Below are positions 1 through 64,000 of a stretch of 64,000 bases of DNA, piece after piece. The notes beneath the pieces are model-generated. The model was not told where the DNA came from, made no database searches, and saw only the letters and a list, made by a program, of their open reading frames with translations. Both the position numbers and the translations under genes were made by a program. Each line of letters starts with the position of its first letter. Within the stretch, counting starts at the first letter, position 1. The stretch is from Cellulomonas fengjieae (GTDB lineage Bacteria > Actinomycetota > Actinomycetes > Actinomycetales > Cellulomonadaceae), in assembly GCF_018388465.1 (NCBI RefSeq), contig NZ_CP074404.1, forward strand, positions 3,162,001 through 3,226,000. The letters run 5' to 3'.

Positions 1-594
1 GTCCACGACGGTCGACAGGTGCTCCCAGGACAGCAGGAAGCCCAGCGAGACGTCCCAGCGGCTCGCCCCGCGCGCCAGCTCCCGCACCCAGAAGTCCACC
101 TCGGACTGCCCGGGGGTGCGACCGAGCACGTCGTCGTACAGGCGCACCACCCAGCCCGCGCGCGTGGAACCGGCCTGCTGGTAGTGCTCGTCGGACGCCA
201 GGAAGCCCGCACTGACGTGGGAGACCGTCCAGCCGGAGGCCAGCGCGTCCACCCAGTTGCTCAGGCCCACGGCGTCGGGGCCGCGACCCAGGAACCGCTC
301 GTACGTCCCGGTGATCAGCCGCGTGCGGTACTCGTGGCTGGACGTGATCGCGTTCGCCACCTCCACGCGCGGCCGACCGTCGAGGATCGCTGCCCGCCAC
401 GTCCCCAGCCCGGTCGGGTCCGGCGCGCGGCCGAACAGGTCCCGGTACACCCGGACCACGTAGCGCTCGACTGCCACCTCCTGGGCCGTCGCGGACGCCA
501 GCGGCGCGGCGACCGCGGGGGCGGTTCCGGTGAGCACGGTGAGGACACAGATCCCCGCGACGAGCCATCGTCGGACGGCACCGGGCACTCTCAC
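1..594 (-). CDS. Secreted DUF4214 repeat protein (C-terminus off the window)
   Basis: The reading frame runs off the left edge; 198 codons are visible from a GTG at 594. A GAGGGAGG ribosome binding site lies about 6 nt upstream and decides this start. The first 30 residues form a signal peptide (VRVPGAVRRWLVAG, then a hydrophobic core, then APAVAAPLA). The rest has repeated units with the pattern Y-x-x-x-x-G-R-x-P-D/G followed by G-x-x-x-W and S-x-E-Y/H, typical of DUF4214 modules; motifs such as LFGRAPDPTGLGTW, FLGRGPDAVGLSNW and VLGRTPGQSEVDFW mark three copies. DUF4214 proteins are usually exported and linked to surface or S-layer-like roles, but no enzymatic activity can be assigned. The C-terminus is not visible, so a fused catalytic domain cannot be excluded. 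Confidence 0.8.
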   Translation of the reverse strand, partial: MRVPGAVRRWLVAGICVLTVLTGTAPAVAAPLASATAQEVAVERYVVRVYRDLFGRAPDPTGLGTWRAAILDGRPRVEVANAITSSHEYRTRLITGTYERFLGRGPDAVGLSNWVDALASGWTVSHVSAGFLASDEHYQQAGSTRAGWVVRLYDDVLGRTPGQSEVDFWVRELARGASRWDVSLGFLLSWEHLSTVVD

Positions 595-708
595 GACGGC
601 CTCCCTCGTCAGCGCGGGCGCGCGCTGGCGCGATCGTAGCGGCCACGCTGCCACCTCCGGGCGGCGTTTCCGGGTGACCTGTGGGTGGGCTGGTCTAGCC
701 TCGGCGGC

Positions 709-1284
709 ATGGCCGTGGAGGTACTGCCCGCACTCGGACGCTACGACGACTTCTTCGAGGTCGTCGGGGTCAAGAAGCCCGGCGGCGGGGGCTGCTGGTG
801 CATGGCGTACCGGGACAGCCGGGTGCCGAACGACGCCCGGGGCGCGTACATGCGTGACGAGTGCGCCACGGCGCCCGGACCGGGCGTGCTGGCGTTCGTG
901 GACGGCGTGGTCGCGGGCTGGTGCTCGGTCGCCCCTCGCAGCACCTACCGCCGGCTGATGCGCTCCCGGACCATCCCGTTCGTCGACGAGCGGGACCCGT
1001 GGAGCATCGTCTGCTTCGTCGTGCGACCGGCGTTCCGGCGTCGCGGGCTGATGCACGAGCTGCTCGAGGGTGCGGTCGCGCACGCCGCCACGAACGGCGC
1101 CGAGGTGGTGGAGGGCTACCCCGTCGAGATCGACGGCGGTGACCGGGTCGAACTCGGCTCGGGGTACGTGGGCACCGCCCGGCTGTTCGAGTCGGCGGGC
1201 TTCACCAGGGCCGCGGCCACGACGGGCCACAGCGGCGGCCGACCGCGCGTGGTCATGCGCAAGGAGCTCTCGAGCGGGCGCTGA
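709..1284 (+). CDS. GNAT-family N-acetyltransferase
   Basis: This 191-residue protein is a GNAT acetyltransferase. The acetyl-CoA pyrophosphate-binding motif is FVVRPAFRRRGLMHELL, followed by an alpha/beta segment and FESAGFTR, the usual C-terminal motif. An unusual Gly/Cys-rich stretch near the N-terminus (PGGGGCWCMAYRD) resembles a GNAT subgroup that keeps paired cysteines near the active site. I chose ATG 709 because it follows a TAGCCT-like -10 element closely, suggesting a leaderless or very short leader; an in-frame GTG at 685 would add eight residues. The substrate cannot be read from the sequence. It stands alone between two unrelated genes. Confidence 0.8.
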   Translation: MAVEVLPALGRYDDFFEVVGVKKPGGGGCWCMAYRDSRVPNDARGAYMRDECATAPGPGVLAFVDGVVAGWCSVAPRSTYRRLMRSRTIPFVDERDPWSIVCFVVRPAFRRRGLMHELLEGAVAHAATNGAEVVEGYPVEIDGGDRVELGSGYVGTARLFESAGFTRAAATTGHSGGRPRVVMRKELSSGR

Positions 1285-1322
1285 CACGCTCCGATCGTGA
1301 CCATCCCGAGATCTGGATGTTA

Positions 1323-1334
1323 CTTACCGGTAAG
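1323..1334. promoter_or_regulatory. 12-bp palindrome upstream of ABC binding-protein gene
   Basis: CTTACCGGTAAG is a perfect 12-bp palindrome about 105 bp before the binding-protein start at 1440. A possible extended -10 (TGCTACCCAT, about 1362-1371) lies downstream, so the palindrome sits near the -35 zone. Such symmetry fits a dimeric repressor or activator site; the regulator is not identifiable. The rest of the 155-bp gap shows nothing else. Confidence 0.4.
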
Positions 1335-1439
1335 ACCCTCGTGAAACCGGACACATCGGTGTGCTACCCATAGCCCACTGAGAACCCAGCCGGCGGCTGT
1401 GCCCCTGCGCGTCCGCGGCTCCGACAGAAGAGGTAGCGC

Positions 1440-3089
1440 ATGTCCTCCCTCGCACCACATCGACGCCGCGTCCTCGCGGCGACCGCCGGACTCGCGGCGA
1501 CCGCTCTCGTGCTGACCGCCTGCTCGGGCACCGACGACGAGGGCGGCGCCGACGGCGGCGACAGCGGCTCCGGCACCTCGCTCACCATCGGCACCACGGA
1601 CAAGGTCACCTCGCTCGACCCGGCGGGCTCGTACGACAACGGCTCGTTCGCCGTGCAGAACCAGGTGTTCCCGTTCCTCATGAACACCCCCTACGGCAGC
1701 CCGGACGTCGAGCCCGACATCGCGGTCTCCGCTGAGTTCACGGCACCCACCGAGTACACGGTCACGCTCAAGCCCGACCTGAAGTGGGCCAACGGCCACG
1801 ACCTGACGGCCTCGGACGTGAAGTTCACGTTCGACCGCCAGCTCGCGATCGCGGACGAGAACGGGCCGTCCTCGCTGCTCTACAACCTGGAGAGCACCGA
1901 GGTGGTCGACGACACCACCGTCGTGTTCCACCTGAAGTCCGAGAACGACCAGATCTTCCCGCAGATCCTGTCCAGCCCCGCGGGCCCGATCGTCGACGAG
2001 GAGGTCATGTCGGCCGACTCGCTGACCCCGGACAACGAGATCGTCGACGCGAACGCGTTCGCGGGCCAGTACGTCATCACCAGCTACGCGTTCAACGAGC
2101 TGGTCTCCTACGAGGCGTACGACGACTACGCGGGCGTGCTGCCGGCGGCCAAGACCTCCGAGGTCAACGTCAAGTACTACGCCGACTCGTCGAACCTCAA
2201 GCTGGACATCCAGGAGGGCAACATCGACGTGGCGTTCCGCAGCCTCTCGGCGACGGACGTCGCCGACCTGGCCACGGACGACAACGTCAAGGTCGTCGAC
2301 GGTCCCGGCGGGGAGATCCGCTACATCGTCTTCAACTTCGACACGCAGCCGTTCGGAGCCAAGGCCGACGGCGCGGACCCGGCCAAGGCCCTCGCGGTCC
2401 GCCAGGCGGTCGCCCACCTGATCGACCGGGAGCCGCTGTCGGAGCAGGTCTACAAGGGCACCTACACGCCCCTGTACTCCTACGTGCCGGACGGCCTGAC
2501 GGGTGCGACCGAGTCGCTCAAGGGCATGTACGGCGACGGCGACGGCGGTCCCGACGCCGCCAAGGCCAAGGCGGCGCTCGAGGCCGCGGGCGTCACGACC
2601 CCGGTCGCGCTGAGCCTGCAGTACTCGAACGACCACTACGGTCCCTCGTCGGCCGACGAGTACGCCCTCATCAAGGACCAGCTGGAGAAGGACGGCCTGT
2701 TCGCGGTCGACCTGCAGACCACCGAGTGGGTCCAGTACTCCAAGGACCGCACGTCGGACGTCTACCCGTCCTACCAGCTCGGCTGGTTCCCGGACTACTC
2801 CGACGCCGACAACTACCTCACGCCGTTCTTCCTCACGGAGAACTTCCTGTCCAACCACTACGCCAACCAGGCGGTCAACGACATGATCCTGGAGCAGGCG
2901 ACGACGGCCGACGCCGACGCCCGCACCGCGCTCCTCGAGGGCATCCAGGACGCCGTGGCCGCGGACCTCTCGACGGTGCCGTACCTGCAGGGCGCCCAGG
3001 TGGCGGTCGTGGGCACGGACGTGACGGGCACCGAGGACACCCTCGACGCGTCGTTCAAGTTCCGCTACGGCGCACTCGCCACGAGCTGA
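1440..3089 (+). CDS. ABC transporter substrate-binding lipoprotein (family 5, DppA/OppA type)
   Basis: This 549-residue lipoprotein captures substrate for the downstream permeases. It starts with an Arg-rich N-terminus, a hydrophobic core and a lipobox LTAC with Cys28 as the lipidated residue. The mature part has family-5 (SBP_bac_5) features: DKVTSLDPAGSYDNG near the start, YTVTLKPDLKWANGHDLTASDVKFTFDR (quoted across a break), and a long C-terminal lobe. An AGAAGAGG ribosome binding site precedes ATG 1440. The family binds peptides, but several members, notably in Thermotoga, bind oligosaccharides. Because a GH42 beta-galactosidase follows the transporter, a beta-galactoside or other oligosaccharide ligand is a reasonable inference; peptides remain possible. 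Confidence 0.9.
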   Translation: MSSLAPHRRRVLAATAGLAATALVLTACSGTDDEGGADGGDSGSGTSLTIGTTDKVTSLDPAGSYDNGSFAVQNQVFPFLMNTPYGSPDVEPDIAVSAEFTAPTEYTVTLKPDLKWANGHDLTASDVKFTFDRQLAIADENGPSSLLYNLESTEVVDDTTVVFHLKSENDQIFPQILSSPAGPIVDEEVMSADSLTPDNEIVDANAFAGQYVITSYAFNELVSYEAYDDYAGVLPAAKTSEVNVKYYADSSNLKLDIQEGNIDVAFRSLSATDVADLATDDNVKVVDGPGGEIRYIVFNFDTQPFGAKADGADPAKALAVRQAVAHLIDREPLSEQVYKGTYTPLYSYVPDGLTGATESLKGMYGDGDGGPDAAKAKAALEAAGVTTPVALSLQYSNDHYGPSSADEYALIKDQLEKDGLFAVDLQTTEWVQYSKDRTSDVYPSYQLGWFPDYSDADNYLTPFFLTENFLSNHYANQAVNDMILEQATTADADARTALLEGIQDAVAADLSTVPYLQGAQVAVVGTDVTGTEDTLDASFKFRYGALATS

Positions 3090-3103
3090 CCCCGCATCGC
3101 AGG

Positions 3104-3140
3104 CCGACGGTCCCGTCCCCCACGGGGGCGGGACCGTCGG
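3104..3140 (+). promoter_or_regulatory. Strong intercistronic hairpin between binding protein and permease
   Basis: A 17-bp stem (left arm 3104-3120, right arm 3124-3140, one G.U pair) closes a 3-nt CAC loop. It sits between the binding-protein stop (3089) and the permease start (3170). Hairpins in this place in binding-protein operons usually stabilise the upstream mRNA or partly terminate, giving more binding protein than permease. There is no U-tract. Confidence 0.75.
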
Positions 3141-3169
3141 GCTCGTCCGCACCGCGACAGGCAGGAACC

Positions 3170-4276
3170 ATGACCTCCACCACCACCGGAGCACCCACGG
3201 GCGTCACGCCCGAGCCCACGACGGCGGCTCCGGCCGCGAAGAGCAGGCGATCGGGGGGGCACCTGGGCAGCTACCTGCTGGCCCGGTTCCTGCTGATCTT
3301 CCCCACCATCTTCATCCTGGTCACCACCGTCTTCGTGCTCATGCGGGCGACGGGCGACCCGATCACCGCCTCGCTCGGCGGCCGGCTGACGCACGACCAG
3401 CTGCAGGAGCGGATCCACGCGGCGGGCTACGACCGGCCGATCCTCGTCCAGTACCTCGAGTACCTGGGCAACGTGCTGCGCGGCGACTTCGGCACCACGA
3501 TCTCCGACAACCGCCCGGTCACCGAGGTGGTCATGACGTACGGGGCGGCCACCGTCGAGCTGGCGTTCTACGCGCTGCTCGTCGCGCTCCTGGTCGGGAT
3601 CCCCCTGGGCCGCATGGCGGCCGCGCGCCGCGACAAGGGCGTCGACGCGACCCTGCGCATCTCCGGGATCCTGGCGTACGCGACGCCCGTGTTCTTCGCC
3701 GGCATCCTGCTCAAGCTCGTCTTCTCCGTCTGGCTCGGCTGGCTCCCGGTCGCCGGGCGCGCGTCGACGGACACCCAGATCGACCTCCAGCGCCACGGCG
3801 CCGGGACCGGCATCTTCCTGATCGACGCCATCAGCACGGGCGACCCCGCCGTGGTCCTCGACGTGCTCGAGCACGCGATCCTGCCGGCGCTGGCCCTCGG
3901 CCTGCTGACGGGCGGCATCTTCCTGCGGCTGGTGCGCACCAACGTCATCGGCACCCTGTCCACGGGGTACGTCGAGGCGGCCCGTTCCCGCGGGGTCAAC
4001 GAGCGGCGGCTGCTGCGCCAGCACGCCTGGCGCCCCGCCCTCGTGCCCATCATCACGGTGATCGGCCTGCAGGTCGCGATGCTGCTCAGCGGTGCGGTCC
4101 TGACCGAGAAGACCTTCGAGTGGAAGGGGCTCGGCTTCCAGCTGGTCCAGTACCTGCTGGCCCGCGACTTCGTCGCAGTGCAGGGCCTGGTGGTCCTGCT
4201 CGCCGTGGTGGTGGCGCTGACGAACTTCGTCGTCGACGTCATCGCCGCGCTCGTCGACCCGAGGATCAGGTACTGA
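3170..4276 (+). CDS. ABC transporter permease (DppB type)
   Basis: The protein has 368 residues and is the first of two membrane subunits. A 30-residue Thr/Pro/Ala-rich N-terminal extension precedes the first membrane helix (YLLARFLLIFPTIFILVT), followed by the periplasmic loop typical of DppB/OppB proteins (TGDPITASLGG). The EAA loop that contacts the ATPase is EAARSRGVNERRLLRQHAWR, and LSGAVLTEKTFEWKGLG is the usual C-terminal signature. ATG 3170 is chosen because it follows the SD-like GGCAGGAAC and gives a family-length protein. It is followed 2 nt later by the second permease, consistent with one transcript. It should work with the binding protein at 1440 and the fused ATPase at 5373. 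Confidence 0.9.
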   Translation: MTSTTTGAPTGVTPEPTTAAPAAKSRRSGGHLGSYLLARFLLIFPTIFILVTTVFVLMRATGDPITASLGGRLTHDQLQERIHAAGYDRPILVQYLEYLGNVLRGDFGTTISDNRPVTEVVMTYGAATVELAFYALLVALLVGIPLGRMAAARRDKGVDATLRISGILAYATPVFFAGILLKLVFSVWLGWLPVAGRASTDTQIDLQRHGAGTGIFLIDAISTGDPAVVLDVLEHAILPALALGLLTGGIFLRLVRTNVIGTLSTGYVEAARSRGVNERRLLRQHAWRPALVPIITVIGLQVAMLLSGAVLTEKTFEWKGLGFQLVQYLLARDFVAVQGLVVLLAVVVALTNFVVDVIAALVDPRIRY

Positions 4277-4278
4277 CC

Positions 4279-5376
4279 ATGACTGCACTGACCCCCCTCG
4301 ACGGCCCAGACGCCGTCCACGCGGCGCCGCCCGCGCCCGAGCACACCGCACTGTGGAAGCGCCTGCCCGTCGTGCGCCACGTCCGCACGAGCGTCGGCCT
4401 GCAGCGCACCATGCTGGTCATCGGCATCGTGCTGACGCTCGTGTTCATCATCACCGCCGTCTTCGCTCCCCTGCTGGCGCCCTACGGCTTCAGCCAGCTG
4501 AGCTCGGGCGACCAGAGCTTCGGCGCGCAGCAGCCGCCGTCGGCCGAGCACTGGCTGGGCACCACGGTGGGCGGCTACGACGTGCTGTCGCGCACCATCT
4601 GGGGCGCCCGCCCGGCGCTGCTCGTCATCATCGTGGCCGTCGTGCTGTCGATCTTCCTCGGTGTGGCGCTCGGCCTGGTCTCCGGCTACTTCGGCGGCTG
4701 GGTGGACCGCGTGCTGGTGGTCATCGCGGACGCGCTCTTCGCGTTCCCGTCCCTGCTGCTGGCCATCGTCGTCGCGATCGTCATCAGCGGCGGGCAGTCG
4801 TCGATGTGGGGCGGGGTGATGGCGGCCGCCATCTCGCTGAGCGTCGTGATGATCCCGCAGTACTTCCGCGTGGTCCGCGCCGAGGTCGTGCGCGTGAAGG
4901 CCGAGGCGTTCGTCGAGTCCGCGCGGGTCATCGGCTCCGGCCACCTGCGCATCATGGGCCGGCACGTGCTGCGCAACTCGACCCGGACGCTGCCGCTGAT
5001 CCTCACCCTGAACTGCTCGGAGGCGGTGCTCACGCTGGCCGGCCTCGGGTTCCTCGGGTTCGGGATCGAGCCGACCGCCGCCGCCGACTGGGGCTACGAC
5101 CTGTCCAAGTCGCTGTCCGACGTCACCTCCGGCATCTGGTGGACCGCGATGCCCGCGGGCGTCGCGATCGTGCTCACCGTGCTGGGGGCCACCCTGGTCG
5201 GGGAGTCGCTCAACGACCTCGCGGACCCGCGCCTGCGCACGCGCCGGGCCGCCAAGGCCGCCGTGACCAGCCCTGTCGTGGCGGTTCCGGGCGGCGCGCT
5301 CACCGACGAGCTCGACGCCGTCGACGAGCTCGAGGCCCCGGACGATCTGTTCGACGGACGAGGGGAACGCGCATGA
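4279..5376 (+). CDS. ABC transporter permease (DppC type)
   Basis: This 365-residue protein is the second membrane subunit. It has an N-terminal helix (TMLVIGIVLTLVFIITAVFA), the DppC-type motif HWLGTTVGGYDVLSRTIWGA, a multi-helix core and the EAA loop ESARVIGSGHLRIMGRHVLR. The C-terminal signature LNDLADPRLRTR is typical of the family, but here a further acidic tail of about 45 residues (ELDAVDELEAPDDLFDG) follows. Its start lies 2 nt after the previous stop and its end overlaps the ATPase start by 4 nt (ATGA), so translation is probably coupled across all three genes. Confidence 0.9.
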   Translation: MTALTPLDGPDAVHAAPPAPEHTALWKRLPVVRHVRTSVGLQRTMLVIGIVLTLVFIITAVFAPLLAPYGFSQLSSGDQSFGAQQPPSAEHWLGTTVGGYDVLSRTIWGARPALLVIIVAVVLSIFLGVALGLVSGYFGGWVDRVLVVIADALFAFPSLLLAIVVAIVISGGQSSMWGGVMAAAISLSVVMIPQYFRVVRAEVVRVKAEAFVESARVIGSGHLRIMGRHVLRNSTRTLPLILTLNCSEAVLTLAGLGFLGFGIEPTAAADWGYDLSKSLSDVTSGIWWTAMPAGVAIVLTVLGATLVGESLNDLADPRLRTRRAAKAAVTSPVVAVPGGALTDELDAVDELEAPDDLFDGRGERA

Positions 5377-7070
5377 CCACCGAGAACGTCGTCGACATCC
5401 GGGACCTGCGCGTCTCGTTCGCCACCGACGCCGGCACCGTCCGGGCCGTCGAGGGTGTCACCCTCCAGGTGGCCGCGGGGGAGGTCCTCGCCATCGTGGG
5501 CGAGTCCGGCTCGGGCAAGACCGTGACCGCCCGCTCCCTCCTCGGCCTGCTGCCGGAGACCGCGCTGACCAGCGGCGTCGTGCTGCTGACCCGCAAGGAC
5601 GGCTCGGCTACGCACGACATCGTCACGCTGCGCGGCAGCGACCTGCGCGACGTGCGCGGCCGGGACGCCGCCATGGTGTTCCAGGAGCCGTCGACCGCGC
5701 TCAACCCGGTCTTCCCGGTGGGCTGGCAGATCGCGGAGGGCCTGCGCGCCCACGGTCGCCTCTCGGACAAGGACGCACGCGCCCGCGCGATCGACGTCCT
5801 GCGCCTGGTCGGCATCCCGGACCCGGAGCACCGCGTCGACCACTACCCGCACCAGTTCTCGGGCGGCCAGAAGCAGCGCATCGTGATCGCGCAGGCGCTG
5901 GTCCTCGACCCGGGCCTGATCATCGCCGACGAGCCGACCACCGCGCTCGACGTCACCGTGCAGGCCGAGATCCTGGACCTGCTGCGCCGCCTGCCGCAGG
6001 AGTTCGGCTCCGCGATCGTGCTGATCACGCACAACATGGGCGTCGTCGCCGACCTCGCCGACCGGGTCGCGGTCATGTACGAGGGCGAGATCGTCGAGCA
6101 GGCCGACGTGCGCACGCTGTTCTCGTCGCCGCAGCACCCGTACACCCGGCGGCTGCTCGACGCGGTGCCGCGCGTGGGTGGCAGCCGCCTGCGCGACCGC
6201 GCGCGGGCGGTGGGTGAGCTCGAGGCGATGGTCGTCGACGAGTCCGCGACGCCGGTCGTCGAGGCGAAGGAGCTGCGCGTCGTCTACCCCGGCCGGCTGC
6301 GGCAGCCCGCGTTCACCGCGGTCGACGGCGTCGACCTGGTGATCCGGCCCGGTGAGGTCCTCGGGCTGGTGGGCGAGTCGGGCAGCGGCAAGACCACGAT
6401 CGGGCGCGCGATCGCCGGGCTCACCTCGATCAGCGGTGGTTCGCTGAAGGTGCACGGCGTCGAGATGCTGGACGTCAAGGAGAAGGTCTTCCGCCCCGTC
6501 CGCAAGCGCATCGGGTTCGTCTTCCAGGACCCCGCGACGAGCTTCAACCCGCTGCTCACCATCGCGCAGTGCGTGGCCGAGCCCATGGTCGTGCACGGCC
6601 TGGCACCCAACCCGGTCGAGGCGCGGCCGCGGGTCGACGAGCTGCTGGAGGCGGTCCAGCTGCCCAGGGCGTTCGGTGACCGGTTCCCGCACGAGCTGTC
6701 CGGCGGCCAGCGCCAGCGTGCGAGCCTGGCGCGCGCGCTCATCCTCGGGCCCGAGCTGCTCGTCGCCGACGAGCCGACGAGCGCGCTCGACGTCTCCGTG
6801 CAGGCCCGGGTGCTGGACCTGTTCGCCCGCCTGCAGGCCGAGCTGGGCTTCGCGTGCCTGTTCATCAGCCACGACCTGGCCGTCGTCGACCTGCTCGCCC
6901 ACCGCATCGCGGTCCTGCACCGCGGGGTCCTGGTCGAGGAGGGCACGGGCGACGAGGTGCTCGGCGCGCCGAAGCACCCCTACACGCAGCGCCTGCTGGC
7001 TTCCCTGCCCGTGCCGGACCCGGTGGAGCAGGCCGCGCGGCGCGAGGCCTGGCGGAGCCTGCGGACGTAG
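5373..7070 (+). CDS. Two-domain ABC transporter ATP-binding protein (DppDF fusion)
   Basis: One 565-residue polypeptide carries two complete ATPase domains, equivalent to separate DppD and DppF subunits. Domain 1 has Walker A GESGSGKT at residues 43-50, signature FSGGQKQR and Walker B LIIADEPTTALD. Domain 2 has Walker A GESGSGKTT, signature LSGGQRQRAS and Walker B LLVADEPTSALD. Both carry the family-5 C-terminal motif (QHPYTRRLL and KHPYTQRLL). It energises import through the two permeases upstream and overlaps the second by 4 nt. Fused versions of this kind are common in Actinobacteria. No regulator gene lies nearby. Confidence 0.92.
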   Translation: MTTENVVDIRDLRVSFATDAGTVRAVEGVTLQVAAGEVLAIVGESGSGKTVTARSLLGLLPETALTSGVVLLTRKDGSATHDIVTLRGSDLRDVRGRDAAMVFQEPSTALNPVFPVGWQIAEGLRAHGRLSDKDARARAIDVLRLVGIPDPEHRVDHYPHQFSGGQKQRIVIAQALVLDPGLIIADEPTTALDVTVQAEILDLLRRLPQEFGSAIVLITHNMGVVADLADRVAVMYEGEIVEQADVRTLFSSPQHPYTRRLLDAVPRVGGSRLRDRARAVGELEAMVVDESATPVVEAKELRVVYPGRLRQPAFTAVDGVDLVIRPGEVLGLVGESGSGKTTIGRAIAGLTSISGGSLKVHGVEMLDVKEKVFRPVRKRIGFVFQDPATSFNPLLTIAQCVAEPMVVHGLAPNPVEARPRVDELLEAVQLPRAFGDRFPHELSGGQRQRASLARALILGPELLVADEPTSALDVSVQARVLDLFARLQAELGFACLFISHDLAVVDLLAHRIAVLHRGVLVEEGTGDEVLGAPKHPYTQRLLASLPVPDPVEQAARREAWRSLRT

Positions 7071-7150
7071 GGGCGCCGGGCTCGTCGGTCGTCACCCTGT
7101 CGGCCTCCCGGGGGTGCCCGGACCTGGTCGAACGGATGCCCTCGACCTGT

Positions 7151-7208
7151 TTGACAGGCGCGCCGACGCTGACCCACGATGACGCGCCTGCTTCATCGAA
7201 GCGCTTCG
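7151..7208 (+). promoter_or_regulatory. Promoter with LacI-type operator before beta-galactosidase
   Basis: TTGACA at 7151-7156 is a consensus -35; CACGAT at 7175-7180, after 18 nt, is a weak -10. Just downstream of the predicted start site is the perfect palindrome CGAAGCGCTTCG (7197-7208). Its AGCGCT core with inverted flanks is characteristic of LacI-family sites and resembles the GAGCGCTC core bound by CelR-type repressors of cellulolytic actinomycetes. The position would block transcription. No LacI-family gene is in the window. Confidence 0.65.
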
Positions 7209-7258
7209 CCTAGGTTCCCGAGGGGACCTCGACCGACGCGCCCCGCCCAGGAGACCCG

Positions 7259-9292
7259 ATGACCCGCACCCCCTTCGTCCCCGACCGGTTCTGGTTCGGC
7301 GGCGACTACAACCCCGAGCAGTGGCCGCGCGAGGTCTGGGCGCAGGACGTCGAGCTCATGCAGCGCGCCGGCGTGACCACCGCGACGATCGGCGTCTTCT
7401 CGTGGGCGCTCCTCGAGCCCGAGGAGGGCCGGTACGACCTCGGCTGGCTCGACGACGTCATCGAGATGCTGCACGCCGGCGGCATCGGCGTCGTCCTGGC
7501 GACCCCGACCGCGTCCCCGCCGCCGTGGTTCACCGCGGCCCACCCCGACGCGCTGCCGGTGCTGGCCGACGGCACGCGGCTGTGGCACGGCAGCCGCGAC
7601 ACCTACTGCGTCTGCGCCCCCGCGTACCGCGAGGCGTCCCGGTCGATCGCGGGCGTCCTGGCCGAGCGCTACGGCTCCCACCCGGCGCTCCAGGCCTGGC
7701 ACATCCACAACGAGTACGGCACGTACTGCTGGTGCGACCACGTCGCGACGGCGTTCCGGACGTGGCTCCAGGGCCGGTACGGCACCCTCGAGGCGCTGAA
7801 CGAGGTGTGGTGGACGACGTTCTGGAGCCAGCACTACGAGTCCTGGGACCAGGTGGTGCCGCCGCGCGCGACCCAGTACCTGCACAACCCGACCCAGGCG
7901 GTCGACTTCCGGCGCTTCTTCTCCGACGAGATGCTGGACGCCCTGCGTGAGCAGAAGGAGCAGATCCGCGCCGCCGGCTCGTCGGCCCCGGTCACCACCA
8001 ACTTCATGCTCCCCACGTGGAACCACCTGGAGCAGTGGGGCTGGTCCGCCGAGCTCGACGTGCCGTCGGTCGACCACTACCTCGACACCACCGGCCCCGA
8101 CGGCGAGGCGCACGTCGCCTACGCGGGGGACGTGACCCGAGGCTGGGCGGACGGCGGCCCGTGGCTGCTCATGGAGCAGTCGATCAGCTCGATCTCGGTC
8201 GAGGGCCGCGTCGCGTTCAAGGACCCGGCGCGCGCCGTGCGCAACTCGCTCGGCTACGTGGCGCGCGGCTCCCAGTCGTCGCTGTTCTTCCAGTGGCGGG
8301 CATCGGCGGCAGGCTCCGAGGCCTGGCACGGCGCGATGGTCCCGCACGCCGGTGCCGACTCCGCGACGTTCCGTGCGGTGTGCGAGCTGGGTGCGGTGCT
8401 CGACTCCATCGCCGAGGTGGTCCGCCCGCCCGCTGACGGGCGCGTGACGGACAGCGGCATCGCCATCTGGTGGCACGCGGACGGCTGGTGGGCGCTGGAC
8501 AACGCGGGCCTTCCGTCGGACCACCTCAGCTACCCCGACGCCGTGCGCTCGGTGCACCGTGCGGCGTGGCACGCCGGGCTGCCGGTCGACTTCGCGCGGC
8601 CCGGTGCCGACCTGGCCGGCTACCGCGTGCTGCTCGTGCCCAGCATGTTCGCGATGGACGACGACGCCGTCCGGTCCGCCGAGGCGTTCGTCGCGGCCGG
8701 CGGCCACCTGGTCGTCTGGCCGTTCACCGGCATCGCCGACGAGAACCTGCACGTGGTCACCGGTGGCTACCCGGGGCGGCTGCGCGACCTGGTCGGCCTG
8801 CGCGTCGAGCACCTGGCGCCGCTCGCGCCCGGCGAGACCGTCACCCTGGACGACGGCTCCACCGGCTCGGTGTGGTCCGAGCTGGTGCAGCCCGACGACG
8901 CGGCCGTGCTGCGGCGCTACCGCGGCGGCGACCTGGACGGCCGGCCGGCGGTCACCCGCGTGCAGCGGGGTGCGGGCACGGTCACCTACGTCTCGACGCA
9001 CCTGGACCTGGCGGCGACGCGCGCGCTGCTCGAGGAGATCGCCTCGGGCGCCGGCATCGCCCCGGTCGTGGCGGACCGGCCCGCGGACGTCGAGGTGGTG
9101 CGCCGCCGCGGCGCCGACCACGACTACCTGTTCGTGCTCAACCACTCGGGCGCCCCGGCGCGCGTTTCCGGACCCGGTCTCGACCTGGTGGGCGGGGACC
9201 GCACCGACAACGGCGTGCGGGTCGTCCCCGGCGGCTACCTGGTGGTGCGGGAGGACGCCGACGCGACGTGGGACGTCACGACGACCGACTGA
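7259..9292 (+). CDS. GH42 beta-galactosidase
   Basis: A 677-residue cytoplasmic glycoside hydrolase of family 42, without a signal peptide. The N-terminus has the family motif FGGDYNPEQW, and a TIM barrel carries the acid/base Glu152 in HNEYG and the nucleophile Glu306 in LLMEQS. Cys117, Cys119, Cys157 and Cys159 probably form the zinc cluster seen in many GH42 enzymes. A trimerisation domain and a small C-terminal beta domain follow. GH42 enzymes release galactose (some also arabinose) from beta-linked oligosaccharides. The adjacent ABC importer could supply them, an inference from context only. The 3' end overlaps the convergent crtEb gene by 17 bp with no terminator hairpin between them. 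Confidence 0.92.
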   Translation: MTRTPFVPDRFWFGGDYNPEQWPREVWAQDVELMQRAGVTTATIGVFSWALLEPEEGRYDLGWLDDVIEMLHAGGIGVVLATPTASPPPWFTAAHPDALPVLADGTRLWHGSRDTYCVCAPAYREASRSIAGVLAERYGSHPALQAWHIHNEYGTYCWCDHVATAFRTWLQGRYGTLEALNEVWWTTFWSQHYESWDQVVPPRATQYLHNPTQAVDFRRFFSDEMLDALREQKEQIRAAGSSAPVTTNFMLPTWNHLEQWGWSAELDVPSVDHYLDTTGPDGEAHVAYAGDVTRGWADGGPWLLMEQSISSISVEGRVAFKDPARAVRNSLGYVARGSQSSLFFQWRASAAGSEAWHGAMVPHAGADSATFRAVCELGAVLDSIAEVVRPPADGRVTDSGIAIWWHADGWWALDNAGLPSDHLSYPDAVRSVHRAAWHAGLPVDFARPGADLAGYRVLLVPSMFAMDDDAVRSAEAFVAAGGHLVVWPFTGIADENLHVVTGGYPGRLRDLVGLRVEHLAPLAPGETVTLDDGSTGSVWSELVQPDDAAVLRRYRGGDLDGRPAVTRVQRGAGTVTYVSTHLDLAATRALLEEIASGAGIAPVVADRPADVEVVRRRGADHDYLFVLNHSGAPARVSGPGLDLVGGDRTDNGVRVVPGGYLVVREDADATWDVTTTD

Positions 9293-10148
9293 TCGCGATG
9301 AGCAGCATGGTCACCAGGAAGCCGGTGACCAGGTTGAGCCACAGGAACCGCCGCCAGCCGGTGTTCGCGCGCTCGCAGTCCTCGTCGCGCACCGACCAGA
9401 ACGCCGCCGTGCTGAGGGCGTAGGGGATCGGCAGCACGGCGGCGAGCGTCCCGGGCCACGGGACGGCGAGCAGCACGGCCGCCGCGAGGACGTAGAGCAC
9501 GGTGGCCACGACGACGGTGGGGTGCGCGCCGAGCGCCGTGGCCACCGACGCGATGCCGCCCTCTCGGTCGGCCCGCACGTCCTGCACCGCGCCGAACGCG
9601 TGCGACGCCATGCCCCAGAGGACGAACGCGACCAGCACCGGCCACACGGTCGGCGCACCGAGGTCCGCGCCCACCAGCACGAGCGCGTACAGCAGCGGGC
9701 CGACGAAGTGCATCGCGGACGTCAACGAGTCCAGCACCGGCCGCTCCTTGAACCGGAGCACGGGCGCCGAGTAGGCGACGACGAGGAACAGGACGAGGGC
9801 CAGCGTGGCGTTCGCGGCAGCCCCGCCGACGAGCAGCAGGTACACCACGAACGGCACGGTGCTGACCAGGCAGGCCCACAGGATCCGGCGGTGCACCTGC
9901 CGCGCCCGGGCGGGCTCCACCAGGCCGCCCTCGATGCCGCCCTTGCGCGGGTTGCGCAGGTCCGAGGCGTAGTCGAAGACGTCGTTGATGCCGTACATCA
10001 GCAGGTTGTACGGGCCGAGGAAGAACAGGGTGCCGACGACGAACGTGACGTCGATGCGGCCCCCCGTGGCCAGCAGGTAGCCGGCCGCGAACGGGTAGGC
10101 GGTGTTGATCCACGAGAACGGCCGGGACGCCGCCAGGACCTCCCTCAC
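9276..10148 (-). CDS. crtEb: Lycopene elongase (UbiA-family prenyltransferase)
   Basis: The 290-residue membrane prenyltransferase has the two Asp-rich motifs of the UbiA family, NDVFDYASDLRNPRKGG and QDVRADREGG, and about eight hydrophobic helices. In C50 carotenoid operons this enzyme adds two dimethylallyl units to lycopene, giving flavuxanthin or a related C50 product. Start GTG 10148 is supported by a GGAAGG ribosome binding site and a 4-nt overlap with crtYf. It is last in the crt operon. The menaquinone or heme O branches of UbiA are excluded by context rather than by residues, so the assignment relies on the operon. Confidence 0.88.
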   Translation of the reverse strand: MREVLAASRPFSWINTAYPFAAGYLLATGGRIDVTFVVGTLFFLGPYNLLMYGINDVFDYASDLRNPRKGGIEGGLVEPARARQVHRRILWACLVSTVPFVVYLLLVGGAAANATLALVLFLVVAYSAPVLRFKERPVLDSLTSAMHFVGPLLYALVLVGADLGAPTVWPVLVAFVLWGMASHAFGAVQDVRADREGGIASVATALGAHPTVVVATVLYVLAAAVLLAVPWPGTLAAVLPIPYALSTAAFWSVRDEDCERANTGWRRFLWLNLVTGFLVTMLLIAISRSS

Positions 10149-10447
10149 GGAGCCTTCCGTTCCCGGCGTCGGCCCAGCACGACCCACAGCACCGGCATCC
10201 CGACGGCCGCCGCGACCGCATAGGCGAAGTCCTCCACCGGCGCGCCCCAGACGTACCACCCGAGGATCTTGTCCGGGTCGAACACGTAGAGGTCCGCGGC
10301 GATCATGAGTGTGTCGAACACGGCCGTGAGCACGCACAGCACGAGCACGGTCACGACGACCGGCAGCACGCGCATCCGCCGCAGCACGGGCCAGCACACC
10401 GCCCCGAGCAGGGCCAGGACGATCCCGTTGAGCACGATGTTGGTCAC
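10145..10447 (-). CDS. crtYf: C50 carotenoid cyclase subunit (CrtYf/CrtYh type)
   Basis: A 100-residue membrane protein with three predicted helices, one of the two small subunits that together form a heterodimeric C50 carotenoid cyclase. The conserved motif DPDKILGWYVWGAPVEDFAY contains the P-x-E-D signature of the lycopene cyclase domain. Start GTG 10447 overlaps the crtYe stop by 4 nt, and its own stop overlaps crtEb by 4 nt. Whether the product has epsilon (decaprenoxanthin), gamma (sarcinaxanthin) or beta rings cannot be decided from these sequences, so the Yf name is for family only. Confidence 0.85.
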   Translation of the reverse strand: MTNIVLNGIVLALLGAVCWPVLRRMRVLPVVVTVLVLCVLTAVFDTLMIAADLYVFDPDKILGWYVWGAPVEDFAYAVAAAVGMPVLWVVLGRRRERKAP

Positions 10448-10761
10448 GAGGGCCGCCCGCGCCACCGGTCCAGCGCCCGCCACGTGAGCAGGCCCGTGTA
10501 GCAGAGCAGCGCGAGGAAGAACGCCTCCTCGACCGGCAGCTCCGGGGCCAGCAGCAGGCCGGTCATGTGCGGTGAGTCCCCGCGCGCGAAGATGCCGAGC
10601 ACCAGCCCGAGGCCGTCCCACAGCAGGAAGCCGACGACGCCGATGCCGACCGTCCAGGCCGCGCGGGCCGGCTCCGCCCAGAACGCGAGCCGGAACCGGC
10701 GGTCCAGCAGGGTGAGGCCGCCCAGCGAGAGCAGCAGGGCACCGAGGTACGCGACGGTCAT
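10444..10761 (-). CDS. crtYe: C50 carotenoid cyclase subunit (CrtYe/CrtYg type)
   Basis: The partner of crtYf: 105 residues, three membrane helices, and the lycopene cyclase-domain motif PELPVEEAFFL. Early residues MTVAYLGALLLSLGGLTLLD match the N-terminal helix of this family. ATG 10761 overlaps the crtI stop (ATGA). Both subunits are required for cyclisation in Corynebacterium and Micrococcus; fungal and archaeal cyclases are fusions of the two halves. Here they are two genes in different frames with clean coupled start and stop codons, so the split is natural and not a frameshift. Confidence 0.85.
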   Translation of the reverse strand: MTVAYLGALLLSLGGLTLLDRRFRLAFWAEPARAAWTVGIGVVGFLLWDGLGLVLGIFARGDSPHMTGLLLAPELPVEEAFFLALLCYTGLLTWRALDRWRGRPS

Positions 10762-12404
10762 CCGACGGACTCGCTCCACACGCCGCGCGGTCGCGCCGCC
10801 GCCAGGTAGCCCGGCCGCAGCGGGGCGGGCAGGGGGCGCGACGACGTCTCCCCGAGCATCCGCTTGACCACCAGCTCGGCGCTGATCAGGCACATCGGCA
10901 GTCCCACACCAGGGATCGTGCCACCACCGACGTGCAGCACGTTGGGCACGCGCGACGACGCGTCGCCCGGCCGGAACATCGCGCTCTGCGCCAGCGTGTG
11001 CTCCATGCCGAGCGCCGACCCGCGCCAGGCGGAGAAGTCGCGGGCGAAGTCGGCGGGGGCGACGACGCGTCGGGTCACCACGCGCTCGCGCAGGCCGGGG
11101 ATCCCCGCCCAGGCACCGACCTGGTCCAGGTACCGGTCGGCGTGCCGCTCGACGACCTCGCGGTCCCGCCCGCCCAGGGCCGGGTCCGCCGGGAACGGGA
11201 CGAGCACGAACAGGTTCTCGTGACCCGGCGGCGCCGCGTCGGGGTCGGTCGCGGTGGTCCGGGACACGTACATCGACGCCGCCTCCGGGATCCGCAGGTC
11301 CTCCGGCGGCGTCGACCGGCCGGTGCCCAGGATGTCCTCGAAGTTGCCCGGCCAGTCCCGCGTGAAGAACAGCGAGTGGTGCGCGAGCTCGGGCAGCGCC
11401 CCCCGCACCCCCGCCATGACCAGCAGCGACGAGATGCCCGGCCCCCGGTCCTCCCACCACGACTCCGGCAGGTCGCGGTGGGCACCCAGCAGCACGGTCT
11501 CCGTGTGGTGGCGGTCGGCCGCGGACACGACGACGTCGGCGGGCAGGAACGTCCCGTCCGTCAGCCGCACCCCGCGCGCCTGGCCCGACCTGCGCGGGTG
11601 GCGCAGCGAGGGGGACGCGTCGTCGACCTCGATCGTCGCCACGTCCGCGCCGGTGCGCACCTCGACGCCCTGCGCCCGCGCGATCCGCTCCAGGGCCTGG
11701 ATGACCGTGTACATCCCGCCGCGCGGGAAACGGACGCCGTCGACCAGGTCGAGGTGGCTCATCAGCGAGTACAGCGCGGGCACCCGGTACGGCGAGGAGC
11801 CCAGGAACACCGCGTGGTAGCCCAGCACCTGCCGCAGCACCGGGTCCGTGACCGTCGCGGCCACCTTGTCCGCCAGGGTGCGCGTCAGCAGGCCCGCCAG
11901 CGTGCCCGCCTGGCGCGCGAGGTCGAGGGACAGCAGCCGGTCCGGCCGGGCGAACGTGGTGTAGAGGAACGACTCGAGCGCCGTCCGGTACGCCCGCGTC
12001 GAGTCCTGGGTGTAGCGGCGGACGGCCTCCCCCGCGCCCGGCTCGCGCGCCTCGAACGTCGCCCAGTTGGCCTCGGGGTCCGCGACGACGTCGAAGGGCT
12101 GCGACGGTCCCCCGTCGACGGGCTCCGGGAAGAGCCGGTACGCCGGGTCGAGCCGCTCCAGCTCGACGTGGTCCTCGATCCGCTCGCCCAGGAGCGCGAA
12201 GGCGTGCTCGAACACCTCGGGCATGAAGTACCAGGACGGTCCGGTGTCGAACCGGAACCCGTCGAGCGACAGCGTCGCGGTCCGCCCGCCCAGCTGGTCG
12301 TGCCGCTCGACGAGGGTCACCAGCGCTCCCCCGCGTGCCAGCAGCGCGGCGGTGGTCAGGCCCGCGATGCCCCCACCGACGACGACGACCCGACCGGGGC
12401 TCAT
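10758..12404 (-). CDS. crtI: Phytoene desaturase
   Basis: A 548-residue FAD-dependent desaturase that converts phytoene to lycopene. The N-terminal dinucleotide-binding fold is VVVVGGGIAGLTTAALLARG, followed by the acidic residue of the Rossmann fold in VTLVERHDQLGGR. The C-terminal bacterial phytoene dehydrogenase signature is VLHVGGGTIPGVGLPMCLIS. Length fits the family. ATG 12404 overlaps the crtB stop (ATGA), and its stop overlaps crtYe. It acts at the membrane between crtB and the C50 branch enzymes crtEb, crtYe and crtYf. Confidence 0.93.
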   Translation of the reverse strand: MSPGRVVVVGGGIAGLTTAALLARGGALVTLVERHDQLGGRTATLSLDGFRFDTGPSWYFMPEVFEHAFALLGERIEDHVELERLDPAYRLFPEPVDGGPSQPFDVVADPEANWATFEAREPGAGEAVRRYTQDSTRAYRTALESFLYTTFARPDRLLSLDLARQAGTLAGLLTRTLADKVAATVTDPVLRQVLGYHAVFLGSSPYRVPALYSLMSHLDLVDGVRFPRGGMYTVIQALERIARAQGVEVRTGADVATIEVDDASPSLRHPRRSGQARGVRLTDGTFLPADVVVSAADRHHTETVLLGAHRDLPESWWEDRGPGISSLLVMAGVRGALPELAHHSLFFTRDWPGNFEDILGTGRSTPPEDLRIPEAASMYVSRTTATDPDAAPPGHENLFVLVPFPADPALGGRDREVVERHADRYLDQVGAWAGIPGLRERVVTRRVVAPADFARDFSAWRGSALGMEHTLAQSAMFRPGDASSRVPNVLHVGGGTIPGVGLPMCLISAELVVKRMLGETSSRPLPAPLRPGYLAAARPRGVWSESVG

Positions 12405-13315
12405 GCGTCGACGGCCCGGCCGGCGCGCGCCTCCGCCAGCACGGACTCGCCCACCACGAGCAGCTTCACCGGGGTGGGCAGCCGCACTCGGCCCACCAGC
12501 AGCGACTCGGGCGGTCGCGTCGCGATCTCGTCGAGCAGGCGCTGGTAGAGCCCGAGCGTGGCCCCGACCGCGTAGCGAGCCCGCCGGGGCAGGCGCGGGA
12601 CCGCCGAGCGCGCGACGGCCACGTCGGCGGTGATCTCGGCGAGGATCGCCCGCAGCTGCGCGTGGTCGAGCCGGCCGGGCGTGGTCCCGGGGAAGTACGT
12701 GCGGCCCAGCTCCTCGGTGTCGGCGCCGAGGTCGCGCAGGAAGTTGATCTTCTGGAACGCGGCACCGAGGGCCCGCGCGCCGGCCACCTGCAGGTCGTCG
12801 GGGTGGCGCACGGGCTCGTCTGGCCGACGGTCCTCGTTGAGGAACGCCCGCACGCACATGAGCCCCACCACCTCGGCGGACCCGTAGACGTAGGCGTCGT
12901 AGCTCGCCCGGTCGTGCGCCCGCACCGTCAGGTCCGTGCGCATCGAGGCGAAGAAGGGACCGGTCTCCGCTGCCGTGATCCCGGTCCGCCGGGCGGTGCG
13001 GGCGAACGCGTGCACCACCAGGTTGGTCGAGTAGCCCGTGCGCAGCGCGCGGGCGGTCTGCTCCTCGAGCTCGTCCAGCTCCGCCCCCGCGTCCTGGCCG
13101 CGATAGGTGTCGACCACCTCGTCGGCCAGCCTGACCAGGGCGTACACCGCGCGGATGTCCTGCTGCGCCCGCCGCCCGAGCAGCCGCGTGCCCAGCCCGA
13201 ACGACGTGGAGTACGCGGCCAGCACGCCGGCGCTCGTGCGTGCGGCCGTGGCGTCGTACAGCCGGAGCGCCCGCTCACGGGCGGATCGCGCCTCCGACAT
13301 CGGCTCCCCCAGCAC
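12401..13315 (-). CDS. crtB: Phytoene synthase
   Basis: A 304-residue squalene/phytoene synthase family enzyme that condenses two geranylgeranyl diphosphates to phytoene. The two metal-binding motifs are visible as VRLADEVVDTYRG and FQKINFLRDLGADTEELGR, the latter followed by TYFPG as in family members. The GTG at 13315 directly abuts the crtE stop codon; an alternative ATG at 13300 (MSEARS) has a GGGGGAG sequence only 3 nt away, which is too close, so I prefer 13315. It is second in the carotenoid operon and feeds crtI. Confidence 0.93.
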   Translation of the reverse strand: MLGEPMSEARSARERALRLYDATAARTSAGVLAAYSTSFGLGTRLLGRRAQQDIRAVYALVRLADEVVDTYRGQDAGAELDELEEQTARALRTGYSTNLVVHAFARTARRTGITAAETGPFFASMRTDLTVRAHDRASYDAYVYGSAEVVGLMCVRAFLNEDRRPDEPVRHPDDLQVAGARALGAAFQKINFLRDLGADTEELGRTYFPGTTPGRLDHAQLRAILAEITADVAVARSAVPRLPRRARYAVGATLGLYQRLLDEIATRPPESLLVGRVRLPTPVKLLVVGESVLAEARAGRAVDA

Positions 13316-14419
13316 TCAGTGGCCCCGTCCGACGAGATCGTCGACAACGCCCACAAGGTAGTCCCCCAGCGGCCCGGGCACACCGGCGAGGGCCAGTCCC
13401 CGCGCCTGCAGGCCGGTCGTGCGCGTCAGCTCGCGCACGGTGTCCAGCGCCCCGCTCGAGACCATGACGGCGCGCACGGCGGCAGCGCCCGGCTCGTCGA
13501 GGTCGGCGCGGCCCACGTGCGCGTCGAGCACCGCGCACCCCGCCTCGTCGGCCATCGCGTAGGCCCGTCGCAGCAGCTCGGTGCGCTTGCCCTCACGCAG
13601 GTCCGACACCACCGACTTGCCGGTCACCGCGGGGTCCCCGAACACACCCAGCTCGTCGTCGGTGAGCTGGAACGCCACCCCGAGAGCCGACCCGACCGCG
13701 GCAAGCTGCGCGATCCGGGCCTCGGCCGCGCCGGCGAGGATCGCCCCGACGACCAGCGGCAGGCTCCCCGAGTACGCGGCCGTCTTGAGCTCCGCGACCG
13801 CGAGCGCGTCGACGTCGCGCGGCGAGGACAGCGCCGCGGTGACGTCCAGCAGCTCCCCCACCACCGTGGTCTCGATCCCCTCGGCCAGCAGCCCCACCAC
13901 CCGCAGCAGCGCCTCGCGCTCGGCCGGGGCGCTCACCACGAGCGAGAACGCCGACGCGATCGCCAGGTCCCCCGCCAGGAGGCCGGCGGCGAGCACCTGG
14001 TCGCCGACCACCCGCTCGGCCACGCCGCGGCCCTCCAGCCGCGCCCGGGTGGCTCCCGCGACGTTCGGGCGGCCCCGGCGCACCTCGTCGTGGTCGAGCA
14101 GGTCGTCGTGCACGAGCATCGCGGTGTGCAGCACCTCGATCGCGGCGGCCACGGGGGCGATCACCGCGTCGTCGCGACCACCCAGCCCCAGGTACGCGGC
14201 GACGGCGAGACGGGGGCGCATCAGCTTGCCGCCGACCCCGTCCGCCAGGTCCGTCCACAGCCGCGCGGCGTCGTCGGAACGGATCGAGGCGGCCCGCACC
14301 CGCCCGTCGAGGAAGGTCCGGAGCACGGACGCGGTCTGCGTCATCGCGCACTCCACGGCCTGCGCCAGGTCGGCCGCCCCCGCCCGTTGCGACGTGTTCG
14401 TGGTCACCCGCGACTCCAC
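13316..14419 (-). CDS. crtE: Geranylgeranyl diphosphate synthase, first gene of crt operon
   Basis: A 367-residue polyprenyl synthase making the C20 precursor of the carotenoid pathway. The first Asp-rich motif is MLVHDDLLDHDEVRRGRPN and the second is QLTDDELGVFGD, with GKSVVSDLREGKRTEL in the expected place. GTG 14419 is chosen because AAGGGGG lies about 8 nt upstream; the later GTG at residue 5 (VTTNTS) has no better site. Product chain length cannot be read reliably, but the downstream crtB implies C20. Transcription probably starts near the 22-bp palindrome at 14443-14464. Confidence 0.92.
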   Translation of the reverse strand: MESRVTTNTSQRAGAADLAQAVECAMTQTASVLRTFLDGRVRAASIRSDDAARLWTDLADGVGGKLMRPRLAVAAYLGLGGRDDAVIAPVAAAIEVLHTAMLVHDDLLDHDEVRRGRPNVAGATRARLEGRGVAERVVGDQVLAAGLLAGDLAIASAFSLVVSAPAEREALLRVVGLLAEGIETTVVGELLDVTAALSSPRDVDALAVAELKTAAYSGSLPLVVGAILAGAAEARIAQLAAVGSALGVAFQLTDDELGVFGDPAVTGKSVVSDLREGKRTELLRRAYAMADEAGCAVLDAHVGRADLDEPGAAAVRAVMVSSGALDTVRELTRTTGLQARGLALAGVPGPLGDYLVGVVDDLVGRGH

Positions 14420-14442
14420 CTGCCTACCCCCTTCGCCGTCGA

Positions 14443-14464
14443 AATACTCAGCATACTGAGCATT
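14443..14464. promoter_or_regulatory. 22-bp near-perfect palindromic operator of the crt operon
   Basis: The site consists of half-sites AATACTCAGCA and TACTGAGCATT. Read against its reverse complement it matches at 18 of 22 positions, and the four differences are symmetric transitions. It lies 24 bp upstream of crtE and 43 bp upstream of divergent galE. Symmetry and size fit a winged-helix dimer; C50 carotenoid operons in Corynebacterium are controlled by the MarR-type CrtR acting near crtE, which makes a MarR protein the best guess. No marR gene is in the window. Confidence 0.65.
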
Positions 14465-14506
14465 CCGGCGACCGCCACCGCGTCCGGTGATCGGTACGCT
14501 CGGCGC

Positions 14507-15466
14507 ATGACATGGCTGGTCACCGGCGGTGCCGGGTACATCGGGTCGCACGTGGTGCGCGCGTTCGGGCAAGTGGGTCTGGAGACGGTGGTGCTCGACG
14601 ACCTGTCGAGCGGGCACCGGGGATTCGTCCCCGAGGACGTGCCCCTGGTGGAGGGGTCGATCCTCGACACCGACCTCGTCGCGGACATGCTCGTCCAGCA
14701 CGGCGTCGTCGGCGTGGTGCACCTGGCGGGGTTCAAGTACGCCGGCGTCTCCGTCGACCGCCCGCTGCACACGTACGAGCAGAACGTCACGGGCACCGCC
14801 CACCTGCTCGAGGCCATGGCCTCGCAGGGCGTCGACGCGATCGTCTTCTCGTCGTCGGCGGCCGTCTACGGCACCCCGGACGTCGACCTGGTCACCGAGA
14901 CCACCGCGACCGCCCCCGAGTCCCCGTACGGCGAGTCCAAGCTCATCGGCGAGTGGCTGCTGCGGGACCAGGGCCGGGCCGCGGGCCTGCGGCACACGTC
15001 GCTGCGGTACTTCAACGTCGTCGGCTCGGCCACCCCCGAGCTGTACGACACGAGCCCGCACAACCTCTTCCCGCTGGTGCTCGACGCCCTGGTGGAGGGT
15101 CGCACGCCCCGCATCAACGGCACCGACTACCCGACGCCGGACGGCACCTGCGTCCGCGACTACATCCACGTCGCCGACCTGGCCGACTCGCACGTCGCGG
15201 CGGCGCAGGCCCTCGCGAGCGGTCGGACCCTCGAGCCGGTCTACAACCTCGGCTCCGGGGACGGCGTCTCCGTGCGGCAGATCATGACCGCGATGGCGCA
15301 GGGCACCGGTATCGAGTTCGAGCCCGAGACCGCCGAGCGCCGGCCGGGCGACCCGGCGCGCATCGTGGCGTCGGGCGAGCTGGCGGCCCGCGACCTCGGC
15401 TGGCAGATGCGCCACACCCTCCTGGACATGGTCACCAGCGCCTGGCAGGCCCGCCAGGCCCACTAG
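14507..15466 (+). CDS. galE: UDP-glucose 4-epimerase
   Basis: The 319-residue extended SDR enzyme interconverts UDP-glucose and UDP-galactose. The NAD-binding motif is VTGGAGYIGSH, catalytic Ser lies in FSSSAAVYG and the Tyr-Lys pair in SPYGESK. Further GalE signatures are LRYFNVVG, CVRDYIHVADLADSH and PVYNLGSG. ATG 14507 follows TACGCT (14495-14500) by 6 nt, so the transcript is probably leaderless. It would connect galactose released by the GH42 enzyme 5 kb away with nucleotide-sugar pools, though it could equally serve cell-wall polysaccharide. It converges on the LLM gene across two hairpins. Confidence 0.93.
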   Translation: MTWLVTGGAGYIGSHVVRAFGQVGLETVVLDDLSSGHRGFVPEDVPLVEGSILDTDLVADMLVQHGVVGVVHLAGFKYAGVSVDRPLHTYEQNVTGTAHLLEAMASQGVDAIVFSSSAAVYGTPDVDLVTETTATAPESPYGESKLIGEWLLRDQGRAAGLRHTSLRYFNVVGSATPELYDTSPHNLFPLVLDALVEGRTPRINGTDYPTPDGTCVRDYIHVADLADSHVAAAQALASGRTLEPVYNLGSGDGVSVRQIMTAMAQGTGIEFEPETAERRPGDPARIVASGELAARDLGWQMRHTLLDMVTSAWQARQAH

Positions 15467-15471
15467 AACGC

Positions 15472-15517
15472 AACGTCCGAGCAGATGAGCGCTATAGCCG
15501 CCATCTGCTCGGACGTT
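15472..15517. terminator. Hairpin 1 of a related pair, bidirectional terminator candidate
   Basis: A perfect 16-bp stem: left arm AACGTCCGAGCAGATG (15472-15487), right arm CATCTGCTCGGACGTT (15502-15517), with a 14-nt loop. It begins 6 nt after the galE stop and lies between convergent genes. There is no U-tract, which is usual for GC-rich actinobacterial terminators. Confidence 0.75.
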
Positions 15518-15534
15518 AGCTCCTGCCCACCCCT

Positions 15535-15580
15535 GACGTCCGAGTAGATGTGGGCCCTGGCGTACATCTACTCGGACGTC
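15535..15580. terminator. Hairpin 2 of a related pair, bidirectional terminator candidate
   Basis: A 17-bp stem: left arm GACGTCCGAGTAGATGT (15535-15551), right arm ACATCTACTCGGACGTC (15564-15580). The stem copies hairpin 1 except at two base pairs, both changed on both arms so that pairing is kept. It ends 3 nt before the stop of the minus-strand LLM gene, so it is placed to terminate that gene. Confidence 0.75.
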
Positions 15581-15583
15581 GGG

Positions 15584-16495
15584 CTAGAGGGTTTGGAGCC
15601 GCGGCAGATCGTCGACGAGGGCCTCCAGGACCGACTCCTTGCCCGCGTAGATGCCCTCGGCGCGCGGCCAGTGGACCACCACGTCGGCGAACCCGAGCGC
15701 TGCCGCGCGCTCGATGCCCTCGGTGACCAGGTCGAACGACGTCATGGAGTAGACCGGCGCACCGTCGAGGCTGAGGTACCGGCGCAGCGGCGGTTGCCCC
15801 GCGGGGCGGTGCGCGGCCTCGACGGCGTCGAGCTGCCCGACCATCGTCGCCAGCCCCGCCCACCACTGCTCCTGCGCGGCGGCCGGATCGTCCGGGAGGT
15901 CCTCGGTCGCGTAGGCGGGACCGTAGGTGGCCCAGCCCTGCCCGTAGCGGGCGGCCAGCGCCATGGTGCGGGGGCCGTTGGCAGCGACGACGAACGGGGT
16001 CCGCGGCCGCGCGACGGTGCCCGGGATCATCCGCGCCTCGTCGGCACGGTAGAACGTGCCCTGGTGGGAGGTGACCGGGTGCGTCAGCAGCTCGTCCAGC
16101 AGCCCCACGAACTCCTCGAACCGCCGGGTCCGCTCGCCGCGGGTGGGCGGGTCCCCGGTGACCGAGGCGTCGAACCCCTCGCCGCCCGCGCCGAGGCCGA
16201 GCAGGAACCTGCCGTTGCTCACGTCGTCGAGGCCCAGCACGTCCTTGGCGAACGGCACGGGATGGCGGAAGTTCGGTGACGCGACCCACGTGCCCAGGCC
16301 GATCCGCTCCGTGACGGCGGCGGCCGCGGCGAGCAGCGGGACGGTCGCGAACCACGGCTCGTCGACGAGCGTGCGCCACGCCAGGTGGTCGTACGTCCAG
16401 GCGTGGTCGAAGCCCCACTCCTCGACGGCCCGCCACTTGCGACGAGCCGACGCCCACCGCTCCTGCGGCAGCAGCACGATCCCCACGGCAACCAT
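15584..16495 (-). CDS. LLM-class flavin-dependent oxidoreductase
   Basis: This 303-residue enzyme has the bacterial luciferase-like TIM barrel that uses reduced FMN or F420. Typical motifs are WGFDHAWTYDHLAWR near the N-terminus, RIGLGTWVASPNFRHP, and FLLGLGAGGEGFDA, with PFVVAANGPRTMALAARYGQGW in the second half (quoted here across the family motif). Actinobacterial LLM proteins often use F420, but the cofactor cannot be read directly. It lies 9 nt downstream of the CDF transporter on the same strand and may be cotranscribed. The substrate is unknown. Confidence 0.82.
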   Translation of the reverse strand: MVAVGIVLLPQERWASARRKWRAVEEWGFDHAWTYDHLAWRTLVDEPWFATVPLLAAAAAVTERIGLGTWVASPNFRHPVPFAKDVLGLDDVSNGRFLLGLGAGGEGFDASVTGDPPTRGERTRRFEEFVGLLDELLTHPVTSHQGTFYRADEARMIPGTVARPRTPFVVAANGPRTMALAARYGQGWATYGPAYATEDLPDDPAAAQEQWWAGLATMVGQLDAVEAAHRPAGQPPLRRYLSLDGAPVYSMTSFDLVTEGIERAAALGFADVVVHWPRAEGIYAGKESVLEALVDDLPRLQTL

Positions 16496-16504
16496 GGGCC
16501 GAGC

Positions 16505-17422
16505 CTATGCGTGCGCGTGCCGCTCGCGTCCGCTCGACGGCGGTTCCAGCTGGAACGTGCAGTGGTCGACGTCGAAGTGGCCGGCCAGGCAGTGCCGCAG
16601 GTCGTCGAGCACCCGCCCGGCCTCCCCCGCCGACAGGAGCGCGTCCGGCACCTCGACGTGCGCGGACAGGACCGGCACGCCCGAGGTGATCGTCCAGGCG
16701 TGCAGGTCGTGCACGCCCAGCACGCCCGGGACCCGGCAGATGTGCGCGCGCACGGCGTCCAGGTCCACGCCACGCGGAGTGGCCTCGAGGAGCACGGCCC
16801 CCACCTCCCGCAGCAGCGCGACCGCACGCGGCACGATCAGCAGCCCGATGAGGACGGACACGATGCCGTCGGCCCGCACGAACCCCGTGGCCAGGACGAC
16901 CACGGCCGCCACCACGACCGCCGCCGACCCCAGCAGGTCGCCCAGCACCTCCAGGTAGGCGCCGCGCACGGTGAGCGACTCCTGCTGGCCGGGGCGCAGC
17001 AGCGCCAGCCCCACCGCGTTGGCCACCAGGCCGACGACGGCCACGGCCAGCATCAGGGGCGCCTCGACCTCGCCCGGGGACGCGATGCGCGCGACGCCCC
17101 CGACGATCACGGCGACCCCCACCGCCGCGACCACGAGACCGTTCACGAGCGCCGCGAGGATCTCCGCCCGCTGCCATCCGAACGTGCGGGTGGCCGTCGC
17201 CGGCCGGGCCGCCAGGGCGGTCGCACCGAGCGCGAGCCCGACCCCGGCGGCATCCGTGAGCATGTGCCCGGCGTCCGCGACCAGCGCGAACGAGCCGGAC
17301 AGGACTCCGCCGACCACCTCGACGACGAGCACGACGAGCGTCAGGACGAGCACGCCGAGGAGCCGGCCGCGGTGCGCCTGTGCGGCGGTGGCGTGACCGT
17401 GACCGTGGGTGCCCCGGCTCAC
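16505..17422 (-). CDS. Cation diffusion facilitator (CzcD-type metal exporter)
   Basis: The 305-residue protein has a His-rich start (HGHGHATAAQAH), six membrane helices and the transport-site motif DAGHMLTD in helix 2, with the second site in YLEVLGDLLGS of helix 5 (the His of H-x-x-x-D is replaced by a Glu/Leu context). A cytoplasmic C-terminal domain (HDLHAWTITSGVPVLSAHVE) matches the CDF dimerisation domain. It probably exports Zn2+ or a related divalent ion in exchange for protons. It follows the zincin-like gene by 2 nt, and the LLM gene follows it, so a three-gene transcript is likely. No metal-regulator site is obvious. Confidence 0.88.
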   Translation of the reverse strand: MSRGTHGHGHATAAQAHRGRLLGVLVLTLVVLVVEVVGGVLSGSFALVADAGHMLTDAAGVGLALGATALAARPATATRTFGWQRAEILAALVNGLVVAAVGVAVIVGGVARIASPGEVEAPLMLAVAVVGLVANAVGLALLRPGQQESLTVRGAYLEVLGDLLGSAAVVVAAVVVLATGFVRADGIVSVLIGLLIVPRAVALLREVGAVLLEATPRGVDLDAVRAHICRVPGVLGVHDLHAWTITSGVPVLSAHVEVPDALLSAGEAGRVLDDLRHCLAGHFDVDHCTFQLEPPSSGRERHAHA

Positions 17423-17424
17423 CC

Positions 17425-17778
17425 TCAGCCCCAGCCGAGCGCGTGCAGCCGCTCGTCGTCGATGCCGAAGTGGTGCGCGATCTCGTGCACGACGGTGACG
17501 GCGACCTCCTCGACCACCTCGTCGCGGTCCTCGCAGATGGCCAGCGTCGGCAACCGAAAGATGGTGATCCGGTCGGGCAGCGACCCGGCGGCCCAGAACT
17601 CGCCGCGCTCTGTCAGCGGCGTCCCCTCGTAGAGGCCGAGCAGCTCCGCCTCACCCTCGGGCGGGGCGTCCTCGACGAGCACCACGACGTTGTCCATCAT
17701 CGCGGCGAGCTCCTCGGGAACCTCGTCGAGCGCGTCGCGGACGGCGTCCTCGAACTCGGCGAGAGTCATGTCGACCAT
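17425..17778 (-). CDS. Zincin-like metallopeptidase family protein (DUF1025/MPN-type)
   Basis: A 117-residue protein with the zinc-protease motif HEIAHHFGID near its C-terminus and an acidic first half (LAEFEDAVRDALDEVPEEL). The pattern, including GLYEGTPL and PDRITIFRLP, matches the small metallopeptidase-like family often annotated zincin-like in Actinobacteria; activity has not been generally shown. ATG 17778 has an AGGATGG sequence upstream; ATG 17769 is an alternative. It is the first gene of a likely operon with the CDF exporter. Confidence 0.85.
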   Translation of the reverse strand: MVDMTLAEFEDAVRDALDEVPEELAAMMDNVVVLVEDAPPEGEAELLGLYEGTPLTERGEFWAAGSLPDRITIFRLPTLAICEDRDEVVEEVAVTVVHEIAHHFGIDDERLHALGWG

Positions 17779-17830
17779 GGGTCCATCCTGCCCGTTCCAG
17801 GGTGGGTGACGGCGCGCACAGTGCACCGCT

Positions 17831-17860
17831 TTGGAGAACGGGCCGATCACCCCGTATGCT
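17831..17860 (+). promoter_or_regulatory. Promoter of the tRNA cluster
   Basis: TTGGAG (17831-17836) and TATGCT (17855-17860) are separated by 18 nt, close to the housekeeping sigma consensus. The predicted start lies about 36 nt before tRNA-Glu. Confidence 0.6.
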
Positions 17861-17902
17861 CATCACCGGTCATCCGGCGCCTCGACGTCAGGGGTTGGAC
17901 AT

Positions 17903-17975
17903 GCCCCCATCGTCTAGCGGCCTAGGACCCCGCCCTTTCACGGCGGTAGCACGGGTTCGAATCCCGTTGGGGGTA
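17903..17975 (+). tRNA. tRNA-Glu (TTC)
   Basis: A 73-nt cloverleaf: acceptor GCCCCCA pairs with TGGGGGT (G.U at the end), discriminator A. The anticodon loop CCTTTCACG carries TTC, and the T-arm is GGGTTCGAATCCC. CCA is not encoded. It is first in the three-tRNA cluster. Confidence 0.96.
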
Positions 17976-18022
17976 CGAGCAGTTCAGCAGTTCAGCAGCA
18001 AAGGCCTTGCAGCAGTTTCCAA

Positions 18023-18096
18023 GGCCCCGTAGCGCAGTTGGTTAGCGCGCCGCCCTGTCACGGCGGAGGTCGCGGGTTCAAGTCCCGTCGGGGTCG
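18023..18096 (+). tRNA. tRNA-Asp (GTC)
   Basis: A 74-nt cloverleaf: acceptor GGCCCCG with CGGGGTC, discriminator G, anticodon GTC within CCTGTCACG, T-loop GGGTTCAAGTCCC. Forty-seven nucleotides separate it from tRNA-Glu. Confidence 0.96.
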
Positions 18097-18108
18097 CTCG
18101 ATACGTAT

Positions 18109-18181
18109 GGCCACTTAGCTCAGTTGGTAGAGCGTTCGACTGAAAATCGAAAGGTCGGCAGTTCGACCCTGCCAGTGGCCA
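18109..18181 (+). tRNA. tRNA-Phe (GAA)
   Basis: A 73-nt cloverleaf: acceptor GGCCACT with AGTGGCC, discriminator A, anticodon GAA in ACTGAAAAT, T-loop CAGTTCGACCCTG. It lies 12 nt after tRNA-Asp and just before a terminator hairpin. Confidence 0.96.
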
Positions 18182-18186
18182 CATCA

Positions 18187-18219
18187 GAAGCCCCGCCCGG
18201 ATCTCCGGCGCGGGGCTTC
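18187..18219 (+). terminator. Terminator of the tRNA cluster
   Basis: GAAGCCCCGC (18187-18196) pairs with GCGGGGCTTC (18210-18219); an inner CCGG/CCGG pair extends the stem with one bulge. It starts 5 nt after tRNA-Phe. Confidence 0.85.
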
Positions 18220-18306
18220 GTCGTGGCAGGTCAGAGCGCGCCGCAACCGCGCGACCAGGGCCGTTGCTCCTAGTCTGGGCGCACCGCCGTCGCACGAGGA
18301 GAACCC

Positions 18307-18744
18307 ATGGCCGCCGCACCCGGTGCCGACCGACCCCGCCGATTCTTCGACCGGCTCACCGAGCCGATCGCCGACCGGGCACGCGAGAAGTTCGAGCAGG
18401 CCGAGGACCACGTCCGCGAGGCGCTGCAGAGCGAGATCGACGCCGTGACACGCAGCGTGCGGACCCGGGCCATCGAGGTCCGCCCCTCGGCCGTCGGCTT
18501 CGCCGCCGCGTCGTTGCTGGGCTTCTTCGGGCTCAGCCTGCTGATCACCTCCGCGGTGCTGGGGCTGTCCCACGCGGTCGAGCCCTGGCTCTCGGCGCTC
18601 CTCGTCGGCGTCGCGCTGCTGCTCGTCGCCGGCGGGCTCGCCGCGTGGGCCAAGCGCCGGCTGCCCGCCGGCCCGCCGCTCTCCGTGCGCGTGCACGAGC
18701 CGGTCCACCCCGCCGAGGAGCAGGTGCATCCCTGGGCCGACTGA
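18307..18744 (+). CDS. Small membrane protein, first gene of holin-like/DUF3618 cassette
   Basis: This 145-residue protein has an amphipathic N-terminal half (about residues 15-60, RAREKFEQAEDHVREALQSE) and two membrane helices, with a short C-terminal tail. In Actinobacteria such proteins are commonly tagged phage-holin-like or unannotated; nothing here is phage-derived. A GAGGAG ribosome binding site precedes ATG 18307, and TAGTCT at 18271-18276 is a possible -10. It is followed by two more small membrane proteins. A membrane-stress or envelope role is a guess; I do not recognise a defined function. Confidence 0.72.
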   Translation: MAAAPGADRPRRFFDRLTEPIADRAREKFEQAEDHVREALQSEIDAVTRSVRTRAIEVRPSAVGFAAASLLGFFGLSLLITSAVLGLSHAVEPWLSALLVGVALLLVAGGLAAWAKRRLPAGPPLSVRVHEPVHPAEEQVHPWAD

Positions 18745-18818
18745 CCGCTCCCCTCGCGGCGAGGATCGCCGACCAGCAGACTGAGTGCCGACAGATGTGC
18801 AGACGAGAGGCAGTGCCC

Positions 18819-19229
18819 ATGACCACGCAGTCGGGACCGCCGGGTGACGAGAAGTCGCTCGGCCAGCTGGTGTCCGAGCTCAGTGAGCAAGGAGCGCGGC
18901 TCGTCCGCGCCGAGATCGACCTGGCGAAGGCGGAGATCACCGGCCGGGTGCAGAAGCTGGGCCTCGGTGCCGCGCTCGTCGCCGCCGGTGCTCTGCTCGG
19001 GCTCTACCTGCTCGGCGCAGGGATCGCCACGGTCATCATCGTGCTCGACCTGTGGCTGGACCTGTGGCTCGCGGCGCTGATCGTGTGCGTCCTCCTGCTG
19101 GTGGTGATCGCGATCCTCGTCCTCCTCGGCATCAAGCGGATCAAGGCCGGTGCCCCCCCGACGCCCGCGAGGGCGATCGACAACGTCCAGCAGGACATCG
19201 CGGCGGTCAAGGCGGGATTCACAGCATGA
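18819..19229 (+). CDS. Phage holin family (DUF1469) membrane protein
   Basis: The 136-residue protein fits the holin-3_6/DUF1469 pattern: an N-terminal amphipathic helix (LGQLVSELSEQGARLVRAEI), two long hydrophobic hairpin helices around 45-105, and a charged tail. The family is widespread in bacterial chromosomes, often as part of a three-gene membrane cassette, and is not necessarily phage. ATG 18819 is preferred over GTG 18813 because CGAGAGG lies 8 nt before it. It overlaps the DUF3618 gene by 4 nt. Confidence 0.8.
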   Translation: MTTQSGPPGDEKSLGQLVSELSEQGARLVRAEIDLAKAEITGRVQKLGLGAALVAAGALLGLYLLGAGIATVIIVLDLWLDLWLAALIVCVLLLVVIAILVLLGIKRIKAGAPPTPARAIDNVQQDIAAVKAGFTA

Positions 19230-19543
19230 GCGACGAGTCGGTTCAGAAGCCCCAGAGCACGCAGAAGCCGTTCAGCACCCCGGAGATGGTGGCGCTCGAG
19301 GCCGAGCTCGCCGCGACGCGAGCCCAGCTGGCGTCGACCGTCGACGAGCTGGCCGCCCGCCTCGACCCCCGCGCCCAGGCCGGCCGGGCCGTCGAGTCGG
19401 GCCGGCAGCTCCTGAGCGACGCGACGAGCGGCGACGCGGCCCCGGACGCCCGCAAGAAGGCCCGCATGGTGCTCGGCGGCGCCGCGGCGGGCGTGGCGGC
19501 GCTCCTGGCGGTCGTCGTCGCCGCAGCCCGTCGCAAGGGCTGA
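19226..19543 (+). CDS. DUF3618 domain protein
   Basis: A 105-residue protein with a disordered N-terminus, the DUF3618 core (ALEAELAATRAQLASTVDEL, then AARLDPRAQ) and one C-terminal membrane helix ending in a basic tail (AAARRKG). The pattern R-x-x-L-x-x-T-V-D-x-L-x-x-x-x-D is the family signature. It overlaps the previous gene by ATGA and closes the cassette, followed by a strong hairpin. Function is unknown; co-occurrence suggests the three proteins act together at the membrane. Confidence 0.85.
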   Translation: MSDESVQKPQSTQKPFSTPEMVALEAELAATRAQLASTVDELAARLDPRAQAGRAVESGRQLLSDATSGDAAPDARKKARMVLGGAAAGVAALLAVVVAAARRKG

Positions 19544-19569
19544 CGCGCGGGCTCTCGACCCCGAACATG

Positions 19570-19609
19570 ACGACTGCGAGGGCCGCCGCGATGCGGCCCT
19601 CGCAGTCGT
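19570..19609. terminator. Bidirectional terminator hairpin
   Basis: A perfect 17-bp stem, 19570-19586 with 19593-19609 (outer bases ACGACTGCGAGG/CCTCGCAGTCGT), closes a 6-nt loop. It lies between the DUF3618 gene and convergent bldC. Confidence 0.85.
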
Positions 19610-19638
19610 GTGCGCTCGGGGCAGTCCGGTCGGGCGGC

Positions 19639-19848
19639 TCAGCCGTCCGACGGGCGCTGCTGCGGGATGCCGTTCAGCAGCTCGCGCACCTCGGACTCGC
19701 GGTACCGACGGTGGCCACCGAGGGTCCGGATCGACGACAGCTTGCCGGCCTTGGCCCAGCGGGTGACGGTCTTCGGGTCCACCCGGAACAGCGTCGCGAC
19801 CTCGGAGGGCGTGAGCAGCGGTTCGGCATCGACGGGGTGTGCGTTCAT
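19639..19848 (-). CDS. bldC: BldC-type MerR-like DNA-binding protein
   Basis: A 69-residue protein made of a single MerR-type winged helix: LLTPSEVATLFRVDPKTVTR, then WAKAGKLSSIRTLGGHRRYR. It lacks the effector domain of MerR proteins and matches BldC of Streptomyces, a developmental regulator that binds direct repeats cooperatively. In unicellular Actinobacteria the role is less defined. ATG 19848 has an AGGAGG ribosome binding site 6 nt upstream. The promoter should lie in the following 460-bp gap. Confidence 0.92.
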   Translation of the reverse strand: MNAHPVDAEPLLTPSEVATLFRVDPKTVTRWAKAGKLSSIRTLGGHRRYRESEVRELLNGIPQQRPSDG

Positions 19849-20310
19849 CAGCTGCCTCCTGGCGAGCGTGCGGCCAGTGCTGCCGACGAGGTCGGCGACC
19901 GGCCAGTTCTTGAGCGGTGTCGTGCAGGGCCTACCGTGTGAAACGTTCTATCTGACGAGCCTACGAGCAACTTCTGCAGGTCGGGGCATCGCTCTCGTGC
20001 ACCGACGAGGACCGCAGTCTGCGCACGACTCCCGTCGATCGCGACCCTGGGGTCGTGGCACCAGCCTAAACCCGACCATTCGGTCACACGCGCCGACGCG
20101 CGAGAAGGTCCACAGCGCGCTGGACAGCAGTCCTGCAGATGAGCGGCGCGCGACGCGCCCAGCCGGGACGTGACGTGGATCGCCCGACGCGGGTGGTCGG
20201 AATAGCGAACGAGCATGTACCGTTGCCCCTCGAAGAGACGATTCAGCACCCCGGGGCCGCACGTGTCAGCACGGAGCCGCCCCGCATCCACGTAAGAGGG
20301 GGTCGATGCC
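19849..20310. other. 462-bp intergenic region between divergent bldC and DUF3073 gene
   Basis: No gene is supported here. It should hold the bldC promoter on the minus strand; a candidate -35-like TTGCTC lies near 19970 and the sequence GAAACGTTCT at 19940-19949 contains the palindrome AACGTT. Toward the DUF3073 gene there is an extended -10 candidate, TGTACCGT at 20216-20223. Open frames crossing it have no ribosome binding site and no recognisable product. The length is unusual for this window. Confidence 0.5.
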
Positions 20311-20523
20311 ATGGGGCGCGGCCGTCAGAAGGCTAAGCAGACGAAGGTGGCCCGGGAGCTGAAGTACTTCAGCCCGGAGACCAACTACAGAGCTCTGGAG
20401 CAGGAGCTCACGTCGCACGGCCACAACGATGTCGTCACCGACAACCGCCCTCGTGCGGTTGTGGAGACGGACACTGACGACGACAGCGACGACTACCGCC
20501 GCTGGTCCGACGACGACCGCTGA
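20311..20523 (+). CDS. DUF3073 domain protein
   Basis: A 70-residue, highly charged protein. The basic N-terminus MGRGRQKAKQTKVARELKYF is the DUF3073 signature and is nearly invariant in Actinobacteria; the acidic tail TDDDSDDYRRWSDDDR is typical. AGAGGGGG lies 8 nt before the ATG. No biochemical role is known to me. The basic head and acidic tail suggest nucleic-acid or ribosome contacts, but that is inference only. Confidence 0.9.
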   Translation: MGRGRQKAKQTKVARELKYFSPETNYRALEQELTSHGHNDVVTDNRPRAVVETDTDDDSDDYRRWSDDDR

Positions 20524-20543
20524 CCGCGGTCGCCGCCGACTTC

Positions 20544-20595
20544 TCGAACACCGACGACAGTCGTCGTGCACAGCACGGCGACTGTTGTCGTTCGA
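20544..20595. terminator. Bidirectional terminator hairpin
   Basis: TCGAAC (20544-20549) and GTTCGA (20590-20595) bound an imperfect palindrome whose inner stem pairs CGACGACAGTCG with CGACTGTTGTCG through one G.U. It lies between the DUF3073 gene and convergent purM. Confidence 0.7.
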
Positions 20596-20610
20596 GCGGG
20601 CCCGGCGTGA

Positions 20611-21732
20611 TCAGACCCGGTAGGAGCCGCTGAGCTGGACCGCTCCACCGTCGACTCCCTTGGTGCCTGCGACGAACCCCGGTGCGCCGGCGACGTCCCG
20701 GTCGGGGTCCGCGGGGCGCACGACGCCGAGCTCCCACGCGGGCAGCGCCAGTTCGGCGGCGTGCGCGAGCACGCCGCCCACGGCCTCCGGGGCGACGATC
20801 GCGACCATGCCGATGCCCAGGTTGAGGGTGCCCTCCAGGTCCGTCCACGGCACCTGACCGAGGGCCTGCACGAGCCCGAACACCGGCGGCAGCGTCCAGC
20901 CGCCACGGTCGATCTCCGCCACCAGCCCGGGCGGCAGCACGCGCGCGACGTTCGACGCGAGGCCGCCGCCGGTGACGTGGCTGAAGGCGTGCAGCCCGGC
21001 GACGCCCGCACGCTCCGCCAGCGCCAGGCAGTCGCTCGCGTAGACGCGGGTGGGCTCCAGGAGCTCCTCCCCCAGCGTCCGCCCGAGCTCGTCGACGTGC
21101 CGCTCCAGCGACCAGCCGGCCACGGACACCACCTTGCGCACCAGCGAGTAGCCGTTCGAGTGCAGGCCGCTCGAGCCCAGGGCGAGCAGCACGTCCCCGG
21201 CACGCACACGCTCGGGACCGAGCAGCCTGTCGGCCTCGACCACGCCGGTCGCGGCACCGGCCACGTCGTACTCGTCGGGGCCCAGGAGCCCCGGGTGCTC
21301 GGCAGTCTCGCCGCCCACCAGCGCCGTCCCGGCCACCGAGCAGGCCGCCGCGATGCCGCGCACGATGCCGGCGATGCGCTCGGGCACCACCCGACCGCAG
21401 GCGATGTAGTCCGTCATGAAGAGGGGCGTGGCGCCGACCACGACGATGTCGTCGACGACCATGCCCACCAGGTCGAAGCCGATGGTGTCGTGGATGTCGA
21501 GCGCCTGCGCGATCGCGACCTTGGTGCCGACCCCGTCGGTCGACGTGGCCAGCAGCGGCTTGCGGTACGCCAGCAGCGCCCCGGCGTCGTAGAGGCCGGC
21601 GAACCCGCCGACCCCGCCGAGCACCTGCGGACCGTGCGTCGCGCGCACGGCGTCCTTCATCAGCTCGACGGCCTTGTCGCCCGCCTCGGTGTCCACACCG
21701 GCGGCCGCGTACGTGACCTGCGGGGCGCTCAC
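20611..21732 (-). CDS. purM: Phosphoribosylformylglycinamidine cyclo-ligase (AIR synthetase)
   Basis: The 373-residue enzyme catalyses ATP-dependent ring closure of FGAM to AIR, step five of purine synthesis. Recognisable motifs are YAAAGVDTEAGDKAVELM at the N-terminus, LLATSTDGVGTKVAIA, HDTIGFDLVGMVVDD (usually GIDLVAMCVND), ALVGGETAEHPG and FSHVTGGGLASNVARVLP. GTG 21732 overlaps the purF stop by 4 nt (GTGA), so the two are translationally coupled. Length is slightly above the usual 350 residues because of a C-terminal extension (GTKGVDGGAVQLSGSYRV). Confidence 0.95.
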   Translation of the reverse strand: MSAPQVTYAAAGVDTEAGDKAVELMKDAVRATHGPQVLGGVGGFAGLYDAGALLAYRKPLLATSTDGVGTKVAIAQALDIHDTIGFDLVGMVVDDIVVVGATPLFMTDYIACGRVVPERIAGIVRGIAAACSVAGTALVGGETAEHPGLLGPDEYDVAGAATGVVEADRLLGPERVRAGDVLLALGSSGLHSNGYSLVRKVVSVAGWSLERHVDELGRTLGEELLEPTRVYASDCLALAERAGVAGLHAFSHVTGGGLASNVARVLPPGLVAEIDRGGWTLPPVFGLVQALGQVPWTDLEGTLNLGIGMVAIVAPEAVGGVLAHAAELALPAWELGVVRPADPDRDVAGAPGFVAGTKGVDGGAVQLSGSYRV

Positions 21733-23294
21733 GGGTGGTCCAGGGCGCTCGCGCCACCGGCGCTCGGCACGATGGACAGCAACCCATCCTCCGGTGCGCC
21801 CAGCGGCAGCTCGTTCTGCTCGAGCAGGTACTTGCCCGTCCGCTCCGCCGGGGGCAGCTCGATGGGGTACTGGCCCGTGAAGCAGGCGGCGCACAGCTGC
21901 GACGCCGGTTGCTCGGTGGCGGCGATCATGCCCTCCGGGGAGATGTAGCCCAGCGAGTCGGCACCCAGCGAGGCGGCGATCTCGTCGACCCCCAGGCCGT
22001 TGGCGATGAGCTCGGCGCGGGACGCGAAGTCGATGCCGTAGAAGCAGGGCCACTTCACCGGCGGGGAGCTGATCCGCACGTGCACCTCCGCGGCGCCCGC
22101 CTCCCGCAGCATGCGGATGAGCGCGCGCTGGGTGTTGCCGCGGACGATCGAGTCGTCCACGACCACCAGCCGCTTGCCCCGGATCACGTCCTTGAGCGGG
22201 TTGAGCTTGAGCCGGATGCCGAGCTGGCGCAGCGTCTGCGACGGCTGGATGAAGGTCCGCCCGACGTACGCGTTCTTGGTCAGCCCCTGCCCGAACGTGA
22301 TGCCGGACTCGGCGGCGTAGCCGACCGCGGCGGGGGTGCCGGACTCGGGGACGGGGATCACCAGGTCGGCCTCGACGGGGTGCTCGACGGCCAGGCGGCG
22401 GCCCATCGCGACGCGTGCGGCGTGCACCGAGCGGCCGGCGATGGAGGTGTCGGGGCGGGCGAGGTAGACGTACTCGAAGACGCAGCCGGCGCGGTCCACC
22501 GGCGCGAAGCGGCTGCTGCGCAGGCCGTCGGCGTCGATGGCGATGAACTCGCCGGGCTCGACCTCGCGGACGAAGGAGGCGCCGACGATGTCGAGCGCGG
22601 GCGTCTCGCTGGCCACGACCCAGCCGCGCTCGAGCCGGCCGAGCACGAGCGGACGGACGCCCTGGGGGTCGCGCGCCGCGTACAGCGTCTGCTCGTCCAT
22701 GAAGACCAGGCTGAAGGCCCCGCGCAGGCGCGGGAGGACCTCGAGCGCGGTGGCCTCGAGCGTGTGGTCCGGGTCCCCGGCGAGGAGGGCCGTGATCAGG
22801 GCCGTGTCGGTGGTGTTGCCGCGCGCGAGCTCGCCGCGCCGCTGGCTGCCGTAGCGCTCGGCGACGAGGTCGACCAGCTCCGCGGTGTTGGTGAGGTTGC
22901 CGTTGTGGCCGAGCGCGACCGTGCCGGCGGCGGTGGCGCCCAGGGTCGGCTGCGCGTTCTCCCAGGTGCTGCCACCGGTCGTCGAGTAGCGCGCGTGCCC
23001 GATGGCGATGTGCCCCTGCAGGGCGTTCAGCGCGGTCTCGTCGAAGACCTGGGAGACGAGGCCCATGTCCTTGTAGACCAGGAGCTGCTCGCCGTTCGAG
23101 GTCGCGATGCCCGCCGACTCCTGGCCGCGGTGCTGCAACGCGTACAGGCCGAAGTAGGTGAGCTTGGAGACTTCCTCACCGGGTGCCCAGACACCGAAGA
23201 CGCCACATGCGTCCTGCGGTCCTTTTTCGTTGGGGAGGAGGTCGTGGTTCAGACGTCCGTCTGCGCGGGGGGCCACGCGACCATGGTTGCACAC
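21729..23294 (-). CDS. purF: Amidophosphoribosyltransferase
   Basis: This enzyme transfers the glutamine amide to PRPP, the committed step of purine synthesis. Residue 30 is the expected N-terminal catalytic Cys after propeptide removal (DACGVFGVW). The glutaminase domain continues with YALQHRGQESAGIAT, and the PRPP-binding loop is VVVDDSIVRGNTQ. Cysteines near the end (AACFTGQYP) fit the Fe-S-type PurF. The GTG at 23294 has GGAGGG only 2 nt away, a poor spacing; GTG 23276 (VAPRADGR) is an alternative start. It is preceded by a small membrane-protein gene and the sterol-carrier gene, probably one operon ending with purM. Confidence 0.94.
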   Translation of the reverse strand: MCNHGRVAPRADGRLNHDLLPNEKGPQDACGVFGVWAPGEEVSKLTYFGLYALQHRGQESAGIATSNGEQLLVYKDMGLVSQVFDETALNALQGHIAIGHARYSTTGGSTWENAQPTLGATAAGTVALGHNGNLTNTAELVDLVAERYGSQRRGELARGNTTDTALITALLAGDPDHTLEATALEVLPRLRGAFSLVFMDEQTLYAARDPQGVRPLVLGRLERGWVVASETPALDIVGASFVREVEPGEFIAIDADGLRSSRFAPVDRAGCVFEYVYLARPDTSIAGRSVHAARVAMGRRLAVEHPVEADLVIPVPESGTPAAVGYAAESGITFGQGLTKNAYVGRTFIQPSQTLRQLGIRLKLNPLKDVIRGKRLVVVDDSIVRGNTQRALIRMLREAGAAEVHVRISSPPVKWPCFYGIDFASRAELIANGLGVDEIAASLGADSLGYISPEGMIAATEQPASQLCAACFTGQYPIELPPAERTGKYLLEQNELPLGAPEDGLLSIVPSAGGASALDHP

Positions 23295-23326
23295 GCCCTC
23301 CGGGTCACAGGGGGTCCGCCCACGGT

Positions 23327-23677
23327 TCAGATGTCGGCGCGCCCCGCCCGGCGGACGCTGCGTCGGTCGGCCAGCACCGCGAGGGCCCCGCCGACCAGGC
23401 CGCCGAGCACGGCTCCGGCCACGGCCATCACCGTGCGCACGGCACCCTCGCCGTCGAGGAACGAGATGAACCCCGACCCGTCCGCCACCGAGGGGACCTC
23501 GGGACGCACGAGCGCCACCAGGACCAGGGCGACGACGATGCCGACGAGCGCGCCGACCGTGATGAACGCGCTGAACTTGGGGGCGCGGCGGACGGTGGCC
23601 GGCTCCGCGACCCGCTCGAGCTCGGCCTCGGAGGGGACCGGGGGCGGCGTCCGGTCGGGCTGCGTGTCGTCTGGCAC
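23327..23677 (-). CDS. Two-helix membrane protein upstream of purF
   Basis: A 116-residue protein with a Pro/Glu-rich cytoplasmic start (PPPVPSEAELERVAEP), two membrane helices (about 36-58 and 83-105) joined by a 25-residue loop, and a basic tail. I do not recognise a named family, though proteins of this plan are seen beside purF in other Actinobacteria. It lies 25 nt after the sterol-carrier gene and 32 nt before purF, so it is probably cotranscribed. There is no evidence for a direct purine role. Confidence 0.72.
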   Translation of the reverse strand: MPDDTQPDRTPPPVPSEAELERVAEPATVRRAPKFSAFITVGALVGIVVALVLVALVRPEVPSVADGSGFISFLDGEGAVRTVMAVAGAVLGGLVGGALAVLADRRSVRRAGRADI

Positions 23678-23702
23678 GCCTCGATCCTAGGTCAGCCGGT
23701 GC

Positions 23703-24089
23703 TCAGCGCCGGGCCCGGGCGGCCTGGAGCGGGAGCCACGCACGCAGGTCGGCGCGCTCCCCCGAGGCGTGGATCCGCCCCGCCGCCGCCGCGTCCTGCC
23801 AGGTCAGCACGCCGGACGCCAACTCGAGCCAGGTCCGCGGATCGGTCTCCACGACGTTCGGCGGGGTGCCGCGCGTGTGACGAGGTCCCTCGACCGCCTG
23901 CACCGCCCCGTCCGGCGGGACGCGCACCTCCACCGCGTTGCCGGGCGCCACCTCGGCCAGCTCCTCGAGCGTGAACCGGACCGCCGTGCGGCGTACCGGC
24001 GTGGACACGCCGGCCGGGTCCGCGCGCCAGAGCGCGAGCGCGGCGCGGCCGTCGGCAGGGTCGGTGCGTCGGCGCGGCGGCATGGGCAC
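23703..24089 (-). CDS. Bacterial sterol carrier family protein
   Basis: A 128-residue protein of the bacterial SCP-like family (PF17844 type) common in Actinobacteria. The core has the pattern [30 protein letters not shown] and [19 protein letters not shown], the last resembling the SCP2 C-terminal helix. The family name reflects fold similarity; no sterol role is expected. GTG 24089 and ATG 24083 (MPMPP) are both possible starts. It heads the probable operon with the small membrane gene, purF and purM, and is separated from cenA by a hairpin. Confidence 0.82.
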
Positions 24090-24120
24090 GATTCTCCCCT
24101 CTGCGGCGCCAGCATCCTGA

Positions 24121-24167
24121 CCATGAACTCGCGGACGCCACGATCCGTGACGTCCGCGAGCTCATGG
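24121..24167 (-). terminator. Terminator hairpin of cenA
   Basis: A 47-nt palindrome running from CCATGA to TCATGG: 6 outer pairs, one A-C mismatch, 10 pairs (CTCGCGGACG/CGTCCGCGAG), one C-A mismatch, 4 inner pairs and an ATCC loop. It starts 22 nt after the cenA stop and ends 31 nt before the sterol-carrier start, so it insulates the cellulase gene from the purF operon. Confidence 0.8.
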
Positions 24168-24188
24168 GGATGACCTACCGCTGAGCGG

Positions 24189-25529
24189 TCACCACTTCGC
24201 GTTGCGGGCCAGCTCCAGTGCGATCTCCTGGAACCAGGCACCGGCCGACGGGCCGCCGTTGCAGGTGCCGTCCGACTCGCCGGGCAGCTTGACCCACAGG
24301 AGGGCGTCGAGGCCCGACCCGTCGTTCACCAGCGTCGGCCGCTCGCCGAGCGCCCGGCCGCGCGGGTTGCACCACTCGCCGTTGGAGCCGTTGCCGTTGC
24401 GCGAGGTGTCGATGACGAACCTCTTGCCGCCCAGCTGCTGCGAGATCTGCTGGCCGTACGACTTGGACGCCGCGGTGGTCTGGTAGTTCGACGTGTTCAG
24501 CGCGAACCCGACCGCGTACTCGAAGCCGACCTGGTTGAGCCGGCTCACGGCGGTGCTCACGGGGAGCCACGACGAGTGACCGGCGTCGATGTAGACGCGG
24601 GCGCCCTTCAGGGTCAGCGCCTTGGCCGCGTACTTGAGGAAGCCGATCCGGTCGCCCTGACCGCTGCAGTCACCCAGCTGGGCGAGCGCATCCGGCTCCA
24701 GGATCACGTACGGGTTGCCCTGGATACCGGAGGCCACGGTGTCGATCCAGGCCGCGTACGCGCTCTCCGCCACGCCGCCTCCGGAGTAGGAGCCGCAGTC
24801 GCGGCCCGGGATGGCGTAGACGACCAGCACGGCCGTCCTGCCCGCGGCCACGGCGCGGCCGGTGTAGTCGGCGACCTCCGAGCGCGCGTGGGAGGCGTCG
24901 GCCCAGTTGCCCACCCAGTACGCCTGCGGGGTCAGCGCGATCTTCTCCAGCAGCGCCTTGTCGGAGCCACCGGCCGCCTGCCACGCACGGTAGGCCTGCG
25001 TGGTCGGGTCGACGTAGAAGTTGCCCGTGGCCGGCGGGGGTGTCGTCACGGTCGGGGTCGGGTTGGGCGTCACGGGATCCGTCGGTGTCGGAGGCGGGGT
25101 GGTCGGCGTCGGGGCCGTGCCGGTGCACACGGTCCCGTTGAGCGTGAAGGAGCCGGGCACGGGGTTGGAGCCGCTCCACGAGCCGTTGAAGCCGAAGCTC
25201 GTCCGGCCGTTGGTCGCCAGTGAGCCGTTCCACGGGAGGCTCGCGACGGAGACCGCCGAGCCGCTCTGGCTGGCCGTGCCGTTCCAGAGCTGGGTGATCC
25301 GCTGACCGGCCGTGAACGTCCAGCCCGCGGTCCACGAGCTGATCGGGTCACCCAGGTTGATGATCGTGACGTCGGCACCGAAGCCGCCGCCCCACTGGTT
25401 CGTGATCTTGTACTCGACCTTGCAGCCGGGGGCGGCCTGCGCGGCGGTCGCGGCGGTGACGGCGGTCAGGCCGGCGACCGCGACGGCCGCGGCGGCGAGC
25501 AACGCGGTGGCACTTCTGCGGGTGGGCAT
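24189..25529 (-). CDS. cenA: Endoglucanase, CBM2-linker-GH6 (CenA orthologue)
   Basis: A 446-residue secreted cellulase. Signal peptide about 1-32, cleaved near AQA; CBM2 about 34-136 with the cellulose-binding pattern (NQWGGGFGADVTI, SWTAGWTFTAGQ, LWNGTASQSG); Pro/Thr linker 137-168; GH6 domain 169-446. Asp244 (PGRDCG), Asp280 (LEPDAL), Asp315 (YIDAG) and Asp420 (GESDG) have exactly the spacing of the four conserved aspartates of C. fimi CenA (216, 252, 287, 392 there); 280 is the expected acid and 420 the expected base. It cleaves internal beta-1,4-glucan bonds with inversion. It sits alone between rsgA and the sterol-carrier gene with its own operator and terminator. Confidence 0.96.
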   Translation of the reverse strand: MPTRRSATALLAAAAVAVAGLTAVTAATAAQAAPGCKVEYKITNQWGGGFGADVTIINLGDPISSWTAGWTFTAGQRITQLWNGTASQSGSAVSVASLPWNGSLATNGRTSFGFNGSWSGSNPVPGSFTLNGTVCTGTAPTPTTPPPTPTDPVTPNPTPTVTTPPPATGNFYVDPTTQAYRAWQAAGGSDKALLEKIALTPQAYWVGNWADASHARSEVADYTGRAVAAGRTAVLVVYAIPGRDCGSYSGGGVAESAYAAWIDTVASGIQGNPYVILEPDALAQLGDCSGQGDRIGFLKYAAKALTLKGARVYIDAGHSSWLPVSTAVSRLNQVGFEYAVGFALNTSNYQTTAASKSYGQQISQQLGGKRFVIDTSRNGNGSNGEWCNPRGRALGERPTLVNDGSGLDALLWVKLPGESDGTCNGGPSAGAWFQEIALELARNAKW

Positions 25530-25647
25530 GGATCTCCTCGGACGTCCGGTGTCGGGGCGGGCGCGGCGTCGGCGATGACGGCGGCTGCGCCCGGTCCCGT
25601 CGAGGAAACCCGACCGCCCGGGGGTCAGGCGAGCGCTGGGCGGGACC

Positions 25648-25659
25648 TGAAACGTTTAG
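25648..25659. promoter_or_regulatory. LacI-type operator upstream of cenA
   Basis: TGAAACGTTTAG is a near-perfect palindrome (core AAACGTTT) in the 167-bp gap between rsgA and cenA, about 120 bp before the cenA start. The central CG with A/T-rich arms is the LacI/GalR pattern. AGCGCT at 25632-25637, 10 bp away, resembles the core of the operator before the GH42 gene. Repression relieved by a cello-oligosaccharide is the natural inference; no regulator is encoded here. Confidence 0.5.
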
Positions 25660-25696
25660 TGCCTCGAACGGGTCCGTCGATGCGCTTCCGCGCACC

Positions 25697-26716
25697 TCAG
25701 ACCCGCGGCCGACCCGGTCCGCGCAGCCCGCGCTGGTACTCCTTGGTGACCTTCTTCCATCGGTCGCGCTCCTCGGCGCGAAGCCGGGCGTCGTGCCGCC
25801 GCGCCTGGTAGGCCGCCTCCCGCGCCAGCCTGCGCCAGCTGTCGAACCGTCGCTCGGCGAGCTCCCCGCTGTCGAGCGCGGCCCGGATGGCGCAGCCGGG
25901 CTCCCCCGTGTGATGACAGTCGGCGAACCGGCACGCGTCCGCCAGCGCCGCGACGTCCGCGAACGTGGTGTCCAGCGCGTCGACGTCGGCCACCACACCG
26001 ACCCCCCGGATGCCCGGGGTGTCGATGAGCATCGCCCCGCCGGCGAGCGGGACCAGCTCGCGGTGCGTGGTGGTGTGCCGACCGCGCCCGTCGGCCCGGC
26101 GCTCGCCGATCTCCATCACCTCGCGGCCGGCCAGCGCGTTGACCAGGGTGGACTTGCCCGCGCCCGAGGGACCGACGGCGACGAGCGTGGCACCGGGCAC
26201 CAGGAGTGCGCGCAGGGCGTCGATGCCCCGGCCGGTCGGGACGCCGACCGTGTGCACGTCGACCGCGAGGGCCACCGCCACGACCTCGGCGGTCATCCCC
26301 TCCGGGTCCGGCACCAGGTCGGCCTTGGTCAGCACGACCACCGGGGTGGCACCCGAGCGCCAGGCCAGCGTGAGCAGCCGCTCGATGCGGCCGAGGTCGG
26401 GCTCCGGCTCGAGGTGCTCGACCACCAGGACGACGTCGATGTTGGCGGCGAGGGCCTGCACGCGGGAGGTCGCGCCGGCGGTGTCGCGGACCAGCACCGT
26501 CGTGCGCGGGGCCAGCGAGGTCAGCGCGCCGGTCTCGTCGAGACGCAGCCAGTCGCCGACCGTCGGCGCCACCCGCTCGCCGTCGTCGCCTGCCACCAGT
26601 CCGTCGCGGTCCACGACCACCCGGCGGGGCTCGTGCTCACCGTCCAGACCGTCCGCGGGCAGCACCAGGACCGCGCCCCTGTCGGCGCGGACCACCCGGA
26701 ACAGATCAGTCGGCAC
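25697..26716 (-). CDS. rsgA: Ribosome small-subunit-dependent GTPase A
   Basis: A 339-residue late 30S assembly GTPase. It shows the circular permutation typical of RsgA: G4 TKAD comes before G1 GPSGAGKST and G3 DTPG. An N-terminal OB-fold precedes the GTPase domain, and a C-terminal zinc knuckle is ACRFADCHHTGEPGC. GTG 26716 is chosen because the protein then starts at the OB-fold with family length; longer upstream frames have no support. It is 73 bp downstream of purL on the same strand and may share its transcript. Confidence 0.93.
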   Translation of the reverse strand: MPTDLFRVVRADRGAVLVLPADGLDGEHEPRRVVVDRDGLVAGDDGERVAPTVGDWLRLDETGALTSLAPRTTVLVRDTAGATSRVQALAANIDVVLVVEHLEPEPDLGRIERLLTLAWRSGATPVVVLTKADLVPDPEGMTAEVVAVALAVDVHTVGVPTGRGIDALRALLVPGATLVAVGPSGAGKSTLVNALAGREVMEIGERRADGRGRHTTTHRELVPLAGGAMLIDTPGIRGVGVVADVDALDTTFADVAALADACRFADCHHTGEPGCAIRAALDSGELAERRFDSWRRLAREAAYQARRHDARLRAEERDRWKKVTKEYQRGLRGPGRPRV

Positions 26717-26789
26717 GTTCCCGACGGTAGGAGCGCCGGGTCCGCCGGGCCACGGAAATAGCGGTCGTCCAGAACAGCGACCGGTGAGG

Positions 26790-29153
26790 TCAGCCGAACC
26801 AGTGCGGAAGCGTCGCCTCGTGCACCTCGCGGGCCTCGGCCAGGGGCAGCGTGAACAGACCCTGCACCTCGACCGCGGGACCGTGCACGTGGTCGGCCTC
26901 GTCGACCGGCGTGCCGGCACCCGCCGAGCAGGACTCGGCCGTCTCCCCCAGGCGCAGGGCCGGGACCCCGCGCGCGCCGCACAGGTCGACCAGCCGGACC
27001 TCCTCCGAGCGCGGGACCGCGACGAGCACCCGCGCGGTCGACTCGGAGAACAGGGCCTCGAACGGCGTGACGCCGTCGCGCTCGCAGATCGGGTCCAGCG
27101 ACACCTGGACGCCGATGCCGAAGCGCAGGCTCGACTCGACGAGCGCCTGCGCCAGACCGCCCTCGGACAGGTCGTGCGCGGCATCGACCACGTGGTCGCG
27201 GCCGGCGTGCGCCAGCACCCTGGCGAGCCGGCGCTCGGCGTCCAGGTCCACCGCGGGCGGCAGGCCACCGAGGTGGCCGTGCACGACGTCGGCCCAGGCG
27301 GAGCCGTCGAGCTCGGCACGCGTGGTGCCCAGCAGGTAGACGGCCTGGCCGGGCGCGGTCCAGCCCGACGAGGTGGCGTCGGCGACGTCGTCGAGCACGC
27401 CGAGGACGCCCACGACCGGCGTCGGGTGGATCGCGGAGTCGATCAGGCCGGGCTCCCCCGTGCCGTTGTACAGCGAGACGTTGCCGCCGGTGACCGGGAC
27501 CTCGAGCACCTGGCACGCGTCGGCCAGGCCGCGGATGGCCTCGACCAGCTGCCACATGGAGTCGGGGTGCTCGGGGCTGCCGAAGTTGAGGCAGTCGGTC
27601 ACGGCGAGCGGGCGCGCGCCCGTCGTCGCGACGTTGCGGTACGCCTCCGCCAGGGCGAGCTGCGCGCCCGTGTACGGGTCGAGCTTGGCGTACCGGCCGC
27701 TGGCGTCGGTGGCCAGGGCGACGCCGAGGCCGGTGGACTCGTCGACCCGGATCACGCCGGAGTCGTCGGGCTGCGCGAGCGCGGTGTTGCCCTGCACGAA
27801 GCGGTCGTACTGGCTGGTCACCCACGCCTTGGAGGCCAGGTTGGGGCTGCCCAGCAGCCGCAGGACGGTCGCGCGGATCTCCGCCGCGGTGGTCGGTCGG
27901 GCGTGGCCCGCGACGGTGTCCGCGTTGAGCGCGTCCTGCCAGGCCGGCCGCGCGTAGGGGCGGTCGTAGACGGGGCCCTCGTGCGCGACCGTCTTGGGGT
28001 CCACGTCGACGATGCGCAGGCCGTGGTGGTCGATGGTCAGTCGGCCGCTGCCGGTGACCTCGCCGATCACGGCGGTCTCGACGTCCCACCTGCCGGTGAT
28101 CTCCAGGAACTCGTCCAGCTGGTCCGGCCGGACGACGGCCATCATGCGCTCCTGCGACTCCGACATGAGGATCTCGCCGGCGGTCAGGGACGGGTCGCGC
28201 AGCAGGACGTTCTCCAGGTCGACGTGCATGCCGCCGTCACCGTTGGAGGCCAGCTCGCTGGTCGCGCAGGAGATGCCGGCCGCGCCCAGGTCCTGGATGC
28301 CCTCGACCACGCGCGCCGCGTACAGCTCGAGGCAGCACTCGATGAGCACCTTCTCCATGAAGGGGTCGCCCACCTGCACCGACGGCCGCTTGGAGGGCTT
28401 GGTGTCGTCGAACGTCTCGGATGCGAGGATCGACGCGCCGCCGATGCCGTCCCCACCCGTGCGGGCACCGAACAGGACGACCTTGTTGCCAGCGCCCGAG
28501 GCGTTGGCCAGGTGGATGTCCTCGTGCCGCAGCACGCCGAGGCACAGCGCGTTGACCAGCGGGTTGCCCTGGTAGGACGCGTCGAACACCAGCTCGCCGC
28601 CGATGTTGGGCAGGCCGAGCGAGTTGCCGTAGCCGCCGACGCCTGCCACCACGCCGTGCACCACCCGCGCGGTGTCGGGGTGGTCGACCGCGCCGAAGCG
28701 CAGCTGGTCCATGACGGCGACCGGGCGCGCGCCCATCGAGATGATGTCGCGCACGATGCCGCCGACGCCCGTGGCCGCGCCCTGGTACGGCTCGACGTAG
28801 GACGGGTGGTTGTGCGACTCGACCTTGAAGGTCACCGCCCAGCCGTCGCCGATGTCGACGACGCCCGCGTTCTCGCCGATGCCGACGAGCAGGTGCTCGC
28901 GCATGGCGTCGGTGGTCTTGTCACCGAACTGGCGCAGGTGGTTCTTGCTCGACTTGTACGAGCAGTGCTCCGACCACATCACCGAGTACATCGCGAGCTC
29001 GGCGGCCGTGGGGCGGCGGCCGAGGATGTCGCGGATCCGCTGGTACTCGTCCGGCTTCAGGCCCAGCTCCGCGAACGGCTGGTCCTGGTCCGGGGTCGCG
29101 GCGGCGACGTCGACGGTGTCGGTCTGGGGGGCGCGCGCAGGTGCGGTGGTCAT
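26790..29153 (-). CDS. purL: Phosphoribosylformylglycinamidine synthase, large subunit
   Basis: The 787-residue small-type PurL converts FGAR to FGAM and needs PurQ and PurS, both encoded at 43 kb. Motifs include [16 protein letters not shown], the ATP-binding [19 protein letters not shown] (one residue short of the usual stretch quoted), GGNVSLYN, and [11 protein letters not shown]. Length fits the three-subunit system, not the 1300-residue fused enzyme. ATG 29153 is the only well-placed start. It is divergent from the DUF2599 lipoprotein gene. Confidence 0.95.
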
Positions 29154-29290
29154 CGATTCCCTCGGTGGAGACCCGTGGGCCGGGCTGCGCGGTCCGTAGG
29201 CGCCGGCAAGCCCCGCCGACGTCGGCAGACGCGCACACGATACCGGGGAGCGCGCGGGGCCGGACCCGACGGGCCGGTACCTTTCCCAGG

Positions 29291-30010
29291 GTGAGAGCGG
29301 GAGCCGTCGTCGCGACCCTGGTCGTCCTGGTCCTCGCGGGGTGCACCCCGCGCGTCGACGAGCCGACGCCGGCCCCCGCCGCGACGGCGACGCCCTCCCC
29401 GAGCCCGTCGGTCGAGGTCACCGATCCCGTCGCGCTCCGCACCACGGGTCTGCCGGTCATCTCCGGTCCGGTGACGCTCACCGTGGCTGCCGCCGACGTC
29501 TCCGTGACGGCGCAGGACGACGGCTCGTTGCTCGTCGACGCCCCCGGTGCCCTGGTCGTCGCCCCCGAGGGCATGACCCTGGAGGCCCTCTCCGACGGCT
29601 CGGCGGTCGTCCGCGACGCCAGCGGAGCGTTCGTCGCCGGCCTCACCGCGCAGCCGTGGGGCTCCCGGCTCGTCCAGGTGGACCCGGAGGTGGTCCGGCT
29701 CACGGCCGACGGCGAGGCGAGCATCTGGTTCACCTCCACCGCGGTGCAGAGCGCCGTGTGGGGCGAGGCGGAGGGCGGGCGCTCGCTCGCGGTCACCCCC
29801 AGCGCCTGGGCGCGCGCCGGGAGCCTGGCCGCGCAGGACGGGCTCTGGACGCAGGTCGTCGCACTCGCTCCCGACGCCGACGTCCCGGGCATGCGGGACC
29901 AGCTGGAGTGCCACGAGCTCGGCGCCCCGGACAAGGACACCTGGAACCTGGAGCCGTGGCGGCCCGAGGTCGGCGCGCTCGAGATGATCAGCGCGCGCTG
30001 CAACCCCTGA
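29291..30010 (+). CDS. DUF2599 lipoprotein
   Basis: A 239-residue exported lipoprotein: hydrophobic start and lipobox VLAGC with Cys18 as lipid anchor, then a Pro/Ala/Thr-rich spacer, a beta-rich middle, and a C-terminal DUF2599 domain ([20 protein letters not shown], then WRP). DUF2599 occurs at the C-terminus of secreted actinobacterial proteins of unknown function. GTG 29291 lies 6 nt after a TACCTT -10 (29279-29284), so translation is probably leaderless. It stands alone, convergent with the acyl-CoA dehydrogenase gene across a hairpin. Confidence 0.85.
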
Positions 30011-30018
30011 GCACGCGT

Positions 30019-30058
30019 CCGGCCCGCCGCCTGCGGGGTACGCGAGGCGGCGGGCCGG
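30019..30058. terminator. Bidirectional terminator hairpin
   Basis: CCGGCCCGCCGCCT (30019-30032) pairs perfectly with AGGCGGCGGGCCGG (30045-30058) around a 12-nt loop. It lies between the DUF2599 gene and the convergent acyl-CoA dehydrogenase gene. Confidence 0.82.
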
Positions 30059-30068
30059 GGCGGCGCGG

Positions 30069-32156
30069 TCAGCGCTTGTACTTCTCCGGGACGGGTGCGT
30101 CACCGGACGCGCGCTGCGCCCGGTAGTACGCGCGCGCCTCGTCCTGACGGACCTGCTCCGCGCCGGACGCGATGGGCGCCCGCAGGTGCGCCTGCTCGTA
30201 GCCGAACGCGTCGACCAGCGACTGCGCGTGCGGGCGCAGGCGGGCCAGCAGCCGGTCGATGTACGACGTGACCGTCCGGGCGCGGCCGGCGGACAGCCGG
30301 CCGTTGAGCAGGTACCAGGTGAGGTTGCGCTCGATGACCGTGAGCCCGAACAGGTCCCGCACCCAGGTGAGGATCTGCCGGGTGCCGGGGTCGGTCACGC
30401 GCTCGAGCGCCGCCGTGAACGACTCCCACTGGACCAGCTCGGCGTGCGCGCGGGCGGCTTCGATGAGCTCGTGCTGGTGGGCGTTGAAGATCGCCGCGGC
30501 GGTCGCCGGGTCGGCCTTCTGCGCCGGGCGCAGGGCCTGGGCGATCTCGGCGACCATCGTCTCGACGCGGTCGACGAGCAGCTCGCGCTGGGTCGCGGTC
30601 TCGCGCAGCTGCCCGGCCGAGCGGCGGGGGTCGCCCACGTCGGCGATCGTCTGGATGGCACGGTGCAGCGGGGTGCGGTACCGGGCGGCGTCGGAGGCGC
30701 GCTCGGCCACCAGCCGGGCCACCTTCGTCGCGTCCAGGCCCTTGAAGGTCTTCGAGTAGTCGGTGAGCAGGCGCTTGCCGACGAGCTGCAGCAGGACCGT
30801 GTTGTCGCCCTCGAACGTGGTGAACACGTCGAGGTCGGCGCGCAGCCCGGTGAGCCGGTTCTCCGTGAGGTACCCGGCTCCGCCGCACGCCTCGCGCGCG
30901 ACCTGCAGGGTGTTCAGCGCGTGCCACGTCGACGCCGGCTTGAGCGCGGCGGCGAGCGTCTCGAGGTCCGCGCGGCTGTCCGGGGTGTCGTTGCGGCCGG
31001 AGAACACGTCGTCGAACGCGGCGAGCAGGTCCTCGTGCGCGAACCCGGCGGCGTAGGTCTCCGCGAGAAGCGGGAGCAGCCGACGCTGGTGCTCGGCGTA
31101 GTCGAGGAGCACGACCTCGTCGGTGGGCGACGCCGAGCTGAACTGGCGGCGCTGGTTGCCGTACGTGATCGCGATGGTCAGGCCCACGCGGGCGGCGCTG
31201 ACCGCGGCGCCGTCGAGCGAGACGCGGCCCTGCACGAGCGTGCCGAGCATCGTGAAGAACCGGCGGCCCGGGCTCGGGATGGGCGAGGAGTACGTGCCGT
31301 CCTCCGCGACGTCGCCGTACCGGTTGAGCAGGTTCGTGCGCGGCACGCGAACCTGGTCGAACCAGAGCCTGCCGTTGTCGATGCCGTTCAGACCGCCCTT
31401 GAGCCCGTCGTCCTCGCCGCCGACGCCGGGCAGGAACTCCATGGTGACCGCGTCGCGGATCGGGACATAGAACGCGTGCACGCCGTGGTCGACCGCGCGC
31501 CCGCCCGGGGGTGAGGTGATCAGCCGCGCGAAGACGGTCGCGGCGGTGCCGTGCAGGCCCGCGTTGCCCAGGTAGTCCTTCCACGCCGCGCGGAACGGCG
31601 TGTGGATGACGAACTCCTGCGTCGCAGGGTCGTACGTCGCGGTGGTGCCGATGGCGGCGACGTCCGAGCCGTGCCCGGTCTCGGTCATCGCGAAGGCGCC
31701 CGGGACCGCCAGGGACAGGGCGTCGGGCAGGAACTCGTCGTGGTTGCCCTCGGTGCCCAGGTGGTAGATCGCCGACGCGAACAGACCCCACTGCACCCCG
31801 ACCTTGATCTGCAGCGACGGGTCCGCATGCGTGAGCTCTTCGTACCGGGAGAGGAAGCCGCCGTGGTCCTCGAGACCACCGAACCGCGTGGGGAACGACC
31901 GGTGGACGTCGCCCTCGACGGCGAGCAGGCGGAGCTGGCCGAGGACCCGCTCGCGGTGCTCCGCGGGCGACAGGCCGTCGACCTGGTGGAACCGCTCGTC
32001 GGCCATCAGGTTGCGCGCAGCGAGGCGCAGCTCGGGGTAGTGGCCCAGCAGGACCTGGCTCAGGTGCGCGATGTCGACGTTGGTGACGTCCGCGTCGAGG
32101 CGGGGGTCACCGGCCTGGGGGGCATCGACCAGGGGGCGCGGCGTGGTGGTGGTCAT
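30069..32156 (-). CDS. Acyl-CoA dehydrogenase / acyl-CoA oxidase-like flavoenzyme
   Basis: At 695 residues this is longer than a usual acyl-CoA dehydrogenase (about 390) and has the four-part layout of acyl-CoA oxidases. The FAD-contacting motif FAMTETGHGSDVAAIGTTAT is visible, together with FYVPIRD and REACGGAGYLTENRLTGLRA (oxidase-type, 20 residues). It should introduce the 2,3-double bond of fatty acyl-CoA; whether electrons go to ETF or oxygen cannot be read. It overlaps the upstream tetR stop by 4 nt and is probably autoregulated with it. The divergent thiolase-reductase-hydratase genes supply the remaining beta-oxidation activities. Confidence 0.88.
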   Translation of the reverse strand: MTTTTPRPLVDAPQAGDPRLDADVTNVDIAHLSQVLLGHYPELRLAARNLMADERFHQVDGLSPAEHRERVLGQLRLLAVEGDVHRSFPTRFGGLEDHGGFLSRYEELTHADPSLQIKVGVQWGLFASAIYHLGTEGNHDEFLPDALSLAVPGAFAMTETGHGSDVAAIGTTATYDPATQEFVIHTPFRAAWKDYLGNAGLHGTAATVFARLITSPPGGRAVDHGVHAFYVPIRDAVTMEFLPGVGGEDDGLKGGLNGIDNGRLWFDQVRVPRTNLLNRYGDVAEDGTYSSPIPSPGRRFFTMLGTLVQGRVSLDGAAVSAARVGLTIAITYGNQRRQFSSASPTDEVVLLDYAEHQRRLLPLLAETYAAGFAHEDLLAAFDDVFSGRNDTPDSRADLETLAAALKPASTWHALNTLQVAREACGGAGYLTENRLTGLRADLDVFTTFEGDNTVLLQLVGKRLLTDYSKTFKGLDATKVARLVAERASDAARYRTPLHRAIQTIADVGDPRRSAGQLRETATQRELLVDRVETMVAEIAQALRPAQKADPATAAAIFNAHQHELIEAARAHAELVQWESFTAALERVTDPGTRQILTWVRDLFGLTVIERNLTWYLLNGRLSAGRARTVTSYIDRLLARLRPHAQSLVDAFGYEQAHLRAPIASGAEQVRQDEARAYYRAQRASGDAPVPEKYKR

Positions 32157-32992
32157 CGGGACTCCTCGGCAGTTGTGCGGTTGCGGTCACGGGCGAGCAG
32201 CCCGACGGGTCCAGCCCAGAGCCATGCGGCGACCTGGACGGTGAGCTCTTCGCGGTCCGGGCTCGCGGGCTCGTGGCGGTGGGCCAGCCACCACTCGCCG
32301 GCGCCGCGGACGAATCCGACGCCTCCGGCGGCCCAGGACTCGGCCAGCGCGACCCGAGCGGCGAGCGCCTCGTCGTCGGCCGACGCGTCCCCCTCGGGTC
32401 GACGGGCCGTGCGATGCCCGTCCGCGTGCTCCTCGGTCAGGCCTCGCGCGAACGGGGCGGCGACGAGCGCGGTCACCGAGTCGAGGAAGTGGCCGAGCGG
32501 CCCGCCGGACTCGACCGAGCCGTTGCGGGTCACGAACGCGTAGACGTTGGGCGACGACTCGATCATCTCGAGGTAGACGGCCACCATGGCGCGCAGGCCC
32601 TCGCGGGGGGTCGGCGAGATCCGCAGCACGCCCTCGAGGGCGCCCTGGATCTGCAGCACGACGGCCTCGGCGACCGCGATCTGCAGGCCGGTCTTGTCCG
32701 CGAAGTAGCGGTAGACGATCGACTTCGATGTGCCCGCCGCGGCGGCGATCTCCTCCATCGAGACGTCGGGACCGCGGTGGTGCACGGTCTTGCGGGCGAC
32801 GCGCACGAGCTCGGCACGACGGGCCTCGCGGTGGTCGGCCCAGCGGGTGGACCGGCCGTCGGCGGCGAACGGGTCCTCGGGGGGTCGACGGGTCCCGGGC
32901 GCAGTCGGGAGAGCCGGTCGAGCACGACCGGCTTCGGAGTTCAGCAGCGTGAGGGCCGTCGCCTTCGACGGGCCCGGTGTGACAGGGCTCAC
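32153..32992 (-). CDS. TetR-family transcriptional regulator
   Basis: A 279-residue TetR protein. An unusually long, disordered N-terminus of about 55 residues precedes the helix-turn-helix (VSMEEIAAAAGTSKSIVYRY, then FADKTGL). The C-terminal ligand domain includes LEMIESSPNVYAFVTRNG. GTG 32992 is used; TACCTT lies 7 nt upstream on the minus strand, suggesting a leaderless transcript. A start nearer the HTH is possible. It is coupled to the acyl-CoA dehydrogenase gene and divergent from the thiolase operon, so acyl-CoA or fatty-acid sensing is likely. Confidence 0.85.
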   Translation of the reverse strand: MSPVTPGPSKATALTLLNSEAGRARPALPTAPGTRRPPEDPFAADGRSTRWADHREARRAELVRVARKTVHHRGPDVSMEEIAAAAGTSKSIVYRYFADKTGLQIAVAEAVVLQIQGALEGVLRISPTPREGLRAMVAVYLEMIESSPNVYAFVTRNGSVESGGPLGHFLDSVTALVAAPFARGLTEEHADGHRTARRPEGDASADDEALAARVALAESWAAGGVGFVRGAGEWWLAHRHEPASPDREELTVQVAAWLWAGPVGLLARDRNRTTAEESR

Positions 32993-33024
32993 GAAACCGA
33001 AGGTATCAGGTACTGTGGGTTTCG
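32992..33024. promoter_or_regulatory. Divergent promoter-operator region between tetR and thiolase genes
   Basis: CGAAACC (32992-32998) and GGTTTCG (33018-33024) are 7-bp inverted arms spanning 33 bp. Between them lie TACTGT (33011-33016), a -10 for the thiolase operon, and TACCTT on the minus strand (33005-33000), a -10 for tetR. A dimer bound to both arms would cover both promoters. Confidence 0.5.
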
Positions 33025-33083
33025 GACACCACGTCAGATCAGGTCATCCCCCGCTCGACGACGAAGCGAGAGGAACGCGCCCC

Positions 33084-34421
33084 ATGGCACGCCCCATCAC
33101 GAGCCCCTCCCCCACCTCCGACGTACGCCGGGCCTACGTGCTCGGTGGCAACCGGATCCCGTTCGCCCGCGCCGGCGGACCGTACGTCCGCGCCAGCAAC
33201 CAGGACATGCTCACCGCCGCGATCGACGGCCTGGTCGCGCGGTACGGCCTGCAGGGCGAGCGCATCGGAGAGGTCGCCGCCGGTGCCGTCCTCAAGCACA
33301 GCAAGGACTTCAACCTCACGCGCGAGTCGGTCCTCGGGTCCGCCCTGTCCGCCGAGACCCCCGCGTACGACGTGCAGCAGGCCTGCGCGACCGGCCTGGA
33401 GACCGTCATCTCCCTGAGCAACCAGATCCGCCTCGGCCAGCTCGAGTCCGCGATCGCCGGTGGCGTCGACTCCACGTCGGACGCTCCCATCGCGGTGAGC
33501 AACCGGCTGCGCCGCGCGCTGCTCGACCTGTCGCGGGCACGCACGGTCCCGCAGAAGCTCGCGGCCCTGGCCCAGATCCGCCCCAAGGACCTCGCGCCGT
33601 CGGCCCCGAGCACCGGTGAGCCGCGCACGCACCTGTCGATGGGCGAGCACCAGGCGCTGACCACCGCGCAGTGGGGCATCGCCCGCGAGGCGCAGGACGA
33701 GGTCGCGCTGGCCAGCCACCAGCGGCTCGCCGCCGCGTACGACTCCGGGTTCTTCGACGACCTGGTCACCCCGTTCCGCGGGCTGACGCGCGACGCCAAC
33801 CTGCGCGCCGACTCCTCGCCGGAGAAGCTGGCCAAGCTCAAGCCCGCCTTCGGGCTCGGGCTGGACACGCCCGCGACGATGACGGCCGGCAACTCCACGC
33901 CGCTGTCGGACGGCGCGTCGACGGTGCTGCTGGGGTCCGCCGAGTGGGCCGCGGCGCACGACCTGGTGCCGCTCGCGTCACTGGTGGACGCCGAGGCCGG
34001 CGCGGTGGACTTCGTGCACGGCGACGACGGGCTGCTGATGGCCCCCGCGTTCGCCGTGCCCAGGCTGCTGGCCCGCAACGGGCTGACGCTGGACGACTTC
34101 GACTACGTCGAGATCCACGAGGCGTTCGCCGCCACCGTGCTCACGACGCTGGCCGCGTGGGAGTCCGAGGAGTTCGGGCGCGAGCGCCTCGGGCTGGAGG
34201 GCGCCTTCGGCAAGGTCGACCGCGCGAAGCTCAACGTGCACGGCTCGTCGCTCGCCGCCGGGCACCCGTTCGCCGCGACCGGCGGTCGGATCGTCGCCAC
34301 GATCAGCAAGGAGCTGCACCGCCGCAAGCGGGAGTCCGGCTCCGACGCGCCCGTGCGTGCGCTCGTGTCCGTGTGCGCGGCCGGCGGCCTGGGCCTCACC
34401 GCGATCCTCGAGGCGGCCTGA
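33084..34421 (+). CDS. Acetyl-CoA C-acyltransferase (thiolase, FadI-like)
   Basis: A 445-residue thiolase that cleaves 3-ketoacyl-CoA or condenses acyl-CoAs. The nucleophilic Cys101 lies in DVQQACATGLETV; the other catalytic signatures are EIHEAFAATV, NVHGSSLAAGHPFAATGGR and the second Cys in SVCAAGGLG. The longer length and the SSLAAGHPFAATG motif (rather than GGAIALGHP) place it with trifunctional-enzyme-type FadI thiolases. A GAGAGGA ribosome binding site precedes ATG 33084. It is followed 2 nt later by the FabG-like gene. Confidence 0.92.
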   Translation: MARPITSPSPTSDVRRAYVLGGNRIPFARAGGPYVRASNQDMLTAAIDGLVARYGLQGERIGEVAAGAVLKHSKDFNLTRESVLGSALSAETPAYDVQQACATGLETVISLSNQIRLGQLESAIAGGVDSTSDAPIAVSNRLRRALLDLSRARTVPQKLAALAQIRPKDLAPSAPSTGEPRTHLSMGEHQALTTAQWGIAREAQDEVALASHQRLAAAYDSGFFDDLVTPFRGLTRDANLRADSSPEKLAKLKPAFGLGLDTPATMTAGNSTPLSDGASTVLLGSAEWAAAHDLVPLASLVDAEAGAVDFVHGDDGLLMAPAFAVPRLLARNGLTLDDFDYVEIHEAFAATVLTTLAAWESEEFGRERLGLEGAFGKVDRAKLNVHGSSLAAGHPFAATGGRIVATISKELHRRKRESGSDAPVRALVSVCAAGGLGLTAILEAA

Positions 34422-34423
34422 TC

Positions 34424-35764
34424 ATGACGGACACCTACCTGAACCTGGTCAACAGCGGCGTCACCAAGAAGCTGGCCAAGCAGCTCGGGCTGCCCCAGCC
34501 CGCTCCCCTGCGCCGGTACGAGCCCGGGCAGCCGCTGCTGACCGGCTCCGTGCTGGTGCTCGGGCGCGGACCGGAGTCGGACGCCCTCGCCGGGGTGCTC
34601 TCCGGCGACTGGGACCTCGACGTGCACCGCCACCCGACGCCCGGCACGCGCTACGCCGCCGTCGTGCTGGCCCTCACCGAGCTGACCCACCCGGACCAGC
34701 TGTCGGAGCCGGTGCTCGAGGCCGGCACCGTCCTGAAGTCGCTCCCCCGCGGCAGCCGGGTGGTCACGCTGTCCCGGTCCGCGGTCGCCGACGACGCCCC
34801 CGCGGTCGCGGCGGCACGTCAGGGCGTCGACGGGCTGCTGCGGTCGCTGGCCAAGGAGCTGCGCGGCGGGTCCACGGGCAACGGCATCGTGCTCGCCGCC
34901 GACGTCCCCGTGACCGCCCCGTCGGTGCTCGGTGCGCTGCGGTTCTTCCTGTCCGCCAAGTCCGCGTTCGTCGACGGCCAGCTGCTGGGCGTGGACTCCG
35001 CGGCCGGCTCCGTGCCCGACTGGGACCAGCCGCTGGCCGGCCGGGTCGCGGTCGTCACCGGTGCGGCCCGTGGGATCGGCGCCTCGATCGCCGACACCCT
35101 GGCTCGTGACGGCGCCACCGTCATCGCGGTCGACGTACCGGCCGCCGGGGAGCAGCTGACCACGGTCGCCAACCGCGTGAAGGGCACGGCCCTCCAGCTC
35201 GACGTCACCGCTCCCGATGCGGGGGCCCGGATCCTCGAGCACGCCCTCCAGCGGCACGGGCGGCTCGACATCGTGGTGCACAACGCCGGGATCACCCGCG
35301 ACAAGCTGCTGGCCAACATGTCCCCCGACAAGTGGGACTCGGTCCTCGCCGTGAACATCGCGTCGCAGCTGCGGATCAACGAGGCGCTGCTGACGTCCGG
35401 CGACTTCACGGACGCGCCGCGGATCGTGTCGCTGGCCTCGACGTCGGGCATCGCCGGCAACCGCGGGCAGACCAACTACGCGGCGTCCAAGGGCGGCGTC
35501 ATCGGCATGGTCCGGGCCACCGCACCCCTGCTCGAGGCGTTCGGCGGAACCGCGAACGCGGTCGCCCCCGGGTTCATCGAGACCGAGATGACCGCCCGGA
35601 TCCCCGCCCTGACGCGCCAGGTGGCCCGTCGGCTGAACTCCCTGCAGCAGGGCGGTCAGCCGGTCGACGTGGCCGAGACGGTCGCCTTCCTGGCCTCCCC
35701 GGCCGCGGGCGGCGTCGTGGGGCGCGTGCTGCGCGTCTGCGGCCAGAACATGGTGGGCCAGTGA
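34424..35764 (+). CDS. Two-domain 3-oxoacyl-CoA/ACP reductase (FabG4 type)
   Basis: At 446 residues it is almost twice the length of FabG. The N-terminal 200 residues are a degenerate Rossmann-like domain lacking the glycine motif; the C-terminal SDR domain has VVTGAARGIGASIADTLA, catalytic Ser in SLASTSGIAGNRGQ and the NYAASK active site. This is the architecture of high-molecular-weight FabG4 (Rv0242c) of Mycobacterium, which acts on acyl-CoA and acyl-ACP with NADH. The neighbours, thiolase upstream and MaoC hydratase overlapping downstream, match the mycobacterial gene order. Confidence 0.9.
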   Translation: MTDTYLNLVNSGVTKKLAKQLGLPQPAPLRRYEPGQPLLTGSVLVLGRGPESDALAGVLSGDWDLDVHRHPTPGTRYAAVVLALTELTHPDQLSEPVLEAGTVLKSLPRGSRVVTLSRSAVADDAPAVAAARQGVDGLLRSLAKELRGGSTGNGIVLAADVPVTAPSVLGALRFFLSAKSAFVDGQLLGVDSAAGSVPDWDQPLAGRVAVVTGAARGIGASIADTLARDGATVIAVDVPAAGEQLTTVANRVKGTALQLDVTAPDAGARILEHALQRHGRLDIVVHNAGITRDKLLANMSPDKWDSVLAVNIASQLRINEALLTSGDFTDAPRIVSLASTSGIAGNRGQTNYAASKGGVIGMVRATAPLLEAFGGTANAVAPGFIETEMTARIPALTRQVARRLNSLQQGGQPVDVAETVAFLASPAAGGVVGRVLRVCGQNMVGQ

Positions 35765-36630
35765 CGACGACCGTCGTCCTGCCGGGCGTGCCCGGGCTCG
35801 GCGGGCTGTACGCCCGCGGGGCCGCCCTGTCGGTGGCGCATCGCATCCGACCCGGCGCCCGAACCCTGCCGGACGTGGAGTACGTGGTCCGCGGGGTCAC
35901 GGCCGACGCGGAGCACCTGACCGCGTACCAGCACCTGGTCGGGGAGTCCGCCTCGGACCTGCTCCCGGCGGGCTTCGTGCACGTGCTGGCGTTCCCCGTG
36001 GCCACCGCCGTCATGGCCCGGCCCGACTTCCCCCTGCCGCTGGTCGGGCTGGTGCACCTGGCCAACCGGGTGACGCAGCTGCGGCCCTTGTCGCTCGGCA
36101 CACCGTTCGACGTGCGGGCGACCGCGGCCGACCTGCGCCCCCACCGGTCGGGGACGCAGGTCGACCTGGTGACGGAGGTGTCGGTCGACGGCACCGTGGC
36201 CTGGCGCGGGGTCTCCACCTACCTGGCCCGCGGCGTGCAGCCGGCCGGGACCGCCTCGGACGAGGCGCCGGAGCCGTTCGTCCCGCCGGTGCCGACCGGC
36301 CGCTGGTCGCTCGACGCCGGGACCGGTCGCCGGTACGCAGCCGTCTCGGGAGACCGCAACCCCATCCACCTGTCCGCGCTGTCGGCGAAGGCGCTCGGGT
36401 TCCCGCGGGCCATCGCGCACGGCATGTACACGGCGTCCCGGGCGCTGGCCGACGTCGGCGCCCGCCGCGGCGACGCCTTCGACTGGACCGTCGACTTCGC
36501 CAAGCCGGTGCTCCTGCCCGGGACCGTGACCGTCCGCATCGCTCGATCCGGCGAGGGGTTCACGTTCGCCGGCTGGAACGCGCGCTCCGGCAAGCCGTAC
36601 CTCACCGGATCGGTCGTCCCGCTCGCCTGA
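35761..36630 (+). CDS. MaoC-family (R)-specific enoyl hydratase / dehydratase
   Basis: A 289-residue double hot-dog protein. The hydratase-2 motif is YAAVSGDRNPIHLSALSAK (Asp and His catalytic pair), followed by GFPRAIAHGMYTASRAL. The N-terminal half is the non-catalytic hot-dog. It resembles HtdX (Rv0241c), which dehydrates (R)-3-hydroxyacyl-CoA/ACP. GTG 35761 overlaps the FabG4-like stop by 4 nt. Together thiolase, reductase and hydratase can run beta-oxidation or its reverse; the direction is not determined by sequence. Confidence 0.9.
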   Translation: MTTTVVLPGVPGLGGLYARGAALSVAHRIRPGARTLPDVEYVVRGVTADAEHLTAYQHLVGESASDLLPAGFVHVLAFPVATAVMARPDFPLPLVGLVHLANRVTQLRPLSLGTPFDVRATAADLRPHRSGTQVDLVTEVSVDGTVAWRGVSTYLARGVQPAGTASDEAPEPFVPPVPTGRWSLDAGTGRRYAAVSGDRNPIHLSALSAKALGFPRAIAHGMYTASRALADVGARRGDAFDWTVDFAKPVLLPGTVTVRIARSGEGFTFAGWNARSGKPYLTGSVVPLA

Positions 36631-36675
36631 GTCCGCTGTCCCGGGCCGCTTCTTGACCCGGGACAGCGGACTCAG
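36627..36675 (+). terminator. Terminator hairpin overlapping the maoC stop codon
   Basis: A perfect 19-bp stem (36627-36645 with 36657-36675; outer bases CTGAGTCCGC/GCGGACTCAG) around an 11-nt loop CCGCTTCTTGA. The stop codon TGA at 36628-36630 is inside the left arm. It ends 30 nt before the stop of the convergent fasciclin gene and can serve both. Confidence 0.85.
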
Positions 36676-36704
36676 CCGCGCGGGCGACCGCGCGGTCGAG
36701 ACGA

Positions 36705-37343
36705 TCAGAGGTCGGCCGGACGCAGCACCGCCGTGATCCCGTGCGCGATCTGCACGTTGCCGGCGTTCAGGTCGAGCTTGCCGGGGACGAGGAACGGGTT
36801 CAGGTCGTTGCGGTCCTGGTCCCGCAGCTGCACGACGCCGAACCGCTTCGAGATCACGTCGACCCGGAAGGTTCCGCCCTGGGCGGTCGTGAGGTCAGCG
36901 TTGTCGCTGGCCAGCGCCGTGCCGGAGTCGATGGTCGCGCCCGGCACCACGTGGTAGAGCAGCACCTGCTCGATCGCGTCGATGCCGACGGCACCGGCCA
37001 GCGCGGTCAGCACCTGCTCCTCGGAGCCGTACCACCGGTGCGTGAGGTCCTTGGCCAGGAACTGGAACGCGCGGTCGTTGGGCAGGAACGCGGTCAGCGG
37101 GACGGTGCCGTCGGCGAGCACGGCGACCGGGCTGGTCGGCTTGGCGGCGAGCACCGCACCGACGGCCTGGTCCAGGATGTCGAAGTCGCGCCAGCTCCGA
37201 TCGAAGGTGTCCCCGTCCGAGGCGAGCAGGGCAGCCAGGCTGGACGTGCCCGTGGGGGCGGCGCTCGCGCTGGGTGCGAGTGCGGCTCCCGCACCGACCA
37301 GGCCGGTGGCGAGGAGGGCGGAGAGCGTGCGACGGATCCTCAT
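36705..37343 (-). CDS. Secreted fasciclin (FAS1) domain protein
   Basis: A 212-residue exported protein: signal peptide about 1-28 (MRIRRTLSALLATGLVGAGA, then PSASA), then one FAS1 domain with the H1 motif VPLTAFLPNDRAFQFLAKDL and the H2 motif VLLYHVVPGATIDSGTAL, ending ITAVLRP. FAS1 domains mediate adhesion or matrix contacts; bacterial roles are mostly undefined. ATG 37343 has an AAGGAG ribosome binding site and begins a clear signal peptide, so the longer upstream frame is rejected. No lipobox or sortase motif is seen. Confidence 0.9.
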   Translation of the reverse strand: MRIRRTLSALLATGLVGAGAALAPSASAAPTGTSSLAALLASDGDTFDRSWRDFDILDQAVGAVLAAKPTSPVAVLADGTVPLTAFLPNDRAFQFLAKDLTHRWYGSEEQVLTALAGAVGIDAIEQVLLYHVVPGATIDSGTALASDNADLTTAQGGTFRVDVISKRFGVVQLRDQDRNDLNPFLVPGKLDLNAGNVQIAHGITAVLRPADL

Positions 37344-37463
37344 GGTGACTCCTTGCGGACGACGGTCACGGCCGACGCCCTGCGCCGCACCGCGCGGGCG
37401 CCCGGACAGCGCCCTGTGACCTTCTTCGCCCGACACCCGCCCCGTGGATGCAGGAGTGGGCGG

Positions 37464-38858
37464 TCAGTCGTCCAGGGCCGGGCCGCAGGCGGCTGCCGCG
37501 GTGGCCGCCAGGCGGTCGAGGCCGTGCACCGCGAGCAGCGGGCGGGTGTCGTCGACGACCGCCCAGCAGCCGTCCACCACCTCGTACCGGACCGCCGGAC
37601 CGGTCGCCAGGTACGCGGTCAGCGCGGTGACCAGGCGGTCGACCGCCTCGCTCGTGGTGCCCACGCCCACCGACGCGCGGATCGCCCCACCCGTGGCCCC
37701 GAGGTGCGCGAGCAACGGGTGCGCGCAGAAGCGGCCGTCACGCACCCCGATGCCGTGCTCGGCCGCCAGGAATGCGGCGACCAGGCCCGGGTCGTGACCC
37801 GGCACGGTGAAGGTGAGCACGCCGACGGGTGCGTCGGAGTCCGGCCAGATCCGCGCGACCTCGACGCCGTCGATCCCCGACAGCCCCGCGACCAGGCGCG
37901 CGCGGAGCGCCTCCTCGTGCGCGGCGAGCGCACCGGCCGGCAGGGCCGCCAGCCGGTCGCACGCCTCCGCGAGCGCGATCGCCCCGATCACGTTGGGCGA
38001 CCCGGCCTCGTGCCGCGCCGGCGCCGGCTGCCACACCGTCCGATCGGCCCGCACGTCGCGCACCGCACCTCCCCCTGCGAGGTACGGCGTGCCCGTGTCG
38101 AGCCAGTCGCGGCGGCCGACGAGGGCCCCCGCGCCGAACGGTGCGTAGGTCTTGTGGCCCGAGAACGCGACGTAGTCGACGTCGGTCTGCGCCAGGGAGA
38201 AGCCGCGGTGCGGCACCAGCTGGGCGCCGTCGACGGCCACCCGTGTACCGGCGGCGTGGGCGAGCGCGACCACCCGGTCGATCGGCAGCGCCTCGCCCGT
38301 GACGTTCGAGGCGCCGGTGATCGTCAGCAGCGCGTACGGCAGGCGGGCGAGCTCGCTCCCCAGGGCGACGAGCGTGCCGGCCACCGTGTCCTTGATGGGC
38401 AGGATCGTCGTGCGGTTGCCGTGCCGCTCGGACGACTGCACCCAGGGCAGCAGGTTGGCGTGGTGCTCGGCGTCCAGCACCAGGACGCGACCGCCGTCCG
38501 GCACCACCCCGGCCAGCAGGTTGAGCGAGTCGGTGGTGTTGCGCGTGACGATGGCGACGTCGTCGGGACGCGCGTCCACGAACCGCGCGATCGTCTCGCG
38601 CGCCGACTCGTAGAGCGCGGTCGACACCTGGGACAGGTACCCGGCCCCGCGGTGCACGGACGCGTACAGCGGGAGCACCTCGGTCACGCGGGCTGCGACG
38701 GCCTCCAGCGCGGGCGCGCTCGCGGCGTAGTCGAGGTTCGCGTAGACGCGGTGGGTGCCGTCCACGAGCGGGACGGTGGTGGCTCCCCCGACCACGGGCA
38801 GCAGGGCGCTCACCTCGTCGGTGGGGGTGCGCGTGAGTCGCTCGGCGATGACGGACAT
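37464..38858 (-). CDS. Class-V PLP aminotransferase (cysteine desulfurase-like)
   Basis: A 464-residue fold-type-I PLP enzyme. The PLP lysine is in FSGHKTYAPFGAG, with TITGASNVTGEALP and RVAVDGAQLVPHRGF as conserved cofactor contacts. The N-terminus NLDYAASAPALEAV resembles SufS/CsdA, and the candidate sulfur Cys lies in GRFCAHPLL. It is about 50 residues longer than SufS, with a C-terminal tail ending ACGPALDD. ATG 38858 has GGAGG 7 nt upstream. Its leader is a SAM-IV riboswitch, linking it to methionine/SAM-controlled sulfur metabolism. No suf genes are adjacent, so an Fe-S assembly role is not implied. Confidence 0.88.
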   Translation of the reverse strand: MSVIAERLTRTPTDEVSALLPVVGGATTVPLVDGTHRVYANLDYAASAPALEAVAARVTEVLPLYASVHRGAGYLSQVSTALYESARETIARFVDARPDDVAIVTRNTTDSLNLLAGVVPDGGRVLVLDAEHHANLLPWVQSSERHGNRTTILPIKDTVAGTLVALGSELARLPYALLTITGASNVTGEALPIDRVVALAHAAGTRVAVDGAQLVPHRGFSLAQTDVDYVAFSGHKTYAPFGAGALVGRRDWLDTGTPYLAGGGAVRDVRADRTVWQPAPARHEAGSPNVIGAIALAEACDRLAALPAGALAAHEEALRARLVAGLSGIDGVEVARIWPDSDAPVGVLTFTVPGHDPGLVAAFLAAEHGIGVRDGRFCAHPLLAHLGATGGAIRASVGVGTTSEAVDRLVTALTAYLATGPAVRYEVVDGCWAVVDDTRPLLAVHGLDRLAATAAAACGPALDD

Positions 38859-38935
38859 GGTGGGTCCTCCGACAGATCCGGGGGAACACCAGGTGTGGTG
38901 GGACCCCGCGCTTGCCGGCCCCGGACGGGGCACGG

Positions 38936-39019
38936 CCAGGTCGTCACCCGGGGCACCCCACCGCGGAGGAGGGTTGCCGGCCAGCGAGCCGGGGCTTGAC
39001 GCTGGCGCTCATGACCTGG
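38936..39019 (-). promoter_or_regulatory. SAM-IV riboswitch aptamer in the aminotransferase leader
   Basis: Read on the minus strand, CCAGGTC (39019-39013 region) pairs with GACCTGG (38942-38936) as P1. The interior contains GAGCGCCAGCGTCAAGCCCC, the complementary CGCTGG, GGCTCGCTGGCCGGCAACCC and GGTGGGGTGCCCCGGGTGA, in the order and wording of the SAM-IV consensus from Actinomycetales. Downstream, GGGGTCC near 38905 can pair with GGACCC (38867-38862) that covers part of the aminotransferase ribosome binding site, so control is probably translational. TTGACA at 39053-39048 (minus) is a consensus -35 at the right distance. Confidence 0.9.
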
Positions 39020-39099
39020 GTCGAGCCTCCCGGCACCGTCGGCGACCTGTCAACGAGGCTCGGCCGTCGTCTCGCCAGCCGGGACGGCTTGTCCACCAC

Positions 39100-39129
39100 T
39101 TGGAAGGCGGTCCCCGCCGCGCGTAGCAT
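39100..39129 (+). promoter_or_regulatory. Promoter of the SAM-I controlled rhodanese-metZ operon
   Basis: TTGGAA (39100-39105) and TAGCAT (39124-39129) with an 18-nt spacer. The predicted start, about 39136, falls at the first base pairs of the S-box aptamer. Confidence 0.65.
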
Positions 39130-39137
39130 CGCCGCAC

Positions 39138-39230
39138 CATCCAGAGCGGCCGAGAGATCTGGCTCGACGACGCCGCAGCAACCCGCGGGCACCACGTGCC
39201 CGGTGCAGGGTGCTACCGCCAGGACCGATG
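39138..39230 (+). promoter_or_regulatory. SAM-I (S-box) riboswitch aptamer in the rhodanese leader
   Basis: CATC (39138-39141) pairs with GATG (39227-39230) as the end of P1. Conserved S-box segments follow in order: CCAGAGCGGCCGAGAGATCTG, then ACGACGCCGCAGCAACCC (P2 and pseudoknot partner), a hairpin GGGCACCACGTGCCC, and GGTGCTACCGCC, ending GATGAGACGAGG. The last bases are the ribosome binding site of the rhodanese gene, 15 nt after the aptamer, so SAM binding probably hides the site. The first segment is quoted at one base over the usual core for context. Confidence 0.9.
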
Positions 39231-39244
39231 AGACGAGGCTTTCC

Positions 39245-39658
39245 ATGAGCTACGCCGGTGACCTGACCCCCGAGCAGGCCTGGGACCTGTTGACGTCCGA
39301 CGAGAACGCCGTCCTCGTCGACGTGCGGACCGACGCCGAGTGGCGCTACGTCGGCATCCCCGACGCCGGGCCGATCGACGGGCGGGCAGCGCTCGTCGAG
39401 TGGGTGTCGTACCCGAGCGGCCGGCCCAACCCGCGGTTCCTCGACCAGCTCGCCGACGCGGGTGTCACGGCCGGCCGACCCGTCGTGTTCCTGTGCCGCT
39501 CGGGCGTGCGCTCGATCGCGGCCGCGCAGGCGGCGACCGCTGCGGGCCTCGGTCCGGCGTACAACGTCCTGCACGGCTTCGAGGGCGACGTCGGACCCGA
39601 CGGCCACCGCGGACACGAGGGTTGGCGCGCGGCCGGCCTGCCCTGGCGGCAGGTGTGA
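39245..39658 (+). CDS. Rhodanese-like sulfurtransferase
   Basis: A 137-residue single-domain rhodanese. NAVLVDVRTDAEWRYVGIPD is the CH2A-type motif, and the catalytic Cys sits in the loop FLCRSGVRSIAAA. It would carry a persulfide. The ATG follows the SAM-I aptamer directly, and its stop overlaps the metZ start by 4 nt, so it is coupled to the sulfhydrylase. Rhodanese-metZ pairs are recurrent in Actinobacteria and Proteobacteria, suggesting sulfur delivery or detoxification around homocysteine synthesis; the exact donor is unknown. Confidence 0.92.
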   Translation: MSYAGDLTPEQAWDLLTSDENAVLVDVRTDAEWRYVGIPDAGPIDGRAALVEWVSYPSGRPNPRFLDQLADAGVTAGRPVVFLCRSGVRSIAAAQAATAAGLGPAYNVLHGFEGDVGPDGHRGHEGWRAAGLPWRQV

Positions 39659-40929
39659 GCCCGGCAGGTGCGAGCGGTCGGCGCGTCCCCGGCCCGGCCG
39701 ACTGGGACGACCGCCGCAGCCCGCACGACCAGCTGCGCCCCGACACGCTCGCCGTGCGCGGCGGGCTCGTGCGCTCGCAGTTCAACGAGACGTCCGAGGC
39801 GCTGTTCCTCACGCAGGGCTACGTGTACGACACGGCCGCCGAGGCCGAGGCCGCCTTCGCCGGCCAGGCGGACCGGTTCCTGTACTCCCGCTACGGCAAC
39901 CCGACCGTGTCCACCTTCGAGGAGCGCCTGAGGCTGCTCGAGGGCGCCGAGGCGGCGTACGCGACCGCCACCGGCATGTCGGCGGTGTTCACCTCGCTCG
40001 CGGCCCTCGTGCAGTCGGGATCGCGGATCGTGTCCGCGCGGGCGCTGTTCGGGTCCACCGTCGTGATCTTCGAGGAGATCCTGGCCAAGTGGGGTGTGAC
40101 CACCGACTACGTCGACGGACACGAGCTGGCGCAGTGGCAGGAGGCGCTGGCGACGCCCGCGGACGTCGTGTTCTTCGAGACGCCGTCCAACCCGATGCAG
40201 GACCTGGTCGACGTCGCGGCCGTCAGTCGGCTCGCGCACGCGGCGGGCGCGACGGTGGTCGTCGACAACGTCTTCGCGACACCGGTGCTGTCCCGCCCGC
40301 TGGAGCTGGGCGCCGACGTGGTCGTGTACTCGGCCACCAAGCACATCGACGGGCAGGGCCGCGTGCTCGGCGGCGCGATCCTGGGCAGCGACGAGTACAT
40401 CCACGGGCCCGTCCAGACGCTCATCCGCAACACGGGTCCGTCGCTGTCGGCCTTCAACGCGTGGGTGCTGCTCAAGGGCCTGGAGACGCTCTCCCTGCGG
40501 GTGCGCCACCAGACCGCGTCGGCCCTGCGGGTGGCGACCTGGCTGGAGCAGCAGCCCGGCGTCGCGCTCGTCCGCTACCCGTACCTGCCCTCGCACCCGC
40601 AGCACGCGCTCGCGCTCGCGCAGCAGTCCGGTGGCGGCACGGTGGTCACGTTCAACCTGGTGGTGCCGGACGACGCGACGGCCGACGTCGCCAAGAAGGT
40701 CACCTTCGGCGTGCTCGACGCCCTGCGGGTCGTCGACATCTCCAACAACCTGGGCGACGCCAAGTCGCTGGTCACCCACCCCGCCACGACGACGCACCGC
40801 AAGCTCGGTCCCGACGGCCGCGCGGCGGTCGGCATCGGCGAGTCCACGGTCCGGCTGTCGGTGGGCCTCGAGGACCCCGCCGACCTGATCGAGGACCTCG
40901 CGCAGGCGCTCGACACGCTCTCGGACTGA
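39655..40929 (+). CDS. metZ: O-succinylhomoserine (or O-acetylhomoserine) sulfhydrylase
   Basis: A 424-residue Cys/Met-metabolism PLP enzyme that forms homocysteine from an activated homoserine and sulfide. Key motifs are QGYVYDTAAEAEAAFAG, the RYGNPTV motif (SRYGNPTVSTFEERL), PSNPMQDLVDVAA, and the PLP lysine in YSATKHIDGQGR; the stretch GRVLGGAILG favours MetZ over cystathionine gamma-synthase. GTG 39655 overlaps the rhodanese stop. It lies under the SAM-I riboswitch, as expected for a methionine-pathway enzyme. Succinyl or acetyl preference is not decided by sequence. Confidence 0.93.
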   Translation: MSPAGASGRRVPGPADWDDRRSPHDQLRPDTLAVRGGLVRSQFNETSEALFLTQGYVYDTAAEAEAAFAGQADRFLYSRYGNPTVSTFEERLRLLEGAEAAYATATGMSAVFTSLAALVQSGSRIVSARALFGSTVVIFEEILAKWGVTTDYVDGHELAQWQEALATPADVVFFETPSNPMQDLVDVAAVSRLAHAAGATVVVDNVFATPVLSRPLELGADVVVYSATKHIDGQGRVLGGAILGSDEYIHGPVQTLIRNTGPSLSAFNAWVLLKGLETLSLRVRHQTASALRVATWLEQQPGVALVRYPYLPSHPQHALALAQQSGGGTVVTFNLVVPDDATADVAKKVTFGVLDALRVVDISNNLGDAKSLVTHPATTTHRKLGPDGRAAVGIGESTVRLSVGLEDPADLIEDLAQALDTLSD

Positions 40930-40960
40930 CCGCGGCGCCCGGGCGCGGTTGACTGACGTC

Positions 40961-41602
40961 ATGACCACGCAGCCGCCGGAGGGACTCGACGACGGCTGGT
41001 CCTCGTCGCTGGTGCGGCTGCTCGTCGGCCTCGTCGCGGGCGCCCTCGTCGCCACGCTCGTCCCCTGGTCCTCGGTCGTCACCGCCCTGCTGGCCGCATG
41101 GGCCGCCGTCGCCACGGTGTTCGTCGTCTGGACCTGGGCGGTCATCACGCCGATGGGCGCGGACGACACCGCGACCCACGCGACCCGCGAGGAGCCGACC
41201 CGGGCCGGGGCGCACCTGATCGTGCTCGCGGCCGCGGTCGTCGCGCTCGTCGGCGTCGCCGTCGTCCTGCTCAACCACCAGGTCGGCAAGCTGTCGCCGA
41301 CCGTGGCGATCCTCGGCAGCGTCATCGCGTCATGGGCGGCGATCAACACGGTCTTCACGCTGCGCTACGCGCGGATGTACTTCGAGGGCACGGACGGCGG
41401 GGTCGACTTCCACCAGGACGAGTCGCCGGTGTACACCGACTTCGCCTACCTCGCCCTGACCATCGGGATGAGCTTCGCGGTCTCGGACCCGGATCTGCAG
41501 ACCTCGGCCCTGCGCCGGGTCGCGCTGTTCCACGCGCTGCTCAGCTACCTGTTCGGCACCGTGATCATCGCGGTGGTGGTGAACATCGTCGCCGCGCTGT
41601 GA
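40961..41602 (+). CDS. DUF1345 membrane protein
   Basis: A 213-residue protein with five or six membrane helices. The family signature is near the C-terminus: DFAYLALTIGMSFAVSDPDL followed by RRVALFHALLSYLFGT. The middle carries RYARMYFEG. DUF1345 is widespread but uncharacterised. ATG 40961 is used; a TTG at 40949 would add four residues. It is 31 nt after metZ, so read-through from the riboswitch-controlled transcript is possible, but there is no functional link in sequence. Confidence 0.85.
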   Translation: MTTQPPEGLDDGWSSSLVRLLVGLVAGALVATLVPWSSVVTALLAAWAAVATVFVVWTWAVITPMGADDTATHATREEPTRAGAHLIVLAAAVVALVGVAVVLLNHQVGKLSPTVAILGSVIASWAAINTVFTLRYARMYFEGTDGGVDFHQDESPVYTDFAYLALTIGMSFAVSDPDLQTSALRRVALFHALLSYLFGTVIIAVVVNIVAAL

Positions 41603-41605
41603 GGC

Positions 41606-41731
41606 TCAGAGCTGCACGGTCTCGTTCTCGCCGCCGTCGAAGCGCTCGCCGGTGACCTTGGCCTTGACCAGGCTGAACGCGGTGGTGAGGCGGCCACCCG
41701 TGGCGTGCCAGTACTCCGCGGTCCGGCCACC
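41606..41731 (-). pseudogene. 3'-terminal gene remnant, about 41 codons, no start
   Basis: The minus strand reads RTAEYWHATGGRLTTAFSLV, then KAKVTGERFDGGENETVQL and a stop at 41608-41606. Nearly every codon ends in G or C, as in real genes here, and the frame is not the one used by neighbouring ORFs. Upstream of about 41731 the codon pattern fades and no ATG or GTG is present before the antisense TfoX-like gene. I read this as the C-terminus of a truncated gene. I do not recognise the family. A short independent ORF with an unusual start is the alternative. Confidence 0.45.
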
Positions 41732-41766
41732 GTAGGCATGTCGTACCGATGCTGCATGCTCGGGTG

Positions 41767-42078
41767 ATGGCGGACTCGGACTACGAGGCGATGGCGGACG
41801 ACCTGGTGGCCCGCGGCGCCACGCGTGCGCAGATGATGGGCCGGCCGATCCTCAAGGTGGGCTCGACGATGTTCGCGGGGCACGTCGGCGGCGACCGGCT
41901 GGTGGTCAGGCTCGGCCGGGACACCGACGCGTTCGCCGAGGCGCTCGCGCTGCCCGGCGCGACGGTGTGGGAGCCGGGCGACAGCGGCCGGCAGTTCAAG
42001 GACTGGGTCGCGCTGCCCGCGGCGCTCGAGGACGAGTGGATGCGGTTCGCCGAGCTCGCTCGGCTGCGGGCGACCTAG
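41767..42078 (+). CDS. TfoX N-terminal domain-like protein
   Basis: A 103-residue protein matching the TfoX/Sxy N-terminal domain: MMGRPILKVGSTMFAGHVGG, DRLVVRLG and FKDWVALP. In gamma-proteobacteria TfoX activates competence; single-domain actinobacterial versions are of unknown role. ATG 41767 is used; GTG 41764 and ATG 41749 are in frame. CATGCT at 41755-41760 could be a -10 for a leaderless transcript. Its stop TAG shares the sequence CTAG with the stop of the convergent GNAT gene. Confidence 0.8.
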   Translation: MADSDYEAMADDLVARGATRAQMMGRPILKVGSTMFAGHVGGDRLVVRLGRDTDAFAEALALPGATVWEPGDSGRQFKDWVALPAALEDEWMRFAELARLRAT

Positions 42079-43058
42079 AGGTCCTTGGCCATCCACAGCG
42101 ACAGGAAGTCGCCGGTGGGGTCGAAGAACGGGACGACCGGGCGGTAGCCGGCGGACAGGTAGAGCGAGACCGCCTCCGGCTGGCGGATGCCGGTCTGCAG
42201 CACCACGCTCGTCAGGCCGTGCGCGCGGGCGTCGTCCTCGACGGCGGCGAGCAGGGCGCGGGCAGCACCGGAGCCTCGGGCGTCGTCGTCGACCCAGACC
42301 TTCTTCAGCTCGCCGGAGCCGGCGGGGTAGCCGTCGCGGGCCGCGCGCAGGGTCGCGCAGCCGACGGGCCGGCCGTCCAGCCAGGCGATGACGGTGGACA
42401 GGGCGCCGACGCCCTGTTGCGGGTCGTCGGCCGCGAAGCCCCCCGGCGTGCGGGCGACGAGCTCGGGGTAGCGCACCTCGATGTCGTGCCACATCGCCAG
42501 CCGCAGCGCCGTGGCGACGGGGTCGTCCCAGTGCGTCCGGGTGAGCGTGACCGTCGGGCGCTCGCCCGTGCGCGGCGGCCGCTGCGTCGTGCCGCCCAGG
42601 TCCTTGGCGAAGCAGCGGGACTCGGCCTCGGCCGCGTACTGGCCGAAGTTCGGGATCGAGCGGTACCCCTCGCTCAGGTAGAGCCCGATCGCCGACGCCT
42701 GGAGCACACCGGTCTCCAGGACGAGCCGGCGGAAGCCCTTCTGCTCCGCGAGCCGCTCCAGCTCGCGCAGCACCGCGCGGGAGTGGCCCCGCCCGCGGTG
42801 GGCCGGCAGCACGTACATCCGCTTCAGCTCACCGACGCCCTCGCCGAGCTCGTCGGACGCGTCGCGGATCGCGCCGCACGCCACGGCCTCGCCGTCGGCC
42901 CGCAGCAGCAGCATCGCGACGATGGTCTCGCCGGTCATCGCGTGGCCGATGTCGTCGTCGCCGTACAGGTCGCGCAGCTCGGCCTGCTGCGCGGTACGCA
43001 GGCGCGCCGCGTCCGGGTCGTCCCAGCCGACGAGCTCGATCGTGGTCGTCGTCGTCAA
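42075..43058 (-). CDS. Tandem-domain GNAT acetyltransferase
   Basis: A 327-residue protein with two full GNAT domains. Domain 1 (about 1-150): ELKRMYVLPAHRGRGHSRAV and SEGYRSIPNFGQYA. Domain 2 (about 165-327): ELKKVWVDDDARGSGAARAL and SAGYRPVVPFFDP. The two halves are clearly homologous and both keep the acetyl-CoA loop, so both may be active. Tandem GNATs include mycothiol synthase, but motifs here do not match MshD closely. It starts 5 nt... upstream of nothing on its own strand and ends on the shared CTAG stop; purQ follows convergently spaced by 4 nt on the same strand upstream. Confidence 0.85.
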   Translation of the reverse strand: MTTTTTIELVGWDDPDAARLRTAQQAELRDLYGDDDIGHAMTGETIVAMLLLRADGEAVACGAIRDASDELGEGVGELKRMYVLPAHRGRGHSRAVLRELERLAEQKGFRRLVLETGVLQASAIGLYLSEGYRSIPNFGQYAAEAESRCFAKDLGGTTQRPPRTGERPTVTLTRTHWDDPVATALRLAMWHDIEVRYPELVARTPGGFAADDPQQGVGALSTVIAWLDGRPVGCATLRAARDGYPAGSGELKKVWVDDDARGSGAARALLAAVEDDARAHGLTSVVLQTGIRQPEAVSLYLSAGYRPVVPFFDPTGDFLSLWMAKDL

Positions 43059-43062
43059 GGCG

Positions 43063-43758
43063 TCAGCCGACGAGCGCGGTGAGGACCGACGTGAAGAACC
43101 GCAGTCCGTCGGTGCCCGTGCGGGGACCGTTCGCGCCGTCCGGGCCGAAGCCCGCCTCGACCGCGTGCTCCGGGTGCGGCATCAGGCCGACGACGTTGCC
43201 CGCCGCGTTCGAGACGCCGGCGATGCCGCGGCGGGACCCGTTCGGGTTCCAGCCCTCGTACCGGAAGACCACGCGGCCCTCGCCCTCGAGCTCGTCGAGC
43301 GTGAGCTCGTCGGCGACGTACTGCCCGTCCTGGTTCTTCAGCGGGATCGTGATCTTCTCGCCGACCGTGTAGTCGCGGGTCCAGGCGGTGTCGACGTTGT
43401 CGACCGACAGCACCTGCTCACGGCACACGAAGTGCAGGTGGTCGTTCTTGATCATCGAGCCCGGCAGCAGGTGGGCCTCCGTGAGCACCTGGAAGCCGTT
43501 GCAGATGCCCAGCACCGGCAGCCCTTTGTGCGCGGCGTCGACGATCTCGCCCATCACCGGCGCGAACCTGCTGATGGCGCCGGCGCGCAGGTAGTCGCCG
43601 TAGGAGAAGCCGCCGGGCAGGACCACCGCGTCGACGCCGTGCAGGTCGGCGTCGCCGTGCCAGAGGCTGACGGCCTCGCCACCCGCCAGGCGGATCGCAC
43701 GGGCGGCGTCGCGGTCGTCGAGCGTGCCGGGGAAGGTGACGACACCGATCCGCGTCAT
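43063..43758 (-). CDS. purQ: Phosphoribosylformylglycinamidine synthase, glutaminase subunit
   Basis: The 231-residue class-I glutamine amidotransferase delivers ammonia to PurL. The nucleophilic Cys is in [11 protein letters not shown] and the catalytic His-Glu in [10 protein letters not shown]-terminal [20 protein letters not shown] and [14 protein letters not shown] are PurQ-specific. Its start overlaps purS by 4 nt. The tandem GNAT gene starts 5 nt after the purQ stop on the same strand and may be cotranscribed. Confidence 0.96.
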
Positions 43759-44009
43759 GCCTGGACGTCCTCGTAGACCGCGACCACGTCCTCGATCACG
43801 GGGTTGGACAGCACGTGCTCGCCGGCCGCGCGGGCCGCGGCGAGGATCTCCTCGGTCACCGGCCCGTCGACCTCGAGCTCGAACCGCTTGCCCTGACGGA
43901 CGGACGCGAACTGGCCGAACCCGAGGCGCGGCAGGGCGCCGGCGACGGCCTTGCCCTGCGGGTCGAGGATCTCGGGCTTCGGCATGACATCGACGACGAC
44001 TCGTCCCAC
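43755..44009 (-). CDS. purS: Phosphoribosylformylglycinamidine synthase, PurS subunit
   Basis: An 84-residue subunit bridging PurL and Pur[21 protein letters not shown] and [18 protein letters not shown] are the family signatures. GTG 44009, preceded by GGAGCCC, gives the usual PurS length; the 110-residue upstream frame is rejected. Coupled to purQ by a 4-nt overlap. The 80-bp gap upstream toward the membrane gene shows no strong motif. Confidence 0.94.
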
Positions 44010-44089
44010 GAAAGGGCTCCAGGTGTTCGCGCGGCGCTGGGGGGTCGCGGCGATTCTAGCGAGTGCTCCGCGCGGTCCCGCGCCCATGT

Positions 44090-45085
44090 TCAGTCGGTGG
44101 AGACCAGCGCCGGGACGAGGCCCTCACGGAAGGTGTCGACGGGCGGAGGTCCCCCGGTCACGGCGATGGTCAGCACGTCGACGAGCGCGAGGTCGTCGGG
44201 GCCGGATCGCGCTGCGTGCCAGGTCACCACCATCCCCGGGAGTACGGCCAGGGCCGCCACGGAGAGGACGTCCGGACGCCCCAGCCAGGACGTGCCGACG
44301 GACGCCACCGCCACCCCCGCGGCCGTGAGCACGACATGCCGCACGGTCGGGCCGACCAGGCGTCGGGCGGGCTGCGGAGGTCGGCCGGCGACCACCCTGC
44401 GCAGACGGAGCCGTGCGAGCACCGCGAGCAGGGCGCCGGTCAGGAGCGCGACGCCGAGCACGGCCGGCGGGGCGTGGGGGGCAGTCACCACCCCGGCGAC
44501 GGCGAGCCCGAGCGTCAGCATCCCCGTGCTGCGCCGCGCGGTCAGCCGGTCGCGCATGATCCAGCCGAACATCAGCGAGTCGGCGGTGAGCTCCTCCTCC
44601 TCGTCAGGGACGAGGTGCTTGCGCGCGTGCTTGCGGCGCCAGCGAGGTCCGTGCAGGGCCATGCCGAGCACCGCCACCAGCAGGAAGACTGCGACGAGGT
44701 CCCACGGCACGGCGACCTCGTCGGCGCCGAGTGCCTGGACCACCAGGACCAGACCGACGCCCCACAGGGCCGCGAGGGCGGCCCGGAGGGAGAAGAGTGC
44801 GCCTTCGACGTCGTCGCGGACCCACCCGCGGTACCGCGCGGGCAGGCGTCGATCGGCGATCCGGTACGCCAGGAGCGCAGGCAGCGGCGGTCGCGTGCGC
44901 GCCCTGGTGCGCCACCCCGCGAGCACGAGCCCTGTGGCGGTCCGCGCATCCAGGCGCGTCGCACCGGGATCGGCCAGGTCGGCCAGCACGGCGGTGACCT
45001 CGTCGGCCCGCTGCGAGCGCCAGCGCCGCGGGTAGGCGCGGAGCCAGCACTGGACGGAGCGCTCGAAGCGGGGGTCGACGCTCAT
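44090..45085 (-). CDS. Multi-helix membrane protein, PadR-operon paralogue B
   Basis: A 331-residue protein with an N-terminal cytoplasmic segment (SVQCWLRAYPRRWRSQRADE, residues about 10-30) and about seven membrane helices. The end, DTFREGLVPALVSTD, matches the end of the neighbouring paralogue (DRYDTELVPALVQEAR). The N-terminal YPRRWR...R-x-x-E-V pattern recurs in actinobacterial membrane proteins next to PadR regulators; it may be a regulatory prefix. No transporter motif is seen. ATG 45085 overlaps the upstream gene by 4 nt. Confidence 0.78.
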   Translation of the reverse strand: MSVDPRFERSVQCWLRAYPRRWRSQRADEVTAVLADLADPGATRLDARTATGLVLAGWRTRARTRPPLPALLAYRIADRRLPARYRGWVRDDVEGALFSLRAALAALWGVGLVLVVQALGADEVAVPWDLVAVFLLVAVLGMALHGPRWRRKHARKHLVPDEEEELTADSLMFGWIMRDRLTARRSTGMLTLGLAVAGVVTAPHAPPAVLGVALLTGALLAVLARLRLRRVVAGRPPQPARRLVGPTVRHVVLTAAGVAVASVGTSWLGRPDVLSVAALAVLPGMVVTWHAARSGPDDLALVDVLTIAVTGGPPPVDTFREGLVPALVSTD

Positions 45086-46176
45086 CGCGCCTCCTGGACC
45101 AGTGCCGGCACCAGCTCGGTGTCGTAGCGGTCGACCTCGACCGGTCGGCCCGTCCACGCGACGTGCCGCAGGTCGACGAAGGCGGTGTCGGGCGTCGCAC
45201 GGGCCCACAGGACGACGGCGGACGGGAGCAGGACCAGGCACGCGGGCGCGGCGACCGCCGAGAGCGACAGGACCCACGCCCCGGTCGCCTCGGCGAGTGC
45301 CTCGGTGGCGATGAGGCCGGTCCACAGCGCGATGGCGACGCCGGCGCGGGGCGGCAGGCCGACCAGGTGGCGGGCGGGCTGGCCGGGCCTGTCCGGGAGC
45401 CGGCGGGCCAGGCGGCGCGCGACGGCGGCGGCGAGGATGACGCCGGCCAGGAGAGCGCCGGCGAGTACGGCAACCAGGAGCGTCGAGCTCTCCCGATCCT
45501 CGGCCACGAGCTCGAAGCACTGCCCCTGTCCCGGGCAGGGCACCACGCCCGTCCGACTGGGCGCGACGACTGCGGCCGCGGACCACGCCAGGGCACCGGC
45601 GGCCAGCAGGAGGACGAGAACGCGCGAGCCCGGCTCCGCGGCGATCCGCACGCGCGACGTCCGCACCCAGACGAACTCGCCCAGCGTCCGCGGCCCGCCC
45701 GGAGCGGGCCGTGCGTGGTGCTGCAACCTCCTGCGCTCCCCCGCGTCCGAACGGACGCTCAGGCTCATCGCCACGGCCATGACGCCGAATACCGTCCACA
45801 TCGACAAGAACCCGCGCGGGTCCTGGGTGACCGCGGTGCTGTAGAGCGGCAGGAGAAGCAGCCACGCCCGGCCCATCAGGTTGCGGCGCACGTTTCCCGG
45901 CGAGCAGATGTCCCGCCGGACCCACTCGCGGTACTGGGCCGGGACGCGCAGGTCGAACAGCCGGTACGGAAGGTAGTACCGCAGGGGCGGAGTCTGCCGG
46001 CAGCGGGCCGCGATCCCGCCACGAAGCAGGCCCAGCGCCGTGCGGGCGTCCAGCCGACGGGCGCCGTCCGGTGCGAGGTCCAGCAGCAGTGCCGTGACCT
46101 CCGCACCGCGCTGCTCGCGCCAGGCCGGCGGGTACGCCCGCAGCCAGAAGGCGGCGGACCGTTCGAGACCGCGCAT
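45082..46176 (-). CDS. Multi-helix membrane protein, PadR-operon paralogue A
   Basis: A 364-residue paralogue of the next gene. It shares the N-terminal motif (ERSAAFWLRAYPPAWREQRG, then AEVTALLLDLA), the segment VPAQYREWVRRD, the internal PGQPARHLVGLPPR and the C-terminal VDLRHVAWTG...ELVPALV. Six to eight membrane helices follow the prefix. It begins one base into the padR stop (TGATG), so it is coupled to PadR. Function is unknown; a membrane sensor, exporter or transport pair under PadR control is possible. Confidence 0.78.
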   Translation of the reverse strand: MRGLERSAAFWLRAYPPAWREQRGAEVTALLLDLAPDGARRLDARTALGLLRGGIAARCRQTPPLRYYLPYRLFDLRVPAQYREWVRRDICSPGNVRRNLMGRAWLLLLPLYSTAVTQDPRGFLSMWTVFGVMAVAMSLSVRSDAGERRRLQHHARPAPGGPRTLGEFVWVRTSRVRIAAEPGSRVLVLLLAAGALAWSAAAVVAPSRTGVVPCPGQGQCFELVAEDRESSTLLVAVLAGALLAGVILAAAVARRLARRLPDRPGQPARHLVGLPPRAGVAIALWTGLIATEALAEATGAWVLSLSAVAAPACLVLLPSAVVLWARATPDTAFVDLRHVAWTGRPVEVDRYDTELVPALVQEAR

Positions 46177-46520
46177 CAGGCGGGTCCGAGCGCTGCGCGC
46201 GGCGGCCGGGCGGCGAGCACACGCCTGGCCAGGGAGGCGAGGTCGGTCAGTCGGGCGGTCTCTGCGGCAAGGGCCGCCCGGCCGTCGGGGGTGAGGCGGT
46301 AGTAGCGGCGCAGCCGGCCGTCGACGACGAGCTCCCCGGACGCCTCGATGTAACCCGCCTCGACCAGGCGGTCGAGGATGCCGTAGAGCGTGCCCGCGCC
46401 GAGCCGGACGCGGCCGTCCGACATCGCCTTGACCGCCTGGACGACGCCGTAGCCGTGGCGGGGCTCCTCCGCGAGCGACAGCAGGACGAAGTACGCCTGC
46501 TCGCTCATCCCGAATGCCAC
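46176..46520 (-). CDS. PadR-family transcriptional regulator
   Basis: A 114-residue winged-helix regulator of the short PadR class: YFVLLSLAEEPRHGYGVVQA, LGAGTLYGILDRLVEAGYIE and RRYYRLTPDGRAAL. GTG 46520 lies 7 nt after a TATATA -10 on the minus strand, implying a leaderless transcript; ATG 46508 (MSEQ) is the alternative. The -10 is embedded in a perfect 16-bp palindrome, so autorepression is expected. It heads an operon with two paralogous membrane proteins. Confidence 0.9.
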   Translation of the reverse strand: MAFGMSEQAYFVLLSLAEEPRHGYGVVQAVKAMSDGRVRLGAGTLYGILDRLVEAGYIEASGELVVDGRLRRYYRLTPDGRAALAAETARLTDLASLARRVLAARPPRAALGPA

Positions 46521-46521
46521 T

Positions 46522-46537
46522 GCCGATATATATCGGC
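46522..46537. promoter_or_regulatory. PadR operator overlapping its own -10
   Basis: GCCGATATATATCGGC is a perfect 16-bp palindrome starting 2 bp from the padR start codon. Its TATATA core is the likely -10 of padR. PadR sites are typically AT-centred dyads of this size, so direct autoregulation is a strong inference. Confidence 0.75.
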
Positions 46538-46638
46538 TGGCGACCTATCCGGGCAAGGGTCCCATCGATCTCACGTCCGAGGTCGACGTGCCTGGGCGGG
46601 CCAGCCTGTGCACAACCGGAACGCATGTCGGCCGTCGC

Positions 46639-46654
46639 TCGTACACTTGTTCGA
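46639..46654 (+). promoter_or_regulatory. LexA-type SOS box before the HNH gene
   Basis: TCGTACACTTGTTCGA matches the actinobacterial LexA consensus TCGAACNNNNGTTCGA at all defined positions but one. It ends 21 bp before the HNH gene start, where LexA would block the promoter. Confidence 0.75.
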
Positions 46655-46675
46655 TACGACGCGGAGGTGGAACGG

Positions 46676-48208
46676 ATGACGACGGTTCTCGAGCAGGTGC
46701 TCGACACGGCATCCCGCCCTGCCTCGCGCGATGCCCGCGACGCAGCGGTGCCGGCATGGCGCGACTCGGGCTGGCGGTCCCGCCCGGCTCGCTCGGACCT
46801 CCCCACCACGGTGCCCGATGACGTGCCGGGCGTCCGTGACGCGGTCGGTTCCCAGGACGTCGGCGTGGCGGGCCTGGCTGATCGTCCCGAGCGGTCGGTC
46901 GCTGGCGGGGATGTGGGCGTGCTGGCCACGATGCTGGGGTCGGTTCCTGTCGCGGACCTGTCGGACGTGGCGCTGGTCAACGCGGTCGCTGCCTGGGGGC
47001 AGGTGATCGCGATGGCGCAGGCGGCGCAGGCGGAGGTGGTTCGCGAGATCGAGGCTCGCACGGTCGATGCTCTGGCACGGGTTCCCGACGAGCTCGCGTG
47101 CGCGCTGGTGTGCACCCGCAGGGCCGCGCAGGACCTGTTCCTGCGCGCCTGGGGCGCCGGGCAGCATCCCGCTGTGGCCGACGCGTGGGCGGCCGGCGCC
47201 ATCGACGCGCGCAAGGTCGACGTGATCCTGGCCGAGGCGGCTCAGGTCGAGGCGGGTGCCGTGCGCGCGGTGGTCGCGGACGCCGTCGAGCAGGCGGTCG
47301 AGCTCACCGCTGCCCAGCTGACCCGTCACCTGCGGGCGAGCGTCATCGGCAGCGACCCGGCCGCGGCGGAGAGGCGGCGGGTCACCGAGCGCGAGCGGCG
47401 CGGGGTGTTCCTGGACCTGGCCCCCGACGCGATGGCCCGCCTGATCGCCTACCTGCCCGCCGCCGAGGCCACCGCGGCGTTCACCGTGATCGACGCCCTG
47501 GCCGGGCACGGCGCCCCGGACGGTGACCCTCGCACGATCGACCAACGCCGCGCCGACGCGTTCGCCGACGTGTTCACCACGATCCTGGACCGCCAGGCCA
47601 CGCTGGACGGCACCCCGCTGCCGCGCAAGCGTGGCCGCCGCGTGTCCATCCAAGTCACCGTCGCCGCATCGACCCTGGCCGGGGTCGACGAGCTGCCGGC
47701 CACGTTGGGGTCGTACGGCCCGATCCCGGCCCAGGTCGCCCGCGAGCTCGCCCAGGACGCCACCTGGCGCCGCGTCCTCACCGATCCCGCCGGACAGGTC
47801 TGCGCCGTGGGCACCACCGCCTACCGGCCCGGAGCGGACCTGACCCGCACCGTCATCGCCCGCGACGTCACCTGCACCTTCCCCGGCTGCCGCCAACCCG
47901 CCACCCGTTGCGAGCTCGACCACCGCATCCCCTACGACCACGCCCACTCCCAGGCCCGACGCGAGCACGACGCTGACCCGCAGACCTGCTTGGAGAACCT
48001 GCACGCGCTGTGCAAGCACCACCACCAGGCCAAGACCACGGGCTGGTGGCAGGTCACCTGGGACAAGAACACCGGCATCTCCACCTGGACCGACCGGCAC
48101 GGCCTGACCTACGCCCGCCACCCCATCCCCGTACACACCACCCCCACCGCCCCCATCCACCGACCCCCACCACCCCCACCACCCGACCCCGGCGACCCAC
48201 CCTTCTGA
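46676..48208 (+). CDS. DUF222 / HNH endonuclease (13E12 repeat family)
   Basis: A 510-residue protein: low-complexity start, DUF222 domain about 85-370 (LVNAVAAWGQVIAMAQAAQA), and a C-terminal HNH nuclease (CTFPGCRQPATRCELDHRIP followed by NLHALCKHHHQAKT). A Pro-rich tail of about 30 residues ends the protein (HRPPPPPPPDPGDPPF). ATG 46676 follows GGAGGTGG. The family is multicopy and variable in Actinobacteria and several members are SOS-controlled, consistent with the LexA box here. Its target is unknown; mobility or DNA-damage roles have been suggested. Confidence 0.9.
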   Translation: MTTVLEQVLDTASRPASRDARDAAVPAWRDSGWRSRPARSDLPTTVPDDVPGVRDAVGSQDVGVAGLADRPERSVAGGDVGVLATMLGSVPVADLSDVALVNAVAAWGQVIAMAQAAQAEVVREIEARTVDALARVPDELACALVCTRRAAQDLFLRAWGAGQHPAVADAWAAGAIDARKVDVILAEAAQVEAGAVRAVVADAVEQAVELTAAQLTRHLRASVIGSDPAAAERRRVTERERRGVFLDLAPDAMARLIAYLPAAEATAAFTVIDALAGHGAPDGDPRTIDQRRADAFADVFTTILDRQATLDGTPLPRKRGRRVSIQVTVAASTLAGVDELPATLGSYGPIPAQVARELAQDATWRRVLTDPAGQVCAVGTTAYRPGADLTRTVIARDVTCTFPGCRQPATRCELDHRIPYDHAHSQARREHDADPQTCLENLHALCKHHHQAKTTGWWQVTWDKNTGISTWTDRHGLTYARHPIPVHTTPTAPIHRPPPPPPPDPGDPPF

Positions 48209-48347
48209 CGGTCGGCTGCCCGAGTGCCGAATGCCATGGCATCCATCCACGACCCCGCAGTCGACGCAGCCCAGCCCGTCGCCGCAGCCCCGCCGCCCAC
48301 CGAGTAAGCGCTCGGTCCGTGTCGGTAGTGGCGGGCATGATGCGCGC

Positions 48348-49376
48348 ATGACTCCTCCCGGCTCGTCGACGCGCGGCTGGATCGGTTCGTACCTGCTGCT
48401 CGCGGTGCTGTGGGGGTGCAGCTTCCTGTTCATCGCGACGGCGTTGCAGTCGTTCGCGCCGACGCAGGTGGCGTTCGGTCGCATCGTGGTCGGGTTCGTG
48501 CTGCTCGCCGCGATCCTGCTGGTCCGGCGCGAGCGGGTCCGGGTGGAGCGGGCCCGGCTCGGTGACTTCGTGATCGTCGGCACGGTGATGACGGCGATCC
48601 CCTTCGTGCTGTTCGCGCTCGCGGAGCAGCGGGTGACGTCGGTCCTCGCGGGACTGGTGAACGCCACGACGCCCCTGTTCACCGCCGTGTTCGTCGCCCT
48701 CCTGCTCCCCAGCGAGCGGCCGGACCGCGTGCAGGTGGGCGGGCTGCTGATCGGCTTCGGCGGCATCGCGGTGCTGCTGGGCATCTGGAACTCGGGTGCC
48801 ATCGACCTGGTGGGCGGGCTCATGCTGCTGGGTGCGACGTTCTGCTACGGCCTCGGCAACGCGTGGAGCCGCCGCCGGCTCACCGACACCGGCCTGACGA
48901 ACGTGGCGCTGCCTGCCATCCAGCTCGCCGTGGGTGCGGTGGTCATCCTGCCTTTCGCCGTGTCGACCCCCCTGACCGGCGAGCTGGCCCCGGCGCCGGC
49001 GCTGGCACTGCTCGCGCTCGGGCTCGGCGGCACCGGGCTGGCGTACGTCCTGTTCTGGCGGGTCCTGGCGATCGCGGGCGCGACCGTCACGGCAAGCGTC
49101 ACGTACGTGATCCCGCTGGTCTCGACGACGCTCGGCGTCGTCGTGCTCCACGAGGGCCTGCACTGGTACGAGCCTGTGGGCGGTGCGATCGTCCTGGCGG
49201 GCGTCGGGCTCACGCAGTGGGGCGCCGCCCGACGCCGGGCGGCGGACGCGGTGCGGGCAGCGGACGCTGCGAGCACCGAGCACGGCCCGACCCCGGTGCT
49301 GGCGTCCGGGGTCGACGACGCACCGGTCCCCGCACCGCCGGCCCGCGAGCCGACGACGGAGACGCACCGAGGATAG
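48348..49376 (+). CDS. EamA/DMT-family transporter
   Basis: A 342-residue ten-helix protein made of two EamA repeats (first half starting YLLLAVLWGCSFLFIATALQ; second starting LVGGLMLLGATFCYGLGNAW). The C-terminal repeat ends ATVTASVTYVIPLVSTTLG, and a disordered 50-residue tail follows. DMT exporters move amino acids, metabolites or drugs; the substrate is not evident. ATG 48348 is the first start giving helix 1; CATGAT 6 nt upstream may be a -10. Its end is 7 nt from the convergent alcohol dehydrogenase. Confidence 0.87.
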   Translation: MTPPGSSTRGWIGSYLLLAVLWGCSFLFIATALQSFAPTQVAFGRIVVGFVLLAAILLVRRERVRVERARLGDFVIVGTVMTAIPFVLFALAEQRVTSVLAGLVNATTPLFTAVFVALLLPSERPDRVQVGGLLIGFGGIAVLLGIWNSGAIDLVGGLMLLGATFCYGLGNAWSRRRLTDTGLTNVALPAIQLAVGAVVILPFAVSTPLTGELAPAPALALLALGLGGTGLAYVLFWRVLAIAGATVTASVTYVIPLVSTTLGVVVLHEGLHWYEPVGGAIVLAGVGLTQWGAARRRAADAVRAADAASTEHGPTPVLASGVDDAPVPAPPAREPTTETHRG

Positions 49377-49383
49377 GGCGGCG

Positions 49384-50418
49384 TCAGAGGACGACGACCG
49401 TCATCCCCGGGCCGCTCGACCCATCGCCCAGTGTCGCGAGCGCGGCAGGGGCCTCGTCGAGCCCGATGGTCCGGCCCACCAGGCGCGACGGGTCGAGCTC
49501 GCCGGACGCGATGCGGGCCAGCATCGCCGGGTACTCGTGGGCGGCCATGCCGTGGCTCCCGTACACCTCGAGCTCCCACGCGATGACCCTGCCCATGGGG
49601 AGCGGCGGTGAGGTGTCGTCCCCGAGCAGCAGGCCGACCTGCACGTGCCGACCGCGGCGACGCAGCGACAGCACAGAGGCGGTCGCGGTGGCCCGGCTGC
49701 CCAGGGCGTCGAGCGACACCGCGGCGCCCCCGCCGGTCAGCTCGTGGACCCGCGCGGCGACGTCGCCGGACCCGTCGAGCACCGCGGTCGCCCCCATCGC
49801 GAGCGCCGCGTCCCGCGCGGCCAGGGAGACGTCGACCGCGACCACCCGCGCACCGGCGGCGACGGCGACCATCACCGCCGACAGGCCGACGCCGCCGCAG
49901 CCGTGCACCGCCACCCATTCGCCCGCGGCGGCCCGACCGTGCACGGTGACCGCCCGGTAGGCGGTGGCGAACCGGCAGCCCAGGCCCGCGGCGGTGACGG
50001 GTGACATGCCGGGCGGCAGCCGCACCAGGTTCACGTCGGCGTGGTGGATCGCGACGCGCTCGGCGAAGGACCCGTCGTCGGTGAACCCCGGCTGGCGCTG
50101 GCGCTCGCACACCTGCTGCTCCCCCGCGACGCAGGCGGAGCACGTGCCGCAGGCGCACACGAACGGCACGGTGACCGCGTCGCCCACGGCCCAGGACCGC
50201 ACGAGGGGCCCCACCTCGGTGACGACGCCCGCCAGCTCGTGACCCGGGACGTGCGGCAGGTGGATGTCGTCGTCGTGCCCCTGCCAGCCGTGCCAGTCCG
50301 AGCGGCAGACGCCGGTGGCCGTGACCCGCAGGACCACCCCGTCGTCGGGACACGTCGGCGCGGGGACGTCCTGGACGGTCGGGAGGACGCCGAACGAGGA
50401 GATCACCACGGCACGCAT
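49384..50418 (-). CDS. Zinc-dependent alcohol dehydrogenase family protein
   Basis: A 344-residue MDR enzyme. The catalytic zinc ligands are Cys in GVCRSDWHGW and His-Glu in VPGHELAGVV; the structural zinc cysteines are CACGTCSACVAGEQQVC. The NAD(P) site is VHGCGGVGLSAVMVA. ATG 50418 is preferred over 50427 because AGGATGGG lies before it and MRAVVI is the usual start. The substrate cannot be assigned. It is 24 nt downstream of the amidohydrolase gene on the same strand and may be cotranscribed. Confidence 0.9.
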   Translation of the reverse strand: MRAVVISSFGVLPTVQDVPAPTCPDDGVVLRVTATGVCRSDWHGWQGHDDDIHLPHVPGHELAGVVTEVGPLVRSWAVGDAVTVPFVCACGTCSACVAGEQQVCERQRQPGFTDDGSFAERVAIHHADVNLVRLPPGMSPVTAAGLGCRFATAYRAVTVHGRAAAGEWVAVHGCGGVGLSAVMVAVAAGARVVAVDVSLAARDAALAMGATAVLDGSGDVAARVHELTGGGAAVSLDALGSRATATASVLSLRRRGRHVQVGLLLGDDTSPPLPMGRVIAWELEVYGSHGMAAHEYPAMLARIASGELDPSRLVGRTIGLDEAPAALATLGDGSSGPGMTVVVL

Positions 50419-50442
50419 GGCGCCCATCCTGGCGGACCGGCC

Positions 50443-51906
50443 TCAGAAGGTGCGATGCGTCCACCCGCCCGCGACCAGGGTGCCCGCCACGGGCATCCCA
50501 CGCAGCGGGGCGGTCAGCGGGTCGGCGTCGAGCACGACGAGGTCCGCGGGCCCGTCGACGGTCACGCCGAGCCCGCGGCCGTCGACGGAGGACTCGAGCG
50601 CGACCCGGCGGTCGAGCGCCTGCTCGGGGTGCCACGGCTCGCGGCCGTCGCGGGACCGGGTGACCGCGGCGTCGGCGGCGACCCAGGGATCGAGCGGTGC
50701 CACGGGCGCGTCCGACCCGAGGGCCAGCCGCACGCCGGCCCGGTGCAGCGCGTCGAACGCGAAGGCGCGCTCCGTGCGTCCGGCCCAGTACTGGTCGGCG
50801 ACGTCCCGGTCGTCCATCGCGTGCTCGGGCTGCACGCTCGCCACCACCCCGAGCTCCGCGAACCGTTCCACGTCGTCCCAGGTCACCAGCTGCGCGTGCT
50901 CGACCGACCCGGTCGCGCCGGACGAGGCGAAGGCGTCGAGGGCCAGGGCGTTCGCGGCGTCCCCGATCGCGTGGACCGCGCAGCGCAGGCCGTGCCGGGT
51001 GGCGTGCGCCATCAGGGGCACCAGCCGGGAGGGCGGCACGGTGAGCATGCCGCAGGCGCCGGCACCGGACACGCCGGCGTACGGCTCGTGGCAGTAGGCC
51101 GTCCTGGTGTTGAGCGATCCGTCGGTGATCACCTTCAGCGGACCCTGCTCGACCAGGGAGCCGGGGCCGCCCAGGCTGTCGCCCGTGTGCAGGTCCTCGC
51201 GCAGCACGCGGTCGAGGAAGTCCTCCCACACCCCGGCGCGCACGCGCAGCCGCGCCGGCGCCTGGGCGGTCCGCCGTCGCCACACCGCCAGGTTGTCGGC
51301 GATCTCGAGGTCCACCACACCGACCACGCCTCGCGCGGCGGCGGCGGCGCAGGCGTCGTCGACCAGCGCGTCCGCGATCGCGTCCGGCACCTGGTCGACC
51401 GCACCCTGCAGCGGCATCCACTCGGACTCGCGCAGCAGCCCCGTGGGGTGGTCGCCCACCCCGAGGAACCGCAGGCCCGCCGTCGAGGCCCAGGCGCAGT
51501 GCAGGTCGGCGGAGACGAGGACGACCGGCACGTCGCCCAGCGCGGCGTCCAGCAGTGCCGCGGTCGGGACGTCGGGCCAGAGCCCGTCGCGGAACCCGAA
51601 GCCGACGAGCGCGGTCCCGGCCGTCGGCGGCGGTGCGGCGGCGACGAGCGCGACGGCGTGCGCGGCGGACGTGGCCGCGGAGACGTCGAGCCGGCGCCGC
51701 GCGAGCGCCCACTGGGTCAGGTGGACGTGCGCGTCCCACAGGCCCGGCATCACCCAGCGGCCGTCGAGCGCCACCTGCGTGACGCGGTACGGGACACCGT
51801 CCGCGAGCCCGGGGCCCACGGCGGAGACCCGCCCGTCGCGCACCAGGATGTCGACAGGGGCGACGCCGTCGACCAGCCTGGCCTCGCGCAGCAGTACGGT
51901 CCGCAT
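50443..51906 (-). CDS. Amidohydrolase family protein (YtcJ-like)
   Basis: A 487-residue metal-dependent hydrolase of the amidohydrolase_3/YtcJ group. The first metal motif is PGLWDAHVHLTQWA; further signatures are VITDGSLNTRTAY, CAVHAIGDAANALALDAF, SVEHAQLV and RLALGSDAPVAPLDPW. It hydrolyses an amide or similar bond; YtcJ-type substrates are mostly unknown. Its ATG at 51906-51904 directly abuts the start codon of the divergent nuclease, and TACGGT (51918-51913, minus) lies 6 nt upstream, so the transcript is probably leaderless. Confidence 0.9.
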   Translation of the reverse strand: MRTVLLREARLVDGVAPVDILVRDGRVSAVGPGLADGVPYRVTQVALDGRWVMPGLWDAHVHLTQWALARRRLDVSAATSAAHAVALVAAAPPPTAGTALVGFGFRDGLWPDVPTAALLDAALGDVPVVLVSADLHCAWASTAGLRFLGVGDHPTGLLRESEWMPLQGAVDQVPDAIADALVDDACAAAAARGVVGVVDLEIADNLAVWRRRTAQAPARLRVRAGVWEDFLDRVLREDLHTGDSLGGPGSLVEQGPLKVITDGSLNTRTAYCHEPYAGVSGAGACGMLTVPPSRLVPLMAHATRHGLRCAVHAIGDAANALALDAFASSGATGSVEHAQLVTWDDVERFAELGVVASVQPEHAMDDRDVADQYWAGRTERAFAFDALHRAGVRLALGSDAPVAPLDPWVAADAAVTRSRDGREPWHPEQALDRRVALESSVDGRGLGVTVDGPADLVVLDADPLTAPLRGMPVAGTLVAGGWTHRTF

Positions 51907-51918
51907 GTGAGCACCGTA
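51895..51918. promoter_or_regulatory. Mirror-image leaderless promoters with abutting start codons
   Basis: TACGGT at 51895-51900 is followed by exactly 6 nt and then GTG 51907 on the plus strand. On the minus strand TACGGT (51918-51913) is followed by exactly 6 nt and then ATG 51906. Each -10 is inside the other gene. The two predicted transcription starts are adjacent bases. The 24-bp block with arms TACGGT and ACCGTA could also bind a dimeric regulator. Confidence 0.65.
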
Positions 51919-52680
51919 GAGGCCGGGTACGACCCGGCGTTCCTCGGCCCGCCGGTCCCGCTGCCGGTGCCGGCACAGACCGTCCGCGAGCTGCCGTCGA
52001 CGCACTTCACCGTGCTGCTCGACCCCGAACGCCGCCTCGCCGCGGCGACCGCCGTGAACATCGACGGCGCGCAGCTCGTGGACCTGGAGCGCGGCGACGA
52101 CTGGCACCTGGACGACCGTGTCCCGGCCTCGGAGCAGGCCGGACCGGAGCTCTACGCGGCCAACGACCTCGACCGCGGGCACCTGGTGCGTCGTCGGGAC
52201 CCGGTCTGGGGCGACCTCGCCGTCGCGCGGCGGGCCAACTTCGAGACGTTCGCGTACCCCAACGCCGCCCCGCAGGCCTCCGCGTTCAACCAGGGCGAGC
52301 TGCTCTGGGTCGGCCTCGAGGACCACGTGCTGGAGTACGCGCGGACGCTGGGCAACCGGCTCTCCGTGTTCACCGGGCCGGTGCTGGCCGACGACGACCC
52401 GCTCTACCGTGGCGTACGGATCCCGCGGATGTTCTGGAAGGTCGCCGCCTGGGCCTCGGGGGACGCGCTGCGGGCGACCGGGTTCGTCCTCGACCAGTCG
52501 GCCCTGGTCGCGGGGCTCCAGGCCGCCGACGAGGTCCCCGCGCTGGGCCCGTTCCGCACGTTCCAGGTACCGGTCGCGGACGTGGAGGAGCTCACCGGGC
52601 TGGACCTCGGCCCGCTGCGTGCCGCGGACGTGCTGGACCGCTGGGTTCCGCTGGCCAGCGTGCGGGACGTCCTTCTCTAG
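51907..52680 (+). CDS. DNA/RNA non-specific endonuclease
   Basis: A 257-residue PF01223-type nuclease. The active-site motif is DLDRGHLVRRRDPVWG (the DRGH motif with catalytic His), and Asn in FAYPNAAPQASAFNQGEL is the expected metal ligand region. The N-terminus EAGYDPAFLGPPVPLP is a family-typical lead-in; no signal peptide is present, so it appears cytoplasmic, unusual for a toxic nuclease and suggesting either tight control or restricted activity. GTG 51907 abuts the divergent amidohydrolase start. Its stop shares CTAG with the convergent ABC ATPase. Confidence 0.88.
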   Translation: MSTVEAGYDPAFLGPPVPLPVPAQTVRELPSTHFTVLLDPERRLAAATAVNIDGAQLVDLERGDDWHLDDRVPASEQAGPELYAANDLDRGHLVRRRDPVWGDLAVARRANFETFAYPNAAPQASAFNQGELLWVGLEDHVLEYARTLGNRLSVFTGPVLADDDPLYRGVRIPRMFWKVAAWASGDALRATGFVLDQSALVAGLQAADEVPALGPFRTFQVPVADVEELTGLDLGPLRAADVLDRWVPLASVRDVLL

Positions 52681-53477
52681 TGCCGGACGTGCGCGTCCCT
52701 GCGGGCGGGCACGACCATCGGCGTCCCGGTCTCGGGGTCCGGCACCACCCGACAGGTGAGCCCGAACACGTCCCGGACGCGGTCCTCGGTCACCACGTCG
52801 GCCGGGGGCCCCTGCGCGACGACCACGCCGTCCTTCATCGCGATCAGGTGGGTTGCGTACCGGGCGGCCTGGTTGAGGTCGTGCAGCACCGCGACCAGCG
52901 TGCGGCCCTCCTCGTGCAGCCGGGCGCACAGGTCCATGACCTCGAACTGGTGGGCGATGTCGAGGAACGTCGTCGGCTCGTCGAGCAGCAGCAGGTCGGT
53001 CTGCTGCGCCAGGGCCATGGCCAGCCAGACCCGCTGCCGCTGACCGCCGGACAGGTCGGACACATACCGGTCGCGCAGGTCCGCGACCTCGGTGGCGTCG
53101 AGAGCGTCCGCGACGGCGCGGGCGTCGGCGGCGGACCACTGCCGCAGCAGCCCCTGGTGCGGGTACCGTCCCCGCGCCACGAGATCGCCGACGGTGATGG
53201 ACTCCGGCGCGATCGGGCTCTGCGGCAGGAGCGCGAGCCGCCGGGCCACGTCCTTGCTCTTCATCGAGGCGATGGGGGTGCCTTCCAGCAGCACCCGGCC
53301 CGCGCGCGGCTTGAGGGTGCGGCCGAGCGCGCGCAGCAGCGTCGACTTGCCGCAGCCGTTGGGTCCGATGATCACCGTGAAGGACGCCCGCGGGATCTGC
53401 ACCGACAGGTCCCGGGCGACGACGAGCTGGTCGTAGGCCAGGGTGAGCCCCTCGGCCTGCAGCGGTGAACCGTTCAC
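52677..53477 (-). CDS. Siderophore ABC importer, ATP-binding protein (FepC type)
   Basis: A 266-residue ATPase. Walker A IIGPNGCGKSTLLRALGRTL, signature DLSGGQRQRVWLA, Walker B LLLLDEPTTFLDIAHQ. FTFLDIAHQ and the C-terminal FGLTCRVVPDP are typical of iron-siderophore importers. GTG 53477 overlaps the second permease stop by 4 nt. It is last in the operon SBP-permease-permease-ATPase under an iron box. Confidence 0.94.
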   Translation of the reverse strand: MNGSPLQAEGLTLAYDQLVVARDLSVQIPRASFTVIIGPNGCGKSTLLRALGRTLKPRAGRVLLEGTPIASMKSKDVARRLALLPQSPIAPESITVGDLVARGRYPHQGLLRQWSAADARAVADALDATEVADLRDRYVSDLSGGQRQRVWLAMALAQQTDLLLLDEPTTFLDIAHQFEVMDLCARLHEEGRTLVAVLHDLNQAARYATHLIAMKDGVVVAQGPPADVVTEDRVRDVFGLTCRVVPDPETGTPMVVPARRDAHVRH

Positions 53478-54502
53478 GCGGGACTCCTCCTCCACTCGCG
53501 GACCAGCAGGAACGCGAGGTAGATGCCGCCGAGCGCGGCGGTGACCACTCCCACGGGGTAGACGATGCCGGGGACTGCGTACTGCGCGACCAGGTCCGCG
53601 ACGACGAGCACCGCGGCGCCGCAGCAGGCGGCGGCGACCATCCCCGGTCCGGTCGAGCGGGTCAGCCGGCGCGCGATCTGTGGCGCGGTGAGCGCCACGA
53701 AGGCGATCGGGCCGCTCACGGTCACGGCGGCGGCGGTCAGCAGCACGCCGACGACGACGGCCCATGTGCGGACGCGGTCCGCGTGCACGCCGACGGCGAC
53801 CGCGACCTCGTCGCCCATCTCGACCAGCTGCAGCGGCCGGGTGAGCGCGAGCGCCGCGGGGAGCAGCACCGCGAGCGCCACGACGATCAGGAGCACCTCC
53901 GACCACGACCGCGCCGCCAGGCTGCCGTTGAGGTAGGCGGCGATGACCTGCGCGTCCTCCCGGGTGGCGCGCGCGAGCGCGAGCTGCACGAACGCGAGCG
54001 ACATCGCACCGACGGCGATGCCGACGACGACCATGCGCAACGGCGCGCGGAAGCCCGCCCCCGAGCCGAGGTAGACCGCGCCGATGGCGATCCCGGCGCC
54101 GATCAGCGCACCCACCGGGACCGGCAGCGTGCCCGGCCAGACGAGCCCCGCCGCCGCGGCCCCCGCGGCTGCCCCCGCGCCCAGCCCGATGACGTCCGGA
54201 CTGCCGAGGGGGTTGCGGGTGACCGACTGGAACATCGCCCCCGAGACGGCGAAGGCCGCCCCTGCGGCGGCGCCCACGAGCAGGCGCGGCAGGCGGTTGG
54301 TCCACAGGACCCAGTCCTGCGCCCGGGACCCGTTCCCGGCGACGACCGCCGGCAGCTCGGCGAGGGGGATGCCCAGCCGCCCGACGGTGAGCGTGACCAG
54401 CATGGCGCCGAGCGTGAGCGCGACCGCGGCCACGCAGACCACGACCGGGCGTCGGTGCCAGCGCACGACGACGCCGGGCCCGAGCGTCAGCACGGAGGTC
54501 AC
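53474..54502 (-). CDS. Siderophore ABC importer permease (FecCD family), second subunit
   Basis: A 342-residue FecCD permease with about nine helices. NRLPRLLVGAAAGAAFAVSG and FQSVTRNPLGSPDVIGLGAG are family signatures, with GPIAFVALTAPQIARRL as the ATPase-contact loop. It pairs with the next gene to form the channel. Its ATG 54502 overlaps the stop of the first permease by 4 nt. Confidence 0.93.
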   Translation of the reverse strand: MTSVLTLGPGVVVRWHRRPVVVCVAAVALTLGAMLVTLTVGRLGIPLAELPAVVAGNGSRAQDWVLWTNRLPRLLVGAAAGAAFAVSGAMFQSVTRNPLGSPDVIGLGAGAAAGAAAAGLVWPGTLPVPVGALIGAGIAIGAVYLGSGAGFRAPLRMVVVGIAVGAMSLAFVQLALARATREDAQVIAAYLNGSLAARSWSEVLLIVVALAVLLPAALALTRPLQLVEMGDEVAVAVGVHADRVRTWAVVVGVLLTAAAVTVSGPIAFVALTAPQIARRLTRSTGPGMVAAACCGAAVLVVADLVAQYAVPGIVYPVGVVTAALGGIYLAFLLVREWRRSPA

Positions 54503-55533
54503 AGGCCCACCCGCCCCTGGCGCACGGCGAGGATGAGGAACGGCGCACCGACGAACGCCGTGACGGCGCCGACCGGGAGCTCACCGGGGCGCGCCACGAC
54601 CCGGCCGAGGACGTCGGCCACCAGCAGCAGCACCGGGCCGAGCACGAGGCAGTAGGGCAGGAGCCAGCGGTGGTCGGCACCCGTGAACGAGCGCACGACG
54701 TGCGGGACGGCCAGGCCCACGAACGCGACCGGTCCGACGGCGGCCACGGCCGCGGCGCACAGCAGGGTCGCCCCGGCGGCACCGAGCAGGCGGGTCCGGC
54801 CGGCACGCAGCCCGAGCGAGACCGCGGCCTCGTCCCCGAGCGCCAGCGCGTTCAGCGGCCGGGCGAGGACCAGGCACAGCAGGAGGCCCACGACGACGAA
54901 CGGCAGCACGGCGTCGACGGTCGACTCGGGCCGGCCCGCGAGCGACCCGACCACCCAGAACCGGTAGGTGTCGAACACGGTGGGGTTGGCCAGGGTGATG
55001 GCCTCGACGACCGCCACGAGGACCGCGGAGACGGCCGCGCCGGCGAGCACGAGCCGCACGGGCGTCGCCCGTCGCCCGCCGGAGCCGATGAGGTACACGG
55101 CGAAGGCGGCCACCAGGGCACCCGGCACCGCCGCCCACACGGAGCGCCCGGCGGCACCGCCGAGCACGGCGGCCGTGGCGACCAGCGACGCCGACGCCCC
55201 CGCGTTGACGCCCAGCAGGCCGGGATCACCCAGGGGGTTGCGGGTCAGCCCCTGGATCACGACCCCCGCGACGGCGAGCGCCGCCCCGACGAGCAGCCCG
55301 AGCTGGGTGCGCGGGATCCGCGACGCGACGACCGTCGAGACGTAGGACCCGTCGGGCTGCCGCCAGGCGGACCAGACCTCGCCGAGGGGGACCGGCTTGG
55401 CGCCGACGGCGATGCTCAGGCCGACCACGAGCGTCAGCAGCGCGACCGCACCGACGAGCCCCAGGCCGAGCGCGAGCGCGCGCGAGCCCCGCACCCGGGT
55501 GGTGTGCGGGGCTCGCGCGACGGCGACGCTCAT
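54499..55533 (-). CDS. Siderophore ABC importer permease (FecCD family), first subunit
   Basis: A 344-residue FecCD permease. SRIPRTQLGLLVGAALAVAG and IQGLTRNPLGDPGLLGVNAG are the conserved cytoplasmic segments, and GPVAFVGLAVPHVVRSFTG is the coupling loop. ATG 55533 lies 16 nt after the binding-protein stop. The two permeases are about equally diverged, as in FepD/FepG pairs. Confidence 0.93.
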   Translation of the reverse strand: MSVAVARAPHTTRVRGSRALALGLGLVGAVALLTLVVGLSIAVGAKPVPLGEVWSAWRQPDGSYVSTVVASRIPRTQLGLLVGAALAVAGVVIQGLTRNPLGDPGLLGVNAGASASLVATAAVLGGAAGRSVWAAVPGALVAAFAVYLIGSGGRRATPVRLVLAGAAVSAVLVAVVEAITLANPTVFDTYRFWVVGSLAGRPESTVDAVLPFVVVGLLLCLVLARPLNALALGDEAAVSLGLRAGRTRLLGAAGATLLCAAAVAAVGPVAFVGLAVPHVVRSFTGADHRWLLPYCLVLGPVLLLVADVLGRVVARPGELPVGAVTAFVGAPFLILAVRQGRVGL

Positions 55534-55549
55534 GGACGGATCAGGCGTC

Positions 55550-56590
55550 TCAGCCCTGGACGTTCTGGGCGCCGGCCGTGATGAGCGGCAGGTACTCGTC
55601 GAGGGCCCACGGGACGCTCAGCGGGGTGGCCACGGAGACGGCCATGCCGAGCTTCGGGTCGAGCATCGGGACGTAGGCGCCGGACGCGAACGCGGGGATC
55701 TGGGCCCACAGCGGCTGCGCCTCGGTGGCGGCCTGCTCGTCCGCGTCGTTGAACCACGTGAACAGGAGCTGCGCGTCGTTCAGCTGGTCCGCGTTCTCCA
55801 GGCCGAGGGTCGCGACGAACGTCCCGGGCGAGGACGTCAGCGTCGACACCGACGGCGCCAGCTCCAGGCCGAGGCCCGTGAGCAGCTCGACCCGCGGGTC
55901 GCCGGGCAGGTACACCGACAGGGCACCCGGCTGGTCACCACCGAAGACGTAGGCGAAGGTCAGCCCCGCCAGCTCGGGGTTGGCGGCGGCGGCGTCGTCG
56001 ATCGCGGCCTGGCGCTCGGCGAGCAGCAGCTCGGCCTTCTCGGGCACGCCCAGCGCCTCGGCCGCGAGGTTCACCTGGTCCTCGAGCGAGGTCTGCCACG
56101 GCTCACCGGGGTAGGCCACGACCGGGACGAAGGCGGCGAGCTGGTCGTACGTCGCCTGGTCGATCCCGGACTGCGGGGCGAGCACCAGGTCCGGCTCGAG
56201 CGCGACGACCGCGTCGACGTCGAGCTCGGGGTACATCGCGATGGTCTCGGGCAGCTCGTCGCCTGCGGCCTCGACGGCCTCCCGGAACCACGGCTGGTAC
56301 CCCTCGGCGTCGCCGCCCCAGGTGTCCGACTCGATGCCGACCGGCGTCGTGCCCAGCGAGAACGCGATGTCGGCGGCGCCCCAGCCGAGCGCCACGACGC
56401 GCTCGGGCCTGGCGGGGATCTCCGCGGTGCCGAGAGCCGTCTCGATCGACACGGGGAAGGCGTCGGACGCCGCCGAGGTGTCGGCCGAGGGCTCCGTCGC
56501 GGTGTCGTCGGACGAGTCACCGCAGGCGGCGAGGGTGAGTGCGACTGCTGCGGCGGCTGCCACGGCTGTCACGCGACGGGCGATGCGCAC
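55550..56590 (-). CDS. Iron-siderophore-binding lipoprotein
   Basis: A 346-residue binding lipoprotein of the FepB/FhuD fold: lipobox LAAC with Cys23, a spacer rich in Asp/Ser/Thr, then RPERVVALGWGAADIAFSLG, LEPDLVLAPQSGID and the C-terminal lobe TFVATLGLENADQ. The siderophore is unknown. GTG 56590 has GGGAG 7 nt upstream. It is first in the importer operon and preceded by an iron box, so repression by IdeR/DmdR with Fe2+ is expected. No siderophore biosynthesis genes are in the window. Confidence 0.92.
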   Translation of the reverse strand: MRIARRVTAVAAAAAVALTLAACGDSSDDTATEPSADTSAASDAFPVSIETALGTAEIPARPERVVALGWGAADIAFSLGTTPVGIESDTWGGDAEGYQPWFREAVEAAGDELPETIAMYPELDVDAVVALEPDLVLAPQSGIDQATYDQLAAFVPVVAYPGEPWQTSLEDQVNLAAEALGVPEKAELLLAERQAAIDDAAAANPELAGLTFAYVFGGDQPGALSVYLPGDPRVELLTGLGLELAPSVSTLTSSPGTFVATLGLENADQLNDAQLLFTWFNDADEQAATEAQPLWAQIPAFASGAYVPMLDPKLGMAVSVATPLSVPWALDEYLPLITAGAQNVQG

Positions 56591-56619
56591 GGTGGTGCTC
56601 CCATTCGGTCAGGGTGGAA

Positions 56620-56638
56620 TGAGGCAAGCCTAACCTCT
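56620..56638 (-). promoter_or_regulatory. IdeR/DmdR-type iron box
   Basis: Minus strand AGAGGTTAGGCTTGCCTCA matches the consensus TTAGGTTAGSCTAACCTAA at about 14 of 19 positions, including the core AGGTTAG and GCCT. It lies 30 bp before the binding-protein start. Confidence 0.75.
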
Positions 56639-56678
56639 CCTCTCCGACGAGAAGCACGCCCCGAAGGGGCGACGCACG

Positions 56679-57581
56679 TCACACCGACAGGGTCGTCCCG
56701 GTGAGCCGCTCGTACGCGTCGAGATAGCGGTCGCGGGTGCGCGCCACGACGTCCGCGGGCAGGGACGGCGGGGTCGCGTCACCGGCCCGGTCCCACCCGG
56801 ACGCCGGTGAGGTCAGCCAGTCGCGGAGCACCTGCTTGTCGACGCTCGGCTGGGCGCGTCCGGGCCGCCACTCGTCCGCCGGCCAGAACCGGGAGGAGTC
56901 CGGCGTCAGCACCTCGTCACCCAGGGTGATCGCCCCGGTCGCGGGGTCGGTGCCGAACTCGAGCTTGGTGTCCGCCAGGATCACGCCGCGCTCGCGCGCG
57001 ATCGCCTCCGCGCGGCCGTAGACCGCGAGCGTGAGCGACCGCAGGGCCTCCGCGGTGTCGGCCCCGACCAGGGCGACCACCGAGTCGAACGGCACGTTCT
57101 CGTCGTGCGCCCCGAGCTCGGCCTTGGTCGCGGGGGTGAAGATCGGCTCGGGCAGCCGGGACCCGTCGACGAGCCCCGCCGGCAGGGCGATCCCGGTGAC
57201 CGACCCGGACACCCGGTACTCGGCCAGGCCGGACCCGGTGAGGTAGCCGCGCGCGACGCACTCGACCGGGAACATCTCCAGCCGACGGCAGACCATCGCG
57301 CGACCGGCGACAGCGGCCGGGACTTCGGTCGACACCACGTGGTTGGGCACCAGGTCCGCCAGCTGCTCGAACCACCACAGGCTCAGCTGCGTGAGGACGA
57401 CGCCCTTGCCGGGGATGCCCGGGGACAGCACGTGGTCGTAGGCCGACACCCGGTCGCTCGCGACGACGAGGACGACGTCACCGAGCCCGGCAGTCGACGC
57501 CGAGCCGTCCGGGACGTAGAGGTCGCGGACCTTTCCGGAGTAGGTGTGGGTCCAGCCCTCGAGCGGCGCGGCGGCAGTCAC
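56679..57581 (-). CDS. purC: SAICAR synthetase
   Basis: A 300-residue enzyme joining CAIR and aspartate with ATP. GWTHTYSGKVRDLY is the P-loop-like start, FPVECVARGYLTGSGLAEYR and LADTKLEFG are the classic signatures, and VDKQVLRDWLTSP and DRYLDAYERLTG close the protein. It is 18 nt downstream of the hypothetical gene in the purD operon. Length is typical of the monofunctional type. Confidence 0.95.
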   Translation of the reverse strand: MTAAAPLEGWTHTYSGKVRDLYVPDGSASTAGLGDVVLVVASDRVSAYDHVLSPGIPGKGVVLTQLSLWWFEQLADLVPNHVVSTEVPAAVAGRAMVCRRLEMFPVECVARGYLTGSGLAEYRVSGSVTGIALPAGLVDGSRLPEPIFTPATKAELGAHDENVPFDSVVALVGADTAEALRSLTLAVYGRAEAIARERGVILADTKLEFGTDPATGAITLGDEVLTPDSSRFWPADEWRPGRAQPSVDKQVLRDWLTSPASGWDRAGDATPPSLPADVVARTRDRYLDAYERLTGTTLSV

Positions 57582-57599
57582 GGCCCCTAGTGTGCCGGG

Positions 57600-58007
57600 T
57601 CAGACGAGGTCGTCTCCACCGTCGAGCCCGTCGGGGACGGGCAGCCCGACCAGCCGGACGAGCCGCTGCACCGTCTCCTCGACGAACGTGTCCTCGGGCT
57701 CGTCGACGTGCTCCTCGGCCAGCAGCCGCCGCACGTGCTTGGCCTCCACGTCGACCGCACCGACCAGCAGCGCCCACTCGGCGAAGGCCTCGGCCTCGGC
57801 ATCGAGGTCCACGGGGTCGCTCTCGGTCGGGTCGTCGAAGAAGTCCCGCGGCTGGAAGCCGAGGTAGAACCGACCTCGGCCCTCCGGCGCCGGGCGGTAG
57901 TCGACGGTGGCGATGTCGCCGTCCTGGACCTCGATGGCCAGGCTCGGGGTGACCGCGACGTCGCCGCCCCAGGTGCCGTCGCCGTACACGAACGTCGTGG
58001 TGCTCAT
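57600..58007 (-). CDS. Conserved-looking hypothetical protein between purD and purC
   Basis: A 135-residue acidic, soluble protein ([20 protein letters not shown] at the start; rich in Asp and Glu near the C-terminus). No catalytic motif or membrane segment is visible, and I do not recognise the family. Its ATG overlaps the purD stop by 4 nt and its stop lies 18 nt before purC, so it is translated from the purine operon. Codon use matches its neighbours. An accessory role near GAR or SAICAR synthesis is possible but unsupported. Confidence 0.75.
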
Positions 58008-59284
58008 CGCGCGATGTCCGATCGGTGGTGGGAGAACGGCAGCTCGATCTGCGCGACGCCCGCGTAGGCCGCGGCCCTGGCGGCGGCCAGGTCCGAGCCG
58101 ACGCCGACGACCGACAGCACGCGGCCGCCCGCGGAGACGAGGTGCGCACCGTCGATCGCGTCGTCGTCGTCCCCTGCCGCGTTCAGCCGCAGCGCGGTGC
58201 CGGCGTGCAGGACGTGCACCCCGGGGAGCGCCTCGGCGTCCTCGATGCCGGTGATCGGGTCCCCCGAGCGGACGGCCCCCGGGTAGCCGCCGGACGCGAC
58301 GACGACCGTGACGGCCGCGTCGTCGCGCCACTGCAGCGGCGGCAGCGAGCCGAGCGTGCCGGTCGCGCTCGCCAGCAGCACGCCCGCGAGCGGGGTGGCC
58401 AGCCGCGCGAGGACGACCTGCGTCTCGGGGTCGCCGAACCGGGCGTTGAACTCGACGACCTTCAGGCCGCCCGACGTGAGGGCGAGGCCGACGTACAGGA
58501 CTCCCGCGAACGGCGTGCCGCGGCGGGCCATCTCCGCGATCGTCGGCCGCGCGACGCGCTCGACCACCTCGTCGACGAGGTCCGCGGGCGCCCACGGCAG
58601 CGGCGAGTACGCGCCCATGCCGCCGGTGTTCGGTCCCGCGTCGCCGTCGAGCGCGCGCTTGAAGTCCTGCGCGGGCACCAGCGGGACGACGTCCACGCCG
58701 TCCGACAGCACGAACAGGGAGATCTCGGGTCCGTCGAGGTAGTCCTCGATGACGACGCGCCCGTCGGGCTTGGCCAGGCACGCCCGCGCGTGGGCCAGCG
58801 CCTCGGTCCGGTCATCGGTGACGACGACGCCCTTGCCGGCGGCCAGACCGTCGTCCTTGACCACGTAGGGGGCACCGAACGCATCGAGTCCGGCGGCGGC
58901 CTCCTCGATCGTCGTCGCCACGCGCGGCTCGGCGGTCGGGACGCCCGCGGCGGCCATGACCTCCTTGGCGAACGCCTTCGAGCCCTCGAGCCGGGCGCCC
59001 GCCGCGGACGGACCGAAGGCGGGGATCCCCGCGGCGCGCACGGCGTCGGCGACACCGGCCACCAGCGGCGCCTCGGGGCCGACGACCACGAGGTCGGCGT
59101 CCAGGGCCGTGGCCAGCGCGGCGACCGCGGCACCGTCCAGCGGGTCGACCGCGTGCAACGTGGCCAGCCCTCCGATGCCGGGGTTGCCCGGCGCCGCGTG
59201 CAGGGCCGTCACCGCGGGGTCGAGGGACAGTGCGCGCACCAGGGCGTGCTCACGAGCGCCGGTGCCGACGACGAGGATCTTCAC
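58004..59284 (-). CDS. purD: Phosphoribosylamine-glycine ligase
   Basis: A 426-residue ATP-grasp enzyme making [22 protein letters not shown] (GTG start), [33 protein letters not shown], the ATP-grasp [15 protein letters not shown] and [15 protein letters not shown] are all present. GTG 59284 is fixed by the KILVVGTG start. It heads the purD-hypothetical-purC operon, 11 nt after the pckG stop, so read-through from pckG is possible. Confidence 0.96.
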
Positions 59285-59295
59285 GGCTCGGGAGC

Positions 59296-61164
59296 CTACC
59301 GGGCGGCCTCCGCGGCCTGCAGACGGGTCCGGAGGGCGTCGAGCTGGTCGACCATCGCCAGCGGAAGCCGGTCGCCGAACTGCGCGAAGAACTCCTCGGT
59401 CAGGTCGCACTCGGCGAGCCACGCGGCGGGGTCGACCGCCAGCAGCTCGTCTCTCGCCGCGGGCGGCAGGTCCAGCCCGTCGAGGTCCAGCTCGCCCTCG
59501 GCGGGCAGGAGGCCGATCGGCGACTCGACGCCGGGCAGGGACCCGTCGAGCCGCTGCAGCGCCCAGGCCAGCACGCGGGCGTTCTCCCCGAACCCGGGCC
59601 ACAGGTACGACCCGTCGGCACTCTTGCGGAACCAGTTGACGCCGAAGACCGCGGGCAGCGGGACGCCACGGGCGGCGAGCTGCGCACCGAGCCGGAGCCA
59701 GTGGCCCCAGTGGTCGGCCATGTTGTAGCCGCAGAAGGGGAGCATCGCGAACGGGTCGCGACGCAGGGTGCCGACGGGGCCCTCGGCGGCGGCCGTCTGC
59801 TCGGAGGCGATCGTCGCGCCGAGGAATACGCCGTGCGCCCAGTCCCTCGCCTGCACCACGAGCGGCACGTTCGTGGCCCGCCGCCCGCCGAACCAGATGG
59901 CGTCGATGGGCACACCCTCGGGCGAGTCCCACGCGTCGGCGATGGTGGGGCACTGGTCCGCGGCCACGGTGAACCGGCTGTTCGGGTGGGCCGCCGGCGT
60001 GCCCGACGTCGGCGTCCAGTCGTTGCCCTGCCAGTCGGTCAGGTGGTCGGGCGGCGTCTCGGTCAGCCCTTCCCACCACACGTCACCGTCGTCGGTGAGC
60101 GCGACGTTGGTGAAGATGACGTCGTGGGCGAGCATCTCGATCGCGGCGGGGTTGGTGCGGACGCCGGTGCCGGGTGCGACGCCGAAGAAGCCCGCCTCCG
60201 GGTTGATCGCACGCAGCCGTCCGTCGGTGCCCGGGCCGCCGGGGCGCAGCCAGGCGATGTCGTCACCGATCGTCTCGACCGTCCAGCCCGGGATCGCCGG
60301 CCGCAGCATCGCGAGGTTGGTCTTCCCGCACGCCGACGGGAACGCGGCGGCGACGTGCGACACGACGCCCGTCGGCGAGGTGACGCGCAGGACGAGCATG
60401 TGCTCGGCCAGCCAGCCCTCGTCGCGCGCCATGACCGACGCGATCCGCAGCGCGAAGCACTTCTTGCCGAGCAGGGCGTTGCCGCCGTAGCCCGAGCCGT
60501 ACGACCAGATCTCGCGGGTCTCCGGGAAGTGCACGATGTACTTCGTCGGGTTGCACGGCCACGGGACGTCGGCCTGCCCGTCCTGCAGGGGCGCGCCGAC
60601 CGAGTGGACCGCGGGTACGAAGTCGCCGTCGGCGCCCAGCAGCTCGAGCACCGGCGTGCCCACCCGCGTCATCACCCGCATGCTGACCACCACGTACGGC
60701 GAGTCGGTGACCTGTACTCCCAGCTGCGAGATCGGCCCCCCGAGCGGGCCCATCGAGAACGGGACCACGTACATGGTCCGGCCCCGCATCGACCCGGCGA
60801 AGACGTCCGCCAGCTCCGTGCGCATGGTGCGCGGCTCGCGCCAGTGGTTGGTGGGACCGGCGTCGTCCGGGTCCGCCGAGCAGATGAACGTCCGGTCCTC
60901 GACCCGCGCCACGTCGGACGGGTCGGACCGCGCCAGGTAGGAGCCGGGCCGCAGCTCCTCGTCGAGCCGCAGCAGGGTGCCGGCCTCGACCATGCCCTCG
61001 ACCAGCGCGTCAGCCTGCTGCGCCGAGCCGTCGACCCAGACGATGTCGTCGGGCTCGGTGAGCGCGGCCACCTCCCGCACCCATGCCAGCAGCGCGCGGT
61101 GCGGACCGCGGTCGGACGGGTAGGTGGACGGGTAGCGCAGGGGGTCCAGCTGGGCGAGCGTCAT
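59296..61164 (-). CDS. pckG: Phosphoenolpyruvate carboxykinase (GTP)
   Basis: A 622-residue GTP-type PEPCK interconverting oxaloacetate and PEP. The nucleotide P-loop and reactive Cys are in [15 protein letters not shown]; other motifs are [20 protein letters not shown] (here SYGSGYGG), [17 protein letters not shown] and [14 protein letters not shown] 61164 is chosen because GGAGG lies 5-6 nt upstream; the 15-residue longer frame from 61209 would run through a 20-bp palindrome and lacks family support. Gluconeogenic role expected. A perfect palindrome sits just upstream in the leader. Confidence 0.95.
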
Positions 61165-61175
61165 CACGACCTCCG

Positions 61176-61195
61176 GGAAGGAACCTGTTCCTTCC
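61176..61195. promoter_or_regulatory. Perfect 20-bp palindrome in the pckG leader
   Basis: Arms GGAAGGAAC and GTTCCTTCC flank a central CT. It lies 12 bp before the pckG start. It can be a repressor site or an mRNA hairpin sequestering purine-rich sequence next to the ribosome binding site. Confidence 0.6.
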
Positions 61196-61269
61196 ACCGT
61201 GGCCCTCATCGCGCCCGCATTCCATCACCCGGGACCGGAAAGATCCTGGATTCTTGTCATCCCCGCAAC

Positions 61270-61863
61270 TCAGGCGCCATCCAGGGGCAGGGGCAGGGCG
61301 TCGAAGTAGATGCGGACGCGTCGACGGCCCTCGGTGTCGCCGGCGGCCTTGCGCTCCTTGGCCCGCCTGACGGCCCCGTCGATGATCGCCTGGACCCCGT
61401 GCACCACCTCGCGCATCTCGTCGAGAGTGAGGTCGGCGGTGGACCTGTCGTTCAGCGACGCCTCCTCCCACTGCGGGGTGTCGCCCTCCGCCATCCACCG
61501 GCCGAGCACCTGGGCACGCTCGGCGACCACGCCCTGGAGCAGCGCGCTGGCAGCCTCGGCGGTCCGGGGGTCGCGGAGCATGTCCCCGCCGTCGACGCTG
61601 TACCCGACCGCACGCCACCACCGGTCCCGTCCGCGCTGGTGGGCGGGGTCGTCCTCGACGAAGCCGTGCTTCTCCAGCTGGCGCAGGTGGTAGCTGGTCT
61701 GGCCGCTGCTCTCCCCCAGGTGCCGGGCGAGCTGGCTGGCGGTCGCCGACCCGTGCTCGGCCAGGTAGTCGTACATGGCCATGCGCAGGGGGTGTGCCAG
61801 CGCCTTCAGCTCCTCCGGCCCGATCGCGCGGGCCCGGAACGACAGGGGGTTGCTCTCGGACAT
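61270..61863 (-). CDS. ArsR-type (HTH_20) transcriptional regulator
   Basis: A 197-residue protein with an N-terminal winged helix: EELKALAHPLRMAMYDYLAE, ATASQLARHLGESSGQTSYH, LRQLEKHGFVEDD. The C-terminal half carries no metal-binding motif. ATG 61863 is 6 nt after GTATCT, a leaderless -10. It is divergent from the MFS gene, and three 14-bp-spaced repeats lie between them, so it probably represses the exporter and itself. Its stop lies 105 bp upstream of the pckG start. Confidence 0.87.
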   Translation of the reverse strand: MSESNPLSFRARAIGPEELKALAHPLRMAMYDYLAEHGSATASQLARHLGESSGQTSYHLRQLEKHGFVEDDPAHQRGRDRWWRAVGYSVDGGDMLRDPRTAEAASALLQGVVAERAQVLGRWMAEGDTPQWEEASLNDRSTADLTLDEMREVVHGVQAIIDGAVRRAKERKAAGDTEGRRRVRIYFDALPLPLDGA

Positions 61864-61865
61864 TC

Positions 61866-61899
61866 GCAGAGATACCTTTGCAGAGTTGTCTTTGCAGAG
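61866..61899. repeat. Three GCAGAG direct repeats at 14-bp spacing, regulator binding region
   Basis: GCAGAG occurs at 61866, 61880 and 61894, and the longer unit CTTTGCAGAG at 61876 and 61890. The array fills the gap between the ArsR-type gene and the MFS gene and overlaps the regulator's own -10. Regular 14-bp spacing suggests cooperative binding on nearly one face of the helix. Confidence 0.65.
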
Positions 61900-61929
61900 T
61901 TTCCTCTTTGATCCTACCCGGGAGTGCCC

Positions 61930-63204
61930 ATGCGCGAGCAGGCCGCCACGCGCGAACCGCTCGGCCGCCGGTTCACCGCGCACCTGACGGCGACGGGCCT
62001 CGCCAACCTCGGGGACGGCATCGTGCAGATGGGCGTCCCGCTGTACGCGCTGACGCTCACGCGCTCGCCCAGCCAGATCGCCCTGCTCACCGCCGCGGCG
62101 TGGCTCCCCTGGCTGGTGCTCGGGTTGGCCGCCGGGGTGGTCGTCGACCGGCGCGACCGCAAGTACACCCAGGTGGTCGGCCTCGCCGCCCGCGCGCTCC
62201 TGCTCGGCGCAGCCGTCTGGCTGGTCACCACGGGGCAGATGACGATGGTCGCGCTCACCGTGATCGTGCTCCTGTACGGGGTCACCGACGTCTTCGTCGA
62301 CCTCGCCGGCTCCGCGCTCGTGCCGGACCTCGTGCCCCGCTCCCGCCTCGAGGCCGCGAACGGCCGCACGCTCGCCGCGCAGCAGGTCATGGCCACGTTC
62401 GTCGGCGGACCCGTCGCCGGCGCGATGCTCGCGCTCGGTACGGGCTGGGTGTTCGGCGTGCCGGCCGGTCTCGGCGTGCTCGCCCTCCTGCTCATCGCGA
62501 CCCGGATCCCGGGCAGCTACCGGCACGCGGCGGCACAGAAGCGCTCGGCGACCAGCGAGATCCGCGAGGGCGTCGGCTTCCTGGTCCACCACCCCGTGCT
62601 CCGCCCTCTCCTGGTGGCCAGCAGCGTGATGAACATGGCCAGCACCGGCTACTTCGCGGTGTTCGTGCTCTGGATGGTCGGCCCCGGGTCCCGCGTCGGC
62701 CTCGAGCCCGAGCACTACCCGCTGCTCACCGCGGTCCTGGCGGTCGGCGCGGTGGTGGGCTCGATCGCCGCCGAGCCGCTGGGGCGCCGCATCCCCGAGG
62801 TGCGGCTGCTGCTGGGCTGCTGGCTCATCGACGCCCTGCTCATGGCGGTCCCGGTCCTGGTGCCCACCGTGCCCGCCATCGCGGTGTCGATGTTCTTCCT
62901 GGGGTTCCTCAACACCAACGGCAACGTGATCTCGCAGTCGATGCGCCAGCGGATGGTCGCACCGGGGATGCTCGGTCGCGTGGGCGGTGCCAGCCGGACC
63001 CTCGGCTACGGGCTCATGCCGCTCGGCGCGCTGCTCGGCGGCCTCGTGGCGGAGCAGTGGGGCCTGGCCGCGGTCTTCCTCGGCGCGACAGCCGTGTGCG
63101 TCGTGGCGGCCGGCTACCCGATCGCGGTGGTCCGCCAGCGCATGCTCGCCGAGCTCGAGCTCCCCGCCCCCGCGCCCGCGCCGAGCCCCGCGTCGGCATA
63201 CTGA
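61930..63204 (+). CDS. MFS transporter
   Basis: A 424-residue, 12-helix major facilitator. GLANLGDGIVQMGVPLYALT, GLAAGVVVDRRDRKYT (motif A) and SALVPDLVPRSRLEAANGRT place it in the macrolide-efflux/enterobactin-exporter-like group (MFS_3). The C-terminus is Pro/Ala-rich. ATG 61930 follows GGAG at 5 nt; GTG 61924 is in frame. Regulation by the divergent ArsR-type protein is likely. The substrate may be a toxic small molecule; none is indicated. Confidence 0.88.
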   Translation: MREQAATREPLGRRFTAHLTATGLANLGDGIVQMGVPLYALTLTRSPSQIALLTAAAWLPWLVLGLAAGVVVDRRDRKYTQVVGLAARALLLGAAVWLVTTGQMTMVALTVIVLLYGVTDVFVDLAGSALVPDLVPRSRLEAANGRTLAAQQVMATFVGGPVAGAMLALGTGWVFGVPAGLGVLALLLIATRIPGSYRHAAAQKRSATSEIREGVGFLVHHPVLRPLLVASSVMNMASTGYFAVFVLWMVGPGSRVGLEPEHYPLLTAVLAVGAVVGSIAAEPLGRRIPEVRLLLGCWLIDALLMAVPVLVPTVPAIAVSMFFLGFLNTNGNVISQSMRQRMVAPGMLGRVGGASRTLGYGLMPLGALLGGLVAEQWGLAAVFLGATAVCVVAAGYPIAVVRQRMLAELELPAPAPAPSPASAY

Positions 63205-63208
63205 CCGC

Positions 63209-63790
63209 GTGCCCCGGCTGACCCCGCCCGCGATCACCCCCGGAACCCTGCGCGACCTGGACCAGCCGGTGCTGCGCGCCGACGGGGTGGTGCTGCGCCC
63301 GTGGCAGGCCGACGACGCCGCCACGGTGGCCACCGCCTACGACGACCCGGGCATCCGGCGCTGGCACGACCGCGCCATGAGCGCGGACGAGGCGGACGCG
63401 TGGGTGGCCTCGTGGGCCGGCCGGTGGCGCGACGAGACCGGCGGCGGCTGGGCGATCACGACGGCCGAGGAGGTCGTGGGCCAGATCAGCCTCCGGTCGC
63501 TCGACCACGGCGACGGCCGCTCCGACGTCTCCTACTGGGTCCTGCCGGGGGCGCGCGGTCGCGGGGTCGCGACGACCGCGCTGCGCACCGTGGGCACCTG
63601 GGCGTTCGGCGTGCTCGGGCTGCACCGGATCGAGGTCGACCACTCGGTCGACAACCCGGCGTCGTGCGCGGTCGCCACCCGCGCCGGCTATCGCCTCGAG
63701 GGCACCAAGCGGGGCGACGCCCTGCACGCGGACGGCTGGCACGACATGCACCTGCACGCCCGCGTGGCGGGGGACACCGAGGTCAGCTGA
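63209..63790 (+). CDS. GNAT-family N-acetyltransferase (RimJ/RimL-like)
   Basis: A 193-residue GNAT of the RimJ/RimL type: [20 protein letters not shown] at the start, [20 protein letters not shown] as the acetyl-CoA loop, and [28 protein letters not shown] as the C-terminal signature. GTG 63209 starts 4 nt after the MFS stop. It overlaps the convergent purA end by 8 bp. The substrate may be a protein N-terminus or small amine; not determined. Confidence 0.88.
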
Positions 63791-64000
63791 GCAGCTCGTG
63801 CCGGACGATCGTGGCCTCGCGGCCGGGGCCGACACCGACCGACGAGATGCGCACGCCCGAGATCTCCTCGAGGCGCAGCAGGTACCGCTGCGCCGCGGCC
63901 GGCAGGTCGTCGAACTCCCGGGCCCCGGAGATGTCCTCGGTCCAGCCGTCCAGGTACTCGTAGACCGGCGTCGCGTGGTGGAAGTCCGACTGGTCGTACG
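63783..64000 (-). CDS. purA: Adenylosuccinate synthetase, C-terminal part
   Basis: Only the last 72 codons are in the window; the gene runs off the right edge. The sequence [50 protein letters not shown] is the conserved PurA C-terminus. PurA commits IMP to AMP synthesis using GTP and aspartate. It is the eighth purine gene in this region and converges on the GNAT gene with an 8-bp overlap. Confidence 0.93.

Follow-up and report, generated by a model that had tools for sequence, protein, structure and literature searches.

The window analysed here, a stretch of 64,000 nucleotides from the genome of Cellulomonas fengjieae (3.99 Mb, one contig), contains a gap of 386 nucleotides (38859..39244) from which two sets of sulfur genes are read in opposite directions. 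On the minus strand lies a SufS-like (cysteine-desulfurase-like) class V aminotransferase (37464..38858; PF00266), with SGHK lysine and FCAHP cysteine motifs. Its best NCBIfam model is TIGR01979, at 280.7 bits against a curated cut-off of 475.1, such that the protein falls outside SufS by that measure with both its Lys and Cys motifs in place; it is possible, despite this sub-cut-off score, that the enzyme works like SufS, and the closest solved structures are mostly named cysteine desulfurases. On the plus strand, a rhodanese-like sulfurtransferase (39245..39658; PF00581, 41.5 bits, cut-off 22.2) is followed by metZ, for O-succinylhomoserine sulfhydrylase (39655..40929; NF005870 at 726.6 bits and TIGR01325 at 596 bits, both above cut-off). 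These profile matches bear out the two divergent sulfur operons proposed in a preliminary description of this DNA, and we infer a sulfur route that would run from cysteine, through a persulfide and the rhodanese, to homocysteine by way of MetZ. In six-frame translations of 80 relative loci (the best 80 of 157 found with the minus-strand protein, including Cellulomonas, Oerskovia, Cellulosimicrobium, Sanguibacter, Isoptericola, Timonella and others), the SGHK lysine and R-x-G-x-x-C-A-x-P cysteine motifs are both present in 80/80, and the rhodanese-type C-x-S-G-x-R-S loop in 77/80, being absent from L055, L057 and L074.

Each arm of the gap carries a SAM aptamer. The preliminary description had placed a SAM-IV aptamer on the minus strand and a SAM-I (S-box) aptamer on the plus strand, and a search of both strands of the window with cmscan (Rfam, gathering thresholds) recovers both families above cut-off. 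The SAM-IV match (RF00634; 38903..39016, minus strand) scores 105.8 bits against a cut-off of 38 and is full length (model positions 1-116 of 116), with P5 and the 3′ strand of PK-2 included; as read from the sequence, P1 pairs 39016-39013 with 38942-38939 and the PK-2 3′ strand, CGCGG, falls within 38911-38906. Its 3′ end lies 44 nt ahead of the minus-strand start codon. The SAM-I match (RF00162; 39134..39234, plus strand) is also full length, but at 46.5 bits clears its cut-off of 44.4 by only 2.1 bits, and ends 10 nt ahead of the rhodanese ATG at 39245. Elsewhere in the genome, one more SAM-I exceeds its cut-off, at 52.7 bits; it precedes a metF-like gene, which with 251.4 bits falls short of the 293.7 required by TIGR00676, and the start of metE. 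No further SAM-IV was found above cut-off, the next best scoring 26.2 bits.

By its core, the plus-strand RNA is an S-box variant and not a textbook SAM-I: it keeps the K-turn in P2, PK-1, P3 and the conserved nucleotides of the pocket, and is without the P4 helix. In the window copy, P1 has only four pairs (39138-39141 with 39227-39230), P2a pairs 39146-39150 with 39172-39176, all four pairs of PK-1 are intact (CTGG, 39159-39162, with CCAG, 39219-39222), and a linker, GACC (39223-39226), stands in place of P4. A K-turn, with its 3-nt bulge and tandem GA, can be recognised in the S-box alignment and, with positions mapped by eye on T. tengcongensis numbering, 22 of the 23 highly conserved SAM-I positions listed in an excerpt of PMC3764141 are present, U4 being a C.

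The marginal SAM-I call is, at the level of sequence comparison, secured by the relatives. A covariance model of our own for the P4-less S-box (R1), built from 51 copies with the window copy among them, gives that copy 95 bits. Across the 51 copies 98.8% of cells are paired, against 29.6-54.8% in slid registers, and in 38 cells both partners have changed, where shuffles average 6.1; these changes are located in P2a, P2b, PK-1 and one P3 pair. Further pair types numbered 14, which is not above shuffles (12.2; reached by 82/500 of them). There is little variation in P1; of the 51 copies, 4 do not form the outermost PK-1 pair and 8 do not form one P3 pair.

In all 79 matched copies (77 from the relative loci, together with that of the window and the one before metF) the gap between PK-1 and the 3′ strand of P1 is 3-5 nt, a spacing at which helix P4 cannot form, although the pattern allowed linkers of 0-8 nt and P4-bearing copies were therefore beyond its reach. 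The loci without a match to this pattern are only three of the 80 (L055, L057 and L067); none has an Rfam SAM-I hit, and none has a rhodanese or metZ in the fetched stretch. Across the order (149 genomes), 28 of the 30 best-scoring SAM-I loci are P4-less and two (L115, L118) have P4, as judged by eye. Elsewhere in the phylum, SAM-I matches that score higher with RF00162 than with R1 are common, and we confine the claim of a P4-less form to the order. Phylum-wide, RF00162 is above cut-off in 192/396 genomes and R1 matched 159/396. We had considered that Rfam might miss whole genomes with P4-less RNAs; this was ruled out, both models having found 74/149 genomes of the order, and only single loci fall short of the cut-off (22/80). 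An identity as SAM-I/IV was likewise ruled out, with no RF01725 match in the genome at E<=10. RF00634 does not match the plus-strand RNA, whose P3 loops differ in length and sequence among the copies with no constant partner (PK-2) seen by eye. As a separate observation, three loci elsewhere in the phylum (L157, L163, L173) have P4-less S-box-like RNAs in which the P3 closing pair appears, by eye, to be inverted (CACCAACC...GGTGGT as against the usual GGCAACC...GGTGCC).

Comparison of the gap across relatives, as envisaged in the preliminary description, places a SAM-IV upstream of the desulfurase-like gene in 80/80 loci; SAM-I is above the Rfam cut-off in 58/80, and the motif is present in 19 of the remaining 22, making 77/80 in total. 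The distance from P1 to P1, measurable in 70 loci (in seven others the script's SAM-IV pattern had no match), is below 200 bp in 57 and 322-1136 bp in 13; 33 of the 57 close pairs stand at 121-124 bp, the window at 121. Two known riboswitch families, one of which is reduced in form, stand here in an arrangement that is real and conserved; the counts indicate conservation and not independent origins, because the loci are relatives chosen by one of the two genes. Some loci have features of their own. In L047, L049 and L050 the SAM-IV scores drop to 71.6-75.3 bits, and the facing SAM-I has a compensated PK-1 (CCGG/CCGG). L057 has two very similar SAM-IV copies (717-830, minus strand; 2739-2852, plus strand), one before the desulfurase-like gene and the other before a cysteine dioxygenase gene (PF05995); this looks like the local duplication of a riboswitch. 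The copies are separated by about 2 kb, which rules out the reading that a single gap of L057 has SAM-IV on each side.

That each aptamer has its own promoter, as had been supposed, agrees with the spacer sequences. On the plus strand a -10 element, TAGCAT (39124..39129), puts the predicted start at about the first bases of P1, near 39136, and TANNNT lies 7-9 nt upstream of the CCATC of SAM-I P1 in 75/79 copies (shuffled mean 2.6, maximum 8), such that the S-box transcript should start at P1. The putative -35, TTGGAA (39100..39105), is read from the sequence and is not clearly conserved. On the minus strand a -35, TTGACA (39048..39053), has its equivalent upstream of SAM-IV in 47/58 spacers; the predicted start on this strand is near 39018.

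At its other end, the 3′ strand of the S-box P1 (GATG) runs directly into GGAGG in 70/79 copies. The window copy and its near relatives L008, L010 and L058 have lost this contiguity; in the window the Shine-Dalgarno, GAGG (39235..39238), begins 4 nt after the P1 3′ strand. Occlusion of the Shine-Dalgarno by P1 was not obtained in a nearest-neighbour fold of the window leader, its accessibility being 0.37 with P1 forced and 0.29 in the free fold, in which P1 did not form. According to an excerpt of PMC2258182, the 3′ strand of P1 in SAM-I aptamers can contain the ribosome binding site, a direct mode of control often found in Actinobacteria. The rhodanese start codon lies 14 nt past P1 in the window. 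This is within the footprint of a 30S subunit, so P1 may still act as a steric block, and of the earlier suggestion that both platforms act on the ribosome binding site the SAM-I half is plausible from geometry.

The displaced Shine-Dalgarno might be read differently, as a sign that the window's S-box is drifting, with a shortened P1 and with regulation weak or lost. The loss of contiguity in the four copies fits this, as does the small margin over the Rfam cut-off, and two relatives, L040 and L048, score lower than the window's 46.5 bits; but the intact PK-1, the 22 of 23 conserved positions and the score with our own model count against it, and three further genomes share this alteration of the 3′ end, which is therefore maintained. 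We consider drift unlikely.

For the SAM-IV leader, the other half of that suggestion is unproven. Its expression region (38856..38902, minus strand) holds a C-rich strand, a Shine-Dalgarno, GGAGG, and the start codon (38858-38856). The C-rich strand, which follows the PK-2 3′ strand, could pair back to it (CGGGG/CCCCG) and, in some relatives, judged by eye, also with the Shine-Dalgarno. We might guess from this at an anti-Shine-Dalgarno strand that would compete with the PK-2 strand. Tails were obtained from 74/81 leaders, and over the 68 distinct ones an anti-Shine-Dalgarno helix reaches p<=0.05 in 12, against 3.4 expected, with a mean helix of 5.97 pairs against 5.26 in shuffles; the window's own tail gives no signal, its 5-pair helix being reached by 78% of shuffles. 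A clear statistical signal for such a switch was therefore not obtained, the trend over the 68 tails being weak. Transcription attenuation is an alternative mode for this leader, because in Streptomyces clavuligerus the SAM-IV leader of a gene for a class V aminotransferase (CRV15_21540) yields a premature transcript, as described in an excerpt of PMC8269248; no U-run was seen after a hairpin in the window's SAM-IV leader.

Between the two promoters lies an inverted repeat, GTCTCGCCAGCCGGGAC (39069..39085; 17 bp, GTCTC-N7-GRGAC), which is likely to be a third control site, a candidate transcription-factor operator for a regulator of sulfur metabolism. With shuffles that ignore the relatedness of the loci, [AG]TCTC[AG] starting 50-55 nt from SAM-IV P1 is found in 45/58 spacers (shuffled mean 0.29, maximum 3), and of 30 loci taken from across the order 15 have the element, in either orientation, at 38-80 nt ahead of SAM-IV (1.9 shuffled, maximum 8); the right half of the repeat is kept in 26/58 spacers. 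The full pattern occurs in the genome at 13 distinct places (19 strand matches), and the pattern read backwards at one. The centre of the repeat is about 60 bp upstream of the predicted start, a spacing that would suit a class I activator. In L068, L072, L074, L077 and L179, GTCTCA occurs a second time, 21 nt off the usual position and near the -35 of the SAM-I promoter; such outer copies belong to Sanguibacter- and Timonella-type loci, and L060 has only the outer one.

It could be supposed from the frequency of this element, both in the spacers and order-wide, that a transcription factor bound there exerts the main control and that the riboswitches only trim. Yet 12 of the 58 spacers have no match to the element at 40-80 nt from SAM-IV P1 and keep both aptamers, and the excess over shuffles is to be read with the relatedness of the loci in mind; we regard a main role for the factor as improbable.

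The distribution of the two classes over genes bears more directly on why both are present. In the fetched stretches around the best-scoring 30 SAM-IV and 30 SAM-I loci of the 149 genomes, SAM-IV leads into homologues of the desulfurase-like gene in 14/30, into another Cys/Met PLP enzyme in 12/30, and into none of our five queries in 4/30. This other enzyme is 32-36% identical to metZ, and in the two of the 12 cases tested (L087, L090) it is an O-acetylhomoserine sulfhydrylase of the metY type, with TIGR01326 over cut-off. SAM-I leads into rhodanese-metZ in 8/30, metF homologues in 5/30, a metZ homologue of 36-39% identity in 3/30 and no query in 14/30. No desulfurase-like gene was found behind SAM-I (0/30), and no rhodanese or metF behind SAM-IV (0/30), in these stretches. 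Co-occurrence of the two classes is common in the order, 63/149 genomes having both (93 SAM-IV, 74 SAM-I; E<=0.001). On this comparison each class keeps to its own genes: SAM-IV goes with the desulfurase-like gene and with metY, SAM-I with rhodanese-metZ and metF. A pair would therefore arise when two genes with leaders of their own become neighbours.

The preliminary description had asked why one class was not used twice, and pointed to differences in affinity or kinetics; inheritance bound to the gene answers this better. That the classes were selected side by side for such differences, for a staged shut-off of the operons, seems to us improbable, for although the pair is kept at similar spacing (the 121-124 bp of most close pairs) and a like combination is evidently stable in four genomes of another family (G078, G048, G120, G106), where SAM-IV with the desulfurase-like gene faces SAM-I with a metF homologue 138-161 bp apart, either class, where its partner is absent, still accompanies the same genes, and inheritance alone explains the pairing.

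Synthesising the aptamers with their covariation and conservation, the promoter and Shine-Dalgarno geometry and the partition of classes between genes, we propose, with a probability of roughly three in four, that the gap carries a pair of ‘OFF’ switches responding to SAM, both from one structural clan and each passed down together with the gene it serves. SAM binding, the ‘OFF’ logic and control of translation are what we infer. High SAM would be read both by the SAM-IV leader of the desulfurase-like gene and by the P4-less S-box of rhodanese-metZ, and the two switches would turn down two arms of the sulfur supply to methionine. On the S-box side nearly the whole leader would be aptamer, transcribed from the 5′ strand of P1; a P1 stabilised by SAM, its 3′ strand adjoining the Shine-Dalgarno, might then hinder 30S binding with no need for a separate platform.

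We speak of one clan advisedly, as the two classes had been described as unrelated, which is wrong, and as independently evolved, which finds no support here: SAM-I and SAM-IV share the Rfam clan CL00012. Model R1, run unfiltered on the gap, has the SAM-IV core as its second-best match (11.7 bits; E 0.0058, 451 bases), end to end and on the correct strand; with filters, over the whole window, the SAM-IV core is not matched. Order-wide, in 27 of the 30 SAM-IV loci (L085-L114, with L091, L096 and L110, from the same genus or family, excluded), R1 scores highest on two SAM-I copies, those of L112 and L113; its following seven matches, at 17.5-13.2 bits, all fall on SAM-IV aptamers, with none on SAM-IV in the other 20 loci. 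These matches point to a likeness of the cores, which common descent and convergence would both fit. A 2014 study of the clan in PNAS, by Trausch, reportedly saw no sign of common descent.

The P4-less S-box has the topology that remains when P4 is taken from SAM-I, or P5 and PK-2 from SAM-IV; the SAM-IV cryo-EM paper, in an excerpt (PMC6890682), describes a common ligand pocket and a SAM-IV without P4 that adds PK-2 with P5. We would tentatively suggest, as a doubtful reading and one less likely than not to hold, that this RNA is a minimal aptamer of the clan, the intermediate by which one member became the other. Were this so, SAM-I and SAM-IV would be related and not convergent, P4 having been lost and a 3′ subdomain gained between them, and the gap would hold both forms of the clan head to head. 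In any case, the locus provides a concrete candidate for the question of a shared SAM-I/SAM-IV origin and draws attention to numerous conserved S-boxes lacking P4. It also lets nature's own pairing of two SAM-clan architectures be compared side by side, within a single cell and pathway. Neither a divergent SAM-I/SAM-IV pair nor a P4-less S-box was found in the literature searched (titles, the starts of abstracts and open-licence PMC text).

Set against known systems, the plus-strand RNA has in common with SAM-I (RF00162) its P1, K-turn P2, PK-1, P3, binding-site nucleotides and position before met genes. It differs from the textbook form in having a linker of 3-5 nt and no P4, a P1 of 4-5 pairs that is nearly fixed as CCAUC/GAUGG, and a predicted start at P1. 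With SAM-IV (RF00634) it shares the order P1-P2-PK-1-P3-PK-1-short linker-P1; SAM-IV, as characterised in the excerpt of PMC6890682, has a 4-nt turn in P2 and an added P5 and PK-2, whereas in the plus-strand RNA the turn is of the 6-nt K-turn type, P5 is absent and no PK-2 was seen by eye. SAM-I/IV (RF01725) is, in the same excerpt, grouped with these SAM riboswitches, whose pocket it shares; lacking PK-1 and having P4, it is there the reverse of the plus-strand RNA. On the minus strand the counterpart is CRV15_21540 of S. clavuligerus, which the excerpt of PMC8269248 describes, with no mention of a divergent SAM-I partner, as likewise a class V aminotransferase gene behind a SAM-IV riboswitch, with a premature transcript reported.
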